From Hippasteria phrygiana (Eukaryota > Echinodermata > Asteroidea > Valvatida > Goniasteridae), in contig JAZGUH010000564.1 of assembly GCA_037893225.1 (NCBI GenBank), forward strand, positions 1,054,001 through 1,118,000: a DNA stretch of 64,000 nucleotides, written 5' to 3'. The position numbers were made by a program, and so were the translations under genes. The notes beneath the pieces were generated by a model. The model had not been told where the DNA came from. It worked only from the letters and a program-made list of their open reading frames with translations, and did no database searches. Shown one piece after another: positions 1 to 64,000 of the stretch (the first letter of the stretch is position 1; the number at the start of each line of letters is the position of its first letter).

Positions 1-412
1 TATCAATGCTGCTGATAAAAGAAATTGCCCTACAGAAATTATTGAAAAAAATATAATTGATCATTTCAGTAGTGAAAAGAAACCCAGCAGATTATTAACA
101 AAATTCAATTTATTTTTGTTGAAAAATAGTGTAATCCCTACTGATGGTAGGCCTAGCTCGGACTAGTTTTGGCGGCTGCGGGTTTTACCAACTGCAGGGG
201 GTGGGGCTAATTGATAGGTGCATAAAATCAGCTGGACTTATTTTGCGTTGACGAGAAAGAACAAAACCACAAGGTTAAATGGCGTCACCAACATTTATAA
301 GAGGGTATCCCCGCACCAGGATTTTTTTTTCGCCCTGCCCCTGCCTGTACAAAACTTGTAATTCTATTGCAAAATTGTTCTAAAACCCCCGTTTTATTTC
401 TCATTTATGCAG
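1..412. other. no gene seen
   Basis: AT-rich and noncoding by eye. It ends in a pyrimidine-rich stretch and an AG at 411-412 that serves as a plausible splice acceptor for the next feature. Nothing else could be supported. Confidence 0.5.
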
Positions 413-1225
413 AACGTTCTCCTTCCCGACAACCATCATGCATGCATGCTGTAACAGCTCATTCTTAGATGGAGTGCAGTCATCAATAGACGTGGACGAC
501 AGTATTATAATTGGTTTGCAATCTTCAAAATCTTGCGCATCAATTGCATCACAGCCTATCAGTGACATTTCGGATGAAAGTGGGGGTGAGAAAATAACAG
601 GCCGACCGAGAAATTTTCAGTTACAATCTCCAACATACCGGAACCTTATTGAGTTGAGTGAAGAAGTGTATGACATTCCAGATGTCTGCTGCAGTGAACA
701 GTGCTTAATTAACTTCAGCCCCAAGGAAATATGGTCACTGCACTCATCTTTTCTCAACAACAATGAAGTAAATCAGAGGCAGTATCTTTTGTCTTGCTTT
801 AATAATCAGGCAACAAAGAAAGAGTGAAGCAGCATTCATCAGCAGTTGATGTTGCAAGTACAAATTTTGTACTCAACGGAAAGTCAGTTTGTCCTGTTGC
901 ATTTTGTCAACTGCAAGGGGTGTCAAAGCATAAGTATGCAAGGGCTGAAAGATCATACATGAAGCGCACACCACATCTGTCCATGGCAACAAAGGGAAAG
1001 GACCTCCCTAAGTATGTACTATGCTCGACTAAATCAATTTTGTAGAATATCCAACTCTTTCATTTCTGTTTGCATCAAATCCATAACATGGAATCCAGTT
1101 ATTAGCAGTTGGTTTATTGAGTAGCTAGGTTTCTTGTCAAGGGGGACAAGTGAATTTTTTTCCAATTATTAGAAAAAGAGTCTAGTTTTTTTTTGGCCAG
1201 GCAAAACAATTTGGAGGGTGGGGGC

Positions 1226-1326
1226 AGTGTTGTAGTTGTCGAGACTGGTCTCGAGACCAGTTGGAACGTGTTCTTGGCTCGAACACGCATGGTCTCGGAA
1301 AGACCGCTGGTCTTGACTACAACACT
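1226..1326. repeat. short inverted-repeat element (101 bp)
   Basis: The ends AGTGTTGTAGT and ACTACAACACT are inverted copies, and an 18-bp internal palindrome (ACTGGTCTCGAGACCAGT) follows the left end. It sits inside the first intron of the transposase remnant. Related CAGTGTTGTAACCAAGTC words occur at about 31.73 kb. Probably a MITE-like element. Confidence 0.5.
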
Positions 1327-1328
1327 GG

Positions 1329-1546
1329 TGGGGGGGGGGGGGTGGGGGGGGGGGTGTTGCTAGGTTCCACTTTTAATGGGCAGTGATTTCAAAAGCCTTT
1401 AAATATGACCGTTGTGCCCAATGACGTATCGTCAACGCTTTAACAAACTCTAAAACAAATATAATAAAGAAAATATTAATTTGCAGGGGAGAGTGTCCAG
1501 AAGGGGGCAGTTCCCCCCCCCCCCCCCCCCCCCCACCCCCCCTCTT
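1329..1546. repeat. poly-G and poly-C tracts
   Basis: Long G runs near 1329-1354 and a long C run near 1513-1546 lie in the intron of the transposase remnant. Comparable tracts recur through the window (about 15.54, 15.64, 20.3, 22.46, 25.02, 43.63, 57.35 and 61.36 kb). Their exact lengths are likely unreliable in any assembly. Confidence 0.7.
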
Positions 1547-2867
1547 TGACTATGCCACTGTGAGTAGGTATTACTTTGCCATTTCTAACTGAACCCCTAA
1601 AATTTAATATAATTTTGTTATAGGCCACCTGTCTCTTTGCCGGTTGGACTACAGGATCATTAATACAGGAATGAGTGGAGCAGAATGTGGGTACTGCCTC
1701 CGTCTCAACCTCGCTTTGCAATAGTCATCTTAAAGTGTTCATTCTATTATTTAACAGGATTAAAACATCTGAGGCACTTGCATGGATGCAGTTCTTCTTG
1801 GAAAGGGTTGGAGATTTCATGCCCCACAATAAAAAAATATATGTGCCACCAGCGTATAATTATACAATCCTGTATGACCGCATGGAGAAAGACTTCTCTG
1901 CAAGAGGTATCCATGATTTGATCTCCTATGGGCACTTCAACAGGATTCTTCACACACAGCTACCAGATTTTGTTCTTGGAAAGGTAACCCAATACCATCC
2001 TTTGGAAAAGTCTTACCACAACTTCTGCTGGATGCACTCAGTTATGTTTTTGTGTGTACCGCAAGTGTACATAGGATAAGAAATGTACCTTGAACTAACC
2101 AGATGCTGCTATATAAAAAGTCGCAAAAATCTCCAAATAAAAAATAATCTTTTTAATGCTCTTAAACTATCACAAAGGAATATTAAGGTTTTCAAGTTTT
2201 CCTACTTTTCCTACTTTTTCCTACTTTTTTTTGTATCACACAACTCCAAAAATGAATATGAATATTTTTCATATGTAAATTACACAATGAAGGGCTTTGG
2301 GCACAGGAGTAGTGAGTAGTCATTGCAGATCCCAGGTGGTGTAACTCTTTGGCTTGCACCACAAGTGCTGTGAGTACGGAACATGCCAAAAGAGGCTTAT
2401 TATGATGTGTGAGTATCAACCAAAACTACTCCTGAAATCCTGCAAAAGCCCTACTTTTATCCTTATTTGTCCTTCAAAGTCCTACTTTTGTCCTGTTTTT
2501 GAGAAAATGTTGATACATGTGTTGCCCTACTTTTCCACCTGGGTCCGCTTGAAATCCTGAATATTATTGGAAAAAGATTAAGAATACAGAATATGGATTA
2601 AAGTGCAAAATGCTTAGGAAATAAGCTGATTGGAGATTACCGAGTATGCTTCATACATTTTGTATACCGTATCAAGAAAACACATGGACCTTATTAATGC
2701 TATTGTATGAATTAAAAAAAACTCTTCTTTTTTTTACAAAAATAGGTGAGCACTTTTACAAAGTGTACTGTATGCACAAACATAAAGGAGGAAAGGCAGA
2801 GAGCTACTACCAAAGAAGAAAGGGGTGCCATCCAAAAGCTACATGACGTTCACATCAAACATGTTGA

Positions 2868-3458
2868 GTAAGTACTATTGCGCTGTATTATTTAATTAAA
2901 ACCCTTGTGCTATTTAAAAGGTCAAAATCAGTCAAAATTTCCTTCCACCTCCCCTGCCTATACTTTGTACACAGACAGGGTCAGATTACATGTGGTTTGT
3001 ACATGTGGCAGAAGGGTCACAAACAATCACCTTGACTGATTTTGACCCATACAACAACATGGCTCAGAATGCATGTTTGCATAGGAGGGTTTATAGCATG
3101 CGAGCTAAAAAGGCAAAATGTTTTGTTATACCATGGTATTAAATTGTAAAATCCGATTAGTCGTTTAAAGGGTGGCACCATCCACAACGCAACGCATGTC
3201 AACTTGAAAATTGATAACATTCCACAAATTATGATAAAACTACATACTTTTGAAATTTCCACAATCTTTTCAGCAAATTAATACCTTGTATCTTGGTATA
3301 ACAAAACAATTGTTGTCTGTTACTAAGCCAGTGCTGGCATTGCGATGGAATAATCTGGTTCCAAACATTCTCTTTACACGTAATGCACATGGAGCTTTCC
3401 GCGGGTTTGTGTCTTTCTTTTTGTTATGCCGAATAGAGCTCCAACTTTGGAAAAATAT
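2868..3458. other. no gene seen
   Basis: Sequence after the last recognised transposase exon. Short open frames here have no recognisable motifs and no splice-consistent partners. Confidence 0.4.
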
Positions 3459-4317
3459 TTTACATGCTAGTGGCATTATCTACCTACCCAGTAATTTTTA
3501 GGACGATCGGACCTACCCTTATATGTGTTTCAAAAAAGCACATTTTTGATGACGTTATACTGACGTCACACATTTTTTACATTTATGTGAAAGAATATAG
3601 AAGCTAACAAAGCTATTACAAAAAGAATTTTGAATTTAGCATGTTCTGTTGATGAGATATGGCTTTAAGAAACTTTGAAGTTCAAAAACTTTAATATTAC
3701 TGTAAAATCGTATGATGACGTCATCATGACGTCACCTCAATTTTCATCTATAACACGAGCTACCATACCAACATACCAGGTTTGAAGGCAATCGGACGTA
3801 CCGTTCTCTAGATATGGGCCCTTGAAAAACGCACCTTTAAGATGACGTCACCTGACACGTGATGACGTCATCATGACGTCACCTCGGATTTTACATGCTA
3901 GAAGCACTATCTGCCTGCCCACTAATTTGTATGACAATCGGACATACCCTTATATGTGTTTCAAAAAAGCATATTTTTGATGACGTCATGATGACATCAC
4001 ACATTTTTTACATTTATGTGAAAGAATATAAAAGCTAACAAAGCTATTACAAAAATAATTTTGAATTTAGCATGTTCTGTTGATGAGATATGGCTTTAAG
4101 AAACTTTGAAGTTCAAAAACTTTAATATTACTGTAAAATCGTACGATGACGTCATGACGTCACCTCAATTTTCATCTATAACACGAGCTACCATACCAAC
4201 ATACCAGGTTTGAAGGCAATCGGACGTACCGTTCTCTAGATATGGGCCCTTGAAAAACGCACCTTTAAGATGACGTCACGTGACACGTGATGACGTCATC
4301 ATGACGTCACTACGACA
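3459..4317. repeat. tandem 430-bp repeats rich in TGACGTCA palindromes
   Basis: Two direct copies (about 3459-3889 and 3890-4317) share nearly all of their sequence, including ATTTTACATGCTAG, GAATTTAGCATGTTCTGTTG and GATATGGGCCCTTGAAAAA. Each contains several ATGACGTCAT palindromes, the core of a CREB/ATF site. A third, partial copy lies at about 47650-47975. An interspersed element family is likely; a regulatory effect of the CRE-like words is only inferred. Confidence 0.75.
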
Positions 4318-4484
4318 TACAATTTTAGCTTAGGGTCTATGTTTGAGGTAAGTTTGGTTAAGATCTGAGGTTTTTTAAGACCTAAAGTGCCGCCGACAAA
4401 ATTCGTGTACAAAGTCTATGGGCTTTTGGTCAGAACTAAAAGAAGAAGAAGAAGGAAGAAAACAAAAAATCAGAACAAAAACAA

Positions 4485-4514
4485 GGCCTTTTCCGGCCGA
4501 AAGCCGGAAAAGCC
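4485..4514. other. short GC-rich hairpin
   Basis: GGCCTTTTCCGGC followed by GCCGGAAAAGCC forms a stem with one bulged base. It follows an AAG-rich stretch (from 4441), a layout seen at the ends of some repeats. It directly precedes the recombinase coding segment, so it may mark the end of the CRE-repeat element. Confidence 0.45.
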
Positions 4515-4961
4515 AATGAATGTGCTGTGTGGGATGGCAAACAATTCAACACACTGCGATTCACTGATTGTCAGCAGGCTTACTCTCTTCAATGCACGCC
4601 GAGGGGGAGAGCCAGTAAGAATGACTCTGACAGAATGGGAAGATGCCGAGACAAAAGCTTGGGTAGATCCCCAACGTGTTGCCTTCATTGATGATCCGAT
4701 GGAAAAACACTTGTTGAACAATTTCCGTCTTGCCTACCAGAGTGGAAAAGGATCAAGGAAACTTGTGCCAGTACTGATACCAAGGGATACTATCAAACCA
4801 ATACACAAGTTGATAGACATGAGGAAAGATGCAGGAGTATCAGCTGACAACCCATTAGGGCTGTGCCGAATATTTGAAGGTGAAATGCAAAGGAATGTAA
4901 GAAGGGGGAACAGTTCAATTTTTGATAACGAAATTGTATTCCGGATGGCTATTTCAAGGTA

Positions 4962-5700
4962 ACTCCAGACATAATAGCAGCTGATGCCTCAAATTATATT
5001 GTAAAAACTCTCCAAGAATATGGAAATAGATCGTTGATTAATAAAATTATAAAACTTGCAAAGTTAGCATTGTATGTAATGATATACTGGTGCAAACGTT
5101 GAGGAAATCAATGATGAAACCTTCCAGTTTTATATAGATAGTTTTATATGATCTTTGATTTTCACAATGGTTACTGAAATCGAAACCATGCTTACAAAAC
5201 GACAACGATGCAATATTTTCTGCAAGACACGTGGACCCAAAATCACGTTTTGCTTTTTTCTGAAGTGGAAAATTGGGAGGGTAATAATCCCAACGAAAAT
5301 TTTATTAACGGGTTCACTATTGGTTTCTTGTGGTTTGATCAGGGACATGGGGAATCATGCTGCGGTTTCAGGAATGTTCGGTTTCGACTGGTATCCTATC
5401 ATGCAATGCATGTTTCAATAAACGACGAACAGAGGAGTTTCACATTAGCCCCTTTAGCGCACTTCTGGGTTGAAAGCGAGAATGTCAGTGGCAAACAAAA
5501 CAACGCTTTTCAGCACATTCATTCATGCATGAATTAATCAGGCTATAACATCCAGCGCAGGAGCACGATCAGCATAAAGTTCTTTACTGTGACATTGAGA
5601 TCCTCGTTTTCAAACGCGGAAGTGCGCAGATCGGCACTAAACTAAGGCTGCAAGTTTCCGGTTTTTTAATTATTCGTGTCACCGTTTGTTTTATGGTTAC
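4962..5700. other. no recognised gene
   Basis: An open frame of about 109 codons (5208-5537) lies here, but its product has no motif that I recognise. The stretch lies between the two recombinase segments. Confidence 0.4.
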
Positions 5701-6326
5701 GGTTTACGGTTAAAGGGACACATTGCTTTGGATTTTGCGATTTGGGCTATAAAACTGAATTGGATATGGTTGGGAAGCTTTTTCAAAAGTAGAATATAAA
5801 GATTCACATAACTATCACTTCAAATTGCGTGGTTTTTGTTTAATTTCGTGACAAATAACGGTCCGCCATTTTGTAGAACCAAATTTTTGACTCCACAAAA
5901 TGGCGGACCGTGTTCACCAGTCGTATTTCCAGTCGCAGCTGGTTGAAGTACGTTCTGTTGATCCATTTTGATGTACTGTGGCACAGCGCGCAGCACTGGC
6001 GATATGTGTCGCGAGGTAGAGAATGGTACATGGCGATCATCTAATAGGTTTACAAGGCCACTGGCTGCGGCGCCAGCCTAAAGACTCAAACAGCGTATTT
6101 TGCGCATTATTTAGACGGTGGTATTTACTACTGGAAATAAGTCTATGTTTCGCGGGTCAGATGTCAGGGGTCAGAGGCCAATTGTTTGTTTTGTAATCAC
6201 TACTCACTAATTACAACACATTATACGTGTTTCTTTGCATGAACAACTCTTATAAAAGATAAGGAACATTTCCAAACAGCAAAATTTCAGGACATTTGAA
6301 GGCAATGTGTCCCTTTAACCGTAACC
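5701..6326. mobile_element. MITE-like element with 25-bp terminal inverted repeats
   Basis: The left end (5701-5726, GGTTTACGGTTAAAGGGACA then CATTGC) is the inverted copy of the right end (6302-6326, GCAATGTGTCCCTTTAACCG then TAACC), with one extra base in the left arm. The 0.6-kb interior has no coding sequence. A target-site duplication was not clear. Size and structure fit a non-autonomous DNA transposon. Confidence 0.65.
5858..5911. other. perfect 17-bp stem hairpin
   Basis: ACGGTCCGCCATTTTGT (5858-5874) and ACAAAATGGCGGACCGT (5895-5911) are perfect inverted copies around a 20-base loop, inside the 5701-6326 element. The GCCATTTTG core resembles a YY1-type word, but no function is shown. 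Confidence 0.7.
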
Positions 6327-6544
6327 AATGATCTTTTGTGTAAATAGAGAAAAACAAGTCTGGGAGAGTCACGGTTCATAACCTAATTTTGTTACCACGT
6401 GATTGACAGAAATTGATCACACATCGCTAATTAAGACGTTAAAGAACGGGTGAACAAAATTTTCCTGCCCCCACAACGCCGACAACGATGACAAATTATT
6501 TCACTCCAATACGGACGAGCACGTGAGAAGTTTTGTTGACTATG

Positions 6545-6950
6545 ATGACCTACCCCCAATATCATAGACGGCCCGTGCCCAAATTCAACTAATTATGAAT
6601 TCATGATGACTGGTACGGTGCACACTCAGCTTGCTATAAGCTAGCAAGCACATGGAAAACATTCTTCATCGTCCGCCCAACCCCCATTGGCTGTTGCCGA
6701 ACATCGTGGTCGGTCCGTGCCCAAATCTAACCAATCATCTTTTATAATACAAGCTTCATTGGGCGCGCACAGATTCCGTGAGCCCAAAATCAAGGCCCGA
6801 TTGGCCCTCGTCCCACATCGTAGACGGCCCATGTTATGTAGAATCTAACCAATCATGATGCATCAAGACGATTGATTGGCACAGTGGGAACTTTTTTTTA
6901 CAGTTGACCCAATTGGCCTTCGTGCAACATTGCCCACGTAGTATTTGCTA
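6545..6950. repeat. diverged tandem repeats of about 130 bp
   Basis: Three units carry variants of CATAGACGGCCCGTGCCCAA followed by ATCTAACCAATCAT (near 6563, 6703 and 6825). The units are clearly related but diverged, so this is an old tandem array. No coding sequence. Confidence 0.55.
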
Positions 6951-7925
6951 CCCTGATACTTAGAAAAATAATACCAAGATCTGCTGATTCGGTCCAGCAT
7001 TTTTTGTTGACTAGAATCTATTATTTTGTTAAACCATAAGTCGGGGTCATAAATTCTGCCACCCCGTTGCTTTGATGTTATAAATTAGCAGTCTGCAAAC
7101 AAATTTACTATAGCCTATTTGCATAAATTTAAATATGCATAAGGCACTTTAAAAACCAACATTTTAATGATTAACCATTAACTTGTCATATAATCTCTTT
7201 TTAGAGACTGTGGTTGCAGAGAAAAAGTTATTTGAAATGATTTTGAAATGATTTGTTCAAAGTTTGGTGAAATGAAATGTGTCTTCCACGCTGTGTATCT
7301 GTAGTGTGGGTAGTTTTCTCTACCAACTCTTTAAAAAAAGACGTGACACAGGAAAACAAAATAGTAAGCAGAAATGCTTTTAAAATTGATTTCAGAACAC
7401 ATTTAACTTCATTGTTTTAATATCTGATATTTAAAAATCAAAAGTCAGCTTTCTGCAAAATATGTCGGAACATGCCGGTCAGAAAGTCTAAATTCGGAAC
7501 TTAATAATGTGAAAGTCATTTTATTTTGGCAAGATATGCTACCAAGTCGGAATTCCGCCAAAAATCTAAAGAATCTCATCCCTGTAAACCTTTCCCAAGT
7601 CATTCCTTGGTGCTGGCGATAGTCATAAAAGTGGGAATCTATTATGATTATAACGAGCAATTTCGTGCGTTAATTATACTGCATCTGTACTTCTTTTGTT
7701 TACCCAAAAATCGGCCGCCCGGACAACCGAATATTCGAATATTCGATCGAATGGAAGGGTCGAATATTTGAATATTAAATTATTCGGTTTGACTCAGCCC
7801 TAAAACCCATACCTCTTCCCATTCACCCAGAAGTCTAAGGACCATGTGAACGGGTGGCAAGCCAACAAAACGTTCATGTCTGTTTTAACTTACATGACTA
7901 ATAAAATATGAATTGAGCTCTTGAA
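6951..7925. other. no gene seen
   Basis: AT-rich, with a short palindromic cluster of GAATATTCGAATATTCGA-type words around 7730-7765. It ends at the acceptor proposed for the second recombinase segment. Confidence 0.4.
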
Positions 7926-8133
7926 GGATGAGCTAGAAAATCCGTCTTTGCAAACGGCAACAAAAGTTAGGCACAGGACATCTACACTTTATGCAGCTTT
8001 AGATGTGGCCGAGCATGAGCGTCGGGCATTTTTCCAACATATGGGCCACTCGGAGGACATACGAGAGATCACAGCCATGAGCAAATACTTAACTACAATA
8101 GATGGAACATCAGCTGGGATAAGTTCCTATTAA

Positions 8134-8928
8134 TTTGCAAACATTGAAAAAGTGACAATCATTATTCTTACTTGGTCTCACACCAGGGGTCCGCACCGTC
8201 CAACTTTCCCCTCAGAGGACTACGGTGAACAGTCTTCCGAAAAGCTTGGTAGCAGAAAATAGCTAAATGGGACCAGATATCCAAAATCAAAGAAATTTTA
8301 ACATTAACGATATATTCAGGAAAAATTATGTTCACATAAATTCAATTAACCCTTTCCTTACCACGTTAGCCCATTTCACATGAGCGCTAGAAACACACAT
8401 CTGCGATAATTGGGCACCGGGTGTCTGACGCCCACAGGCTTTCACACAATACAACACAGTCCGGTAGCGAACGTACCTCGTTTTGCAGTGTTTGCATGCA
8501 TGGGTCCAAGGCTACACGTGTATCGCTGGTACTACGATATTCTATAAACGAGGAAATATTTGTAGTGTACCAGTGATTTCCCCGCACTTAAAAAAATAAT
8601 CCGTAAAATAAGGTTCCCCCCTTCTAAAAACAATCACCGTATTTTAGTTTCAACGGATTTTGGACGTAAAATTATGGTACTGTGACCTACGTGTTCCTAC
8701 CGGTAGTTTTCGTGTTTTAAGGTAAATTTATCAGGGGTGAGATTTGTTAGGATTTTTCCTGATTTCAGAATATTTAAAGAATCTCTTTTGCATTCTGGAA
8801 TTCCTGAGGTGTCGTCTTCAAGGTGTTTTTACCTGTAAAACCAATATAAACGGATATTTTAAGGGGTGCCTCTATGCAAATACAAACTATTATGTTGATC
8901 TGGGGTCCTTATGGATTTTTGGCCAATC
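8134..8928. other. no gene seen
   Basis: Downstream of the recombinase stop. No open frame here has recognisable motifs on either strand. Confidence 0.4.
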
Positions 8929-9056
8929 TAGCGCGGTGCGACGTACAGCGCGCACGGCAGCGCCCTCTAGCTACACACAAACACACGCCTTGGCGTGTGT
9001 ATGTGTAGCGAGAGGGCGCTGTCGGCCATCTGTGCGCGCTATACGTCGCACCGCTA
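8929..9056. mobile_element. 128-bp near-perfect palindrome
   Basis: The left half begins TAGCGCGGTGCGACGTACAG and the right half ends ATACGTCGCACCGCTA. The halves pair over about 60 bases, with the centre at ACACACGCCTTGGCGTGTGT. It has a few mismatches and almost no loop. It fits a foldback MITE; TA at the outermost ends could be part of the element or its target site. Confidence 0.7.
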
Positions 9057-9356
9057 AGAACGTCTTGGAACCTAGACTAGGTGCATGCGGGCGCTGCGCA
9101 TCAAGGTGACGTACGTCGAGGAGTCACTATTTGAACTCCAAAAAAGCGAAAAGACATGTTCTGCGTGGGTCTCTGGGAATTACACGGTAAAATTTCACTT
9201 TTTATTTGGATGTTAAGTAAACCTTGGTACATTCATCTGATCATGGAACTCCACTTGTTCAGGTGGTGGCGTATCTAGTATTTTGGTGGCCGTTGTAAGG
9301 TTGAATTTTGAAGTTTGTGTTTGTATTGAATTGTTGGCCATTCTCTATCGCACAAT

Positions 9357-9425
9357 CGACTTGGACCCAACTATCGCCAGATCATGTCCAAATGTTAAAA
9401 AGGGCGATAAAGGGTCCAAGTTACT
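9357..9425. other. imperfect hairpin
   Basis: ACTTGGACCC with ATCGCC on the left pairs with GGCGAT and GGGTCCAAGT on the right, around a loop of about 23 bases. It lies just outside the next inverted repeat and may be part of the same nested element. Confidence 0.5.
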
Positions 9426-9538
9426 CGGACTAGGTACAATTATGGTTAGGTTAATCACATTTTCTCTTTGATTCACAACTGTAGAGTAGTTTATTTTGGA
9501 AAATGGGAGGTTTAGTCCAAGAGTGGAAAGATTTTACA

Positions 9539-9843
9539 GGAACAGCAAAATCTTGAAAAATAACCACTCATTCGTGTTCAGAATTGTGTAAACACTTGCC
9601 ACTAACTTAAATTTTGAGACTTTTGTGAGGATTGTTGGTGCAATAATTATAAGAGAAGAAAGTTTGTGTTTTTCATGTTAGATGATCTTGGCATAACTAG
9701 TGTGGTTACTCTGTAATCACAAGCATTGATTTCTGCCTCATTTTTTAAAGATTTTGCCGGCATAAATCTTGAAACTTTGTGCCACATCTGTTGACAGTTG
9801 TTATGAATGAGGGTTGGTTATTTTCCAAGATTTTGCTGTTCCT
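9539..9843. mobile_element. inverted-repeat element, 27-bp arms
   Basis: GGAACAGCAAAATCTTGAAA (9539 onward, then AATAACC) is the inverted copy of GGTTATTTTCCAAGATTTTG (then CTGTTCC, to 9843), with one mismatch. The interior of about 250 bp is noncoding. GGAAAGATTTTA words outside both arms are also inverted, so the true ends may lie further out. Confidence 0.6.
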
Positions 9844-11169
9844 GACCGATTCTGGTGAGGGTATTCAAGTAAAATCTTTCCCCGAGGGTTCCAACAGGAT
9901 GGAAAGGAATTGACACTACGATAAAGGGACGGTGCTGATTCACCGATCGTGCAAATCAGTATACAAAGCCAAACATAGCAAGGCCTTGCATAGGCCTATG
10001 TCACACGTGAATCAAGAAAACAAACACTTGCCCGAGCATAATATTTAACTTAAGCCTAGCTCCCACAAAAATCATATTTTTGGGAGCTCTAATTGCTACA
10101 TATGGATCTATAAAAGCAAAATACTCACTTCCTTTATTTGCAATGGTCTCGGTGAAGGGCAAGGTGCCATTTTCAGCCATTTTTATGGCCTGAATTTACT
10201 CGGATCGCCCCAGTGCAAGCTGCGCAGCATCACGTACACACACTGCAGCAATTTCCTCGTTCCCAAAACACTGAGAATCTGCTTCAATACAGTTTAAACA
10301 ACGCGCCAGCTCAAGAGTCCTGGATACGAAAAAGTTCATTGGCGTAACCAACAGAGGGCGCATAATAAACATGACACAATGCGTTTCCACAAAGTGTCGT
10401 AAAAATATACGACAGTTCGTGGAACGATATTTCGTAATTACGTTGGACTGACAAACCGGCGTAAACGTACAAGTCGGTTCGTGGAAACAGCTACCTCTGT
10501 TTTTGAAGAATAATATTTTTTGTTATCACCGATATTTCAAAATTAAAGCTCGATTTGGTCTAAAATTAGTCTAGAATGATTCATTTAGATATTTTTAATC
10601 ATAAAAAGGAAAAAGGTAACTTTTCCCGAAATACTCTGTTACGACGGTTCGTGGTACGACTGACGAAGTATGTCATGTTGTTTCTTAGCTCGTGATTGGT
10701 GAAAGCTCTACGAGCACGATTCACGGAAAAGTTCCGAGGATGGAGCTGCTCTTGTTGAACAATCTGACAAGTTCGTCATAGTCATTCTGCTCAGGGATAC
10801 GAGCAGGTCTCCTCGGAACTTGAGGGCCAGGAACTCTAACAGGCTGGAGTATATTTTCAATACGATAAAGTCTGGCCTTGATGGGAGTCAACTCCAAGTG
10901 GTTGGTTCTTTCACCTTGCCTGCCTGCATGCTCTTCACCGACGCCCTTCCCCCTCTGCACCATCTCTCCCCTGCTGATCTACCTGTACACCCTCCCCTTC
11001 CCTATTAATATCATCTAACTGCTGAACGCCCTCCCCATTTTATCTGAATTCAGGAAAGAGTGCAAAAAAAATCGAAATCAAACAAAAGCTGCCCGTTTCT
11101 GTATTCTGGACCGGCAACTTCATCATTAGCCACACGTCATCGGCATCATCGGATGTGGAATCATCAGCT
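9844..11169. other. no gene supported
   Basis: Short open frames on the minus strand (10196-10390, 10721-10963) lack recognisable motifs. Words such as CAGTTCGTGGAACGA and GGTTCGTGGTACGAC recur at 10400-10660, hinting at an old repeat. Confidence 0.35.
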
Positions 11170-11590
11170 GCGTCGTCGGCCGTTGCGTCGTCGTCGGCCG
11201 TTGCGTCGTCGTCGGCCGTTGCGTCGTCGTCGGCCGTTGCGTCGTCGTCGGCCGTTGCGTCGTCGTCGGCCGTTGCGTCGTCGTCGGCCGTTGCGTCGTC
11301 GTCGGCCGTTGCGTCGTCGTCGGCCGTTGCGTCGTCGTCGGCCGTTGCGTCGTCGTCGGCCGTTGCGTCGTCGGCCGTGGCGTCGTCGGCCGTGGCGTCG
11401 TCGGCCGTGGCGTCGTCGGCCGTGGCGTCGTCGGCCGTGGCGTCGTCGGCCGTGGCGTCGTCGGCCGTGGCGTCGTCGGCCGTGGCGTCGTCGGCCGTGG
11501 CGTCGTCGGCCGTGGCGTCGTCGGCCGTGGCGTCGTCGGCCGTGGCGTCGTCGGCCGTGGCGTCGTCGGCCGTGGCGTCGTCGGCCGTGG
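11170..11590. repeat. GC-rich minisatellite switching from 18-bp to 15-bp units
   Basis: The left half repeats the 18-mer TCGTCGTCGGCCGTTGCG about 10 times. From about 11364 the unit becomes the 15-mer TCGTCGGCCGTGGCG, repeated about 15 times. Both periods are multiples of three, so long open frames run through it (VASSSA/VASSA on plus, ATADD on minus). No flanking domain supports a protein, so I treat it as a minisatellite. Confidence 0.85.
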
Positions 11591-12129
11591 AAGTGAGTTT
11601 CTTGGGAAGAGCTGTTATGCTAACACTGATGCGCATGCATCTAATTTGCATATTATATTACGCCCATTGCATGTGTGGCGCGGTCTATACCCGTGGTTGT
11701 CCGTACAGTGCAGTGCCTGTTCAAAATGTGCAGTAGTGCGTGGCATGGTCTGTACTGCCACGTTTGCGGGTCTAGGCCTCCGGTCTTTTTGAGAACCGCT
11801 CAACCAAACAAATTCAAACTTGGCACTGCACATTCTGGGGACCCGGGCAATACACCCGCCGATTTTCAACTGCATACGGTGCCGGGTTCTGGAGATGTTT
11901 TCACATCATAAGCTAAAATATGGCTCCTGAACATAAACACAAATGTTTGAAAATATCGCCGAAAAAAAAATCGCAAAATTTGGAGCATTTTTACGGTGTA
12001 TTTCGTTAAAGAGGTATTTATTAAAAAGGTATGTATTAATGTATGTATTAATTAACAGCGGCCATCCCCCAACCCGGTATCATGCAGCAAACCACCAGGG
12101 TGGTTTTTGGTTGCTTCATGAAACCCTAA
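11591..12129. other. no gene seen
   Basis: No recognisable coding sequence. A short palindromic stretch (ACCACCAGGGTGGT) lies at about 12094. Confidence 0.4.
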
Positions 12130-12435
12130 GGTTGCGTACCCCTGTAGCATATGTCTTGATGGTGAACGAATCTTTCTTCAACTCTCACAGGCCCTCTCTT
12201 CCTCGTCTACAGAAGAAAAACTCTGCAGAACCACACCATTCTCATGAGGCTTTGGGGGTTAGATGTTGACAAATTTCCACTTGTAAACATCTTGGTGATG
12301 TCTGCAGCTCTGATGGCAGGTTTGTGTGTGCTTTTGTCGTTTCCCTCTCTGTTGATGCCCTTCATGACTGCCAGAAAGACGTTGTTGGCCGATGTGAAAT
12401 CCCTGTCTCGAAGGATATTTATCTTGCGACTGTAA
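12130..12435 (-). pseudogene. Crypton/DUF3504-like recombinase fragment
   Basis: After an acceptor-like TTACAG near 12435, the minus strand encodes INILRDRDFTSANNVFLAVM and then DITKMFTSGNLSTSNPQSL. A second frame then continues with FFFCRRGREGL. From memory, this order (residue pattern before IT, NP..L, then FCRRGRE) is typical of Crypton-derived tyrosine recombinase-like proteins. The switch of frame before the FCRRGRE box and a stop soon after show that it is broken. It differs from the recombinase at 4515-8133 and is on the opposite strand. Confidence 0.5.
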
Positions 12436-13158
12436 GGAGGACCGGTCATGTGTCAATGGATGGCAGCTCAGTCCCCTCGGTAACTGCAATGAGTATGTTC
12501 CATTTTGCTTTTTTACCCCGCCATAGAATCATCTTAGAAGAGATGCGAGATCATGTACTGGCAGTTGTTCAAAATTTGGGTTTTCACCGGAACTTGTGCA
12601 CCAATCTGCAATTAATACAAATAAAATTACAATGAGATTTTTTTTAAATTCCTGCCATTAAATATAATCCCAAGTTCACCAACTTCACCCAACAAAAATA
12701 TACATACAAAATATCAAAAGGGTTAGTTTTAAATCATTCCCTTACCTTTTAAAATCTTCACACCCCAGGATGTCACGTATGATGTCCTCTTCTCGTTTCT
12801 TCTCCCTTCCTGAGCTCGCTGAGATTATTTAATCTACTAGACGTATGTGCAGTAGCAGCCTGCTCGGTCACTTCTTCAAATTCATCATTTTTCTCATCCC
12901 ATAACTCTTGAATTTACTCCATCTCTCTCTCCAATTTCCTCTTCGAATTTTTGGTCTAGGCTGAATTGTAAATCAAAATTTACGTCGGGGACTGTTTGCT
13001 TTGGAATGTAAATTTACCCAAAAATGTAACGAAATTAAACTCTAAACAATTACGTAACATATAGCAAAAAAAGCAGACATTTCATGTAAAATATGGTTAT
13101 TAATTTTATTACTCCGTTTAAAACGACTTCAAGTGATAATCTTTTTATAAATTATCTT
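12436..13158. other. no gene seen
   Basis: AT-rich, with no supported coding sequence on either strand. Confidence 0.4.
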
Positions 13159-13220
13159 TAGACTGGTTCCCGTTCCTACATTATTTTCTTCTTTCTTACT
13201 ATGGGGCGGGAACCAGTCTA
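13159..13220. other. 14-bp inverted repeat hairpin
   Basis: TAGACTGGTTCCCG (13159-13172) and CGGGAACCAGTCTA (13207-13220) are perfect inverted copies. The same core, CTGGTTCCC, forms the ends of the LTR-like unit that follows, so the two are likely related copies. Confidence 0.65.
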
Positions 13221-13234
13221 ACGATAATTTTCAC

Positions 13235-14046
13235 TGTAGTCTGGTTCCCTAACCTGATGATACCCTCATGATGAATCTTCAGGTCAGGGTGTTACGAATC
13301 CACTTAATGCTCAGTCTTTTGTCAGTCTCCCCGCACTAGAATTTTAGGAATGTATTTGCTTCAGTGGCTATGCGCGGGTAAAAACCCTATATAAGGACGG
13401 ACCGCCTTTTATTCGGTCTCAGTCAGTGCCCATTTACACACCAGCTATGTGCGAGAATAACGCAGAGTTGGGCCAGCATCTCCTCTACGTGTTCTACCGG
13501 TGCTGCGCTCCTCATCGCTGGATCGTGGCCGAGACGGACGGTGCTGCTGGACCTGATGCCCGGACTGTCGCGGCCTCTGATGTGGCTGAATTCACCGGGG
13601 TTCAACGCTGACCTACCTGTGGCTCGGCTGATCCAGTGCGGCGTGCGGAGATGCTTGGCCCAACGGCTGCGCTACAAGCACTGACTGGGCGGGGTCAGTT
13701 CCTGCGGGTTCCTTAATTAAAGGTATATTCGGCCGAATATCAATCTTATTTGCCGGCTTACTATATTATGTTACGCCCATTTGTATAATGTGCTGCTTTG
13801 CTAATTTCTTTGAAATTTATTTTGCTTTGCCTGTATGTAATGCTTTGCTTTTTGTACATAAGTCTAAAGTTGCAGACTAACTGGGATGGATGCTTCACAC
13901 ATTTGTTGCCAACTAATTGGAGTGATCTAATTAACTTTGATTAACTAATTGATTGGCCTGTTTCTGCCTTTTTGATTCAAAGTCATGGTTTCTATTTTAA
14001 TATTTTTCTGCCGTGCGTTTACCGTACGTAACAGGGAACCAGACTG
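13235..14046 (+). mobile_element. solo-LTR-like or TIR element with internal promoter
   Basis: The unit begins TGTAGTCTGGTTCCCT and ends AGGGAACCAGACT, so its ends are inverted copies of about 13 bases. Inside, a TATA box is followed by CGGTCTCAGTCAGTGCCC, which resembles an initiator region, as in retrotransposon LTRs. A retroelement interior with gag or pol was not found on either side, so a solo LTR is the best reading. A DNA transposon with TIRs remains possible. The target-site duplication was not resolved. Confidence 0.4.
13388..13396 (+). promoter_or_regulatory. TATA box in LTR-like unit
   Basis: TATATAAGG lies about 35 bases upstream of a TCAGTC initiator-like word, which is roughly the right spacing for a Pol II core promoter. 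Confidence 0.5.
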
Positions 14047-14339
14047 TTTTCTTTTGTAACCTTGGTCATAAAGAAGAAATGTATTATTCCATTTGAAGAT
14101 AATTTTAAATAGCAATCGATTTAAAAATGGTCTTATACAATTATTTTATACTACCCCAAATTTCCCTCAACTTCAAAACCCACCCACTTTCGGGGAAACA
14201 TTAAGCTTCTTTGATCAGAAAAATATTGTTTAAACACACCCACGTGACAGGCTTTCGACTAATAGGAATAGTAAAACTGTCCCAGGTATTTATGAATATT
14301 TAATAAATACATTTAAAAGAATTTCCTCATAATTTTCAG

Positions 14340-15280
14340 ACTCCAAGGAAAGCTCATAGGCGATAACGGTTACGCCTTACGACCGTTTCTGATGACGCCT
14401 GTCCTTGTTCCAACAACAAACGTCGAGAGACGCTACAACAGGTACGTTATTATATCATATTTGAGACTTGCAAGTGTAATCAAAGATACTAGAGAGGGGA
14501 AGATAGGACATTGGGTATCTATTTGTACGGTGACCTGTGAAACACGCCGACGTCATAACATTGGGCCCCTGGGGAAGGGCGGCGCTTACGGCAGGCAGGT
14601 AAACGCTCCTACGGCTATGCAGAATCTACACGTAAATTATATGACACCGGGTGTAAAATGCGGGCTGAATTTTCATTGATGAAGAAAAAAGCTTTTAAAA
14701 GACGAGTACATGGAGTAATGAATTAAGAAAAAAAAAGAATAAATTAATGAACGAATAAATCAATAAAATAGATAAAAGTAGATATGTCAGTGAAAATAGT
14801 TGACATGTTCAGATTAAGCAATGCTTATCAATAATTATTAGATAATACAATATTGATTGTATTTTTTAAAAGCTTTACATTACATTAAAAGCACTGTACA
14901 CTACAAAAATAGTCATTAATTATTTAATTTAGTCAGGATAATAACTAAAGGATAATAACTAAAACCTATTAATTATTTCTTAATCTCTTGGCGATTATTT
15001 GACGAACTATTTCTTAATGTAGGAGCCACAGAAGAACAAGAGCGACCATCGAACAGGTTTTTGGTCAGCTAAAACGAAAGTTTCCCCGTTTGTCACTCGG
15101 GCTCTGTGTAGCCCACCGCAGAGCCTGTCAAATCATCAAGGCATGTTGTGTACTGCATAATATTGCTAAATAATTGAGAGCCGGAGATAGACGGAGAGCT
15201 GAGAGAGGAGAATAAAAATGATGCCGTTCCATATGATGGGCCCATCCAAGACGGCAGGGTAAGGGGCAGTAATTAACCCC
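14340..15280 (+). pseudogene. Harbinger (HARBI1-like) DDE transposase remnant
   Basis: Exon 14340-14441 encodes LQGKLIGDNGYALRPFLMTP, the GD.GY box around the second catalytic Asp of PIF/Harbinger nucleases. It ends AG/GTACGT. Exon 15023 onward encodes RATIEQVFGQLKRKFPRL and RACQIIKACCVLHNIA, the conserved Glu helix and the C-terminal LHN box. The splice phase agrees exactly (AG plus G makes Arg). A stop follows at 15171-15173, but a shifted frame continues with ENKNDAVPYDGPIQDGR up to a GTAAGG at about 15257, which fits the usual C-terminal end. The N-terminal half with the first Asp and the trihelix partner gene were not found. It is therefore a 5'-truncated, frameshifted remnant. Confidence 0.75.
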
Positions 15281-15431
15281 CCCCCCCCCCCCCAATATTT
15301 TCAGAGTGCCTTGTTTGTTTGTGTTTTTTTCTTTTCTTTTTTGTAGCCCAAAATTTCCGTCCCACCAAAAAATCAAAACCCTACCCTCTACATGTATCTA
15401 CGACATACCTGTGTTTAATGTCGCAAGCTAT

Positions 15432-15956
15432 AGAAACGGAGCCCGTAAGTACTCAATCGATGCAACATTAAAATAATTTTCTTCATGCTGCTGGTCCTAG
15501 TGTGCCCTTACTGGAAATTATAGTGACCCATATGTGCCCCCCCCCCCCCCCCCCATTGAAAAATGTTAGTGCCCCTTGTGCCCTAAAAATGTTAGTTCCC
15601 CCTGTGGCCCTGATATATCGAGTGCCCTTTTTTACGTCTACCCCCCCCCCCCCCCCCCCCCCCCCCCCAAATAGAAATGACCTTGCTATGCCTAAGAACG
15701 GGGCCCGTATAAGTACACAATCGCCGCAACATTAAAATAATTTCCTTCATGCTGCTGGCCCTAGTGTGCCCTCACTGGAAATGATAGTGCCCCCTGTGCC
15801 CCTACTGAAAAATATTAGTTCCCTCAGTGCCCCCACTGAAAAATTTTGTTTCCCTGTGCTCTCACTAAACGTTCTGGTGCCCCCTGTGTCCCCACTAAAA
15901 ATGCTGGTGCCCTCCTTGCCACAGCCAGTTGCGAATGCTGGTGCCCCGGGCCCTCA
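15432..15956. repeat. two direct copies of a 263-bp repeat with poly-C tracts
   Basis: The phrase CAACATTAAAATAATTTTCT with CATGCTGCTGG and CCTAGTGTGCCC occurs at about 15460 and again at 15725. Both copies carry repeated GTGCCCCCTGTGCCC-type words and long C runs. Open frames here are low-complexity and are not regarded as genes. Confidence 0.6.
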
Positions 15957-16191
15957 CTTAAAATGCCGTTGCCATGCATGGACCCCCCCCCCCCCCCCCC
16001 CACTCATAATTATTGTGTCCCCAATGAAAATCCTTGGCAACGTACATCATTGCACAATTTTCCCTAAATTGTTAAGAGTACGCAGCTGGCCCTTCTAAGC
16101 TGTACAAACAATATGTATGTATGCCATTTCCAATGCACTCCGGTCGAATGTGTGGAGGGAGCTGGATTCAAACACTCTCGTTGTTCAAAAT

Positions 16192-16335
16192 AATAAAAAT
16201 TGTTGGCTCAGTGGAAGAGCAAGTGGCGCATTACTTAAGTTAAGCAACGGTAATTGCAGGCAGTACTTGGATGGGAGAGTGTAGGTGCCCAGTCTGGTTG
16301 GGTGAGTTTGCTCATACAGCTTTGCTGGTTCCCCT
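16192..16335 (+). repeat. 5S rRNA-derived fragment or SINE
   Basis: The stretch from about 16222 contains AAGTTAAGCAACGG and GCAGTACTTGGATGGGAGAG, which match the conserved middle and 3' part of 5S rRNA (internal promoter region and the GTACTTGGATGGGAGACC segment). The 5' third of 5S is not present. A 5S-derived SINE or a decayed 5S pseudogene fits. Confidence 0.55.
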
Positions 16336-16591
16336 GGATAAATTCAAAAACAAAACAAAAATTAACCAAAATGTAATAAATATGACTTGCAAGGTTTAGA
16401 TACTTCTGAGGTGAATTAATCCTGGAAACAATGTTGAAAGAATGTTGCTGCTACTGACACCTGAGGCCAAGTGTGTAAACTCTGGGCATCCACCAGCCCT
16501 TTTTTCTCTGAAAGTTCAAACATTTCCCCACAGAGCATTTTTTTCTTCCATTTTAAATTTTCTTTTTACAACCATTGACAGGCATTTCAGG

Positions 16592-16788
16592 GAAAGAGTT
16601 CCATATCCGACCATCACTTAGACCTCGTGCACAAAGTCTATGGGCCATGACAGAAAAAGTATTTTCGAAGAATATGTTGAATTTTTTTCCCTCTTAAATT
16701 CGTGTTTCTTTATCAGATTCAAACATTTTTGTAGTTTTTAAGTCATATTAAGGGAAAATAATTGATGGCCGGATATGGAACTCTTTCC
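16592..16788. repeat. inverted repeat with GGAAAGAGTTCCATATCC arms
   Basis: GGAAAGAGTTCCATATCCG (from 16594) is inverted at about 16767-16787 (CGGATATGGAACTCTTTCCG). Weaker copies lie at about 16865 and 44530. Probably a short non-autonomous element. Confidence 0.5.
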
Positions 16789-17326
16789 GAAACCTTCTTT
16801 GATAAATATGTTTTTGTTGTGGGCCATAAATGTCAGGGTTTGTACACAGGAACTGGGATGATGTCCAGATATGGAATTCTTTGCTTTTGCTGTTTTGGTC
16901 ATTCCATTTAAGATTGTGGAGTTTAGGACACCGGTCTTTTTAATTCTTAAAATGATTTTGTCCCTCCAAATGACATTTGCAACCTCAGGCATGTCAGGCA
17001 ACCTTCTTTTAATGATATTATTCCGAACAATATTTTTGGGGAAAATGCGACTTTCTTACCTGAGACTGATGATATTCCAGTGGTAACTGTGCGAATCGAG
17101 TCACGAAACATATCACCCACATGGCTGTCGCCATGTTTGTTTTCAATCGCTGCAGTAGCAGCATGGTCGCTGTTGTCATTATTACAACTTACAAGATAAT
17201 TTCCTTCAAATTAAAAATCAAAACCCTGCACTCCTTCCACACATGGAGAAAGGAATTGATCTTGTAGATATTTAACATGGCCATCATTGTTAGGCTAGGC
17301 ACAGTTAAAGTGCACAAATTGCTTAC

Positions 17327-17546
17327 CTTGATAGAAGTGCAGCGAGCAGACGTGTGCGTGTTTCACATGACCCTTGCTTACCGCATCTCTGCGAATATTT
17401 GCAAACCATTTTTCTCGTCTAAGGCTCGAAATCTCACGCGTTTGCTCCCCTTGATGTTTCAGTATACGTGGTACGCTGACAAACCTGAAATTTGTATCTC
17501 TCTCAGATCGTTTGGAGCAACCGTAAACACAGCAAAACCTTCCCAT
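17327..17546 (-). CDS. THAP zinc-finger exon (partial gene)
   Basis: The exon starts with an ATG (MGRFCCVYGC) and ends in CSLHFYQG followed by a GTAAGC donor at 17326-17321. The early Cys pair, a Trp (REKWFANIRRD) and the C..HF end give the C2CH THAP zinc-finger layout of about 75 residues. THAP domains bind DNA and are found in P-element-type transposases and their relatives. No downstream exon was recognised on the minus strand between 17.3 and 15.3 kb. The transposase gene at 21968 onward runs the other way and cannot be its continuation. Confidence 0.7.
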
Positions 17547-17662
17547 TGGGTCATTTGACCGCAAGAGTCACGTCGGGTCACATGCATCGTATGCATATGC
17601 CGTGCGCTATGGCAGCGTAGTTACGGTTTCTATGAGGGTCACGTGACGGTGCAAAGCCTCTA

Positions 17663-18835
17663 TTGTGTACGTTATGCTTAGCTGCACAAGCCTCGTTTCC
17701 GTTTTACTTGGCTGTCGATCGGGTTAAACCGAAACCAACAAAGCGCACTGCGGATCGAGATTTAACAGGTGCTATAGCCCTGGATCCAGTATCTGAACCC
17801 AACCTACAGGTTATTGATAAAGCCAACCTACAGGTTCAGAACGACATCAATTTACTTGATCAGAAATTATCAGACCAAATAGCAACACTTTCTGGCCAGA
17901 TTTCTTTATCTTCTTCTTCCCAAAGGGAAACAATTCACCACTTGAAGAAGGAATGTGATGCTCTCTATTCTACCATTGATATGCTGATGAGCCCTTCTCG
18001 TGAAGCCGATGCCCATTCGAAACGCCAGCCCTGTGCCCTGAGCCGAAACAACCCGAGTACCACCATGGGTTTAGCCAGTCCAGCGGTGTCAACAAGCAAC
18101 CGCTTTGCTGCATTGGCGACGGAGGGTGTGGATCCGGTTAACATCGAAAACAGCTTTGATGATTCCCGGACCGAAGCCGAGTTCCTGATCGACTCCTACT
18201 ACAAAGGCTTGCAGCCCAAAGTCCAGCCTGGCAAGGAACAGCGGTCCTGTACTCCCCCAAAGAAGCCCTGTCCCTCAAAAAACAAGGCCTCTTTTCAAGA
18301 GCAGCTCGAACAATACCGAGAAAAGCACAATAAACTGACCACTACAAAGCAGAAACCGACACCTACCATGACAAAACGGCCACCCACACCTAGCGAACAC
18401 AACTATGCAGATATCCTAATTATCGGTGACTCAATGATCAAACGGCTACAACCCAGGAGATTGAGCAGGCAAAAAAACGTGATGTGCCATACCATGCGTG
18501 GAGCAAAAATCGAAGATCTTGCTCCGAACGCCATACAGCTGTCGGCCAAGCACGACGTCTATGGAGTAATCCTTCATGTTGGGCCCAATAATACCTCTGA
18601 CAACCCAGAGACTATTGCTGCAAAGATCATTTCCCTCAGTGAATAACTACAACCAAGATCAGTAATAGTATCGTCGATTATACATCGCAAAAACGAAACA
18701 GTGCCAAAACGCAAGAAGGTAGATGACTCTAATAATCTGCTTAAGTCAATCAGTGACAATGGAAACATAAACCCAAATCACCTTGTATCGGATAGCGTGC
18801 ACCTCAACTCGACAGGAGTGCGTCTACTTGCCTAG
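17663..18835 (+). pseudogene. CR1/L2-type LINE ORF1 with SGNH esterase domain
   Basis: The open frame to 18646 has a coiled-coil-like N-terminal half and a proline/lysine-rich linker. The C-terminal domain opens with YADILIIGDSMIKRL (Ser block), then TMRGAKIEDL and VILHVGPNNTSD (Asn block, normally GTNN). A TAA at 18644-18646 interrupts it. In the same frame, coding continues with RSVIVSSIIHRKNE and ends with DSVHLNSTGVRLLA (Asp-His block) before a stop at about 18833-18835. This is the esterase ORF1 of CR1/L2-like LINEs. No ORF2 follows, so the copy is 3'-truncated and carries one nonsense change. The true start codon is uncertain. Confidence 0.75.
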
Positions 18836-21800
18836 TCTTGGTTCCAAGACGTTACTGTCTGATACTTGTCATCAACAGAGGGCGCAATTTATAGGCTGTC
18901 ACCAGCGGGCGAGCGCGCGATCAATCACGGAGTTCCAGTAACGTCTTGGATATTTCTTACTTTTGGGGGCGGGACCCGACTATGGAAATCGTGGCTAAAC
19001 ATGCATCATTCATATCACGTGACTGGTCTGACCTCCATGGTTAAGTTTGACCGATTGCCCCAATTATGCAAAATGCGCCTGCGGTCGACGCGACGTGTAA
19101 TATAATACTGTTTGAAAAAAAACGTGGATGTACTACTGTGTACAAAAGCCACTTGTAGGCCTACATACAATGTACATGTACATGTATTTATGTACAATGT
19201 ACATCCACATTTGAACACTGTGGATTATATTGTATAGTGTACGTATACGTACTTGAACTTCAAGTTTGAATAACTTGGGAGTTTCTTATCTTTCTTGCTA
19301 CGTCCCAGAATGAGATAATGATAATTTACCTGCAGGTGTGCACTTTAATCTGGGATGTTAATTAGCCAATGTGAATGAATAAATGCAGAATAGTCAAATT
19401 AAAAAAAAAATGTTTTATCAAAGATTGTTTAATTACATGTACAAACATGTGGTGCCTTTTTTTGCAGCCAGCCATGGCCAGGCCCAGTATTGTATTGGAT
19501 ATTTCAGTCCAGTTAGTTGCATGCACAATTTACAGGACGGTCTTTGGTCAACTTTTGACTGAAAAACGTTTTTACTCACTTTGTCTTCAAGGTGGAGCTT
19601 AAATTCATCATTGTCTTATTTATGTATATTTCTCCCAATAAAAAATTCCTCCACTAAATACATTACATTCCTACATGTGTATACTAATATTTGAAAAAGT
19701 GAACATGAAGAAGAGAAGTCTGAAATAGCAAGCCCAGCAAACCACTTAAATGCACTGGACTTAAAATCAAAGTAGATGGTTAACTTCACTCATTTATTTT
19801 AATTCTTGAGGTAAACATAATTTTTCACTGGATAAAATGTATTTCTGTAAAGATTTTAAACCATTATTGTAAAGTTACATTTATTAAAACATATGCTTTA
19901 CCATTGAAGGTTAGAACTGCCACAGAGTTGATCAGAAATATGAAACACACCATTTGTTACATCTCTTTTTTCATGTATTTTCAATTTCCATCCTGAAAAA
20001 TTAAATTGGCAGATGTACCGGTCATTATACTACTCAGTGTAAAAAAAATCGACATTACATGTACATGTGGTATTTAAAAAAATGTATAATACATTTATTT
20101 ATACAAACTGGCTGGGACGTCCTCCATTCTGAAGTCCTTTTTAAGTTTATCACCTCACATGTTTATACACCAGTGTTCCAGCTCATACAGTGTACATGCA
20201 CAATATATAATGTACATGTCATCGGGTAATACCTTCTCATAAATTGTTACCTTCACTCAAGCGCGCCTCCATGATTTGACTATGACATGTGTGGAGACCG
20301 GGAAAGGGGGGGGGGGGGGGGGGGGTTTATCATGACATTTCCAAAACCAACCAACTGAACATTTCGAAGGGGGGGGGGGGATTGGACACTACGCTGTTTA
20401 TTATACATGTTATTAAATATGGTCCATACACAAACCAAAATTTAACCCTCTTTCCGACAATTCTACTGTAATTTCCATATGAAATGTATAATTACCTCCT
20501 GGTCTATTTTAATTTTTTTCTTCTGCTTGGTTTTATTGTCTAGGGGTGATCTTGTCATAAAGTGTGTGTGGGTGGAGATATATTCCCCATCCCCACAACC
20601 CCGAAATCTATGTTTTTGCCTTCACTTATCAACACTTCTTCTTGTCGACAATTTTTTTGGGATTATATTTAACTATAAAAGTTGGGCTATTATGTACGCC
20701 GTATGTATCACCTTTTGTTAATCCTTTCTGATATGTTTTCATTTGTATACAAATTGTTGTTAAAACAATTCTTTTGAAAATGATCAATTATGACTGTAAT
20801 GAAATCAATTGTGATGTAGTTCTTTTAACCAATATATGTACACCGACTACTGCATGTATTTTTTCTATTACATGTGGAATAGTAACCACGTAAACACACT
20901 GGCTGTCATCAAAGGTTATAGTTCTAAATTTGCATTCGGAAGTATTAAAATATACCTCACATGTTCACTCATCATCCGCACAAAAATTTCGTATAGGCCT
21001 ACATAAAACACTTTATTTAATGTCTAAATAAACTTCAGCTGCACTACAGAAATCAGCTGCACTACAGATACTTCGCGGATTTTAACGACACGTACGTCGT
21101 GCCGCCGACACTTCAACTTAAAAAATATTTCCCACAGACATCATGACAGACTGGGTCCCGCGGATCGCGCAATCCTTCATCCAAAAAAATACAACGGTCG
21201 ACGCGTCGGGCCCGGGGGCGGTGAATTCAAATTTCCAGACAACACAACACACATATCATACACAAAAAACCGCACCCAGAGGGTGATGACCGCACCGCGT
21301 CCTATTTAATCGTGCATGCTCGCCAAGTTATGAATAATTCATTTGTCAAGGTCAAACTCAATCGCTGATTGGCTCCCCCGGAAAGTCGGGGGAGAATGTC
21401 GAAAAAGTAATGAAAAAGTTAAGACCCGCGGACAGAAATATCCAAGACCTTCGTGGAATTACCGAGCAAAGAACAGTAAAATCGATTCTTGTCAGAGCGC
21501 GTAATATATAAAACATTATCGAATACAATCAGAATCGATTTACTGAGAAACAGCGCCCTCGATCGTTCGGAAGGAAAAAAAGCAACACGAAGGTCTTGGA
21601 ATCAAGACTATCTGGTGCCACGCTCGCGTGCATGTTGCCTACGTTCTTTAATTTGTCGCGGGCACATTTTGGCAAGTTGTAAACACCCTGTTGGTCGAAG
21701 CTGCATCGAGCGCGTGCGTAAAATATGCACCCGAGCGTGGTGATACCGCAGTAAATGCTTCTAATTTTGCTCACTGGATTAGTCTATAAGACCTTATTTT

Positions 21801-21967
21801 TTTTTTTTTTGGGGGGGGGGGGGCTGGGTGGGTAATGTTTACCTTGCCATTGGAGAATTGCCAATTACTAATGCACTGACTGAAGCCTCTGTAAATTGAG
21901 TATACATGTACATTTGCAAAGGACGTACCTGATATGATTGTTCTGTATTATTTTGAACCTATTACAG
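18836..21967. other. 3.1 kb without a recognised gene
   Basis: Mostly AT-rich sequence with many TACATGTA words (19150-20230) and two poly-G tracts (about 20300-20330 and 20370-20382). A duplicated CAGCTGCACTACAGA word lies at about 21039-21067. The GC-richer part (21.1-21.75 kb) has no motif-bearing open frame. Confidence 0.4.
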
Positions 21968-22454
21968 CTCAGATGAGGAGAGTGAGCACCCAACCCCTAA
22001 TGACAGGAAATACCTGGTTTTTGGAGTAAACCTTCTGGAACTTTTCAAAAAACTGCCCGAGGTGTGCTGGTGAATCAAGAAAGAAGTTGTCACGACCACA
22101 GGGAGGAACTCTTGTTGAGGTGTACCAGGCCTGCAAGGTGAGAGCCTGTGGGTATACCCGGAGATGGAGAAGTCAGCCAATGATTGGAAACATCTCGGCA
22201 GGGAATCTTATGCTGTCTTCAGTGTTGTTGCTTTCAGGAACCAGTGTCCTCAAGCTTCTCGGTGCCCTAGCCTCCATCAACATGGCCGTCTTCTCTTATA
22301 ACCCTTTCGCTACCAGGAGAAATAATGCACTCATTACCTCAATACCAGTCCCCTTTGTAAAAATTTCATTGTATAGCGCCCTCGTAATTCAGCGAGGAGA
22401 AAGGCCGATAAGATCTAACACAGTATGTGAACAGGATAGACCCGCCAATCTCCC

Positions 22455-22488
<34 letters not shown>

Positions 22489-22904
22489 TTCAAGGTTGTG
22501 TGAAATTGGGTGTGCAGGCAAACCGGCTAATTCTCCCACCCCTATCAATATTGCATTGGGGGGGGGGGGAGGGGGATGAGTGGGAAGGGAGATAAGGGAG
22601 GGGAGTGGGAGGGGAAGGGAGGATGAGGGAGGGTATTGGGGGGGGGGGGGGGAGGGCGGTGAGGGGGAGGAGGTGGAGAAACAATTATTTATATTCACAT
22701 AACTGTGATCTGGAATGTTTCAAACTACGGTCGCGGTGCACGATCGACTTTTTGTCGATAGGGGGCGCTATTCACATTTTCGCCAAATACAACATGAGCT
22801 TGGTGCCAAAAGGAGCCACGGTAAGGAAGTGGCGTGGAACTTTGGTGCCAAGCGGAGCCCATGGTAGTGAAAGGGTTATAATAAAAAGTTTTTAGGTCCT
22901 GTGA

Positions 22905-23023
22905 GGGCGCTGTAACGACGCGATTTTCTGGGCTCCAACTAGCTAGGAAAGTGACGTTTGTTGAACTAGCTTGGGACTTTTATCTAGCAACTCCATTTTG
23001 GAAATATGCACCTGTATTTATTT
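22905..23023 (+). repeat. 119-bp repeat R upstream of Rep (also at 25462-25580)
   Basis: GGGCGCTGTAACGAC to CTGTATTTATTT, containing CAACTAGCTAGGAAAGTGAC and TTTATCTAGCAACTCCATTT. The same sequence lies in direct orientation at 32942-33058, on the other side of the Rep genes. Confidence 0.7.
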
Positions 23024-23346
23024 GCGCTTTAGAATGTTTAAACTTTCTTGAGTTATCTGGACATTCACTAACCATTTTCTCGGAGCGCAAAATAATTACC
23101 TTGCTGCCAAACATCTACTTTGAACTGTGTCGTTTGTTAGATTTTTTTGGTGGTTTTTTTCTTCGTTTTAGTTTAATTATGGGGCCGGAGTGGAGCTGGA
23201 TATAATAATAACTTTTTGCAAGTGTTTCGGTACTTTGTAATGGCTAGTCAGTTTCGTCATGGTTTCGTTAATCTTTAAGCACAACAAGTTTTACAACCGT
23301 GTTAACGTTTCTTAAAAAACACAGTGCGCAGGGGGGGGGGGGGGGA

Positions 23347-23379
<33 letters not shown>

Positions 23380-23613
23380 AAGCTTTAAAATGGCACGTAC
23401 TGGCAATCTAAGGGGGGGGGGGGGGGATGCTACTGCCCGGTGGTGTACATGTGCGCACGTACGTACCCGACAAATTTGACTGTCCGAATTTACATCCTCC
23501 AGAGCCACGCATGTGCAGTAAGCACAATTTTCAAAGGTCAAAAAACTTATGCAGTCACGCCACACAGACTATTATGCAAGATGGTCAACTTGGACGGTTC
23601 ACCATCTGGTTTG

Positions 23614-23620
23614 TATAAAA
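23614..23620 (+). promoter_or_regulatory. TATA box upstream of Rep copy 1
   Basis: TATAAAA, 234 bases before the first in-frame ATG of Rep (23854). The same word lies at the same distance before Rep copy 2. A promoter role is inferred from sequence and position only. Confidence 0.35.
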
Positions 23621-23853
23621 GATAAGAACAGTAATATCTCTTTATTCGGTTTACCATGGTCAAATGGTCAACCGTGTGTATATATTACATCACATACGCG
23701 GTGGGTATACCGGGGTAAGCCGTGGGTGGTTTGTCATAGGGGGCGCTGTTTGTACGTGTTACATTATAGAAACGCGGGGCTTGTGGCGTAAACACCACTG
23801 ACTTGACTGATGAGGGGCGTGACACCGTAGTTATTGTTGATTTTCATGTCGAT

Positions 23854-25182
23854 ATGTCTCGTTTACTTGGTGTTCGTCAAGTACGCCAGGTTTATTTAAT
23901 TACATACAGCAGGGCAAATATCCGAGTCGGTATTATTGAAGGTTGTCAAGATGTTGCTGACAAAATTGTGTCTACATTTGATATGTGTGGAACTGCACAA
24001 GTCATGCACTGGGCATGCTCTCGAGAATTTCATGCCGATGGAGGTACGCACTACCATATGTCGATCAAATTGGACAGAACTCAGCGTTGGTTACAAGTTA
24101 GAAACCATTTACAACATCATCATGGGATGGCTGTACATTTCTCCTCAAACCATCACAATTATTACAGTGCCTGGAGGTATGTGACCAAAACTGACAGAAA
24201 TTATATCCAATCCAGGGGACATCCTGATTTAACAGATTCAGTACCACCAAAGACTGACGCTGCTTCTCAAATTCTCACTTGGAACTCTCAGTCTCAGCCT
24301 CAGCCCGAGTCTCAGTCTCAGTCCGAGTCTCAGTCTCAGTCTCAGCCCGAGTTTCCGTCTAAGTCACAGCCCGAGTTTCCGTCTCAGTCACAGCCCAAGT
24401 TTCCGTCTCGGTCAAAGCCCGAGTTTAGGTCTCGGTCACAAATCCCGGATTCTGCGATTCCCCCCAACAGTCCCACACATCAACGGATGCGTACACGTTC
24501 CAGACTAACTCCCTATGACGTGTCGGAAATTGTGGTATCCAAAGGACTGAAGACACGCCTCCAATTGATGGCCTTTGTTTTTGGAGTAAACCTTCTGGAA
24601 CTTTTCAAAAACTGCCCGAGGTGTGCTGGTGAATCAAGAAAGAAGTTGTCACGACCACAGGGAGGAACTCTTGTTGAGGTGTACCAGGCCTGCAAGGTGA
24701 GAGCCTGTGGGTATACCCGGAGATGGAGAAGTCAGCCAATGATTGGAAACATCTCGGCAGGGAATCTTATGCTGTCTTCAGTGTTGTTGCTTTCAGGAAC
24801 CAGTGTCCTCAAGCTTCTCGGTGCCCTAGCCTCCATCAACATGGCCGTCTTCTCTTATAACCCTTTCGCTACCAGGAGAAATAATGCACTCATTACCTCA
24901 ATACCAGTCCCCTTTGTAAAAATTTCATTGTATAGCGCCCTCGTAATTCAGCGAGGAGAAAGGCCGATAAGATCTAACACAGTATGTGAACAGGATAGAC
25001 CCGCCAATCTCCCACCCCCCCCCCCCCCCCCCCCCCCCCCCCGTTCAAGGTTGTGTGAAATTGGGTGTGCAGGCAAACCGGCTAATTCTCCCACCCCTAT
25101 CAATATTGCATTGGGGGGGGGGGGGAGGGGGATGAGTGGGAAGGGAGATAAGGGAGGGGAGTGGGAGGGGAAGGGAGGATGA
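23854..25182 (+). CDS. Rep HUH endonuclease, copy 1, fused to transposase sequence
   Basis: The first in-frame ATG is at 23854, although the frame is open from 23803. Motif I is VYLITYSRAN (residues 13-22). The HUH motif is GGTHYHMSIKL, with His66 and His68. The single-tyrosine motif is WRYVTKTD, with Tyr109 and Lys112. This is the Rep layout for nicking DNA by a covalent Tyr-DNA link. A Ser/Gln/Pro-rich linker (about residues 145-210) follows. After LQLMAF the frame crosses the duplication junction at 24577/24578 into the copied transposase exon (FGVNLLELFKNCPRCAG, a CxxC segment) and ends in poly-C and G-rich sequence. It therefore lacks the helicase half. The fusion is a by-product of the duplication; whether it is expressed is unknown. 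Confidence 0.7.
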   Translation: MSRLLGVRQVRQVYLITYSRANIRVGIIEGCQDVADKIVSTFDMCGTAQVMHWACSREFHADGGTHYHMSIKLDRTQRWLQVRNHLQHHHGMAVHFSSNHHNYYSAWRYVTKTDRNYIQSRGHPDLTDSVPPKTDAASQILTWNSQSQPQPESQSQSESQSQSQPEFPSKSQPEFPSQSQPKFPSRSKPEFRSRSQIPDSAIPPNSPTHQRMRTRSRLTPYDVSEIVVSKGLKTRLQLMAFVFGVNLLELFKNCPRCAGESRKKLSRPQGGTLVEVYQACKVRACGYTRRWRSQPMIGNISAGNLMLSSVLLLSGTSVLKLLGALASINMAVFSYNPFATRRNNALITSIPVPFVKISLYSALVIQRGERPIRSNTVCEQDRPANLPPPPPPPPPPRSRLCEIGCAGKPANSPTPINIALGGGGRGMSGKGDKGGEWEGKGG

Positions 25183-25907
25183 GGGAGGGGTATTGGGGGG
25201 GGGGGGGGAGGGGCGGTGAGGGGGAGGAGGTGGAGAAACAATTATTTATATTCACATAACTGTGATCTGGAATGTTTCAAACTACGGTCGCGGTGCACGA
25301 TCGACTTTTTGTCGATAGGGGGCGCTATTCACATTTTCGCCAAATACAACATGAGCTTGGTGCCAAAAGGAGCCACGGTAAGGAAGTGGCGTGGAACTTT
25401 GGTGCCAAGCGGAGCCCATGGTAGTGAAAGGGTTATAATAAAAAGTTTTTAGGTCCTGTGAGGGCGCTGTAACGACGCGATTTTCTGGGCTCCAACTAGC
25501 TAGGAAAGTGACGTTTGTTGAACTAGCTTGGGACTTTTATCTAGCAACTCCATTTTGGAAATATGCACCTGTATTTATTTGCGCTTTAGAATGTTTAAAC
25601 TTTCTTGAGTTATCTGGACATTCACTAACCATTTTCTCGGAGCGCAAAATAATTACCTTGCTGCCAAACATCTACTTTGAACTGTGTCGTTTGTTAGATT
25701 TTTTTGGTGGTTTTTTCTTCGTTTTAGTTTAATTATGGGGCCGGAGTGGAGCTGGATATAATAATAACTTTTTGCAAGTGTTTCGGTACTTTGTAATGGC
25801 TAGTCAGTTTCGTCATGGTTTCGTTAATCTTTAAGCACAACAAGTTTTACAACCGTGTTAACGTTTCTTAAAAAACACAGTGCGCAGGGGGGGGGGGGGG
25901 GGGGGGA

Positions 25908-25940
<33 letters not shown>

Positions 25941-27139
25941 AAGCTTTAAAATGGCACGTACTGGCAATCTAAGGGGGGGGGGGGGGGGGATGCTACTGCC
26001 CGGTGGTGTACATGTGCGCACGTACGTACCCGACAAATTTGACTGTCCGAATTTACATCCTCCAGAGCCACGCATGTGCAGTAAGCACAATTTTCAAAGG
26101 TCAAAAAACTTATGCAGTCACGCCACACAGACTATTATGCAAGATGGTCAACTTGGACGGTTCACCATCTGGTTTGTATAAAAGATAAGAACAGTAATAT
26201 CTCTTTATTCGGTTTACCATGGTCAAATGGTCAACCGTGTGTATATATTACATCACATACGCGGTGGGTATACCGGGGTAAGCCGTGGGTGGTTTGTCAT
26301 AGGGGGCGCTGTTTGTACGTGTTACATTATAGAAACGCGGGGCTTGTGGCGTAAACACCACTGACTTGACTGATGAGGGGCGTGACACCGTAGTTATTGT
26401 TGATTTTCATGTCGATATGTCTCGTTTACTTGGTGTTCGTCAAGTACGCCAGGTTTATTTAATTACATACAGCAGGGCAAATATCCGAGTCGGTATTATT
26501 GAAGGTTGTCAAGATGTTGCTGACAAAATTGTGTCTACATTTGATATGTGTGGAACTGCACAAGTCATGCACTGGGCATGCTCTCGAGAATTTCATGCCG
26601 ATGGAGGTACGCACTACCATATGTCGATCAAATTGGACAGAACTCAGCGTTGGTTACAAGTTAGAAACCATTTACAACATCATCATGGGATGGCTGTACA
26701 TTTCTCCTCAAACCATCACAATTATTACAGTGCCTGGAGGTATGTGACCAAAACTGACAGAAATTATATCCAATCCAGGGGACATCCTGATTTAACAGAT
26801 TCAGTACCACCAAAGACTGACGCTGCTTCTCAAATTCTCACTTGGAACTCTCAGTCTCAGCCTCAGCCCGAGTCTCAGTCTCAGTCCGAGTCTCAGTCTC
26901 AGTCTCAGCCCGAGTTTCCGTCTAAGTCACAGCCCGAGTTTCCGTCTCAGTCACAGCCCAAGTTTCCGTCTCGGTCAAAGCCCGAGTTTAGGTCTCGGTC
27001 ACAAATCCCGGATTCTGCGATTCCCCCAACAGTCCCACACATCAACGGATGCGTACACGTTCCAGACTAACTCCCTATGACGTGTCGGAAATTGTGGTAT
27101 CCAAAGGACTGAAGACACGCCTCCAATTGATGGCCTTTG
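24578..27139 (+). repeat. tandem duplication, copy 2 (2.56 kb)
   Basis: Starts at the junction GGCCTTTG/TTTTTGGAG, which joins Rep to transposase sequence, and ends where Rep exon 1 continues normally into GCTGATCAGCAGAAGG. Only this copy is connected to the helicase exon. Relative to copy 1 it has one A fewer near 24605, which restores the transposase frame, and one C fewer near 27025, which breaks Rep. Confidence 0.9.
26177..26183 (+). promoter_or_regulatory. TATA box upstream of Rep copy 2
   Basis: TATAAAA, identical in context to the copy at 23614 and 234 bases before the ATG at 26417. Confidence 0.35.
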
Positions 27140-27225
27140 CTGATCAGCAGAAGGAGGAGGGGAAAACGGACATCGCTCAGTTCATTATCAACAAGGGCAA
27201 AAGGGTTGTACACGAGACAATCCAG

Positions 27226-28084
27226 GTATACGTAAGCTGAAGTCTATATGTGAAACACACACAGTAACTATTAACTAAAACTAAGACAAGCCCGAAATTG
27301 CTGCCCAAAATTCCATGTGGGTCGTAGGGGTGTTGCTACGCACCAGTTGGCGATAGGGTTCCATTACATGAAAATATGCAGAAAATGGCACAAAATCAGA
27401 CCAAACTTAGAACGCCACATGGTGATGCTGAGGGGTAGAGTGGCAATGTGTTTTTCACTGGAAATTACAGATTAAGACCTCTTGGACATGTTTCTTTTCA
27501 ATTTTACCAGGGTTGACCGAATGAATGTGTTTTTATATTCCCCTCCCCCAAACCACCCCTCAAATGATCGTCAATCTCTGGGCCCAGGTCTAAATGTAGC
27601 CTCCCATCTCTATGCCAAAGAGACCCACCTGTTGGTTTTTTTTTGCAAAACCAAATTTGAGGTAATTGAGCTGTAGAGATATGTAAACTTATGTGAATTA
27701 TCTTGCCCTCGGGCCTGATATAGGTCATTAGGCTAGGCTAACCGTTCAGTTCAGTTGTAGGGGATCTCCTCCCCCCCCCCCCCCCCCTTCCAAATATATT
27801 TTTAGAGAAACCTAAAAATATTTAGAGAAACCTACTATTTTATGCTAATGAGACCGTGTTGAGTCAAACCACAATCTACTAGTCTAAGGCTAATGAAAGT
27901 TTATTGTTTCCCGTTACTTGACCGACTCCTGTGTTCGTGCCGGACCCCAATCAGTCTTTGCACAAAAAATCATTAGTTTCTATTATAGTAGTTTTCACCC
28001 CAACTTTAAGTAATAGAACGTCTTCAAATCTGAAGTTTATTGCTAATCCTGCACACATTATCTTTTTTGAAATATTATTTGCAG
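27226..28084 (+). other. intron of the Rep gene
   Basis: GTATAC donor and TTTGCAG acceptor. The 859 bases contain a C run at about 27770-27787 and a duplicated TTTAGAGAAACCTA word at about 27800-27835. A spliced Rep argues that this copy has been shaped as a nuclear gene rather than being a raw viral insertion. Confidence 0.6.
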
Positions 28085-28756
28085 GAGGCTTGGGAACTCT
28101 TTGAATCCCGTGAGACGCTGAGAAGGTCGACCATGAGCAGACTTGACATCCTGCAGCAGGCTGCCCAAGCTGCATGCAAGTGCAATGGAGTATGGCTACA
28201 ATGCGCTACAGAAATACTGGTGAATAATGGGATTCAAATAACTGCGTTTGCAAGAAGCATTTATTTATTGTTGTCTGAGGGAAGGGGTAAATATAGAAAT
28301 CTAATGATAACGGGCCCGGCCAATACTGGAAAGACGTTTATGTTAAATCCCCTAAATGACATATTCCGCACATTCACAAACCCTGCAACGGGTACTTTTG
28401 CATGGGTAGGGGCAGAGTTAAGCGAGGTCATATTTTTGAATGATTTCAGGTGGACACCTAAAATCATACCCTGGAATGACATGCTTCTTCTATTGGAAGG
28501 TCAAACGGTTCATTTGCCAGCACCTAAAACTCACTATGCAAGAGATATTGCTTTCGATACAGACAGCCCAATATTCTGTACTGGAAAACTGCCTTTAGTC
28601 TACATAAGTAGTGGGTCTATTGATGAACGCGAGACAGAGATGATGTCTGTCAGATGGAATATGTACTCATTTTCTCATCAGATTCCACAAGCCCAACAGC
28701 AAGCAGTCACCCCATGTCCGTACTGTTTTTCGCATTTAGTACTTGACAATAGATAA
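28085..28756 (+). CDS. SF3 helicase exon of Rep (C-terminal half)
   Basis: About 223 codons, intact to the stop at 28754-28756. The Walker A motif is GPANTGKT (exon residues 77-84), and a Walker B-like strand is EVIFLND (114-120). A motif C-like segment is DTDSPIFCTGK (158-168), and a conserved Arg follows in EMMSVRW. The C-terminus has CPYC (211-214), a possible zinc knuckle. The GP..TGKT form and the short spacing fit superfamily 3 helicases, the hexameric 3'-5' unwinding motors found in Rep/NS1 proteins. An upstream helical segment (DILQQAAQAACKCNGVWLQC) precedes it. Unlike exon 1, this exon exists once in the window. Confidence 0.75.
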   Translation, partial: EAWELFESRETLRRSTMSRLDILQQAAQAACKCNGVWLQCATEILVNNGIQITAFARSIYLLLSEGRGKYRNLMITGPANTGKTFMLNPLNDIFRTFTNPATGTFAWVGAELSEVIFLNDFRWTPKIIPWNDMLLLLEGQTVHLPAPKTHYARDIAFDTDSPIFCTGKLPLVYISSGSIDERETEMMSVRWNMYSFSHQIPQAQQQAVTPCPYCFSHLVLDNR

Positions 28757-29892
28757 GAAGGTGGGCGTTGCGCAAATTCTTCTCTTTGCACTATACAATG
28801 TACGTAGTGATTTAAAGATAGAAACAGTCATTCCAGCGACCACAACATGTTGCCTTGACTAAATATGGCACCAGTGCAGATTTTAAAGCATCAAACCCTT
28901 TTTTTTATTGAACTCTTGCTTTTCATATGGTGATTATTTCTTTGGGGTGTAATTTAGGAGGCATTTGTGTTACCTGTAAGGCTGCAAGTAGCGTTGACGA
29001 CCGTGGCTGCTAATAACACTACAAGCTGTGCAAGTCACTCGCTGTGAAGAATGACATCAGTCCAGTGCTGTACTTTAACGCAAACCCATTCAGGTATTCT
29101 CTAAGCACCCTGCTGAAACCAACCAAATCTGCAAACTGTTCGAAAACCCTCCTCGACCCCTAGGACCCCTCAACTTATGCTTATAAAAAAACAGTCTGTA
29201 CATTTACTGAGTAATCTTGCGTTTGTGTGTGCTTCGTTTATGAATGTAAGTCGAGGGGTCGTGGGGGTCGAGGGGAGGTTTTTAGAACAACCCCTGAACT
29301 GGACATGAAAGTACAGCGCAGGACACATTCTTGACAGCCACATTCGTGCAACGCTATTTGGAGCGACATGTTTGGCATATTATAATTATTACAGTATGTC
29401 AAATCAGTACTATAAGGTCCTTATAGAAATTCTGCACCATCCATGCAGTGCATTTTATACAGTGTTGTAACCAATCAGGATGTGAATTTACGTTTAATTT
29501 GATAAATGTTTAGCAAAACTTTCCCGTAGCGTTTAAACGTTTAGTCAACAATTGCAAAAAGGCTGCCGCCAGTCGCATTGTGTAGGATGTCGGAGAGGTG
29601 CTGTCCGCGTCGAGCATTGATCTTGTCCCAGCGGCGTATTGAAAACATCAAACACAAACAATTGTTTACACTGTGTAGTACTAAAGGTGTTTGTATTTCT
29701 TTGTAAATTAAATACGTCAAAGATTCTGGATTCTTTGTGAAGAAAACTGGAATGTAGATTGCGTGCATACAAAATCCCATTTTTAAAATTGAGTTGCGTT
29801 TAAACGTTTGGGAAAATATCTAAACTGATTTTTTTATTTTTTATAGTTTAAACGTTTAAACGTCCCATTCTTAGTAACCGAGTCATTTTTTA
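28757..29892. other. no gene; inverted repeat and GTTTAAAC words
   Basis: An inverted repeat pairs CCTCGACCCCTAGGACCCCT (from about 29152) with a GTCGAGGGG/GGGGTCGAGGGG stretch at 29251-29278. Several GTTTAAACGTTTA words lie at 29530-29865. No coding sequence recognised. Confidence 0.45.
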
Positions 29893-29983
29893 TCAAGTCA
29901 AGTCAAGGTACAATTAAAATTTTCCAAAGTCAAGACCCAAGTCACATTTTCCCAAGTCAAGTCCCGAGTCATTTTCTTTACCA

Positions 29984-30350
29984 GAGTCGAGTCGAGTCGA
30001 GTCGAGTCGAGTCGAGTCGAGTCGAGTCGAGTCGAGTCGAGTCGAGTCGAGTCGAGTCGAGTCGAGTCGAGTCGAGTCGAGTCGAGTCGAGTCGAGTCGA
30101 GTCGAGTCGAGTCGAGTCGAGTCGAGTCGAGTCGAGTCGAGTCGAGTCGAGTCGAGTCGAGTCGAGTCGAGTCGAGTCGAGTCGAGTCGAGTCGAGTCGA
30201 GTCGAGTCGAGTCGAGTCGAGTCGAGTCGAGTCGAGTCGAGTCGAGTCGAGTCGAGTCGAGTCGAGTCGAGTCGAGTCGAGTCGAGTCGAGTCGAGTCGA
30301 GTCGAGTCGAGTCGAGCCGAGCCGAGCCGAGCCGAGCCGAGCCGAGCCGA
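29984..30350. repeat. (GAGTC)n pentanucleotide satellite
   Basis: About 66 near-perfect copies of GAGTC, changing to GAGCC over the last seven units. It is flanked on the left by degenerate AAGTC words (29893-29975). Open frames through it (DSTRL on minus) are repeat artefacts. Confidence 0.95.
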
Positions 30351-30380
30351 GTTGAGACAGCTGACACAGATGAGACACTG

Positions 30381-30614
30381 GTGAGACATCCGACGCTGGT
30401 GAGACATCCGTCGCTGGTGAGACATCCGTCGCTGGTGAGACATCCGTCGCTGGTGAGACATCCGTCGCTGGTGAGACATCCGTCGCTGGTGAGACATCCG
30501 TCGCTGGTGAGACATCCGTCGCTGGTGAGACATCCGTCGCTGGTGAGACATCCGTCGCTGGTGAGACATCCGTCGCTGGTGAGACATTTGTCGCTGGTGA
30601 GACATCCGTCGCTG
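30381..30614. repeat. 18-bp minisatellite, 13 units
   Basis: The unit is GTGAGACATCCGTCGCTG, with isolated variants (GACGCTG in unit 1, TTTGTCGC in unit 12). The array length is exactly 13 x 18 = 234. It lies between the pentamer array and the decayed Rep copy and stays in frame with that Rep remnant on the minus strand. Confidence 0.9.
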
Positions 30615-30659
30615 CTGGCACAGCTGACACAGCTGGACTCGACTTGACTCGGCAAAAAA

Positions 30660-31183
30660 GGCTGAGACTTAGACTCGTCTTCAGTCCTTTGGATACCACA
30701 ATTTCTGATACATCATAGGGAGTTAGTCTTGAACGCGTACGCGGGGTACGCATCCGTTGATGTGTGGGACTGTTTGGGGGAATCACAGAATCAGGGATCT
30801 GTGACTGAGACACAAACTCGGGCTGAGACTGAGAGTTCCAAGTGAGAATTTGAGAAGCAGCGTCAGTCTTTGGTGCTACTGAATCTGTTAAATCAGGATG
30901 CCCCCCTGGATTTGATATAATTTCTGTCAGTTTGGGTCACATACCTCCAGGCACTGTAATAATTGTGATGATTTGTAAATGGTTTCTAACTTGTAACCAA
31001 CGCAGAGTTCTGTCCAATTTGATCCACACATATCAAATGCACTACACAATTTTGTCGGCACGATCTTGACGACATTCAATGATACCGACTCGGGTATTTG
31101 CCCTGCTGTATGTAATTAAATAAATGTGGTGTACTTGACACCCCCCCCCCCCCCCCCCCCCCATCAGTCAAGTCAGTGGTGTC
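30660..31183 (-). pseudogene. decayed inverted third copy of Rep exon 1
   Basis: Read on the minus strand, it carries the CACCACTGACTTGACTGATG leader, a C/G tract in place of the ATG region, then the GTACACCA... Rep coding stretch, the linker and SRLTPYDVSEIVVSKGLKT. The region equivalent to 23817-23878, which holds the start codon, is missing and replaced by a homopolymer. The linker is shorter than in the intact copies. Substitutions and small indels are frequent, so it is much older than the tandem pair. A further 65-bp duplicate of the YVTK-region sequence lies at 31190-31256. Confidence 0.75.
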
Positions 31184-31734
31184 CAGAAGCATTGAGATCA
31201 GTTTCTGTCAGCTTTGGTCGCATACCTCCACACACTGTAATAATTGTGATGATTTTAATTAGGGATGTTCATTTTTGAAGAATTGAGTATTCGATTATCC
31301 GAGACCGGGTTTGACCGAATATTCAAATATCCGACATCGCCAATGAAGTCTTTCAGGTGTCTGCTGCAACTGCATGCCGCGTCGGTAAAAACGTGCATGC
31401 AAAGGCAAAGCACGCCGGTGTTTTACATGTGGCGATCAATATTAGAGACCACCCGATGGACATTTGGCATTGTATCAAGATCATTACGAGTGAGTATGTG
31501 TAACGTTCTAATAAAAAAAAAACTCCAGCCCGAGTTTTTGCAATAATTATTTTAGAAATGTCAAGGGTTTTACGGTCGGGAACCATAAACCTATGTTCAC
31601 AAGAAATGTTGCATTTGACATTGCTAAGTGCCGTAACTTTTCCATTAAAATAGCATCAGTCGTATCTGGACGTGCATATAGAATTTTTTTGAATATTTCA
31701 ACCGGCAAAAAGCAATTCGAATATTCAATTGACA

Positions 31735-32200
31735 GTGTTGTAACCAAGTCATGTTTTCTCAAGTCAAATCAAGTCACAATTCAAATGTTCACAAGTCCAG
31801 TCCCAAGTCCAATGTTTTCAAGTCAACAAGTACCAAGTCTCAAGTCAATTGTTGCACATAGTAAAGTCAAATTCCAATGACAAATGACTTTTGGCTGGCA
31901 CGTATGCACTGTACAAAATCAACCATGCGTCCCCGGTCTTGACGATTCTCCATGCAGTCGTCCAGTGTTGCAGCCTCGCATACGTACTGGACACCCAGCT
32001 CGCTAGGCGCTGTAGGCTTGGCATTTTTTGTCAACTGGTATGTGCATATAGGCCCAAAAGTTTTGTTTGTTTTAACAAAAGTGTTGATGTCAGCAAGTGA
32101 AATTTAAATTTATTCAAATCAAAGTCACAAGTCATGTTTTTTTCAAGTCGAGTCAAGTGAAGTCCCAAGTCATTTTTTTTGTCAAGTGAAGTCTCGAGTC
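31735..32200. repeat. degenerate CAAGTC-rich sequence
   Basis: From CAGTGTTGTAACCAAGTC (about 31733) to 31870, and again at 32110-32200, the words CAAGTC, AAGTCCCAAGTC and GAGTC recur irregularly. The same type flanks the perfect GAGTC array at 29.9 kb. Likely an old element whose internal words seeded the satellite. Confidence 0.5.
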
Positions 32201-32369
32201 TTTTATAAGCATTTTGAGTCGCTGCTGTTTGTGATATGAATGTAAAATACACGGATAAGTTGTTCATTTTAGCCAGTTCATTGTCGGACACCTACATAAT
32301 GTGTAAGCTCAATCTCATTGCTAAGAAAAGCAATACCGCCGTGTATATGTATTTTGGTAATACATGTAT

Positions 32370-32701
32370 TATATGATTTTTACTAAATACTTTGTGGTAC
32401 ATTTGCTTTTTTTGTTGTTAAATGACTGTTTTTTATTCCGTTGTCAGTCTGTCCATTTCCCCGTTTGTCAATCTGTTGTGCTGTTCCATATTGAATGTCG
32501 TGCTGTCTGCTCGTCTGTCCGTTTTGCTGTTTGTCGTGTCTATTTTTGGTTAATAAATGACCATCAATTGATGTACTCAGGAGATTGTGGTTTAAAACTG
32601 CTGCCATGCCAAACTTTAAAAATTATTTCTGTGCAAATTGTATTTGTTCATAGTATTTTTGATGAATTTGCTGAATAAACCTGAATAATAATAATAATAA
32701 T
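32370..32701 (+). repeat. possible LINE 3' end
   Basis: The stretch ends TGAATAAACCTGAATAATAATAATAATAA, a microsatellite-type tail like those at the 3' ends of CR1/L2 LINEs. It is preceded by a TGTC-rich noncoding sequence. No RT sequence is attached. Confidence 0.3.
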
Positions 32702-32941
32702 ACATAGTAACTGACCCATCAATTTATGTACTCAGGAGATTGTGGTTAAATACTGTGCCTCTCCCCTCTTTAATTCCCCTACACACCCCCCGCCCCTTTC
32801 AATGTTGTTGGGATTGAAGTGATTAACGTTAACATATTGCAGTCATTGAGTTTATTACTGCACAAAAGTACCCCCCCCTGCCCCCCCCCCCCCTCCCCTT
32901 CACAGAAATTAAAACAATGGGCCATGTGCAAGGTCGCTTGG

Positions 32942-33058
32942 GGGCGCTGTAACGACCATTTCCTGGGCTGCAACTAGCTAGAAAAGTGACGTTTGTTGAA
33001 CTAGCTTGGGATGCGTACTTTTATCTAGCAACTCCATTTTGGAAATATGTATTTATTT
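32942..33058 (+). repeat. second side of direct repeat R
   Basis: Matches 22905-23023 and 25462-25580 in direct orientation over about 117 bp, with few substitutions, one 6-base insertion (GCGTAC region) and a 3-base gap. Similarity ends on both sides, at GGGCGCTG and TATTTATTT. Confidence 0.7.
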
Positions 33059-33968
33059 GAGTTGCAAGGGTGTACATGTGTGTAAATGCGTGTATTATCT
33101 TCGAAATATCGTTGAAACAGCGCCCTCGCGCGTTCGAGCAAAGTCCATTTGCCTACTGTCTCGTATAATTCGACATTCTTTAATTACCAACGAAGGTATC
33201 CTTCATATACATGTACATGTATTTAGCATTTCTTTAATTATGAATTAAACTGCTGCAAACTGCTTATATACTGACTGAATGGACCTGAAATATACAAATA
33301 CAAAAATTTGCTGGCCTAACGTTTCGAACTTTAGCAAGTTTGACACATTAGGCCAGCTAATTATAAAGTTCCATGATGATTTTTGAGTAATTTCCAAGGA
33401 TTTATGGGTAACCCCCAAATGGCCCCAATGTATGTAAAAATAAATTCCTAAAATACATGTTTGAGTAAATAGCAATAATATTAGCCTCGGTCAAGCCGTT
33501 TGACTATCAGATGAACAGTGGCTTCACTATGCATGAAGCTTGAATGGTGACCTCACACGGCTACATGTAGGCTACAATATGCAAATCAGTTGAATCCGAT
33601 CTGATATCTTAGAACAACCGTGGGGTCACTGTTTGTGCTTCGAACAGTACTGAGGTTGTATATGCCGGCAATCGTGGACCTAGGACAAAAGAATTCGGGC
33701 GTAAACAAAGGGTTCCACGTTTGACCTAACGTCCACGATTGAAAATCGTGTACAAAACCAATGGGAGGCCTTCCGAAAAAGTTAGAGTATAAACAAAAGA
33801 GGAACAATGGGAGGTCCACGATTGCACCCGTTTACATGACTGCGTGCCTGTACGAGTGTGAGTGCATGGCGCACGGCTGCTGTCGTTAGCCGGCCACCAA
33901 TCGTTGGACAATTGTCCTGTGTTTTATAATCCTAATCAATCGAGTTCACTGTGTAAAATTAACCCCAG
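33059..33968. other. end of the large intron, no gene
   Basis: Contains a 12-bp inverted repeat, CAATCGTGGACC (33669-33680) and GGTCCACGATTG (33813-33824), and ends at an AG acceptor (33967-33968) for the second transposase exon. Confidence 0.45.
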
Positions 33969-34489
33969 GTACTTGCAGCCAGCGATTGTCCACATTTGGA
34001 AGGAAGAACAAGATGAGATTGTCTCAAGTGTAAAGTCCCGCAAAGCTGGAGCACTTCTTGCCACAGACATGAGATGCGATAGCATGGGGCACTCTGCTAA
34101 GTACGGTTGCTATAGTGTGCTCGAGATAAACGAGGGGAAAGTCTTGCACGTAGAACTTGTCCAGGTAATTAAACAATCCTCGATTGAACATCATTTTTAA
34201 AATGGCTTGATCATGTGATGTTCCTTGATATTACAGTACTTTGTTTTACTTCAATTTTGATAATGTTACAGAAAAGTGAAACAGGCTTCAAGTCTCCACT
34301 AATGGAGAAGGAGGGACTTGTCAGGTCAGTTAAGTGGCTAGAGGATAAGAATCTGAAGATTACTACAATCGTCACTGATCGCCACCGACAGATCACCAAG
34401 TACATCGCCAACGAGCTTGCTCCACGTGGGACAAAGCACTTTTATGACGTGTGGCATGTAGCAAAGGGTAACATAATACATATTAAAGC

Positions 34490-35290
34490 ATATAAGTCCG
34501 ACGCCTCATAAGTCCGAAAATTCGGAATTATGTTTATGAGGCATCGGACTTATGGACAATTTCAGTATTCGGCCTCATAGCTCAGACGCCTCATAAGTCC
34601 GAAGCCTGATAAGTCAGACATTGGACAAACGGGGCATCAGACTTATGAGATGTCGAAGCTATGGACCGATACAAAGAAAGGTTCATTTGTCCGACAACGC
34701 AAGAACGAGTTTTACCAAAAATTTCACGAAGATGTGAGCAACCAGGGCCCAATTTCATGGAGCTGCTTAAGCATAAAAATTGCTTAATCACAAAAAAAAT
34801 TGCTTAGGTTACCAGCCAAAATTCCATGTGACGTATATTGCTTGTGACTGGTACCTGTATTTAGCTGTTGTTTGCTTAGCATGACAATTACATGGAGTGT
34901 TGGCTGGTAACCTGATTTTACTAAGCAAGGTTTTTTGTGATTAAGCAGCTCTGGGAAATTGGCCCCAGGTTGTTCATGTGCCCTTCTTAAACAACTTTAT
35001 TGGTTGTTTAAGCAGGGCACACGAGTTGTTTAAACAGTTTTAACTGCGTTTTAACAGTGTACGAACATCAGAGGGCGCACTGTGCATAGAATGAACTAAC
35101 TAGTCCAGCCAGCGCGCAGTTTTTGGCACAAGGGTTGATGCCACGGGCATACATCCCGGGGAAGGGGAAGGGGAAATGGAAATAACCCCCACTTTTTAAT
35201 AACAGCTGTCGGATAAACGAGGCATCGGACCTATGAGGCGTGGGACTTACGAACCGAAATAAAAGTAAATTTATTTGTCGGACTTATGCG
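34490..35290. mobile_element. foldback element in transposase intron
   Basis: Arrays of CCTCATAAGTCCGA and GGCATCGGACTTATG-type words in both orientations lie at 34495-34685 and 35205-35290, flanking an 0.5-kb middle. It lies inside the third intron of the 21968-38230 transposase gene. The ends are not sharp. Confidence 0.5.
34745..34968. mobile_element. 220-bp MITE with GGGCCAATTT ends
   Basis: The left end GGGCCCAATTTCATGGAGCTGC is the inverted copy of the right end, GCAGCTCTGGGAAATTGGCCCC. The arms also share GCTTAATCACAAAA and GTTACCAGCCAA words. It is nested inside the foldback element above. Confidence 0.65.
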
Positions 35291-37052
35291 TGGACCCCAT
35301 ATTTTGAGCATATTAGGAAAACAAATCATATTTTCTGATTGTTAACCCTAACTACCCAAGCCTTACAAACTCCAACAGCAGGTTGTGTTGAATTTTGATG
35401 GGTTGAGGACTTTAGTGCCTTTGATTACTTTACTTTGAAGTCCAAAGAGTGAGCCATAGGTATACTGCAATGTTGGATTTTGTGCCGGTTGTGTCTAGGG
35501 GGTTACGGTTAATGATAAATGCCAAATATCCTGGGCATAAAGTTGTTGCTCAGACTAGAAATATCTTTTGATTGGGGTAAACAGGTTTCACTGCCCACTC
35601 CCTGCTCCCCCAACCAACTAAACATACATTCTGCTTTTTGCAATATTTTTGTGTGGTTTGCAGGTTTGAAAAAAAAATTGACTACCATTGCAAAGTGCAA
35701 AGGGTGTGAAGAGGTTGGTGAGTGGGTGCATTCAATAGTGAACAACTGCTACTGGGTTGCAGCATCTACACCAGACGGTGACCCAAGCCTGATGTGGGCC
35801 AAGTTTGAAAGCATAACCAACCACATCATGGACATCCATAACCATGGCAATCCGCTCTTTCCAAAGTGTGCCCATGGCCAGTTGACCCCACGAAAGTGGT
35901 TGAACCCAGGTACATCAGGGATCAAAATATCCACTGGGCCGCTGGACCGAGTCCATACCAGTGATTTGAGTGTTGGTCTAGTAAACTCTTGACCAAAATT
36001 GTCCGGTGGTCTTGTGATTTTTTTCATAAACTGCATGAAATGGCTATCACTAAAGTCCATTTTTTTTAAATCTGGTGAACTGAAAAAGCCCCATAATTTC
36101 TGGAATGGCCATTTTTAGTTTTGAGTCGGAGATTTTTAATCAAAACAGCATTTTTAACCCCTCCCCCAACAAGGTCGGCAAAGGGAAAAAAATCGAAACA
36201 CTCATTCAAAAAACTCTTATTTTTACCATTGGTCTTGTGAAATACTTTCTGATCTAGTAAAAATGTTTGTGCTACTAGCCCAGCTGTCTACCTGAAATCT
36301 GACCCCTGTACATGTAATTTTATTTCCCCCCCAAACTGTCACAAGCATAATAAGCCTTTTCACTAATGACATCACACTTTGTTTATATCGTCCAAAACAA
36401 AGTAAGACATCATCAGAACATGGCATATTCCTTGGTATTGTACTTTCTTTAAAGTACTGCAATAAAGCACCAAAAAAAAAACATTCTGAGTTATCCTAGT
36501 TTTCTTTTTTAATATAAAATGTTGTTTGAAATATTGCTTTCAGGATCGAAAGCGGCTGAGAAAGTTGTTGACAAAATGGAGTGTATGGATGCAGAAGGAT
36601 GTGAGAATGCTGTCACCGCTGATGCAAACATCATGTGTTGAAGCTTTCCATGCGTTGATCAACTGTTTCGCACCCAAGATGCTGGTCTACTCGTATGAGG
36701 GCATGCTCTGCAGGTGTGCTACAATACAAGTTTGATTTTTTCTTGTCAATCATGCAAGCATATTGCCTTCAAAAATATAGAATGTATTGTAATTAAATGG
36801 TTCACTTCTATTTAGACAATGTATGGTTATTGTTGCATTTATATCATTTTGCTAGGCTGTACTTGGCTGCCTTGCATTATAATGAAAATGCTGGAAGAGA
36901 GCAAGCAACAAGTGCAGATGGAACCCCCTCTTATAAAATTGGATTTCCTCGAGCTAAACAGGACAAAGGCGGCTACACTGTCAGAAAGTCGTTGGTCAAA
37001 TGCATATATAGTAAGTACAGTGTTTGTGTCGAGGTGATGTAAATTTAATATT

Positions 37053-37123
37053 GGGTTTTGCCCTTCACCGACGTATTTTATGAACACTACACTGCTTATA
37101 AAATGTCGGTGAAGGGCAAAACC
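37053..37123. repeat. hairpin of GGTTTTGCCCTTCACCGAC arms
   Basis: A 19-bp inverted repeat (37054-37072 and 37105-37123). A third, slightly diverged arm, TGTCGGTGAAGGACAAAAAC, lies at about 37353. Located after the exon ending at 37010. Confidence 0.6.
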
Positions 37124-38230
37124 AAATACATGTACATTGTACATGTTATATTGAATTTATAAATCCCTACGCAAACATTCCATCTTTATGAATAGTTTGA
37201 TTGCAGTACCCGCCGCTAACAGATTCCAACCAACCAGCCAGCCAGCCAATCTGTATTCAAGTAGTAAGACATCTGCACTAGAAAGCAGGAGGTCCCACCT
37301 GAGTGATTTTTCTAAATAATTCCTCAGGACAACACTGAGTACACGGTGTTTATAAAATGTCGGTGAAGGACAAAAACTCAATATTGAAAGTACAGTGTAC
37401 ATGTGCTAGATGAGAAAATGACATGCAAATAAGTTTCCAGTTTGTTCTAAAATTACATACATGTAACTATGTTCTTTCTCATTCCATATGTGGTGTATTA
37501 GTGTTTCTCATGGGCGGTGATTACAGGGGGGAGAGGACGTGTCCCCCCCCCCCCCCCACCTTGAAATAATTTCCTAATGATCATATACATGTACATGTTA
37601 TGGCTCATTGGCTTTTATATGCACCAGAATACACCAGGATACTCGAGAGAAGAGTACAAAACACTTAACAATCCTTGTTGGTTGTGTGCTTTTTCCTCTG
37701 TCCCCCCAACCTTGACGAGAAATCGCCACAGCTGATGTTTCTACACACTACCTGTAGATTCCCCTCCTATATTTTGTTGCATTACAACAAGCGTATTATT
37801 CCACATACAGTAGTCATCTGTAAACAGCGAGTGACAGATGTCAGGCGGAAGTATCCCGAGCTGACAAGAAATCCCGGTCCTCTGACAAAAGCGATCAAGC
37901 ACCCAGACAAAGCCGAAGCTGTCAGACAGTTTGTATCCAGATTCGCTGCAGGAGTCATCCGAGTTGGGAGGCCTGACTGCACAGAGGGACTTATTTTCGA
38001 AGACGAAACTACTAAAAAGCGCAGGAAGAGAAAAGAGGAAAGAAAAGCAAAACGCAAAAAAATGTTGGAGAAAAAGAGGAAAACAGACAAGAAAAAGAAA
38101 GCCAAGGAAGAGAAAAGAAAGAGAAAAGAGAAAAAGAGAAAGGAAAACCAAGGGAGAGTAAAGAAAAAGAAGCCAAAACTAGGAATAGTAAAAAAGAAGA
38201 GAAAAGAAAACCAAGGCAGAGTAAAGAAAA

Positions 38231-38770
38231 AAAAATAACAATATACAAAAATTGCCAAAAAGGAAAACAAATAAAATGAGACAAATGGGTACACATGCTT
38301 AGGTGAATTCAGTGACTTTATTAATAGCAAACCCCACAAAAAAAGGATTTTTTTTTAAAATTAGCATTTCTATTTTGAGTTTCTACCACTGACAGAAAAT
38401 TGCCTAAAAATGTAATAACCTTAACAGTCCTGAATCCTCGAATTTTAATATGAATTTCCACATACCCTAGGCAGTAAGGATTAAATTTTTGGAAAACCTT
38501 TAAGTTCCTCTGTGTTGTGCAGAAATGTGATCCAAGTACACACCTTGGGAAACTGACCTCAATAAAATTGACCACTGAAATCAACCTGAACTTTTTTGTG
38601 TGATATCTTTGGTGGTGGATAGTGGCTTCTTCAAACTTAATTTTTCATTGGATTGAAATAAATTAGGCATGACATTAAAGGACAGAGTGTATTCTTTCTC
38701 AAAAACAAAGTCAATTTGCCAAAAGTATCTAAACTCATTTTGCAGTGTTGGGTCACAAATAATACATTTT
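38231..38770. other. no gene seen
   Basis: AT-rich sequence after the lysine-rich open frame; nothing supported. Confidence 0.4.
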
Positions 38771-39148
38771 ATCTTCAAGCAAACTTGAATCCTCGATCCT
38801 GATTGGTCGATCCGTGGCAGCTGAGAGTGTGATAACCCATATCACACTCCGTGTGTTGCGCTGTTCTAATTTTGAGAATTGCACGATACGCAAAACGCAG
38901 TGCTGCACAATCCATTGGTAATTCGAAAGCTGCGCGTTTGCGTCCCATGTGGATCGTCACGTCTGTTTTGATGCACCCTTGTTACGTTTTCCGGAACGCA
39001 CCAGCAACTTGTCATGGCCCTTGTTCTTTGGATTCAAATAAAATTGGAAAATCTTACGTTAATTGATGCATGCGTTTACGTGGTACGTTCTGATTTCGCG
39101 CACAGCGCCGTGCTCCATCTTTACTGCGGGTCAAGTTTGCTTGAAGAT
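38771..39148. mobile_element. MITE with 18-bp perfect inverted ends
   Basis: ATCTTCAAGCAAACTTGA (38771-38788) and TCAAGTTTGCTTGAAGAT (39131-39148) are exact inverted copies. The 340-bp interior is noncoding. Just outside, a hairpin pairs TGTCCCATATTCC and GGAATATGGGACA (39175-39212). Confidence 0.7.
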
Positions 39149-39308
39149 AAATTCGTTATCCCACTCGCGTCCGTGTCCCATATTCCACTCGGCCTTCGGA
39201 ATATGGGACATGGACGCACTACATTATTCCGTGTTCTACTCGGTGCTGGTGGGATAATTAAAAGTACATGTATGTACTGCTTAACGCAATGAGTTAAATT
39301 TGCTTATT

Positions 39309-40270
39309 TTATAGTTCATCCAGAGGAGGATATGCAAATCCCTTGTAATTCCCATCAATGTCTGGATAAGCATTCCGAATTTCGGTCATCACACATGATG
39401 GAAGTGGTACCCTGTTGTGTCTGCCAAGAAAACCCCAACACCAGCGGACAACTTGCCTGTAGGCTATGTGTCGGAGTTTCCTGCAAAAAAAAAAATATCT
39501 TATTGACGACTGCACTATGACCTGCATGTACATGTACTTTACATTTTTTTACCAAGCAAAATGACTAACATCTCTCGCAAAAAAAAAAATTTGGATCTCG
39601 ACCAATACTTGTACACATTGGCATTCCATAAATTTGAGGTCCAAACGTGACATATATGATTTTGCAATTCATACATATTCTTTGATTAATGCCTTTAATT
39701 AATCTCCAAGAGTGATTGTGTAAAGCAAAGTACCTGCAAAACAAGTTTTAAAAAATGTGAAGTCGGTTTTATTGGTTCTTGATGGAAATTACAAAGGTCA
39801 GGTGTAACACGGACACAAAAAAGGACCCTTTTAGACCCCAAAATATGGAAGGACCCACATACTTGGAGGGGTCATCCGCAGTTGCACTTAAATTAAATTT
39901 GTATTGTACATGTATTTCCTATGTACATACATTGATGATTGACAAAATAACACTTTCTCTTTGAAGGATCATGCATATTGAAAACATTAATAATAGTTAT
40001 TCTAATTTAGCTTCGAGAAATTCAACATGTCCCACTAACTTTACTCTGTCCCCTTCCACTGCCCGAGCTCCATACTGCTGTCGATATGCGAAATAGGCAG
40101 TTTGGAGTGTGCCTGGATTCAGGCATGTACCTTCAAACCAGGGGTGCTCTGTGATGCAAGAGACTGAAGTAATTCCAGTTTCCTCAAACTTCTGCATCAG
40201 TTGTGGAACCTCCATGCAGCATTTACAGTTTACAACATCATTCATGACTGTGCATTTTCCACATGAACAC
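39309..40270 (-). pseudogene. P2X7-like cysteine-rich domain gene, last two exons
   Basis: The upstream exon (from 40270 after a TTTAAG acceptor) encodes CSCGKCTVMNDVVNCKCC, then CITEHPWFEGTCLNPGTLQ and AYFAYRQQYG. The final exon (39480-39309) encodes LRHIAYRQVVRWCWGFLG, then VPLPSCVMTEIRNAYPD, and ends in a stop. The cysteine pattern and the RH.AYRQ box match the zinc-coordinating domain shared by the C-terminus of P2X7 receptors and many repeated invertebrate genes of unknown role. There is no channel domain nearby, so it is a repeat-type member, not a receptor. The donor of the first exon was not settled, and earlier exons were not found. Confidence 0.6.
39481..40000. other. intron or spacer of the P2X7-like gene
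   Basis: No other feature recognised. Confidence 0.35.
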
Positions 40271-40446
40271 CTTAAAGAGAATTTGCAGAAACCAAAACAA
40301 AATAGTGAAATAAGATACATTTGTGATATTTTGAGGAAAGCCGTTGATTAATCTACAACTACAAGGAAATGACAAAAAGGGGAATTCTAACTACCATTCA
40401 TTTTTACTAGGAAAGGTGAGCTGAGGTTCACTATCCACAAGGATCC

Positions 40447-42518
40447 GTGTCAACAATCAATTATGTACTGAACTCTTATGATGTTGATGAAGCGTGGTGC
40501 AAATGGCACTCCATATTTATGAGTATTATTAACTTTCATGCGCCAATCAAAACTAAACGTATTCGGGGTGCATCTTTACCTTGGCTCGATTGCGAAATTC
40601 TTAAACTTATGAGACAGCGGGATCGTGCACACAAAATCGCAAAACGCTCAGGCTCACAGATCGATTGGGACTCTTAGCTGCGGAACAATGTAACTAATAA
40701 AATCCGCACTAAGAACAGTGAATACTATACGTCAGTCATAGAAGAAAATAAAAGCCATTCATCTATGCTATGGGAAAAAAAAACTAAAGGAGGTACTTCC
40801 TAGGAACCAGAAAATTGCTCCAAATTCTGTCACTTCCCCAAATGGAGAAAATATTGACGATCCCACCGACATTGCTGATACATTAAATGAACACTTTTCT
40901 ACAATAGGAAAACGTACAGCTGGAAATTGCCCATCGCGCGAACTTGAAAACAATGATACCTACACGCCTCTATCGTCGATTCTCTGGATGAACTTGAAGA
41001 ATGCACTGTACCTAATATTACAGAAGAGTTCGTTCAAAAGCAAATATCATCAATGTCGGTTGGGAAAGCAACAGGTCCGGATGGCATCAGTGTTAAAATG
41101 ATTAAAATTGCTTCCCCTTATATTACTAAATTTTTAACATATTTTTAATCTCTCCCTAAGATGCGAGCAATACCCTAAAGATTGGTAACACCAATTCACA
41201 AGGGAGGAGATAAATGTAGTATAACAGGTAATTTTCGGCCTATTTCTATACTGCCAATTATCTCTAAGATTCTAGAAAGATGAGTGTACTCGGCAGTATA
41301 TAGCTACCTCGATGATAACAATTTGATACCTAGTTGCCAATCGGGATTTAGACCCTTGTACTCGACTGAAAGCACTCTACACGATTTAACAAGTGTTTTG
41401 AGGCTATGGAGCAAGGTGAAGTTACAGGTAGCGTGTTCATTGATCTCAGTAAAGCTTTTGATTGTGTGGATCATGTAATCCTACTAGGCAAATTGAAGAA
41501 GCTGAATGTGTCATCTTCTGTAAATAATTGGTTTAAGTCGTACCGAGGCGGTCGTAGTCAGTCTGTAAATATTAAGGGCACAATATCGAAGGTCCTGCCC
41601 ATAGACATAGGCGTTTCACAAGGGTCGATCTTAGGGCCACTTTTATTCATTGTTTATAGTAGTGATTTTCCATCTTGTATACCCAAAAATTGCAACGTAT
41701 GTATGTATGCAGATGACTCCACGTTAACGTGTAGCTCCTCTAGTATTAACGAAATAGAAAGGAACTTGAATGTAGCCCTTGCTAGTATTCACAACTGGTG
41801 CCTAAGAAACAAACTAGCATTAAATACTAACAAAACCAAATGTATGCTTATTGGTTCAAGGCAGAAAATATCCAACGTCAAGCTGAACGTGTGCATTACT
41901 GATAAGGTTATCGAAAAAGTGAAATCTTGTAAATGCTTGGGTGTAGTTGATGAAACATTGAGTTGGGGTACACATGGTGAATACGTAAGGAAGACTGTTT
42001 CGTCTAAATTGGGTGTGTTAAACAGAATTCGTGATTACGTTCCCCAAAGCAGCCTGCACACACTCTTTGTAAGTTTAGTTATGCCATCTTTAGAGTATTG
42101 CTGTACGGTGTGGGAAGGTACATATCTCACGACAATACCCTCAACAAATGTCTCAAAAGAGCCGCACGGATAATCCTTAAATGTTCCTCCCTCACCCCCT
42201 CAGCTGATATGTTTGCCAGACTGAATTGGATTCCTTTTAATGAAAGAGTTCAGTCCAAAAAGGCTATCTTTGTTTTCAAAAGCCTTAACAAAATGACTCC
42301 TTTGTACATGACAAATCTGTTCACACCACTTACAGTGATTCGTTAAACACGACAATCGACCCAAATGGCACTGAAAGTTCCTTTCGCCAAAAAGGAATGC
42401 TACGTGACAAGTTTCGCTGTGAGTGGTGCCAGTATATGAAATATTCTGCCTGAACAAATGAGAACCATAAACTCCTTAAGTACATTTAAATCGGAGCTAC
42501 GTAAAGCCATCTATCAGT
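40447..42518 (+). pseudogene. CR1/L2-like LINE ORF2 (reverse transcriptase), 5'-truncated
   Basis: The sequence starts in the endonuclease-RT linker (INFHAPIKTKRIRGASLPWL). It continues through several frames with VGKATGPDGISVKMIKIA, SITGNFRPISILPIISKI, LIPSCQSGFRPLYSTEST, VFIDLSKAFDCVDH and ISVSQGSILGPLLF-type RT blocks. The catalytic block is VCMYADDSTLTC. After the thumb, the C-terminal segment IFVFKSLNKMTPLYM and INSLSTFKSELRKAIYQ ends at about 42518. At least four frame changes and stops (near 40675, 40800, 41280 and 42150) make it inactive. The ORF1 at 17.7 kb is a separate copy. Confidence 0.8.
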
Positions 42519-43032
42519 GATATTTCTGTCATTTACGCTGATCTGCGGAGTTATAAACTTGGTTGCCAAAATACTTTGGAGCCGGATGGCAATTTCCCCT
42601 TGTTTTTCACCCTAAAAGGTTTTTTTTCGCGGGTTTTTCGCCCATCCCGTTAATCAGCAATAAGCTTCAAATGGAGAGTTGAAAAATTAACTGAAAATAG
42701 ATTTATTTGAGTAAATACTATTGTATTTGTTTTAATATTTTGTATGAATGTGTAAATATTCAGTTTTAACTAATAATATGCAGGTCCCCAATGGAAACCA
42801 GTTTTAAACTGTTTGGGCACACCCTGGGTAAAGAAATGTAATAGATATATAAATAAAAAGTTGGGAGAAAATTGCATTAAAACCGTGTGAAATGTACATT
42901 GCTAACGTTTAATGAGATGAACGATTTTTAAGCGAAAAAGTAAGACACGAACGGTGCTTTTTCCCAGCAGCCATCTTATTTTTCTGAGACATGGTACAAT
43001 CGCGCATGCGCAAAATAGAAAAGATGGCGGAA
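42519..43032. other. no gene seen
   Basis: Noncoding flank between the LINE and the large inverted-repeat element; no poly(A) tail recognised. Confidence 0.4.
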
Positions 43033-43625
43033 GCTATATAGCATATTGTTTGCAGAACTAATTTGTTTACATCGGACGAGTAGCAATTGCAAAACCGTGC
43101 GTCGTCCAGTAAAAAGAAACAGACGTAATTATTCCGCGGAGGAACCGACCATTATTTGGAGGTAGTTCCGTCTATTTTCTTTTGTCTTTAATCTTTACAA
43201 AACATATTTTGTTCGTTCAAATGTTGTTTTATTTGAATTATTGCAATTGACACGTGCTTTCTTAAAGTTAATATAGTCATTACACGTACAATTTTATTAC
43301 GATAAATATTTGTTTTTATCGCTCCCCCCGGCTAATGTGGAGTCGCTTTGTTGATAAAAACGCCATAGCCGCGCCGCACGTGCATGTGAAGTATGTTCGT
43401 CAAAGAATTACATAAATATACAGTTGTGTTATGGACGTGAGTAAACCTGATTAATATCTGAACTTTTCCAGTCATTAAAAGGATCACTATGCTCGTAAAT
43501 TAAGATCGTGTTTGACTCGTCACCTCTTGTTTTGTTTGTAAAGTTATAAACCTAAAGTCTACAACAATCCCTAACGTACCTTAAGATACGCCAGAGACGA
43601 TCAGACGGTTCCCGTGGAGAAGAGA

Positions 43626-43657
<32 letters not shown>

Positions 43658-46010
43658 ACCGTTCAGTAGAGTGCCTGTTGATGAACTTGAAGACCAGTTT
43701 AAAGATACAATCATTGCCAAGCTCGGCACGAGGGGATACAAGAGTTAACAGATGCGGAGATGACAACATAATAGACAACGAACGAGGATTTTTTACCCCG
43801 GAAATTCAGATACAAAAAATATATTTACTAATACACTAGAAATAATAAAGAATATATGGACAACAGGATTAACAATATCTGATGTAATGGAGAAGACTAA
43901 CCTTCAGGGCTAGGAGGATGTTTTTAAAGAGAATTTTAGAGAAGACTAACCTTTCGTGGTTAGGTGGATATTTTTTAGAAGGAATTTTAGGGGCAGACTA
44001 ACCCTCATGGAGAGGATATTTTGAGAAGAAATATTTGGAGAAGACTAACCCTCACGGTGAGGAGAAAATTTTTTAGAAGGAATATTTCGTTTTTGCACTT
44101 TCAATTCAAACGTGTGTGTGGCCATCTTGGTTTTTTTTCGTGTCAACTGTCACCAGGTTGTCGTTTTACCCAGAATTTTCCTCAAAAATCAAAACACTGC
44201 CCTCTTTCAACAACATTTAGCTTACTGCCTGGTATTCAATGTATATTTTCATCATTCCAAAGATTTCCAAAACACGATTACCACGAGAACATGCACACAC
44301 AAATTGACAAAACGCACTCTTGCAGAAGGGCGCCGGCTGCCTGGAGTCTAAGGCCATTTCCATTTTGGGAAGAATTCCATACACAGACATCACTAATTTT
44401 TCCCTGCTGTGTCCTATCAGCTATTAGAAACGATAACGTCCTGAAAAGTCGAATTGAGTATAGAAAATATTGAAGCATTCAATACTGATTCCTTTTTTAG
44501 ACCAATCTCATAATGGTTTGTGCACAGTGTTTCAAGTGATGTCCAGTTAGGTATGAAATTCTTTCCGTGAACAAAAACCAAACTGACGATGTAATTTGTA
44601 TCACAGGCCTACATGCACAATTTTGGCAAATAAAATCATCTTGGGCTACAGATAGTCTTGGGGATGATTTGGAGATTCCTGATTGGGTTAACAAACTGAT
44701 TTGATTGTGTTTCAGTCAAATATGCCGGAAGACGCTGGTCAACGAACATGCATTATTTACCATGAAGGGTCCACTGATCTACGGTTTTATGTTATTAACC
44801 AGACGAGGCTAGAAAAGATCCGATCAGTCAAGGAGGAGAGGGTTAGTCTTCTCCAAATATTCCTTCTAAAAATATCCTCCCCACCGTGAGGTATAGTCTT
44901 CTGCAAATATTCCTTCTAAAAATATCCTTCTCACCGTGAGGGTTAGTCTTCTCCAAAAATTCCTTCTAAAAAATATTTTCCTCTCTGTGAGGGTTAGTCT
45001 GTCCCTAAAATTCCTTCTAAAAATAGCTACCTAACCACGAAGGATAGTCTTCTAAAAAATTCCCTTCTAAAGAAACATCCTCCTACCCATGAAGGTTAGT
45101 CTTCTCCAAAATTCCCTTCTAAAAAGACATCCTCCTAACCCTGAAGGTTAGTCTTCTCCGAGCATTTTCGCGTTAGTTCAGCAAGACTTAAGAATTTGTA
45201 TTATCAGATATTGTTAATCCTGTTGTCCATATTCTTCAATATTTCTAGTGTATTAGCATGTTTTTCTTGTCAATTTCCGGGCAAAAAAAATCCTCGTTCG
45301 TTGTCTATTCTATTGTCATCTCCGTGTCTGTTAACTCTTGTATCCCCTCGTGCCAAGCTTGGCAATGATTGGATCTTTAAACTGGTCGTCAAGTTCATCA
45401 ACAGGCACTCTACTGAACGGTTTACCCCTCCCCTCCTTCTCCACGGGAACCGTCTGATCGTCTCTGGCGTATCGTAAGGTACGTTAGGGATTGCTGTAGA
45501 CTTTAGGTTTATACTTTACAAACAAAACAAGAGGTGACGAGTCAAACACGATCTTAATTTACGAGCATAGTGATCCTTTTAACGACTGGAAAAGTTCAGA
45601 TATTAATAAGGTTTACTCGCGTCCATAACCAACTGTAATTCTTCACTAAATTTTTCTTTGACGAACATACTTCACATACACGTGCGGCGCGACTCCATAT
45701 TAGCCGGGGGGAGCGATAAAAACAAATAATTTATTTATCGTAATAAAATTGTACGTGTAATGACTATATTAACTTTAAAAGAGGTCGTGTCAATTGCAAT
45801 AATTCAAATAAAACAACATTTGAACGAATAAAATATGTTTTGTAAAGATTAAAGGCAAAAGAAAATAAACAGAACTACCTCCACATAATGGTCGGTTCCT
45901 CCGCGGAATAATTACGTCGGTTTTTTTCACTGGACGACGCACGGTTTTGCATTTGTTACTCGTCCGATGTAAACAAATTAGTTCTGCAAACAATATGCTC
46001 TATAGCTTTT
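43033..46010. mobile_element. 3-kb element with about 1-kb inverted arms
   Basis: From AGCTATATAGCATATTGTTT (about 43034) the left arm runs to about 44085. It is mirrored by the right arm, about 44835-46010, which ends AAACAATATGCTCTATAGCT. Shared inverted blocks include ATTCCGCGGAGGAACCGACC, TTTGACTCGTCACCTCTTGT and AGATACGCCAGAGACGATC-type sequence. The inner part of each arm is an array of about 50-60-bp units (AGAAGACTAACC plus CTTCTAAAAA words). The 0.75-kb centre is unique. It contains one short exon-like frame (MPEDAGQRTCIIYHEGSTDL, about 44722-44840), which I do not recognise. Long, internally repeated arms fit a foldback-type DNA transposon. The left arm has a long G run (about 43626-43653) where the right arm has a short C-rich stretch. 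Confidence 0.75.
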
Positions 46011-46800
46011 ACATGTATGATTTTTTCCCTTTTTAACATGGCTATTATTATTAAGCAATAAATTAGGAATCCTTCCATATAGATGTTGTTTAGAACTAAA
46101 GGGGTTACACGGGGGTCTAAAATCCGACGGATCTACAGGTGAACTGAAACAAATATTTGCAAATAGTACATTGTAGTTCGCATCTGAACGGAAAGTTTGA
46201 AGTTAATTTGTCTGAACACCATTCATGTCATTCCATGCATACGATATTTATTACAACATGTTACAGTGGATGATGCCGCGGAGCGTAGGTTGTTTATCAC
46301 GTGCCGAAATTTGGGTCACTGTCCGATCCCTGCGCCTAATTTAGTCATCCCCCATAAGACTGTACACACCACCACTTTGTACAAATGATTTTCCACTGAC
46401 AGCGGCACAAACCGTCACCAACGTCAGAAAAAAACTTTCATTTTAACCACTTTGACATAAATACCAATTGCTGGATTTATCACTTTCATCTTTAACCCCA
46501 TCTTACAAGGAATCCTAAAAACTTGAAAAAAATAGTTCACCTTTTGCGGAGAGATGTTTAATCGCAGTTTTTTTGCAAGAATTTCTTTTAAAAGTTATTT
46601 GTAGTTGAAAACCCAAGAGCGGGAGTTCGTCGTGTCACTGGATGGCAAAACACGGGTGGTCACGTGACCGCGTTGGCGGGCTAGTTCACTATTTATATAG
46701 GGGTGTCGAAATTCGGGATGTGCCGAAATAAGGGCCGTTTACCCTAAGTAGATTTAATTTTCGTCAAACAATCCACAAGGGAAACTGACTAGGTAAATTT
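46011..46800. other. no gene seen
   Basis: Flank between two mobile elements; no supported coding sequence. Confidence 0.35.
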
Positions 46801-47032
46801 CAATACATTTTCAAAGTGAACAAAGAAACTGGCAGGAGCGGGTTTATGACTTCCGACTAGCGCCCACCCGAACAAAGATACTGACAATTTGGAGATAGCC
46901 AACAGAGGGCAAGATAGCTAACAGAGGGCAAGATAGCTCAGTTGATAGAGCGCGGGTACGGTAACCCGGATGTCGCAGGTTCGAATCCCGCTCCTGTCAG
47001 TTTCTTTGTTCACTTTAAAAATAGATTATACT
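46760..47032. mobile_element. inverted-repeat element carrying a tRNA-like segment
   Basis: The left arm (about 46801-46842, CAAAGTGAACAAAGAAACTG then GCAGGAGCGGG) is the inverted copy of the right arm (about 46985-47026). A relative with the same outer sequence (GGGAAACTGACTAGGTAAAT on this left side) lies at 59862-60235. AACAGAGGGCAAGATAGCT is duplicated at the centre (about 46902 and 46921). Confidence 0.65.
46927..46998 (+). tRNA. tRNA-like sequence (probable pseudo-tRNA)
   Basis: A 72-base cloverleaf can be drawn. The acceptor GGCAAGA/TCCTGTC has one mismatch and one G-T pair. The D arm is GCTC/GAGC with an A box (TAGCTCAGTTGATAGAGC). The middle stem is CGGGT/ACCCG with a 6-base loop, and the T arm holds the B box GGTTCGAATCC. 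The loop of six bases lacks the normal anticodon context, so it is unlikely to be a working tRNA. It probably derives from a tRNA and could still bind Pol III factors. Confidence 0.4.
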
Positions 47033-47649
47033 TGTGTAATAATAATTGCTTGCACTTGAGAACACAATTTTATATGAATCAAAACAGATGTTGATCAATA
47101 AATTATTTTCTATCAGAAATAAAATGTACATTTCGAGGAAGTCTTCACGTGTTATATTGCATGGCAATCGTTTGGTAATGGGAATGTTGCAAAGAGCTTT
47201 TATCAAAAATGCAGTAAATCATATCGCAATATACATTACGAAATTTTGCTTTTGTGGTAAACATCTATTGAGCTAGGATTTTATTTTCATATTGATTTAA
47301 TGTGATTTTTTTAATAATCGAATTATAATTGAAATATGCATTTGGTATGGACTTCATAACACCAAATACCCATGGAACATCATAAGAAACGCAAAAAGTT
47401 ATGATTTTGTTTGAAATCGTTTTACAATTTGAAGGTGTTCTGGGTGTAATAACTAAATATATGAAAAATCAAATAGCTAAACGAGTATTTTTTCATAAAT
47501 GAATCATCTTTTTGGCGTTTGTTTTTGTTGTTTAGTATGCAAGTACAACTTATCAGCCCTGAAGTTCCTCTGTTCAATCCTAACACAGTAAGTTGGACTG
47601 CAAATATTTTCTTCACCGACAATGTTTTTCCCAATACCTGAAATATACT
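47033..47649. other. no gene seen
   Basis: AT-rich spacer. Confidence 0.4.
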
Positions 47650-47975
47650 ACATGTAATACATTTTTCCCATTTATGTGAAAGAATATAGGATTTTGAATT
47701 TAGCATGTTCTGTTGGTGAGATATGGCTTTAAGAAACTTAGAAGTTCAAAAACCAAAAACATTCTATAAAATCGTATGATGACGTCATCTTGACGTCACC
47801 TAAATTTTCATCTATAACAGGAGCTAGCCTACCAACATACCAGGTTTGAAGGAAATCGGACATACCGTTCTCTAGATATGGGCCCTTGAAAAACGCACCT
47901 TTAAGATGACGTCACGTGACACGCGATGACGTCATCATGACGTCACTCGTCGGCATACAATTTCAGCTTAGGGTC
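47650..47975. repeat. third copy of the CRE-palindrome repeat
   Basis: Matches the 3459-4317 units from TTTATGTGAAAGAATATA to GACGTCACTC, including GATATGGGCCCTTGAAAAA and several TGACGTCA words. It lacks the first 100 bases of the unit and one internal segment (AGCTAACAAAGCTATTAC). Confidence 0.75.
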
Positions 47976-48744
47976 TATGGGCGTTTACCAAACGAAGCTA
48001 GGGGCTAGGCTTGGGCTACATTTTTGCGGCTGCCATTTTGAAGCCTCATACCAAACGGCGGGCTTGGGCTAGGTGATGAAGCCCGAGGCTCCGTTTTGGG
48101 CCAAAATCCGAAGCCTTATAGCCTGCCGAAGTGGGGCTGCACACGGGATTGATGACGTCAGTGTTAAAAAACTTTCAGCGAGTCGCCATCTTGAAAAAAA
48201 AACAGCGGTGTGTGGTAGATGCATGGAGTCTATGGACATTGTACGGCCGTTGTGCGGTATTTCGCATTTTCACTTTTGTGCCAACACTTATGAAGGATTC
48301 TGACGGAGATGGAACAACTTGGGGCTAGCGGAGCTGAGCCAGGCAAAGCGAAATTTCAGTGTTAGTAATTTTCCCTGTTAATTTTGGGACAGGACAGAAC
48401 TCATGAACTCGGTTGTTTTTGTTCGTGTTTACTTACACTGTTACAGTCTGAACAAGTTCAGTTCAGTTCTATATTTCCACAGTATTCACAAATAATATAT
48501 TTATATCAGAATATTAATACTGTTTAACAGAGGAGTGAAGACTGTAGAGGGGCCCAAAAAAAGCAAAGCTTGTAAACATGGGACCCTTATACATACATAA
48601 ACGTGCTTTGATCAAAATGAAATATACATACAGTAATACATACAGTAATACAAAAATACATTGTACATTAAACAATACGAACAAGGACAAAGCATATGCC
48701 AGCATGGAAATTATGTAATAAAATAAAATAACTAATTACATACA
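47976..48744. other. no gene; GCTAGGCTTGGGCTA repeats
   Basis: Short direct repeats of GGCTTGGGCTA lie at 48006-48070. The rest is AT-rich and forms the 3' flank of the next LINE. Confidence 0.4.
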
Positions 48745-51700
48745 TCAACAATAAGCATTCAACAAAATTGATTTATAGCTACGCTTAAAAGTTAGAAGGT
48801 TTGTACATTTTTTTAAAGAATCGTTTAGAGAGTTCCATAATTTAGGTCCCTCATATCTAATAGTTTTTTGGGCAAAGGAAGTACAAGTTAATGGGGGATG
48901 AAAATGAAGAGCTTGCCGAGTAAAATGAGTATGAACTTCAAAATTCCGAATGAAAATTGAATAATAGAAGATGGCAACATATTGGAAATAGATTGATACA
49001 TGAGGCAACCAAGTTGGTGATAATAAATATCCTAAATTTTCAAGGTCTTGTGTTTAGAAAACAAGGGATCAGTGTGTGCATTAAATTCGGTAAAATTAAT
49101 TATCCGAAGAGCACGTTTCTGTAAACGGAGCAACCTATTACGACACCACCAGAGTATTATACAGAAAAAAATAGAATTTTAGGGGGAACAAAATGTTTGA
49201 TTCTATTAATGACACCAATATTTCTACTAATAATTTTACATAAATAATCAATATGATTTCCCCAAGATAATCTACAGTCAATTACTAAGCCAAGAAACTT
49301 CAGGCAATCCGTTTTCTCAATACATACGTTGCTAATCAAGACCTCACCTGGAAGTTCACTGGCAGAGTTGCTGAACAGCATATAATTGGTTTTATTAAGA
49401 TTTAATGAAAGTTTATTGACCCTGAACCAATTAGAAACTGAGATAAGCTCATGATTAACTATTTCAACGAGGGTATTAATATTTCTATGGGAGATAAATA
49501 GATTAGAGTCATCAGCAAACAGAATAAATGAAAGCACATCAGACGATTTAGTAAAGTCATTATTATAAATCAAGAACAGCAACGGACCTAGAATTGACCC
49601 CTGAGGCACACCATAACCCAAATTTCTAGATATCGAATTAGACGCCCCAACAGAAACATATTGACTTCATCAGAAAGATAACTTCGGAACCACTCTTGGG
49701 AAATTCCACGAATGCCATAATGAGAAAGCTTATACAATAATATCTCATGATCAATTGTATCAAAGGCTTTTAAAAGGTCAAGAAATATTCCCAGAGTGTG
49801 TTCATAGTTATCCCTAGCAATAGAAACTTTATCAATAAAATCAAGAAGTGCATGAGTAGTTGAATGTTTACTACGAAATCCATATTGGGAACTTGTCAAT
49901 ATTTTAAATTTGTTTAAGAAATTGACAATACGAGTATACACACATTTTTCGAATATTTTAGACAAACAGAATAATATAGAGATAGGTCTCAATTATTAAC
50001 ACTGTTAGAATCACCACTTTTAAAATCTGGTATAACTTTAGCAGTTTTTAATTGACTAGGCACAATACCTGTTACAAAAGTATTGATAATGTATGCAAGT
50101 GGCTTATAAATGGCAGAGATGGAATTCTTAATAACCGAAATGCTAATAGAGTCGTGTCCAACACTTTTTTATTATGTACATTTTTAACAATGTCTGATAC
50201 CTCATTCTCATCGATAGGAGTAAAGAAAAATGTATTTGGATTTCGATGACCAAGAAAATCAATAAAGGAATCCTGGTTAAGAGGAATTTTTCTGGCAAGA
50301 TCTGGACCTATGTTGACGAAATAATCATTAAAATGATTAGCAATTTGGGTGGGATTATTAACTAGCTTCCCCTCATGCATAATGCTACTTACAGTATGAG
50401 AAGACATTTTGTTGTTTAAAATTGAGTTAATTACCTTCCATGTATTACATATATTATTCTTTTCCTTATCAAGTTGATAAACAAAATAATCTTTTTTAGA
50501 AGTACGCAATAAACTGATGAGAATATTGTTGTATCTGGTGTACTTGGTTTTGCGTAAATTAGTGGGATGATCTAAGTAGCGACGATAAAGTTTATTTTTC
50601 TTATTAATGGATTTAAGGAGTGATTTGGTTATCCATGGTGCATCAGGTTTAAATTTAGATTTAACTCTATTATGAGAAATAAGAGGAATATTTGTATCAC
50701 ACACAAAAATAAAACGATCAACAACATTATTAAGAGCCTGTTCAGGGTTATTGCATGTATAAATATCTGCCCAATCAGCAGAATGAAGATCAGCATTACG
50801 CCTTTGAAGATTATCACTTGTAAAATTACGGGCGTGCGTAGAAATAAAATTGTTATTAACGGGCTTTAAACTTACAAAACTGGATAATCATAAAAACTGG
50901 TAGGTGGTCTGAAATATCTGATTTGGGAGACGGTAAAATGTTCGTAAAAAAATTATCAATAAGTGATGCAGAGGTATCGGTTATCCTAGTTGGTTTATCA
51001 ATTGTGGGAAGAAATGAATAAGAAGTAACAAGATCCATGAGGGCCTGACAGTTGGGATTATTATGATTAAGTAAATTAATATTGAAGTCACCAGTAATAC
51101 AAAAAACTGTTTTATCAGAAGTCATTTGAATTAATTGATTCTGGAAAATGTGTAAAAACTCAATATGACTTGCACTTGGAGGTTTTGTACATGACTCCTG
51201 CAATTATGTCCTTAGCTTTTGGAACCGATATTTCAATAAACAAAGACTCAAGTGCACCATTAGAACATTTAAGGTCCTCCCGAATTTTAAAATTCAACTC
51301 AAATCAATATAAAGTGCAACAGAAAGTGCAATAACTGAAAACCTAAAATTGACAGTCTAAAAAACTTTTAAACTGATCGAAATGTCTTTGAAGACTCCTT
51401 ATATTTAGATGAAGTATTGAAAACCCGTCTGTATTATAGATATTTGGAAACTGCTGTGCTGAATAGTACTGCGAATTATTCAACGAATTAAAAGGCTTAT
51501 TAGGATCAACAAAAAATGGTCAACATTACTTTCGGAGTCCTGAGTGGAGCAACTGCTATTGGAGGTGCTAGTATCAGAATCAGAGTTACTATCCTTATTC
51601 ATGTCAAAAATTGTCGAATAAAGATTATCATTGTCCAAGAAATTGAATGGAAAGACATTACTAAGGCATATATGGCATATCCAGGGGTTATTGTCTCCGG

Positions 51701-51902
51701 CCAGGTTATGATAATCATTTAAAGTTAAATAGGTGCATTTTAAGTGAATCCAGGTTTCACAATTATCACAGAATATCCCATTTTGGTTTGATTTCACAGC
51801 CTGTTTACAGGATGCACAGGGAAACTTTATTAGCCTTTTAGAGGTATGGCGGACACAATAGGAGGGCGCTATTTGATTTGGGTAAACATTTTGTGAAACC
51901 AC
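48745..51902 (-). pseudogene. nearly full-length CR1/jockey-type LINE (PHD, endonuclease, RT)
   Basis: On the minus strand, in order: a PHD-like zinc finger (FPCASCKQAV, CDNCETWIHLKC, ICHIC; 51902-51500), and the start of an endonuclease (FSILHLNIRSLQRHFDQF). After a gap come ESLFIEISVPKAKDIIAGV and FCITGDFNINLLNH, then SLIDNFFTN and SDISDHLPVF (51203-50870). The linker holds KPDAPWITKSLLKSINKKNK. The RT follows, with MRPISILFCLSKIFEKCVY, LTSSQYGFRSKHSTTHALL, GIFLDLLKAFDTIDHEILL and LFADDSNLFIS. The C-terminus is RYEGPKLWNSLND, ending at 48745. An internal deletion in the endonuclease and several frameshifts show that it is dead. It differs in sequence from the LINE at 40.4 kb. Confidence 0.85.
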
Positions 51903-53060
51903 AAATTCCAGTGAAAGTCAGAATCAGATATTGTTTTGAGTTAAAGAGGAACTAAAACCAATTTGCATTTTTCCACTTTATTGGCTTTTCTGATAGCTTG
52001 TATATTCTTCTAACCGAATACAAATTGGTAAAGAACGATTAAAATTTATTTCATTGAAAAAAAATGGACTAAAATTGCCCCTTGGAGTGAGCGTTTGGTC
52101 TCAATTCCTGAAAAGGTCATTAGGGATGCAAATGTATGCATATGGCCTTATGACGTGTGTGCGCTTACCCAGCCGTGCAGCCATCACGTCTGCAGCGTGT
52201 TGGTACTATCATCCACGTGTGTTTTATGACATTGTCGTCGTCAGCTGGTCGTACTTTCTTGGCATTTGTTGCCGAATTCACGGCCTTCCTAGCTTACTTT
52301 TGGAGTTATTCGGATCTCGAATGTATTAAAGGTTATAAGTATTATGCCGAGAACGTGTGTGGTACCGGGAGGTGGCTGCACAAGAAATACGGACAAAAAT
52401 CCGAACCTATCTTTTTTAAAGTGCTGCTGCAGCGTGGCCGATCAATCTTAGTTTTCCACTGTATAATATCTGTGTATATACACTCATTACATATTAAAAA
52501 CTTTTCATATCTTTCAAACAACCCAAATACTCGAAAATGAGTCTTTTTCAATGAAGCGCTTTTGTCTCGAAACCAAAAACAAAGGTCACGGCGGCCCGCG
52601 CGCTGCGTTGGTGGTGACGTCATTGTTTGTATGCGCTGACTGTCTAGTGTCTGTACTACGCGCGCACACCACGATACATGTGCACATACACGCGAAACAC
52701 TGTACCGACAATCGTGCGTGTTTGGCGGATTCCGAAAGCGACAATTCTTGGGAGACTTACAGCGTTGATTCTGAAGGTTCTTCGTACAAAAGTGGTACAC
52801 GTACATCGTCGTCATAGACCGTGGGGCATCCGTTCGTATCGTTCAGCCTTGTTCTCTTCGGCAGAGGGGGGACACAATATAACTCTCTAAAGCAAGTTAA
52901 CAATACAATAGTTATTATTTTTGTTGATCCCGCATTCATAGGTTACGCATGTTATGTAATTTTGATGATAAAAAAGTATCTATTTTGTGCGGAATAATAT
53001 CATACAGAATCAGTCGTGCGTGTGTTTGTCCAATGAAATCGGGTTTCTCGTACCTCGCGA
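51903..53060. other. no recognised gene
   Basis: Open frames of 70-157 codons at 52.05-52.9 kb overlap one another on both strands and show no family motifs. Confidence 0.4.
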
Positions 53061-54910
53061 TCTTTGTCACTTTTGGCTTGGCGTTCATTGGATACTAAAT
53101 TTCATGCGCAAATAGAAAGCGATTTTGTAGCCAATGAAAATGGCTGTTATGGCCACACGCGGGACGTCAAAACCAGTGGCAACGTCCGTAAACAAAACGA
53201 CCGCCATGACGGTTTTCATCGCAAATGCTCAGTACCAAATTCCAACGATTCTACAAACAGAAACGGGCTCTCCTTACTTGGAAAGCAGAAACAAGAAGCA
53301 AACCTAAACCTTGTCAGCTGCGGGTAAGCATTGAGTTTATTTATTTTTTATTTCCAAACGAGTACTAGCCCCACATTAGTCATGTTGGTGGTTTTCCCTA
53401 ACGTTGTGAACGTGGCGCACAGTACGTAGGCCTAACGTTAGCGTTAGGCCCTTGCAGGTTTTGCATATGTACCCTAACTTTACTCATGCAATGTTGCCAA
53501 ACTTCTTTGTTGACAAAAACATCAAATTCATTCAGTGAAATACTGGTACTTTTACCTTATATTGCTTGCTATTTAACCTCTGTGAACAACTTCGGTGTAA
53601 TGAAATTTATTCCGAAATTAAAAATCGGCGGTGTCCGGAAATTGGGCACAAAATCTGCCGAGTCGCCTAAACCATCATGCCGACCATGCTAACGTGGCGC
53701 ACTTGAATACATCTCGGAAAATTCCAATTTAACATTGAAGAATTTCTTTAAAGTTGATAAATTCTGATAAACCATTAGGCCTATTAATCTCTAACGTTCA
53801 TTGTGCACTTCAAAATAAAATCGGAAAATCACGCTGAAATAAATTTCTCTTCTAACTTTGTAACGGGTAGGCCCCCCTAGATAAACTCGCAATTTATGAA
53901 CGGGAGTGTTTAGAACTTGAACTTTGAAGTTTCACTTTCTGTGAAATTAAATTTTCAGTTAAAACGTTTGCTCCAGCTAGGCGCTACAAGCGCTTTTTGA
54001 AATACAATTTTATTTATTTTTTTTAAATATGAAGCTTGACTGCAGGCATTCATTTTGGTTGCACTAATTATACACATTTTGTTATGAATAAGATAATTTA
54101 TATCTTAATTATCATATTCATGCAAACTGTTTTATTGGGTTCACCACCCATAGGGAAACCCCTGGCCAATTTTTGAACTGACAAATGCACGAATTTCCGA
54201 AAACTGAATTTATTCCACAACCTGTCTGGGTGTTTTTTTTCAGGCTGTATACATGTATACTGCAAACAAATCCTTGGGGGGGGGGGGGGGGGCTGAACAA
54301 AACAGCTTTGTTGAAAATCAGCTTTATTGGGAATAGAATGTTGAAAAGAATTTACACACTAATGTTATTATATTGTCTTGCATCGGTGTTATGTTTATTT
54401 AAATAAGGGTTTGCATTTCTATTAATTTACCCTTCAGATAATAATAACGGTTGACCTGGTGGCTGATATTTTTGGGCCGAAATATACATTTAATAAACAT
54501 TTCAGTTTTAATGTGTTGTGTGTATTTCCTTTGTTTTACAGATATCAACGCCGGTGCACGGACAAAAGAGCGCTTCAGACACTGAGCCTGCTGAACAAAC
54601 AGATTTTGTAGCTGATGACATGGCTGTTATTACCACATGTGGGACGTCAAAAACCTTGGCAATGTCAAAACAATGAACATAGCTGTTTTATTACTACCCA
54701 TGGGACGTCGAAACCAGTGGCAACGTCAACAAAATCGTCTTAAGTCAATATGGCCGATACTCGTAACGAAAATGAAACAGAGTCCACCAAATTAAAATGC
54801 TATGCACATTTATCTGAAGTTTATGAAGACATCAAACCAATAACAGACATCGTGGACAAAGTTTTTAGAAAGTGTACAAATTTGGAAGGATTTGGGTGGG
54901 AAATCGGCTG
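53061..54910 (+). repeat. repeated GGGACGTCAAAACCAGTGGC units in a possible exon pair
   Basis: The unit GGCTGTTAT...GGGACGTC.AAACCAGTGGCAACGTC occurs at about 53139-53190, 54615-54665 and 54672-54735. The first lies in an open frame ending SCG/GTAAGC (about 53326). The second follows an acceptor-like TTTTACAG at 54540 and encodes ADDMAVITTCGTSKTLAM. So the repeats could be coding in one old gene, or they could be a noncoding repeat with chance frames. A further small frame starts at 54750 (ATG, about 54 codons: YEDIKPITDIVDKVFRKCTN); not recognised. Confidence 0.35.
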
Positions 54911-55007
54911 ACATAACGAGGTGTTTCGTAGCAAATTATGATGGCAGTGACGGTATACTACCTGGTTCCAGACTCGCGATGCCTAAGAAATACGCCTTAA
55001 ACTGCAC

Positions 55008-55515
55008 ACAAGAAACAAACGTTGAGGTACACATTTTTCGGTGGGAAAACTTTAATTATGTTAATAGTCCAATCCAGGATAGCAATCCCCAATGTAACAA
55101 ACTTTGTTGAGAACAAGTTTGAAACTCCGGCTTTTTCATATTTTCAAGATTACGGTACATGTAGCTCGATTACCATATTTTCAAGTTACATTTTTAAAGG
55201 TGTAATGGCAGATGTGTATTGCCTGAGAGATTTGGTTTTTAAATTGTTTAGATAACAATTTTAAGCTTAAAAATAAAAGCAAAATAGGCCCTTTGAAAAA
55301 ACAATCTTGAAATAAGGTAATGTTACAATTCGGATGTGTTGATAGAATTTGTTCAATCAAATCCGCCTTACAAAATACTTTTTAAACTGTCAACAAGAAA
55401 CAAACGTTGAGGTACGCATTTTATCAGTGGATAATAAAACATTGATCCTGTTAATAGTCCAGTCCAGGATAGCAATCCACATTCAACAATGTAACAAACT
55501 TTGTAGAGAACAAGT
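55008..55515. repeat. two direct copies of a 110-bp repeat
   Basis: AGAAACAAACGTTGAGGTAC, AATAGTCCA and CCAGGATAGCAATCC occur in the same order at 55012-55118 and 55391-55515, followed in both by TGTAACAAACTTTGT and GAGAACAAGTT. The intervening 270 bases are unrelated. Confidence 0.65.
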
Positions 55516-58500
55516 TGCTAACTGTGGCTTTATATAATTATAAATCAGCTATAAATAATGGATAGACATGAAGAGAATATGCTATTGGAATGAAAAGAAA
55601 ATTAAGGTATTTGCACCTAATGAGAAATTGTTGTGATTTGCGTCATTGTAATATTAACTCAAATATAAGGGTTAGCCCTTCCAGCTGACTGCATGCGATA
55701 TAGCCTAGGGATCAAATTTGCCAGTGATCCCATCTGCACAAGAGTGGAAGGTTGTGGGTTCGAATTCCACCCAAATAGTATGTGATTTTTTATACCTCAC
55801 ATAGACTGGAAAGCACTGAGCATGCAGTGCTAATTGTAATGCATGTAATACTAAGTCGGGAAGGGCAAACCCTTATTTGAAATTGAAATAGCAGAATGAT
55901 ATTAGGACACGCAGGGCTCTGTTTTTTCATCAGATTGGAAATGTTTGATTTCCAAAATGTCAAAGGAATGCTTCTTACAAAGACTACTTGTAAACTACAA
56001 AAACTGCACGTACATGTATATTGTTTATACAATGTAATTATTCTTTTGTGTCTGGTTGAAACATGACAAGTAATGCAACTGAGGTAATGTTACCACTGAT
56101 GTCGTTCACCTTTTTGAGGGTTGTGTTGATTTCTTTAGACCTTATAAGACATTTTTCATAAATTGCAAATAAATATTATCCATGCTTTTTGAAAAAAATA
56201 GCATTTTTTTCAATGAAAACATTTTCTTCAACAGATAACAAAATGTTTTTATGAATTTTTGCAACCCTCTATTTTTTTTACCTAAAAATGTTCGCACACT
56301 TGGAGAATTGTGTGGATCAAACTTTTAGACATGGCATTTGCCATAAAGTCTAAAACTTGTAATAAGTGATCCTATTGATTTATCTTAACAGGTAATTCTA
56401 TAGAATTGTCAATCAAGTGGCATGTTTGAATTAATTTTGTTCATAGTGAATTTTACTGAAAGCATGGATAACACAAGGATACGCATGGAAATACTTGAAG
56501 CAAATACTTTAATAATACATGTGCATGCACATGTTTTGAAATTCCTAATCTACTTATTGGCAAATGTTGAAGATCCCCCCCCCCCCCCCCCGAGATGTGT
56601 TATCTTTTTTAGTTCAATGCAAACAAATAGTTTCTACATGCGTTAAGCCAAAAATATTTCATTTTACATTAACCTCAGTGAACTTAAAAATGACCTAATA
56701 AAAAATATGAAGCAAAATCACATATTACACCTTTTCAAACCCACGTACATGTAGTTTGTGTACTCCAGCTTTATCGGCGAAAAAAAATGTCGGGATTATA
56801 ATGCCTCAACAAAACATTTTCATTAAATTTTAATAAGTCGAACCATATTTGACGAAAATTAATCTGGTAAAAATAATAGAATACCTATAAAATCTTTGAA
56901 AATAACAATTCACATAGCTGTGTTTACTATATAAAACAAATTAATAATTTCCTTGAACATGAAAAAGAAATTCCCATCGTATCATAATATTTGAGGCACA
57001 ATATACTGAGCTTGATATATTTTTTCAATATATTTTTGGTCAAGCGAGGGCGCTGTTTTTCTTATGTTTTTCTTTAAAGTGAAAAATGTGAAGATTATTT
57101 CGGGAATTACACATTATTGTGCAATTTTTGAGCGTGGGATCAAGTGAATCCTTGATTATACACATGCTATCTACCATTTGAGCCATATTGTGTGTCCCCC
57201 CCAAACGTTGGAGAACAAAAATCGCTTTCTGAAAGGATTTCAGGCCCATGCCCTACAGTCTATCAGGGGAGGATGATTTTTAGGAAATCATTGTCCGATG
57301 TGCTGAACCTTACCAGTTTAGGCCGTTCCGATAGCACGAACCACCGGTGGGGGGGGGGGGGGGGGGGGGGGGGTGTGGAGCGCCGAAGATAATGACGAGG
57401 CCGATGCAGAACCGACAACTAAACACATTAGATGAAAATCGTCTCCAAAATACTGACTGGTAATGTCTATAAACGCTCAGATTTTGTAGGAAAGAATGAC
57501 CGATAATATGCTTTAAGCATGTTCAGATACAATTGCCCGTTATTCTATATTTTTGCTGTGAACATGGGGAGATTACATGTAACTACATGTACATGGAATT
57601 TTCAGATCCAGGTCTTGCATGCAAAAACGGTGCTTGGATACAGTCGCCCTGATCCGACATGACTTTGCTTGAAATTTAGTTCGAGTGTTTTTTGAGAACT
57701 TGCACTTCATTTTTCCAGGAAAAGATTTTACTTTATTACCCTGCCAAATCGGTCAGGAAAAGCAAAATTGTAGAAAATAACCAACCCTCCTTGATAAACA
57801 TGTGGCACACAACCTGTTTATGTTATGATTTGTCAAAATCTGTGACCACTTTCAGTGATCGTTCCCTGCCAAAACTAACCGCAAACACAAACTGTATTCC
57901 CTATATTGCATGAAAATTAAAGGTTGTGCCATGTGTAAAATTCTAAAAGCTTTCCTTTTTTCAGTTGAATTTACATTGTTTTCTGTTAATACAAAATGTA
58001 CATACATGTACATGCACTTGTACAATAAAATTTCCCATTTTTTCGCTCAATTTTATCTAGCAAAAACAAGCACGTATCATATTGTCAGATTGTCGGTATT
58101 TCTTGGGAGACAACCGGGTACGTTTACCATCCTGCATCATCAACTAGACAAGGACTAACTATGGCCAGATCTTAAAGGGAATTTTAAAGGATTCAGATAT
58201 CCAAATTTAGATGAGTAGCTCTGCAAGGCAATACATGTACATAATTCAAGTCCAGGCAGGGATTTAATTTCATGCCATCTTTTTTTTATTGTCCACACAC
58301 ACACTTAAATTACAGTTTAGTGTGATTACATTACTCTTGTAATTTAAATCAGACATATTCCAAAGACCAATTCTATATGACAGGCTGCTGAATTCAACAT
58401 CTTTTTTTGTTTCAATTTATAAGAAAAGAATCTGATATTCGACTGGCAATAAAATGTTTGGGGGGGGGGGGGGTGGGGCCTTACATTATTGTTGTATGGG

Positions 58501-59460
58501 TATTATTGAGTACACGGGAATTTGTTTTCGTACGGGAACGAGTAAAAGTACTTTCCACCAGTAAAAGCCAAAGTAAAGAAAAGGATTCCTGGAAAATAAT
58601 TGGAAACGAAGAAACTCTATTTAATCTCCTATACTTATAACTATCACATCCTATCAAAAACTCTAAACACTGACTCTCACAGCTTGTGTGTTTCAACCTG
58701 TCATTTTGTAGGCTTTGATCTGTACAGCAGCTGGGTCGATTTTGGCCCCGAGAGAGGGAGGGTTTTTAAGAGAATGTTGATAAAAGTTAGTAGTTTTATG
58801 TACATGCACTGGGTAGTATAAAATGTAACAGACAATTATATCTGCCATGAAATAACCAAAAAGTGACTCTTGAGAGCTATTTTATCAAGTGCCCACTGGT
58901 GCCATTTGTCTAAAAGTCGTAATTTGTCTAACAAATCTGATGTCATGACACCTTCCGTGGCATATATAATTGGCCGTTTTATATTGCTGCGCTGTCGTGA
59001 GTACGAGTACATGGAGTACGACATTGTCTTACGTACACTTAAATTACACTGTACTGTCATGCTTGTGCTCCTTTTGTTCGAATGGTCTGACAATGCCAAA
59101 GACTAATCCAATAGCTCTACATCTGGCCAAACAAAAATTGTTTCCCTTCACAACCAACCCTAAATGTCACCAGTCGAGCGCATGTTTTATTTAAAATTAA
59201 TTTTCAAAATCTCACCTTTTGATTTAAAATCATCATCTTTAAACACAGCTATGATGGCACAATTGTGCATTTCGCAAGGTTTTGACTCCCAACTTTTGAG
59301 TTAAATGACGTTTCATGGATGGTAAAAAAAATTGATCAACCCCCAATTTTGTTTCCACTTAGGGCAACACAATATTTTGTTTAATTCCCCAAAATCCTGC
59401 TATTAGCAGAGTGGATCAGATTTGTCCCTACAACGAGATTGGATTTTAGGACTATTAGAA
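55516..59460. other. nearly 4 kb without a recognised gene
   Basis: AT-rich, with a C run at about 56575-56591, a G run at about 57351-57373 and another G run at about 58459-58471. None of the short open frames carries a family motif or a splice-consistent partner. Confidence 0.45.
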
Positions 59461-59667
59461 GATTTGCTCTCCACATTTCACTGCTGACTGTTTAGACAAC
59501 ACAGGACCCTGTCATCTGATCGAAATGCTAAACTGTTGTTGAAATTACAGATTAAATAAAAGTACGGTATTCTCCATTTAACAAAAACAATGTTTTCCCA
59601 TGCTTTGCCACGTTTAGATGAAGGTCCATTCTGATCTTCGACATCAGAGTTCCTTTTCTTGCTTTCA

Positions 59668-61781
59668 TCATCTTTGCTCTTCTTCTGCTTCTTCGTGGTC
59701 CTGCAAAATTAAACATTCCACTTTTTGTGACTTCTTACACTGATGCACATACAATGTATTTTTGGCTTATTTTAGATTTTGTTGCACAGTTGTTACAGAC
59801 TATTATAAAAATGGTTGTATTCTAGATCTGTAAATTAAGATTAATTACAACTTTGCACAAATTTATTTGAATACATTTTGTGAACAAAGAAAACTAACAG
59901 GATTCGAACTTGCGACCTTTGGATTACCGTATCGGCACTCCATGCTACATCTTGCCCTATGTAGGTGGTCTCCCACATTGTCAGTTTTCTTTGTTCGGGG
60001 TGTGCTAGTCAGAAATCAAAAACCTAGAATGCGGTATAGCCTGGGAACATGCCAAATTTTACGATACAACCTGGGGAGCAATATTGTTTATTGTGGGGAT
60101 CACTCAATGAGAATACGACATTTTAACAATTTGTCAAACCACAACTTGACTAAGTCGCAGGTTCGAATCCTGCTCCGGCCAGTTTTCTTTAACTTTAAAA
60201 ATGTATTCGAATTTACCTAGTTAGTTTCCCTTGTAGTTTAACAAAAACAAATATTGGCATGCCCCTTCATGAATGACAAAAATGAAATAAAATCATGAGT
60301 GTTTAAAACTGATCAGGCCAAAAAAATTGTTCTGCGATGTTTACCCTAGGCGTACCTACCCTATTTTAACGGGGCTCGGACGACTCGAGACAACTCGACC
60401 GTTGAGACAACTCGACTGTTCAGACAACTCGACCGTTAAGACAACTCGTCCGTTGAGACAAGTCGACTCATAGATAGGGGAATTGGTTGTGGAAGGAACG
60501 GCACGGGGTGACTTTTGATGGGCAGGACAGCGCTGTCGTTTTGGACGGGGCTTGGGTACACAGGGGGCCGGCCGGGTAACGTGAATTGTCATGCTGGTCT
60601 ATATTTTGTGGCACAGGGCTGGGATTGGATATATATGCGGGGCCGGGATGTTTTTTTTTTTTTTAATCCAATAGCCTCTACACTGGCCATCATCAACCAA
60701 GATGTTTAAGAATACCGGCCTATCACCGCATCGGTGCGGCGATAAATACCGCTGCGGATGCCCGGCCGTGCACCGTGCATGCCGCGTCGCTCTCGCGGGC
60801 CTTGCATGCGCTGGGTCCCGGCATCGCGCTCGCCGTGCATGCCGTGTCACCGTACACCTGACCGGGTCCCCGCGCACGGTAATACCACACATTCTGAACC
60901 ATTCTGGGCCACGCGCACACGCAAATACCCAAACATTGACGGGCAACCCGTGTTGAAAATACCACGCGCTCCGCTAGCTACATCATGTACAACGCATTGC
61001 ATGGTCGAGTTGTCTCCATGTCAAAGTCGACTTGTCTCAACGGACGACTTGGTAAACGGTCGAGTTGTCTGAACGGTCGAGTTGCCTTGAGTCGAGTCGG
61101 CCAACGGTCGAGTTGTCCAACATCCATTTCAACAGCCCTGACCATAATTTTTGCAAAAAACAACATAGGCCTATTTGGGGGTGGGGGTAAAAAAATCAAT
61201 GGGGGGGAAGGGAAGTAAAGTTCCCTACCTACCATATTTTCAAATGCCATGTAGCTTATAAAAAGAGGAAGCAGAACTATTTGGGGGGCCTAAGGTGACT
61301 ATAAATTTACCACTGATGCACGGAAGAAAGGAACGGCTTTTTTTTTTTTTAGGGGGTGGGGGGGGGGGGGGGGGGGGTGGGGTAGGAAACATTTATCAAT
61401 TGCACTTGATCGACATTAACATCTAACCAAATTGAGTTTACCGGTACTTACCAGAAAATCTAAAGTGTCAGCACCTTGTTGCAGCTCTGTATTTTGACAA
61501 AACTCTCGCTCTGCCTCTTTGAACAAGTTGAATACATGTATCTGTAAATAAGGATTAATAAAGATTAAATTTTCGGATGCATTTATCACTTAACGCCTTT
61601 TGTTACATGAGGAATTATGAAAACATGACCAAAAAATAGAACTTCGGGATAAAAAAAAAGTATGAAAAATCGTGACGTCGTAAGCCTGGTAATCGTTACC
61701 TTTAGGACCCCGTTCCATATAAGAGAACGAAGGAGACGGTGTTTCGGAACTTACCTCAATACTTTGCGATGATTCAGGCAT
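59668..61781 (-). CDS. possible small spliced host gene (unrecognised)
   Basis: Read on the minus strand, exon 1 (61781-61755) encodes MPESSQSIE and ends GAG/GTAAGT. Exon 2 (61541-61452, exactly 30 codons) follows CTTATTTACAG, encodes NLFKEAEREFCQNTELQQGA and ends CTG/GTAAGT. Both junctions are phase 0. Exon 3 starts after TTTTGCAG at 59700. In phase 0 it gives DHEEAEEEQR and a stop at 59668-59670. A shifted frame gives a lysine-rich, nuclear-looking stretch (TTKKQKKSKDDESKKRNSD). The good splice signals and the lack of any transposon motif suggest a host gene rather than a repeat. I do not recognise the product. The intron between exons 2 and 3 holds two mobile elements. Confidence 0.35.
59862..60235. 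mobile_element. second element with tRNA B-box in its inverted arms
   Basis: The left arm (59862-59916, ATTTATTTGAATACATTTTG, then GAACAAAGAAAACTAACAGG and ATTCGAACTTGCGAC) is mirrored by the right arm (about 60154-60215). Both arms contain a GTTCGAATCC-type B box pointing outward. The outer right sequence continues ACCTAGTTAGTTTCCCTTGT, the inverted form of the outer left sequence of the 46.8-kb copy. So the two are members of one family. Confidence 0.65.
60380..61118. mobile_element. foldback element with repeated GACAACTCGACCGTT arms
   Basis: The left arm (about 60380-60475) holds four or five units of GACAACTCGACCGTTGA type. The right arm (about 61002-61118) holds the same units inverted (AACGGTCGAGTTGTC). 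The GC-rich 0.5-kb centre has an internal inverted repeat of its own (CGCATCGGTGCGGCG and CGCTGCGGATG). Flank structure fits a foldback transposon. Confidence 0.6.
61119..61451. other. poly-G tracts, no gene
   Basis: G-rich runs at about 61192-61213 and 61351-61382; otherwise no feature. Confidence 0.4.
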
Positions 61782-62925
61782 GAAAAGTCATTATGTGTGC
61801 TTGGATTCATCTAAATAGTTTGCTAAGATATCATGTTGAATAATAAGCAAGCTTAATTTTGTGGAAAGAGGGCAGGGTTTTGATTTATGAAAACTACAAC
61901 GAGCACGTCACTCATCACGTCTCTGACTACAAAAAAAGGTAGGAAACTGAAAAGTCACATTTTGCGTTTCAAAATTACAAAAAACATGAGTTATTTAGCC
62001 TGCAAAAGTCACTTTGGTAAGCCTACTGTAAAGTCATCTGCAAAAGTCAGTTTTGAACGGAACTCGTAAACAAATTAAGAGGTGTCCTAAAGGTAACAAT
62101 TACCGTAGGCCTATGGCTATAGCACTTACATGTACCTGGGCCTTTTCTCATTTATACTAGGAGGCTCCACTGATCGCCTGCCGCGAATTTCCCTCGGTCA
62201 ATTCAGCCTTGTTGCGATGCATGAGGATTCACCGTTTGCCTCAGACGGCGCCGATGCTGATGACGACATGGCAACTATTAAAATCGGTGACTTGAGGCTA
62301 GGGGTCGATCCATCTTTAAGTTTAAATCGGGCTTTGAAGAACGAGATCTAGTTTCAATCTGTATGTGTCGTCTATAGGCTACAGTCAGCAGTGAATAGGC
62401 AGAGCAAATCTTCGAATAGCCTAGTCCGAAATCTTAAAATCCGATCTCGTTGTCCGGACAAAACCTATCCAATCTCTGCGGGGGAATGAAAGTCAACAAA
62501 TGTCTCGGTTTTTCCTCAAGTGTCTTGTGCATCCACCGATGACACAAGAAATAGGCATATTCCAGCTTTACAGGCGATTTGGGTGGACAAAGTCTGCCTA
62601 GAAATAGACGACAAATCTCAAGACGATCAATGGCGGCCGGATACACGTACACGCTACCGATCGTGTGTTGTATACACGTTGCGCCCATGCAGAGTGAAAC
62701 ATGAAGATCAAAGAGTGGAAGCTGCATACAAACAATGACGTATGCGGGGTCAATGAATACATTATGACGTCATACCAGCGTTTCGCTTTTAGCTGGATTT
62801 CGTTAACGAAAGTCGGGGTGTTTTGACCTTTTTTTTACGGTGAAACGTGGTACATCGAGGTAAACTTTAATTGTAACTGAAATAAGTACATATTTTTAAA
62901 TCTAGAATAACAAAAATCTGCAAAA
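61782..62925. other. no recognised gene
   Basis: Open frames at 62130-62351 (plus) and 62434-62727 (minus) show no motif that I can name. The plus frame has an acidic ATG-initiated segment (MHEDSPFASDGADADDDMAT), upstream context unknown. Confidence 0.35.
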
Positions 62926-63110
62926 TTCGAGCGGGGCTGCAGCCCCACTTTAAGATTCCCCAAAGTTGATGGGAAACAACGACGGCAGTGGGTCCGGTTT
63001 GTGGAAACAACGCGATCTGACTTTAGGCTGACGAAATGGTGTTACATATATGTAAGGAACATTTTACGAAAGACTGTGAAGATGAAATTGTATCTTTCGG
63101 CAGGCAGGCA
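62926..63110 (+). pseudogene. THAP zinc-finger fragment
   Basis: The frame GCSPTLRFPKVDGKQRRQWV, then RFVETTRSDFRLT, switches near 63035 to a second frame encoding HICKEHFTKDCEDE. FPK, the Trp and the C..HF end match a THAP domain, here with a one-base shift and no clear first Cys. It runs into the TTCG satellite, so any further coding region is lost. Confidence 0.5.
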
Positions 63111-63182
63111 GGCAGTTGGGGAAAGAAAGGAAGGGGGAGAAGAGACAGAGAGAAGGGGGGATTTGCCCGCGCCGCAGACGGG

Positions 63183-63440
63183 CGAATCGTTCGTTCGTTC
63201 GTTCGTTCGTTCGTTCGTTCGTTCGTTCGTTCGTTCGTTCGTTCGTTCGTTCGTTCGTTCGTTCGTTCGTTCGTTCGTTCGTTCGTTCGTTCGTTCGTTC
63301 GTTCGTTCGTTCGTTCGTTCGTTCGTTCGTTCGTTCGTTCGTTCGTTCGTTCGTTCGTTCGTTCGTTCGTTCGTTCGTTCGTTCGTTCGTTCGTTCGTTC
63401 GTTCGTTCGTTCGTTCGTTCGTTCGTTCGTTCGTTCGTTC
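63183..63440. repeat. (TTCG)n tetranucleotide satellite
   Basis: About 64 perfect copies of TTCG. All six frames appear open (RSFV on plus, NERT on minus), which is an artefact of the short period. Confidence 0.95.
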
Positions 63441-63645
63441 GGCAGGCAGTTCGGCAGGCAGGCAGTTCGGCAGTTCGGCAGTTCGGCAGTTCGGCAGTTC
63501 GGCAGTTCGGCAGTTCGGCAGTTCGGCAGTTCGGCAGTTCGGCAGTTCGGCCGGCAGGCCGGCAGGCCGGCAGGCCGGCAGGCCGGCAGGCCGGCAGGCC
63601 GGCAGGCCGGCAGGCCGGCAGGCCGGCAGGCCGGCAGGCCGGCAG
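63441..63645. repeat. satellite succession GCAGTTCG then GGCCGGCA
   Basis: The TTCG array changes into GGCAGTTC octamers (about 63463-63550) and then GGCCGGCA octamers (about 63549-63645). The GGCAGGCAGGCAG word seen before the TTCG array (about 63100) also occurs at the first switch. Confidence 0.9.
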
Positions 63646-64000
63646 ATTTTGCGCACTGTCCAATGGCGGGTTCAGCCATGTCACACTGGGCACCCAGTGT
63701 TGGTCGACTGGGGGTACCGGAGGGTGGCCACGCTCGGCCCTGCCGTGCCGGCCCGGCGGACACCATCGGCCCGAGCACGCTGGAATCAGGCCGCAGTTGG
63801 ACGGCACGGCTGGCGCCTGCGCCCGCTGCTGCGGTCCGAAGTCGTACTTCGGGTTCGATTTTCCGAGGGACCGGCACAGCCAGCGGGACACGTAATTTTT
63901 CCCCGCCGTCCAGCGGCGCGGAGGCCCCGGTGACCCGCACGGGAGTGGTGTGCCTCGAGCACACGTAATTTGTTTTGCCGCTATAACATATGAGCCAGGA
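63646..64000. other. GC-rich flank, no gene supported
   Basis: GC-rich sequence with long open frames in several phases, but they are extensions of the satellite frames and have no recognisable domain. Confidence 0.4.

What the first reader, a model, noticed from the sequence alone, without database searches (positions are those of the whole stretch)
21968..28756. Spliced HUH-endonuclease plus SF3-helicase Rep gene in an animal genome, split by a tandem duplication
Seen: an HUH motif (GGTHYHMSIKL), a single-tyrosine motif (YVTK) and, across a phase-consistent intron, an SF3 helicase with GPANTGKT. Known: this architecture is that of rolling-circle Rep/NS1 proteins and of some HUH transposons. 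Inferred: a eukaryotic Rep-type mobile element or a domesticated viral gene. The duplication left one copy with an intact endonuclease and no helicase, and one copy with the helicase but a one-base frameshift, so two half-genes sit side by side.
Basis: partly seen in the sequence, partly recalled or inferred. Interest (0 to 1): 0.9.

Follow-up and report, generated by a model that had tools for sequence, protein, structure and literature searches.

The report
Rep-helicase mobile element forming arrays
The window holds one damaged copy of a mobile DNA element whose relatives in the same genome carry a virus-like replication gene, often beside a jumping-gene enzyme, and sit in head-to-tail rows, which suggests an element that may copy itself as circles before re-inserting.

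Summary
Window 26417-28756 encodes a HUH nuclease (YxxK type) and an SF3 helicase in two exons around an 859-bp phase-0 intron. Three Rep families of this genome keep that intron position; outside relatives carry both domains in one frame. The gene belongs to a multi-copy mobile element; the window copy spans about 24861-33163 and is single and damaged. Elsewhere units stand head to tail, and most outer ends examined coincide with unit ends. In one family loci read [R-U]n-R: R is a 173-bp palindromic repeat with edges CT|R and R|AG at 7 of 7 distinct left and 8 of 8 distinct right ends. U carries Rep and a Tc1/IS630-type DDE transposase, found within 6 kb of Rep in 31 of 39 listed hits and under purifying selection. 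The 'two half-genes' reading is weak: the duplicate copies differ only in homopolymer runs, frameshift included. Best reading: a Rep plus DDE element that multiplies by rolling circle and re-inserts as concatemers. Arrays and gene pairing are shown; the mechanism is inferred. Precedents exist (Liu 2011).

The parts
22018..24577 (+). Duplicate copy A: about 280 bp of flank, left repeat R', HUH exon cut off in its 3' part
24578..27139 (+). Duplicate copy B of the same block, continuous with the rest of the element
22302..22875 (+). R' in copy A: inverted ends CCCTTTCGCTACC...GGTAGTGAAAGGG
   Evidence: end inferred from the offset between the copies
24861..25432 (+). R' in copy B: left end of the element
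   Evidence: 128 genome places carry its left-end word at up to 3 mismatches
23770..25182 (+). Open frame with the HUH domain (copy A), running into duplicated flank; no helicase
   Evidence: Pfam REP_ORF2-G2P E=0.047, below cut-off
26417..27225 (+). Rep exon 1 (copy B): HUH domain, YVTK, Ser/Gln-rich linker; frame shifts in the linker near 27022. The start is a guess (first ATG before the domain)
27226..28084 (+). Intron, 859 bp, CAG|GTATAC...TTTGCAG|GAG, phase 0
28085..28756 (+). Rep exon 2: SF3 helicase
30677..31139 (-). Degenerate inverted fragment of HUH exon 1, also present in C598 and C14 units
29984..30614 (.). Short tandem repeats inside the unit
33053..33163 (+). Right end of U, ...CTACTGTCTCG; the same end is seen at C89 and C845
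33164..33168 (.). TATAA at the right edge; TATAA also at 22297-22301 and 24856-24860; array C14 has one TATAA between right end and next left end

Best explanation
This is a damaged, single copy of a mobile replicon whose Rep is a spliced HUH nuclease (one YxxK motif) fused to an SF3 helicase. The family exists in several lineages in this genome. In at least two of them the unit U also carries a Tc1/IS630-type DDE transposase on the opposite strand to Rep, and in the best studied one (C125) loci read [R-U]n-R with one short palindromic repeat R per unit junction. Most likely life cycle: a circle of R plus U is formed; Rep nicks at or near the unit junction and with its helicase drives rolling-circle synthesis; this yields head-to-tail concatemers that begin and end with R; the DDE transposase acts on the inverted ends of the outermost R copies and inserts the whole concatemer at a TA within CTAG. 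No DDE_3 hit lies in the window copy; that lineage has a piggyBac-like R' at its left end, a fixed unlike right end and TATAA at both edges, so it may move by Rep strand transfer or with a helper. Shown: gene anatomy, conserved splice sites, arrays, unit-defined ends at most sites examined, gene pairing, purifying selection between families. Inferred: every enzymatic step, the circle, rolling-circle copying.
Against: No circle, nick site or transcript was seen. Repeats at both ends also allow arrays by unequal crossing-over; C83 and C354 have one unit between flanks where C361 has two. Array C14 ends inside the Rep gene. The outer left end of C77 was not found in the stretch fetched. Inner R copies of C125 are flanked CAG[R]CTG, not TA, so R was not simply inserted there by its own transposase. 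C361 shows no R. The R' copies of C364 differ in length, and its middle copy differs from both outer ones at 2 positions. In the window family the piggyBac gene lies in a block of about 6.4 kb that looks like a TA-flanked insertion, so it may be a passenger. Flanking 4-mers at C364 and C939 do not match exactly. Young copies show too few changes to prove selection, and several pairs have more nonsynonymous than synonymous ones. 8 of 39 DDE hits have no listed Rep nearby. R words and R' exist in many solo copies.
Confidence: 0.6

Rival explanations
1. A DDE transposon that carries Rep as a passenger or accessory gene; arrays arise from ordinary recombination between the flanking R copies, with no rolling-circle step.
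For: R copies near-identical and directly repeated; 1 against 2 units between the same flanks at C83/C354 and C361; solo R at CT|AG in 11 of 14 further copies examined, as recombination would leave.
Against: Rep is conserved between families (dN 0.27-0.41, dS saturated) and its intron is kept in three families; tandem units also occur in C361, which shares only a 6-bp word at its ends.
Confidence: 0.25
2. Endogenous remains of a parvovirus-like virus, integrated as head-to-tail arrays with palindromic ends as adeno-associated proviruses are (recalled), which has lost its capsid gene.
For: Helicase half closest to AAV Rep68 among the listed rows; palindromic R; head-to-tail arrays; a parvovirus-like repeat with a coat-domain ORF reported in acorn worm (PMC3198968 section 8).
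Against: No capsid match in the 6 further unit ORFs scanned (not every ORF was scanned); no relatives by three pattern-based scans of viral contigs; an intron shared by diverged families; a DDE transposase in the units of two lineages. The best single-domain rows for the nuclease half are geminivirus and vientovirus Reps (families not listed are not excluded).
Confidence: 0.12
3. A domesticated host gene derived from a viral Rep.
For: Open frames at several loci and constraint between families.
Against: Many near-identical copies, often in arrays, with element-like ends.
Confidence: 0.02

Closest known systems
Rep-plus-transposase element of the truffle Tuber melanosporum (Liu et al. 2011, PMC3198968; abstract, section 8 and passages seen)
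   Same: Rep-like gene and transposase ORFs in one repeated element with inverted ends
   Different: There: geminivirus-like Rep, fungus, 37-bp TIRs, no obvious TSD; the word tandem is not in the main text. Here: helicase half of parvovirus/papillomavirus type, spliced Rep, CTAG target, [R-U]n-R arrays
Parvovirus-like repeats of lower animals: acorn worm element, DENSOV_HM (Hydra), PIVE (planarian) (same paper, section 8)
   Same: Repetitive elements in invertebrates with Parvo_NS1 or PPV_E1_C type genes
   Different: The acorn worm element has a coat-domain ORF; section 8 describes no transposase or arrays for these three. Their sequences were not compared here
Replitrons (seen only in a passage of PMC10741241; original paper not held)
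   Same: HUH protein (single tyrosine recalled); short direct terminal repeats, as in C361 (CACCCA) and the window (TATAA)
   Different: SF3 helicase present here; Replitrons lack one (recalled); that passage names green algae and non-seed plants
Helitrons
   Same: HUH nuclease with a helicase; rolling-circle mode (recalled)
   Different: Helitron helicase is SF1 and nuclease Y2 (recalled); here SF3 and one YxxK
Tc1/mariner-IS630 transposons
   Same: DDE_3 E=8.5e-13, Sleeping Beauty and Mos1 matches, TA within CTAG at the ends
   Different: The unit also carries a Rep gene and a palindromic R per junction
Teratorn, piggyBac-herpesvirus fusion (PMC10175614, abstract start and passages)
   Same: Same proposed principle: transposon ends make rolling-circle concatemers insertable
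   Different: About 180-kb herpesvirus there; 6-14 kb Rep unit here

Membership tests
CRESS/parvovirus-type Rep (HUH-Y1 plus SF3) | HxH motif and YxxK tyrosine motif | tested here: met
   H, H and Y invariant in 14 of 14 relatives; K in 13 of 14; both motifs in the window
CRESS/parvovirus-type Rep (HUH-Y1 plus SF3) | SF3 helicase fold with Walker A | tested here: met
Parvoviridae | Capsid gene | tested here: inconclusive
   no Pfam capsid match in 6 further unit ORFs; not every ORF was scanned
Parvoviridae | Palindromic hairpin termini | tested here: inconclusive
   R of one family folds with z -6.44; no replication role shown
Replitron | Short direct terminal repeats, no TIR | tested here: inconclusive
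   fits C361 and window edges; not C125, which has inverted ends
Replitron | HUH transposase without helicase (recalled) | tested here: not met
   SF3 helicase exon present and fold in a relative
Helitron | SF1 helicase with Y2 HUH (recalled) | tested here: not met
   SF3-type helicase in profiles and model; single YxxK motif
Tc1/mariner-IS630 | DDE_3 transposase | tested here: met
   C125 unit, E=8.5e-13; no hit on the window's contig
Tc1/mariner-IS630 | TA duplication at the target | tested here: inconclusive
   CT|ACAAT...ATTGT|AG at 7 of 7 distinct left and 8 of 8 distinct right ends fits it, but a plain cut in CT|AG gives the same letters and no empty site was seen
piggyBac | TTAA target, CCC..GGG ends | tested here: inconclusive
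   solo R' C103 and C46 have ATAA on both sides, C113 and C153 ATAA/TTAA; window edges read TATAA

The most novel reading that the evidence does not exclude
A distinct class of animal mobile element with two engines: a rolling-circle Rep that multiplies the unit into concatemers and a DDE transposase, taken up at least twice from unrelated superfamilies (Tc1/IS630 and piggyBac), that inserts whole concatemers through the repeat R, thereby seeding tandem arrays and satellite-linked blocks.
Probability: 0.35. Interest if true: 0.85.

Novelty: new variant of a known kind. Interest (0 to 1): 0.68.

Why it matters
It would join two kinds of mobile DNA that are usually kept apart, rolling-circle replicons and cut-and-paste transposons, and give a concrete route by which an element becomes a multi-kilobase tandem array. 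It also makes the old question of how ssDNA-virus-like replicons enter and persist in animal genomes testable at defined junctions.

Tried and rejected
Considered and rejected: functional split of the window gene (copies alike apart from run lengths); R-U-R as two independent MITE insertions (0 substitutions between left and right R' at C364 and C939; inner R flanks of C125 differ from solo flanks); circle integration into an older solo R' (would give chimeric R'). I first took piggyBac as part of the element (17 of 17 hits of 93-100% identity near Rep, 0.65-8.7 kb; 77 of 815 candidates scored), then weakened this because that block looks like an insertion. No relatives by three viral-contig scans, one phage search and one prokaryote-genome scan; the scans rest on a few peptide patterns. 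Exon 1 alone matched no solved structure, exon 2 only an irrelevant one at E 0.3; the family profile gave papillomavirus E1 at E 0.64. PHROGs gave nothing useful. No Replitron or Helitron row appears in the structure lists, which says nothing. Ten paper searches showed me no account of [R-U]n-R arrays with Rep and DDE; I read listings for most of these, and most subscription papers are not held.

Rows dropped or cut: 22 of the 42 first-search proteins were read; 14, 33 and 40 proteins were aligned, 1 of the 40 left out of the Mantel test; lists are cut by the tools; of R, 40 of 838 candidates were scored; L048 gave no match and L052 lay inside an array; L062 gave no R'; L078 and L079 were fetched and not used; the C671 right end lay outside the stretch fetched.
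Full report
What is in the window. A 245-codon open frame (26333-27070) and a 470-codon open frame (23770-25182) hold the same HUH domain, and 28034-28756 holds an SF3 helicase. The exon border is 27225|28085, intron 859 bp, phase 0. Three families of the same genome, the window family (window, C598, C14), C125 and C361, use the same position with GT and AG sites; between these families synonymous sites are saturated while dN is 0.27-0.41. So the intron is old and kept; that it is spliced is inferred, no RNA was seen. Among young copies of one family the changes are too few to judge, and some pairs have more nonsynonymous than synonymous ones. Relatives outside this genome include proteins with both domains in one uninterrupted frame. 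In 39 of 40 aligned relatives both domains are present, and their pairwise distances correlate (r 0.64, reached in 0 of 2000 permutations).

It is a mobile element, often in arrays. Many are evenly spaced: C598 13.5 kb, C203 14.1 kb, C125 5.96 kb, C14 8.2-8.5 kb, C361 6.44 kb, C367 5.8-6.0 kb. Blocks of 800 bases or more are 98.9-100% alike between units of one array. In the C125 family the six units of C125 are separated by one 173-bp R each, and R stands at the outer ends: CT|R at 7 of 7 distinct left ends and R|AG at 8 of 8 distinct right ends (two C307 loci share flanks and count once). R is an imperfect palindrome (z -6.44). Of 14 further R copies fetched, 11 are solo copies with the same CT|AG edges and 3 adjoin U on one side. 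In the window family the matching repeat R' (about 570-590 bp) has inverted ends CCCTTTCGCTACC; 128 places carry its left word. Loci C364 and C939 have R' at both ends; within each the left and right copies show 0 substitutions (they differ by 9 and 3 bases in length), while the comparisons made between loci and with solo copies show 6-13; the middle copy of C364 differs from both outer ones at 2 positions. Exceptions: C14 ends within the Rep gene beside a 239-bp satellite, and C598 begins at R' in that satellite; C361 shows no R but shares a 6-bp CACCCA at its ends and unit junction, and C83 and C354 carry one unit between the flanks where C361 has two.

A second gene. The C125 unit carries a 389-codon DDE_3 transposase on the other strand (E 8.5e-13; Sleeping Beauty and Mos1 in the PDB). 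Of 39 listed genome hits 31 begin within 6 kb of a Rep exon; the 8 others, at 5 loci, are partial. Diverged pairs exist: transposases of 73-75% identity at C2, C939, C318, C57 and C70 lie beside Reps that are 51-60% identical to the window's exons. C125 against C318 transposase: dN 0.154, dS 1.565 over 362 codons. Rep and DDE have therefore stayed together through long divergence. In the window family a piggyBac gene (E 2.5e-83) shows 17 of 17 close hits near Rep, but it sits in a block that looks like a later insertion, so its role is open. Neither search listed a close hit in the window copy.

The window copy. It begins at R' (24861, duplicated at 22302) and ends at CTACTGTCTCG (33163), with TATAA at both edges; C89 and C845 have the same right end. 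The tandem units of C14 hold one TATAA between right and left end. Copy A and copy B of the local duplication differ only in run lengths and two bases of a G-run.

Mechanism. One R per circle, copied twice when a rolling circle runs past its start, gives matching R copies at both ends and single R copies inside; a DDE enzyme that acts on the outermost R copies gives arrays whose outer ends are unit ends. A review of Teratorn proposes the same principle for a piggyBac in a herpesvirus that concatenates by rolling circle (PMC10175614, passages). The main rival, crossing-over between R copies in a plain DDE transposon, is not excluded. Inner R copies of C125 have CAG/CTG edges instead of TA, which neither model explains.

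Known and new. Liu et al. 2011 (PMC3198968; abstract, section 8 and passages seen) already described a truffle element with Rep and transposase ORFs and parvovirus-like repeats in acorn worm, Hydra and planarian. What I did not find described in ten searches is the pairing of a spliced HUH-SF3 Rep with a Tc1/IS630 transposase in an element of this type and the [R-U]n-R arrays. I file it as a new variant of a known kind.

Noticed in passing
window 41370-42173 (+) and 49157-50887 (-): Reverse transcriptase fragments: RVT_1 E 6.9e-23 at the first; the stretch 49157-49666 looks alike by eye, untested, and 50072-50887 gave no RVT match.
   Followed up: partly
window 46927-46999 (+): tRNA-like match of 41.7 bits without a clear anticodon; may be a tRNA-derived repeat.
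   Followed up: no
L017 1-6880, L031 5168-10000: A 239-bp satellite borders arrays C598 and C14; satellite-like letters also flank a solo R' (C103) and the C203 array edge, by eye.
   Followed up: partly
L017 7649 to L018 4028: Block of about 6.4 kb in C598-type units, TA at both edges, with a piggyBac gene and scrambled pieces of the Rep exons and intron.
   Followed up: partly
window 11170-11590, 29984-30614, 63187-63645: Short tandem repeats, long open in several frames on both strands.
   Followed up: no
L026 486-666: Inner R copies are flanked TCAG[R]CTGA, an inverted extension not seen at the outer ends or the 11 solo copies examined.
   Followed up: partly
proteins: Many relatives come from contigs of about 3.5-4.8 kb, as if a unit-length circle or collapsed array had been assembled.
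   Followed up: no
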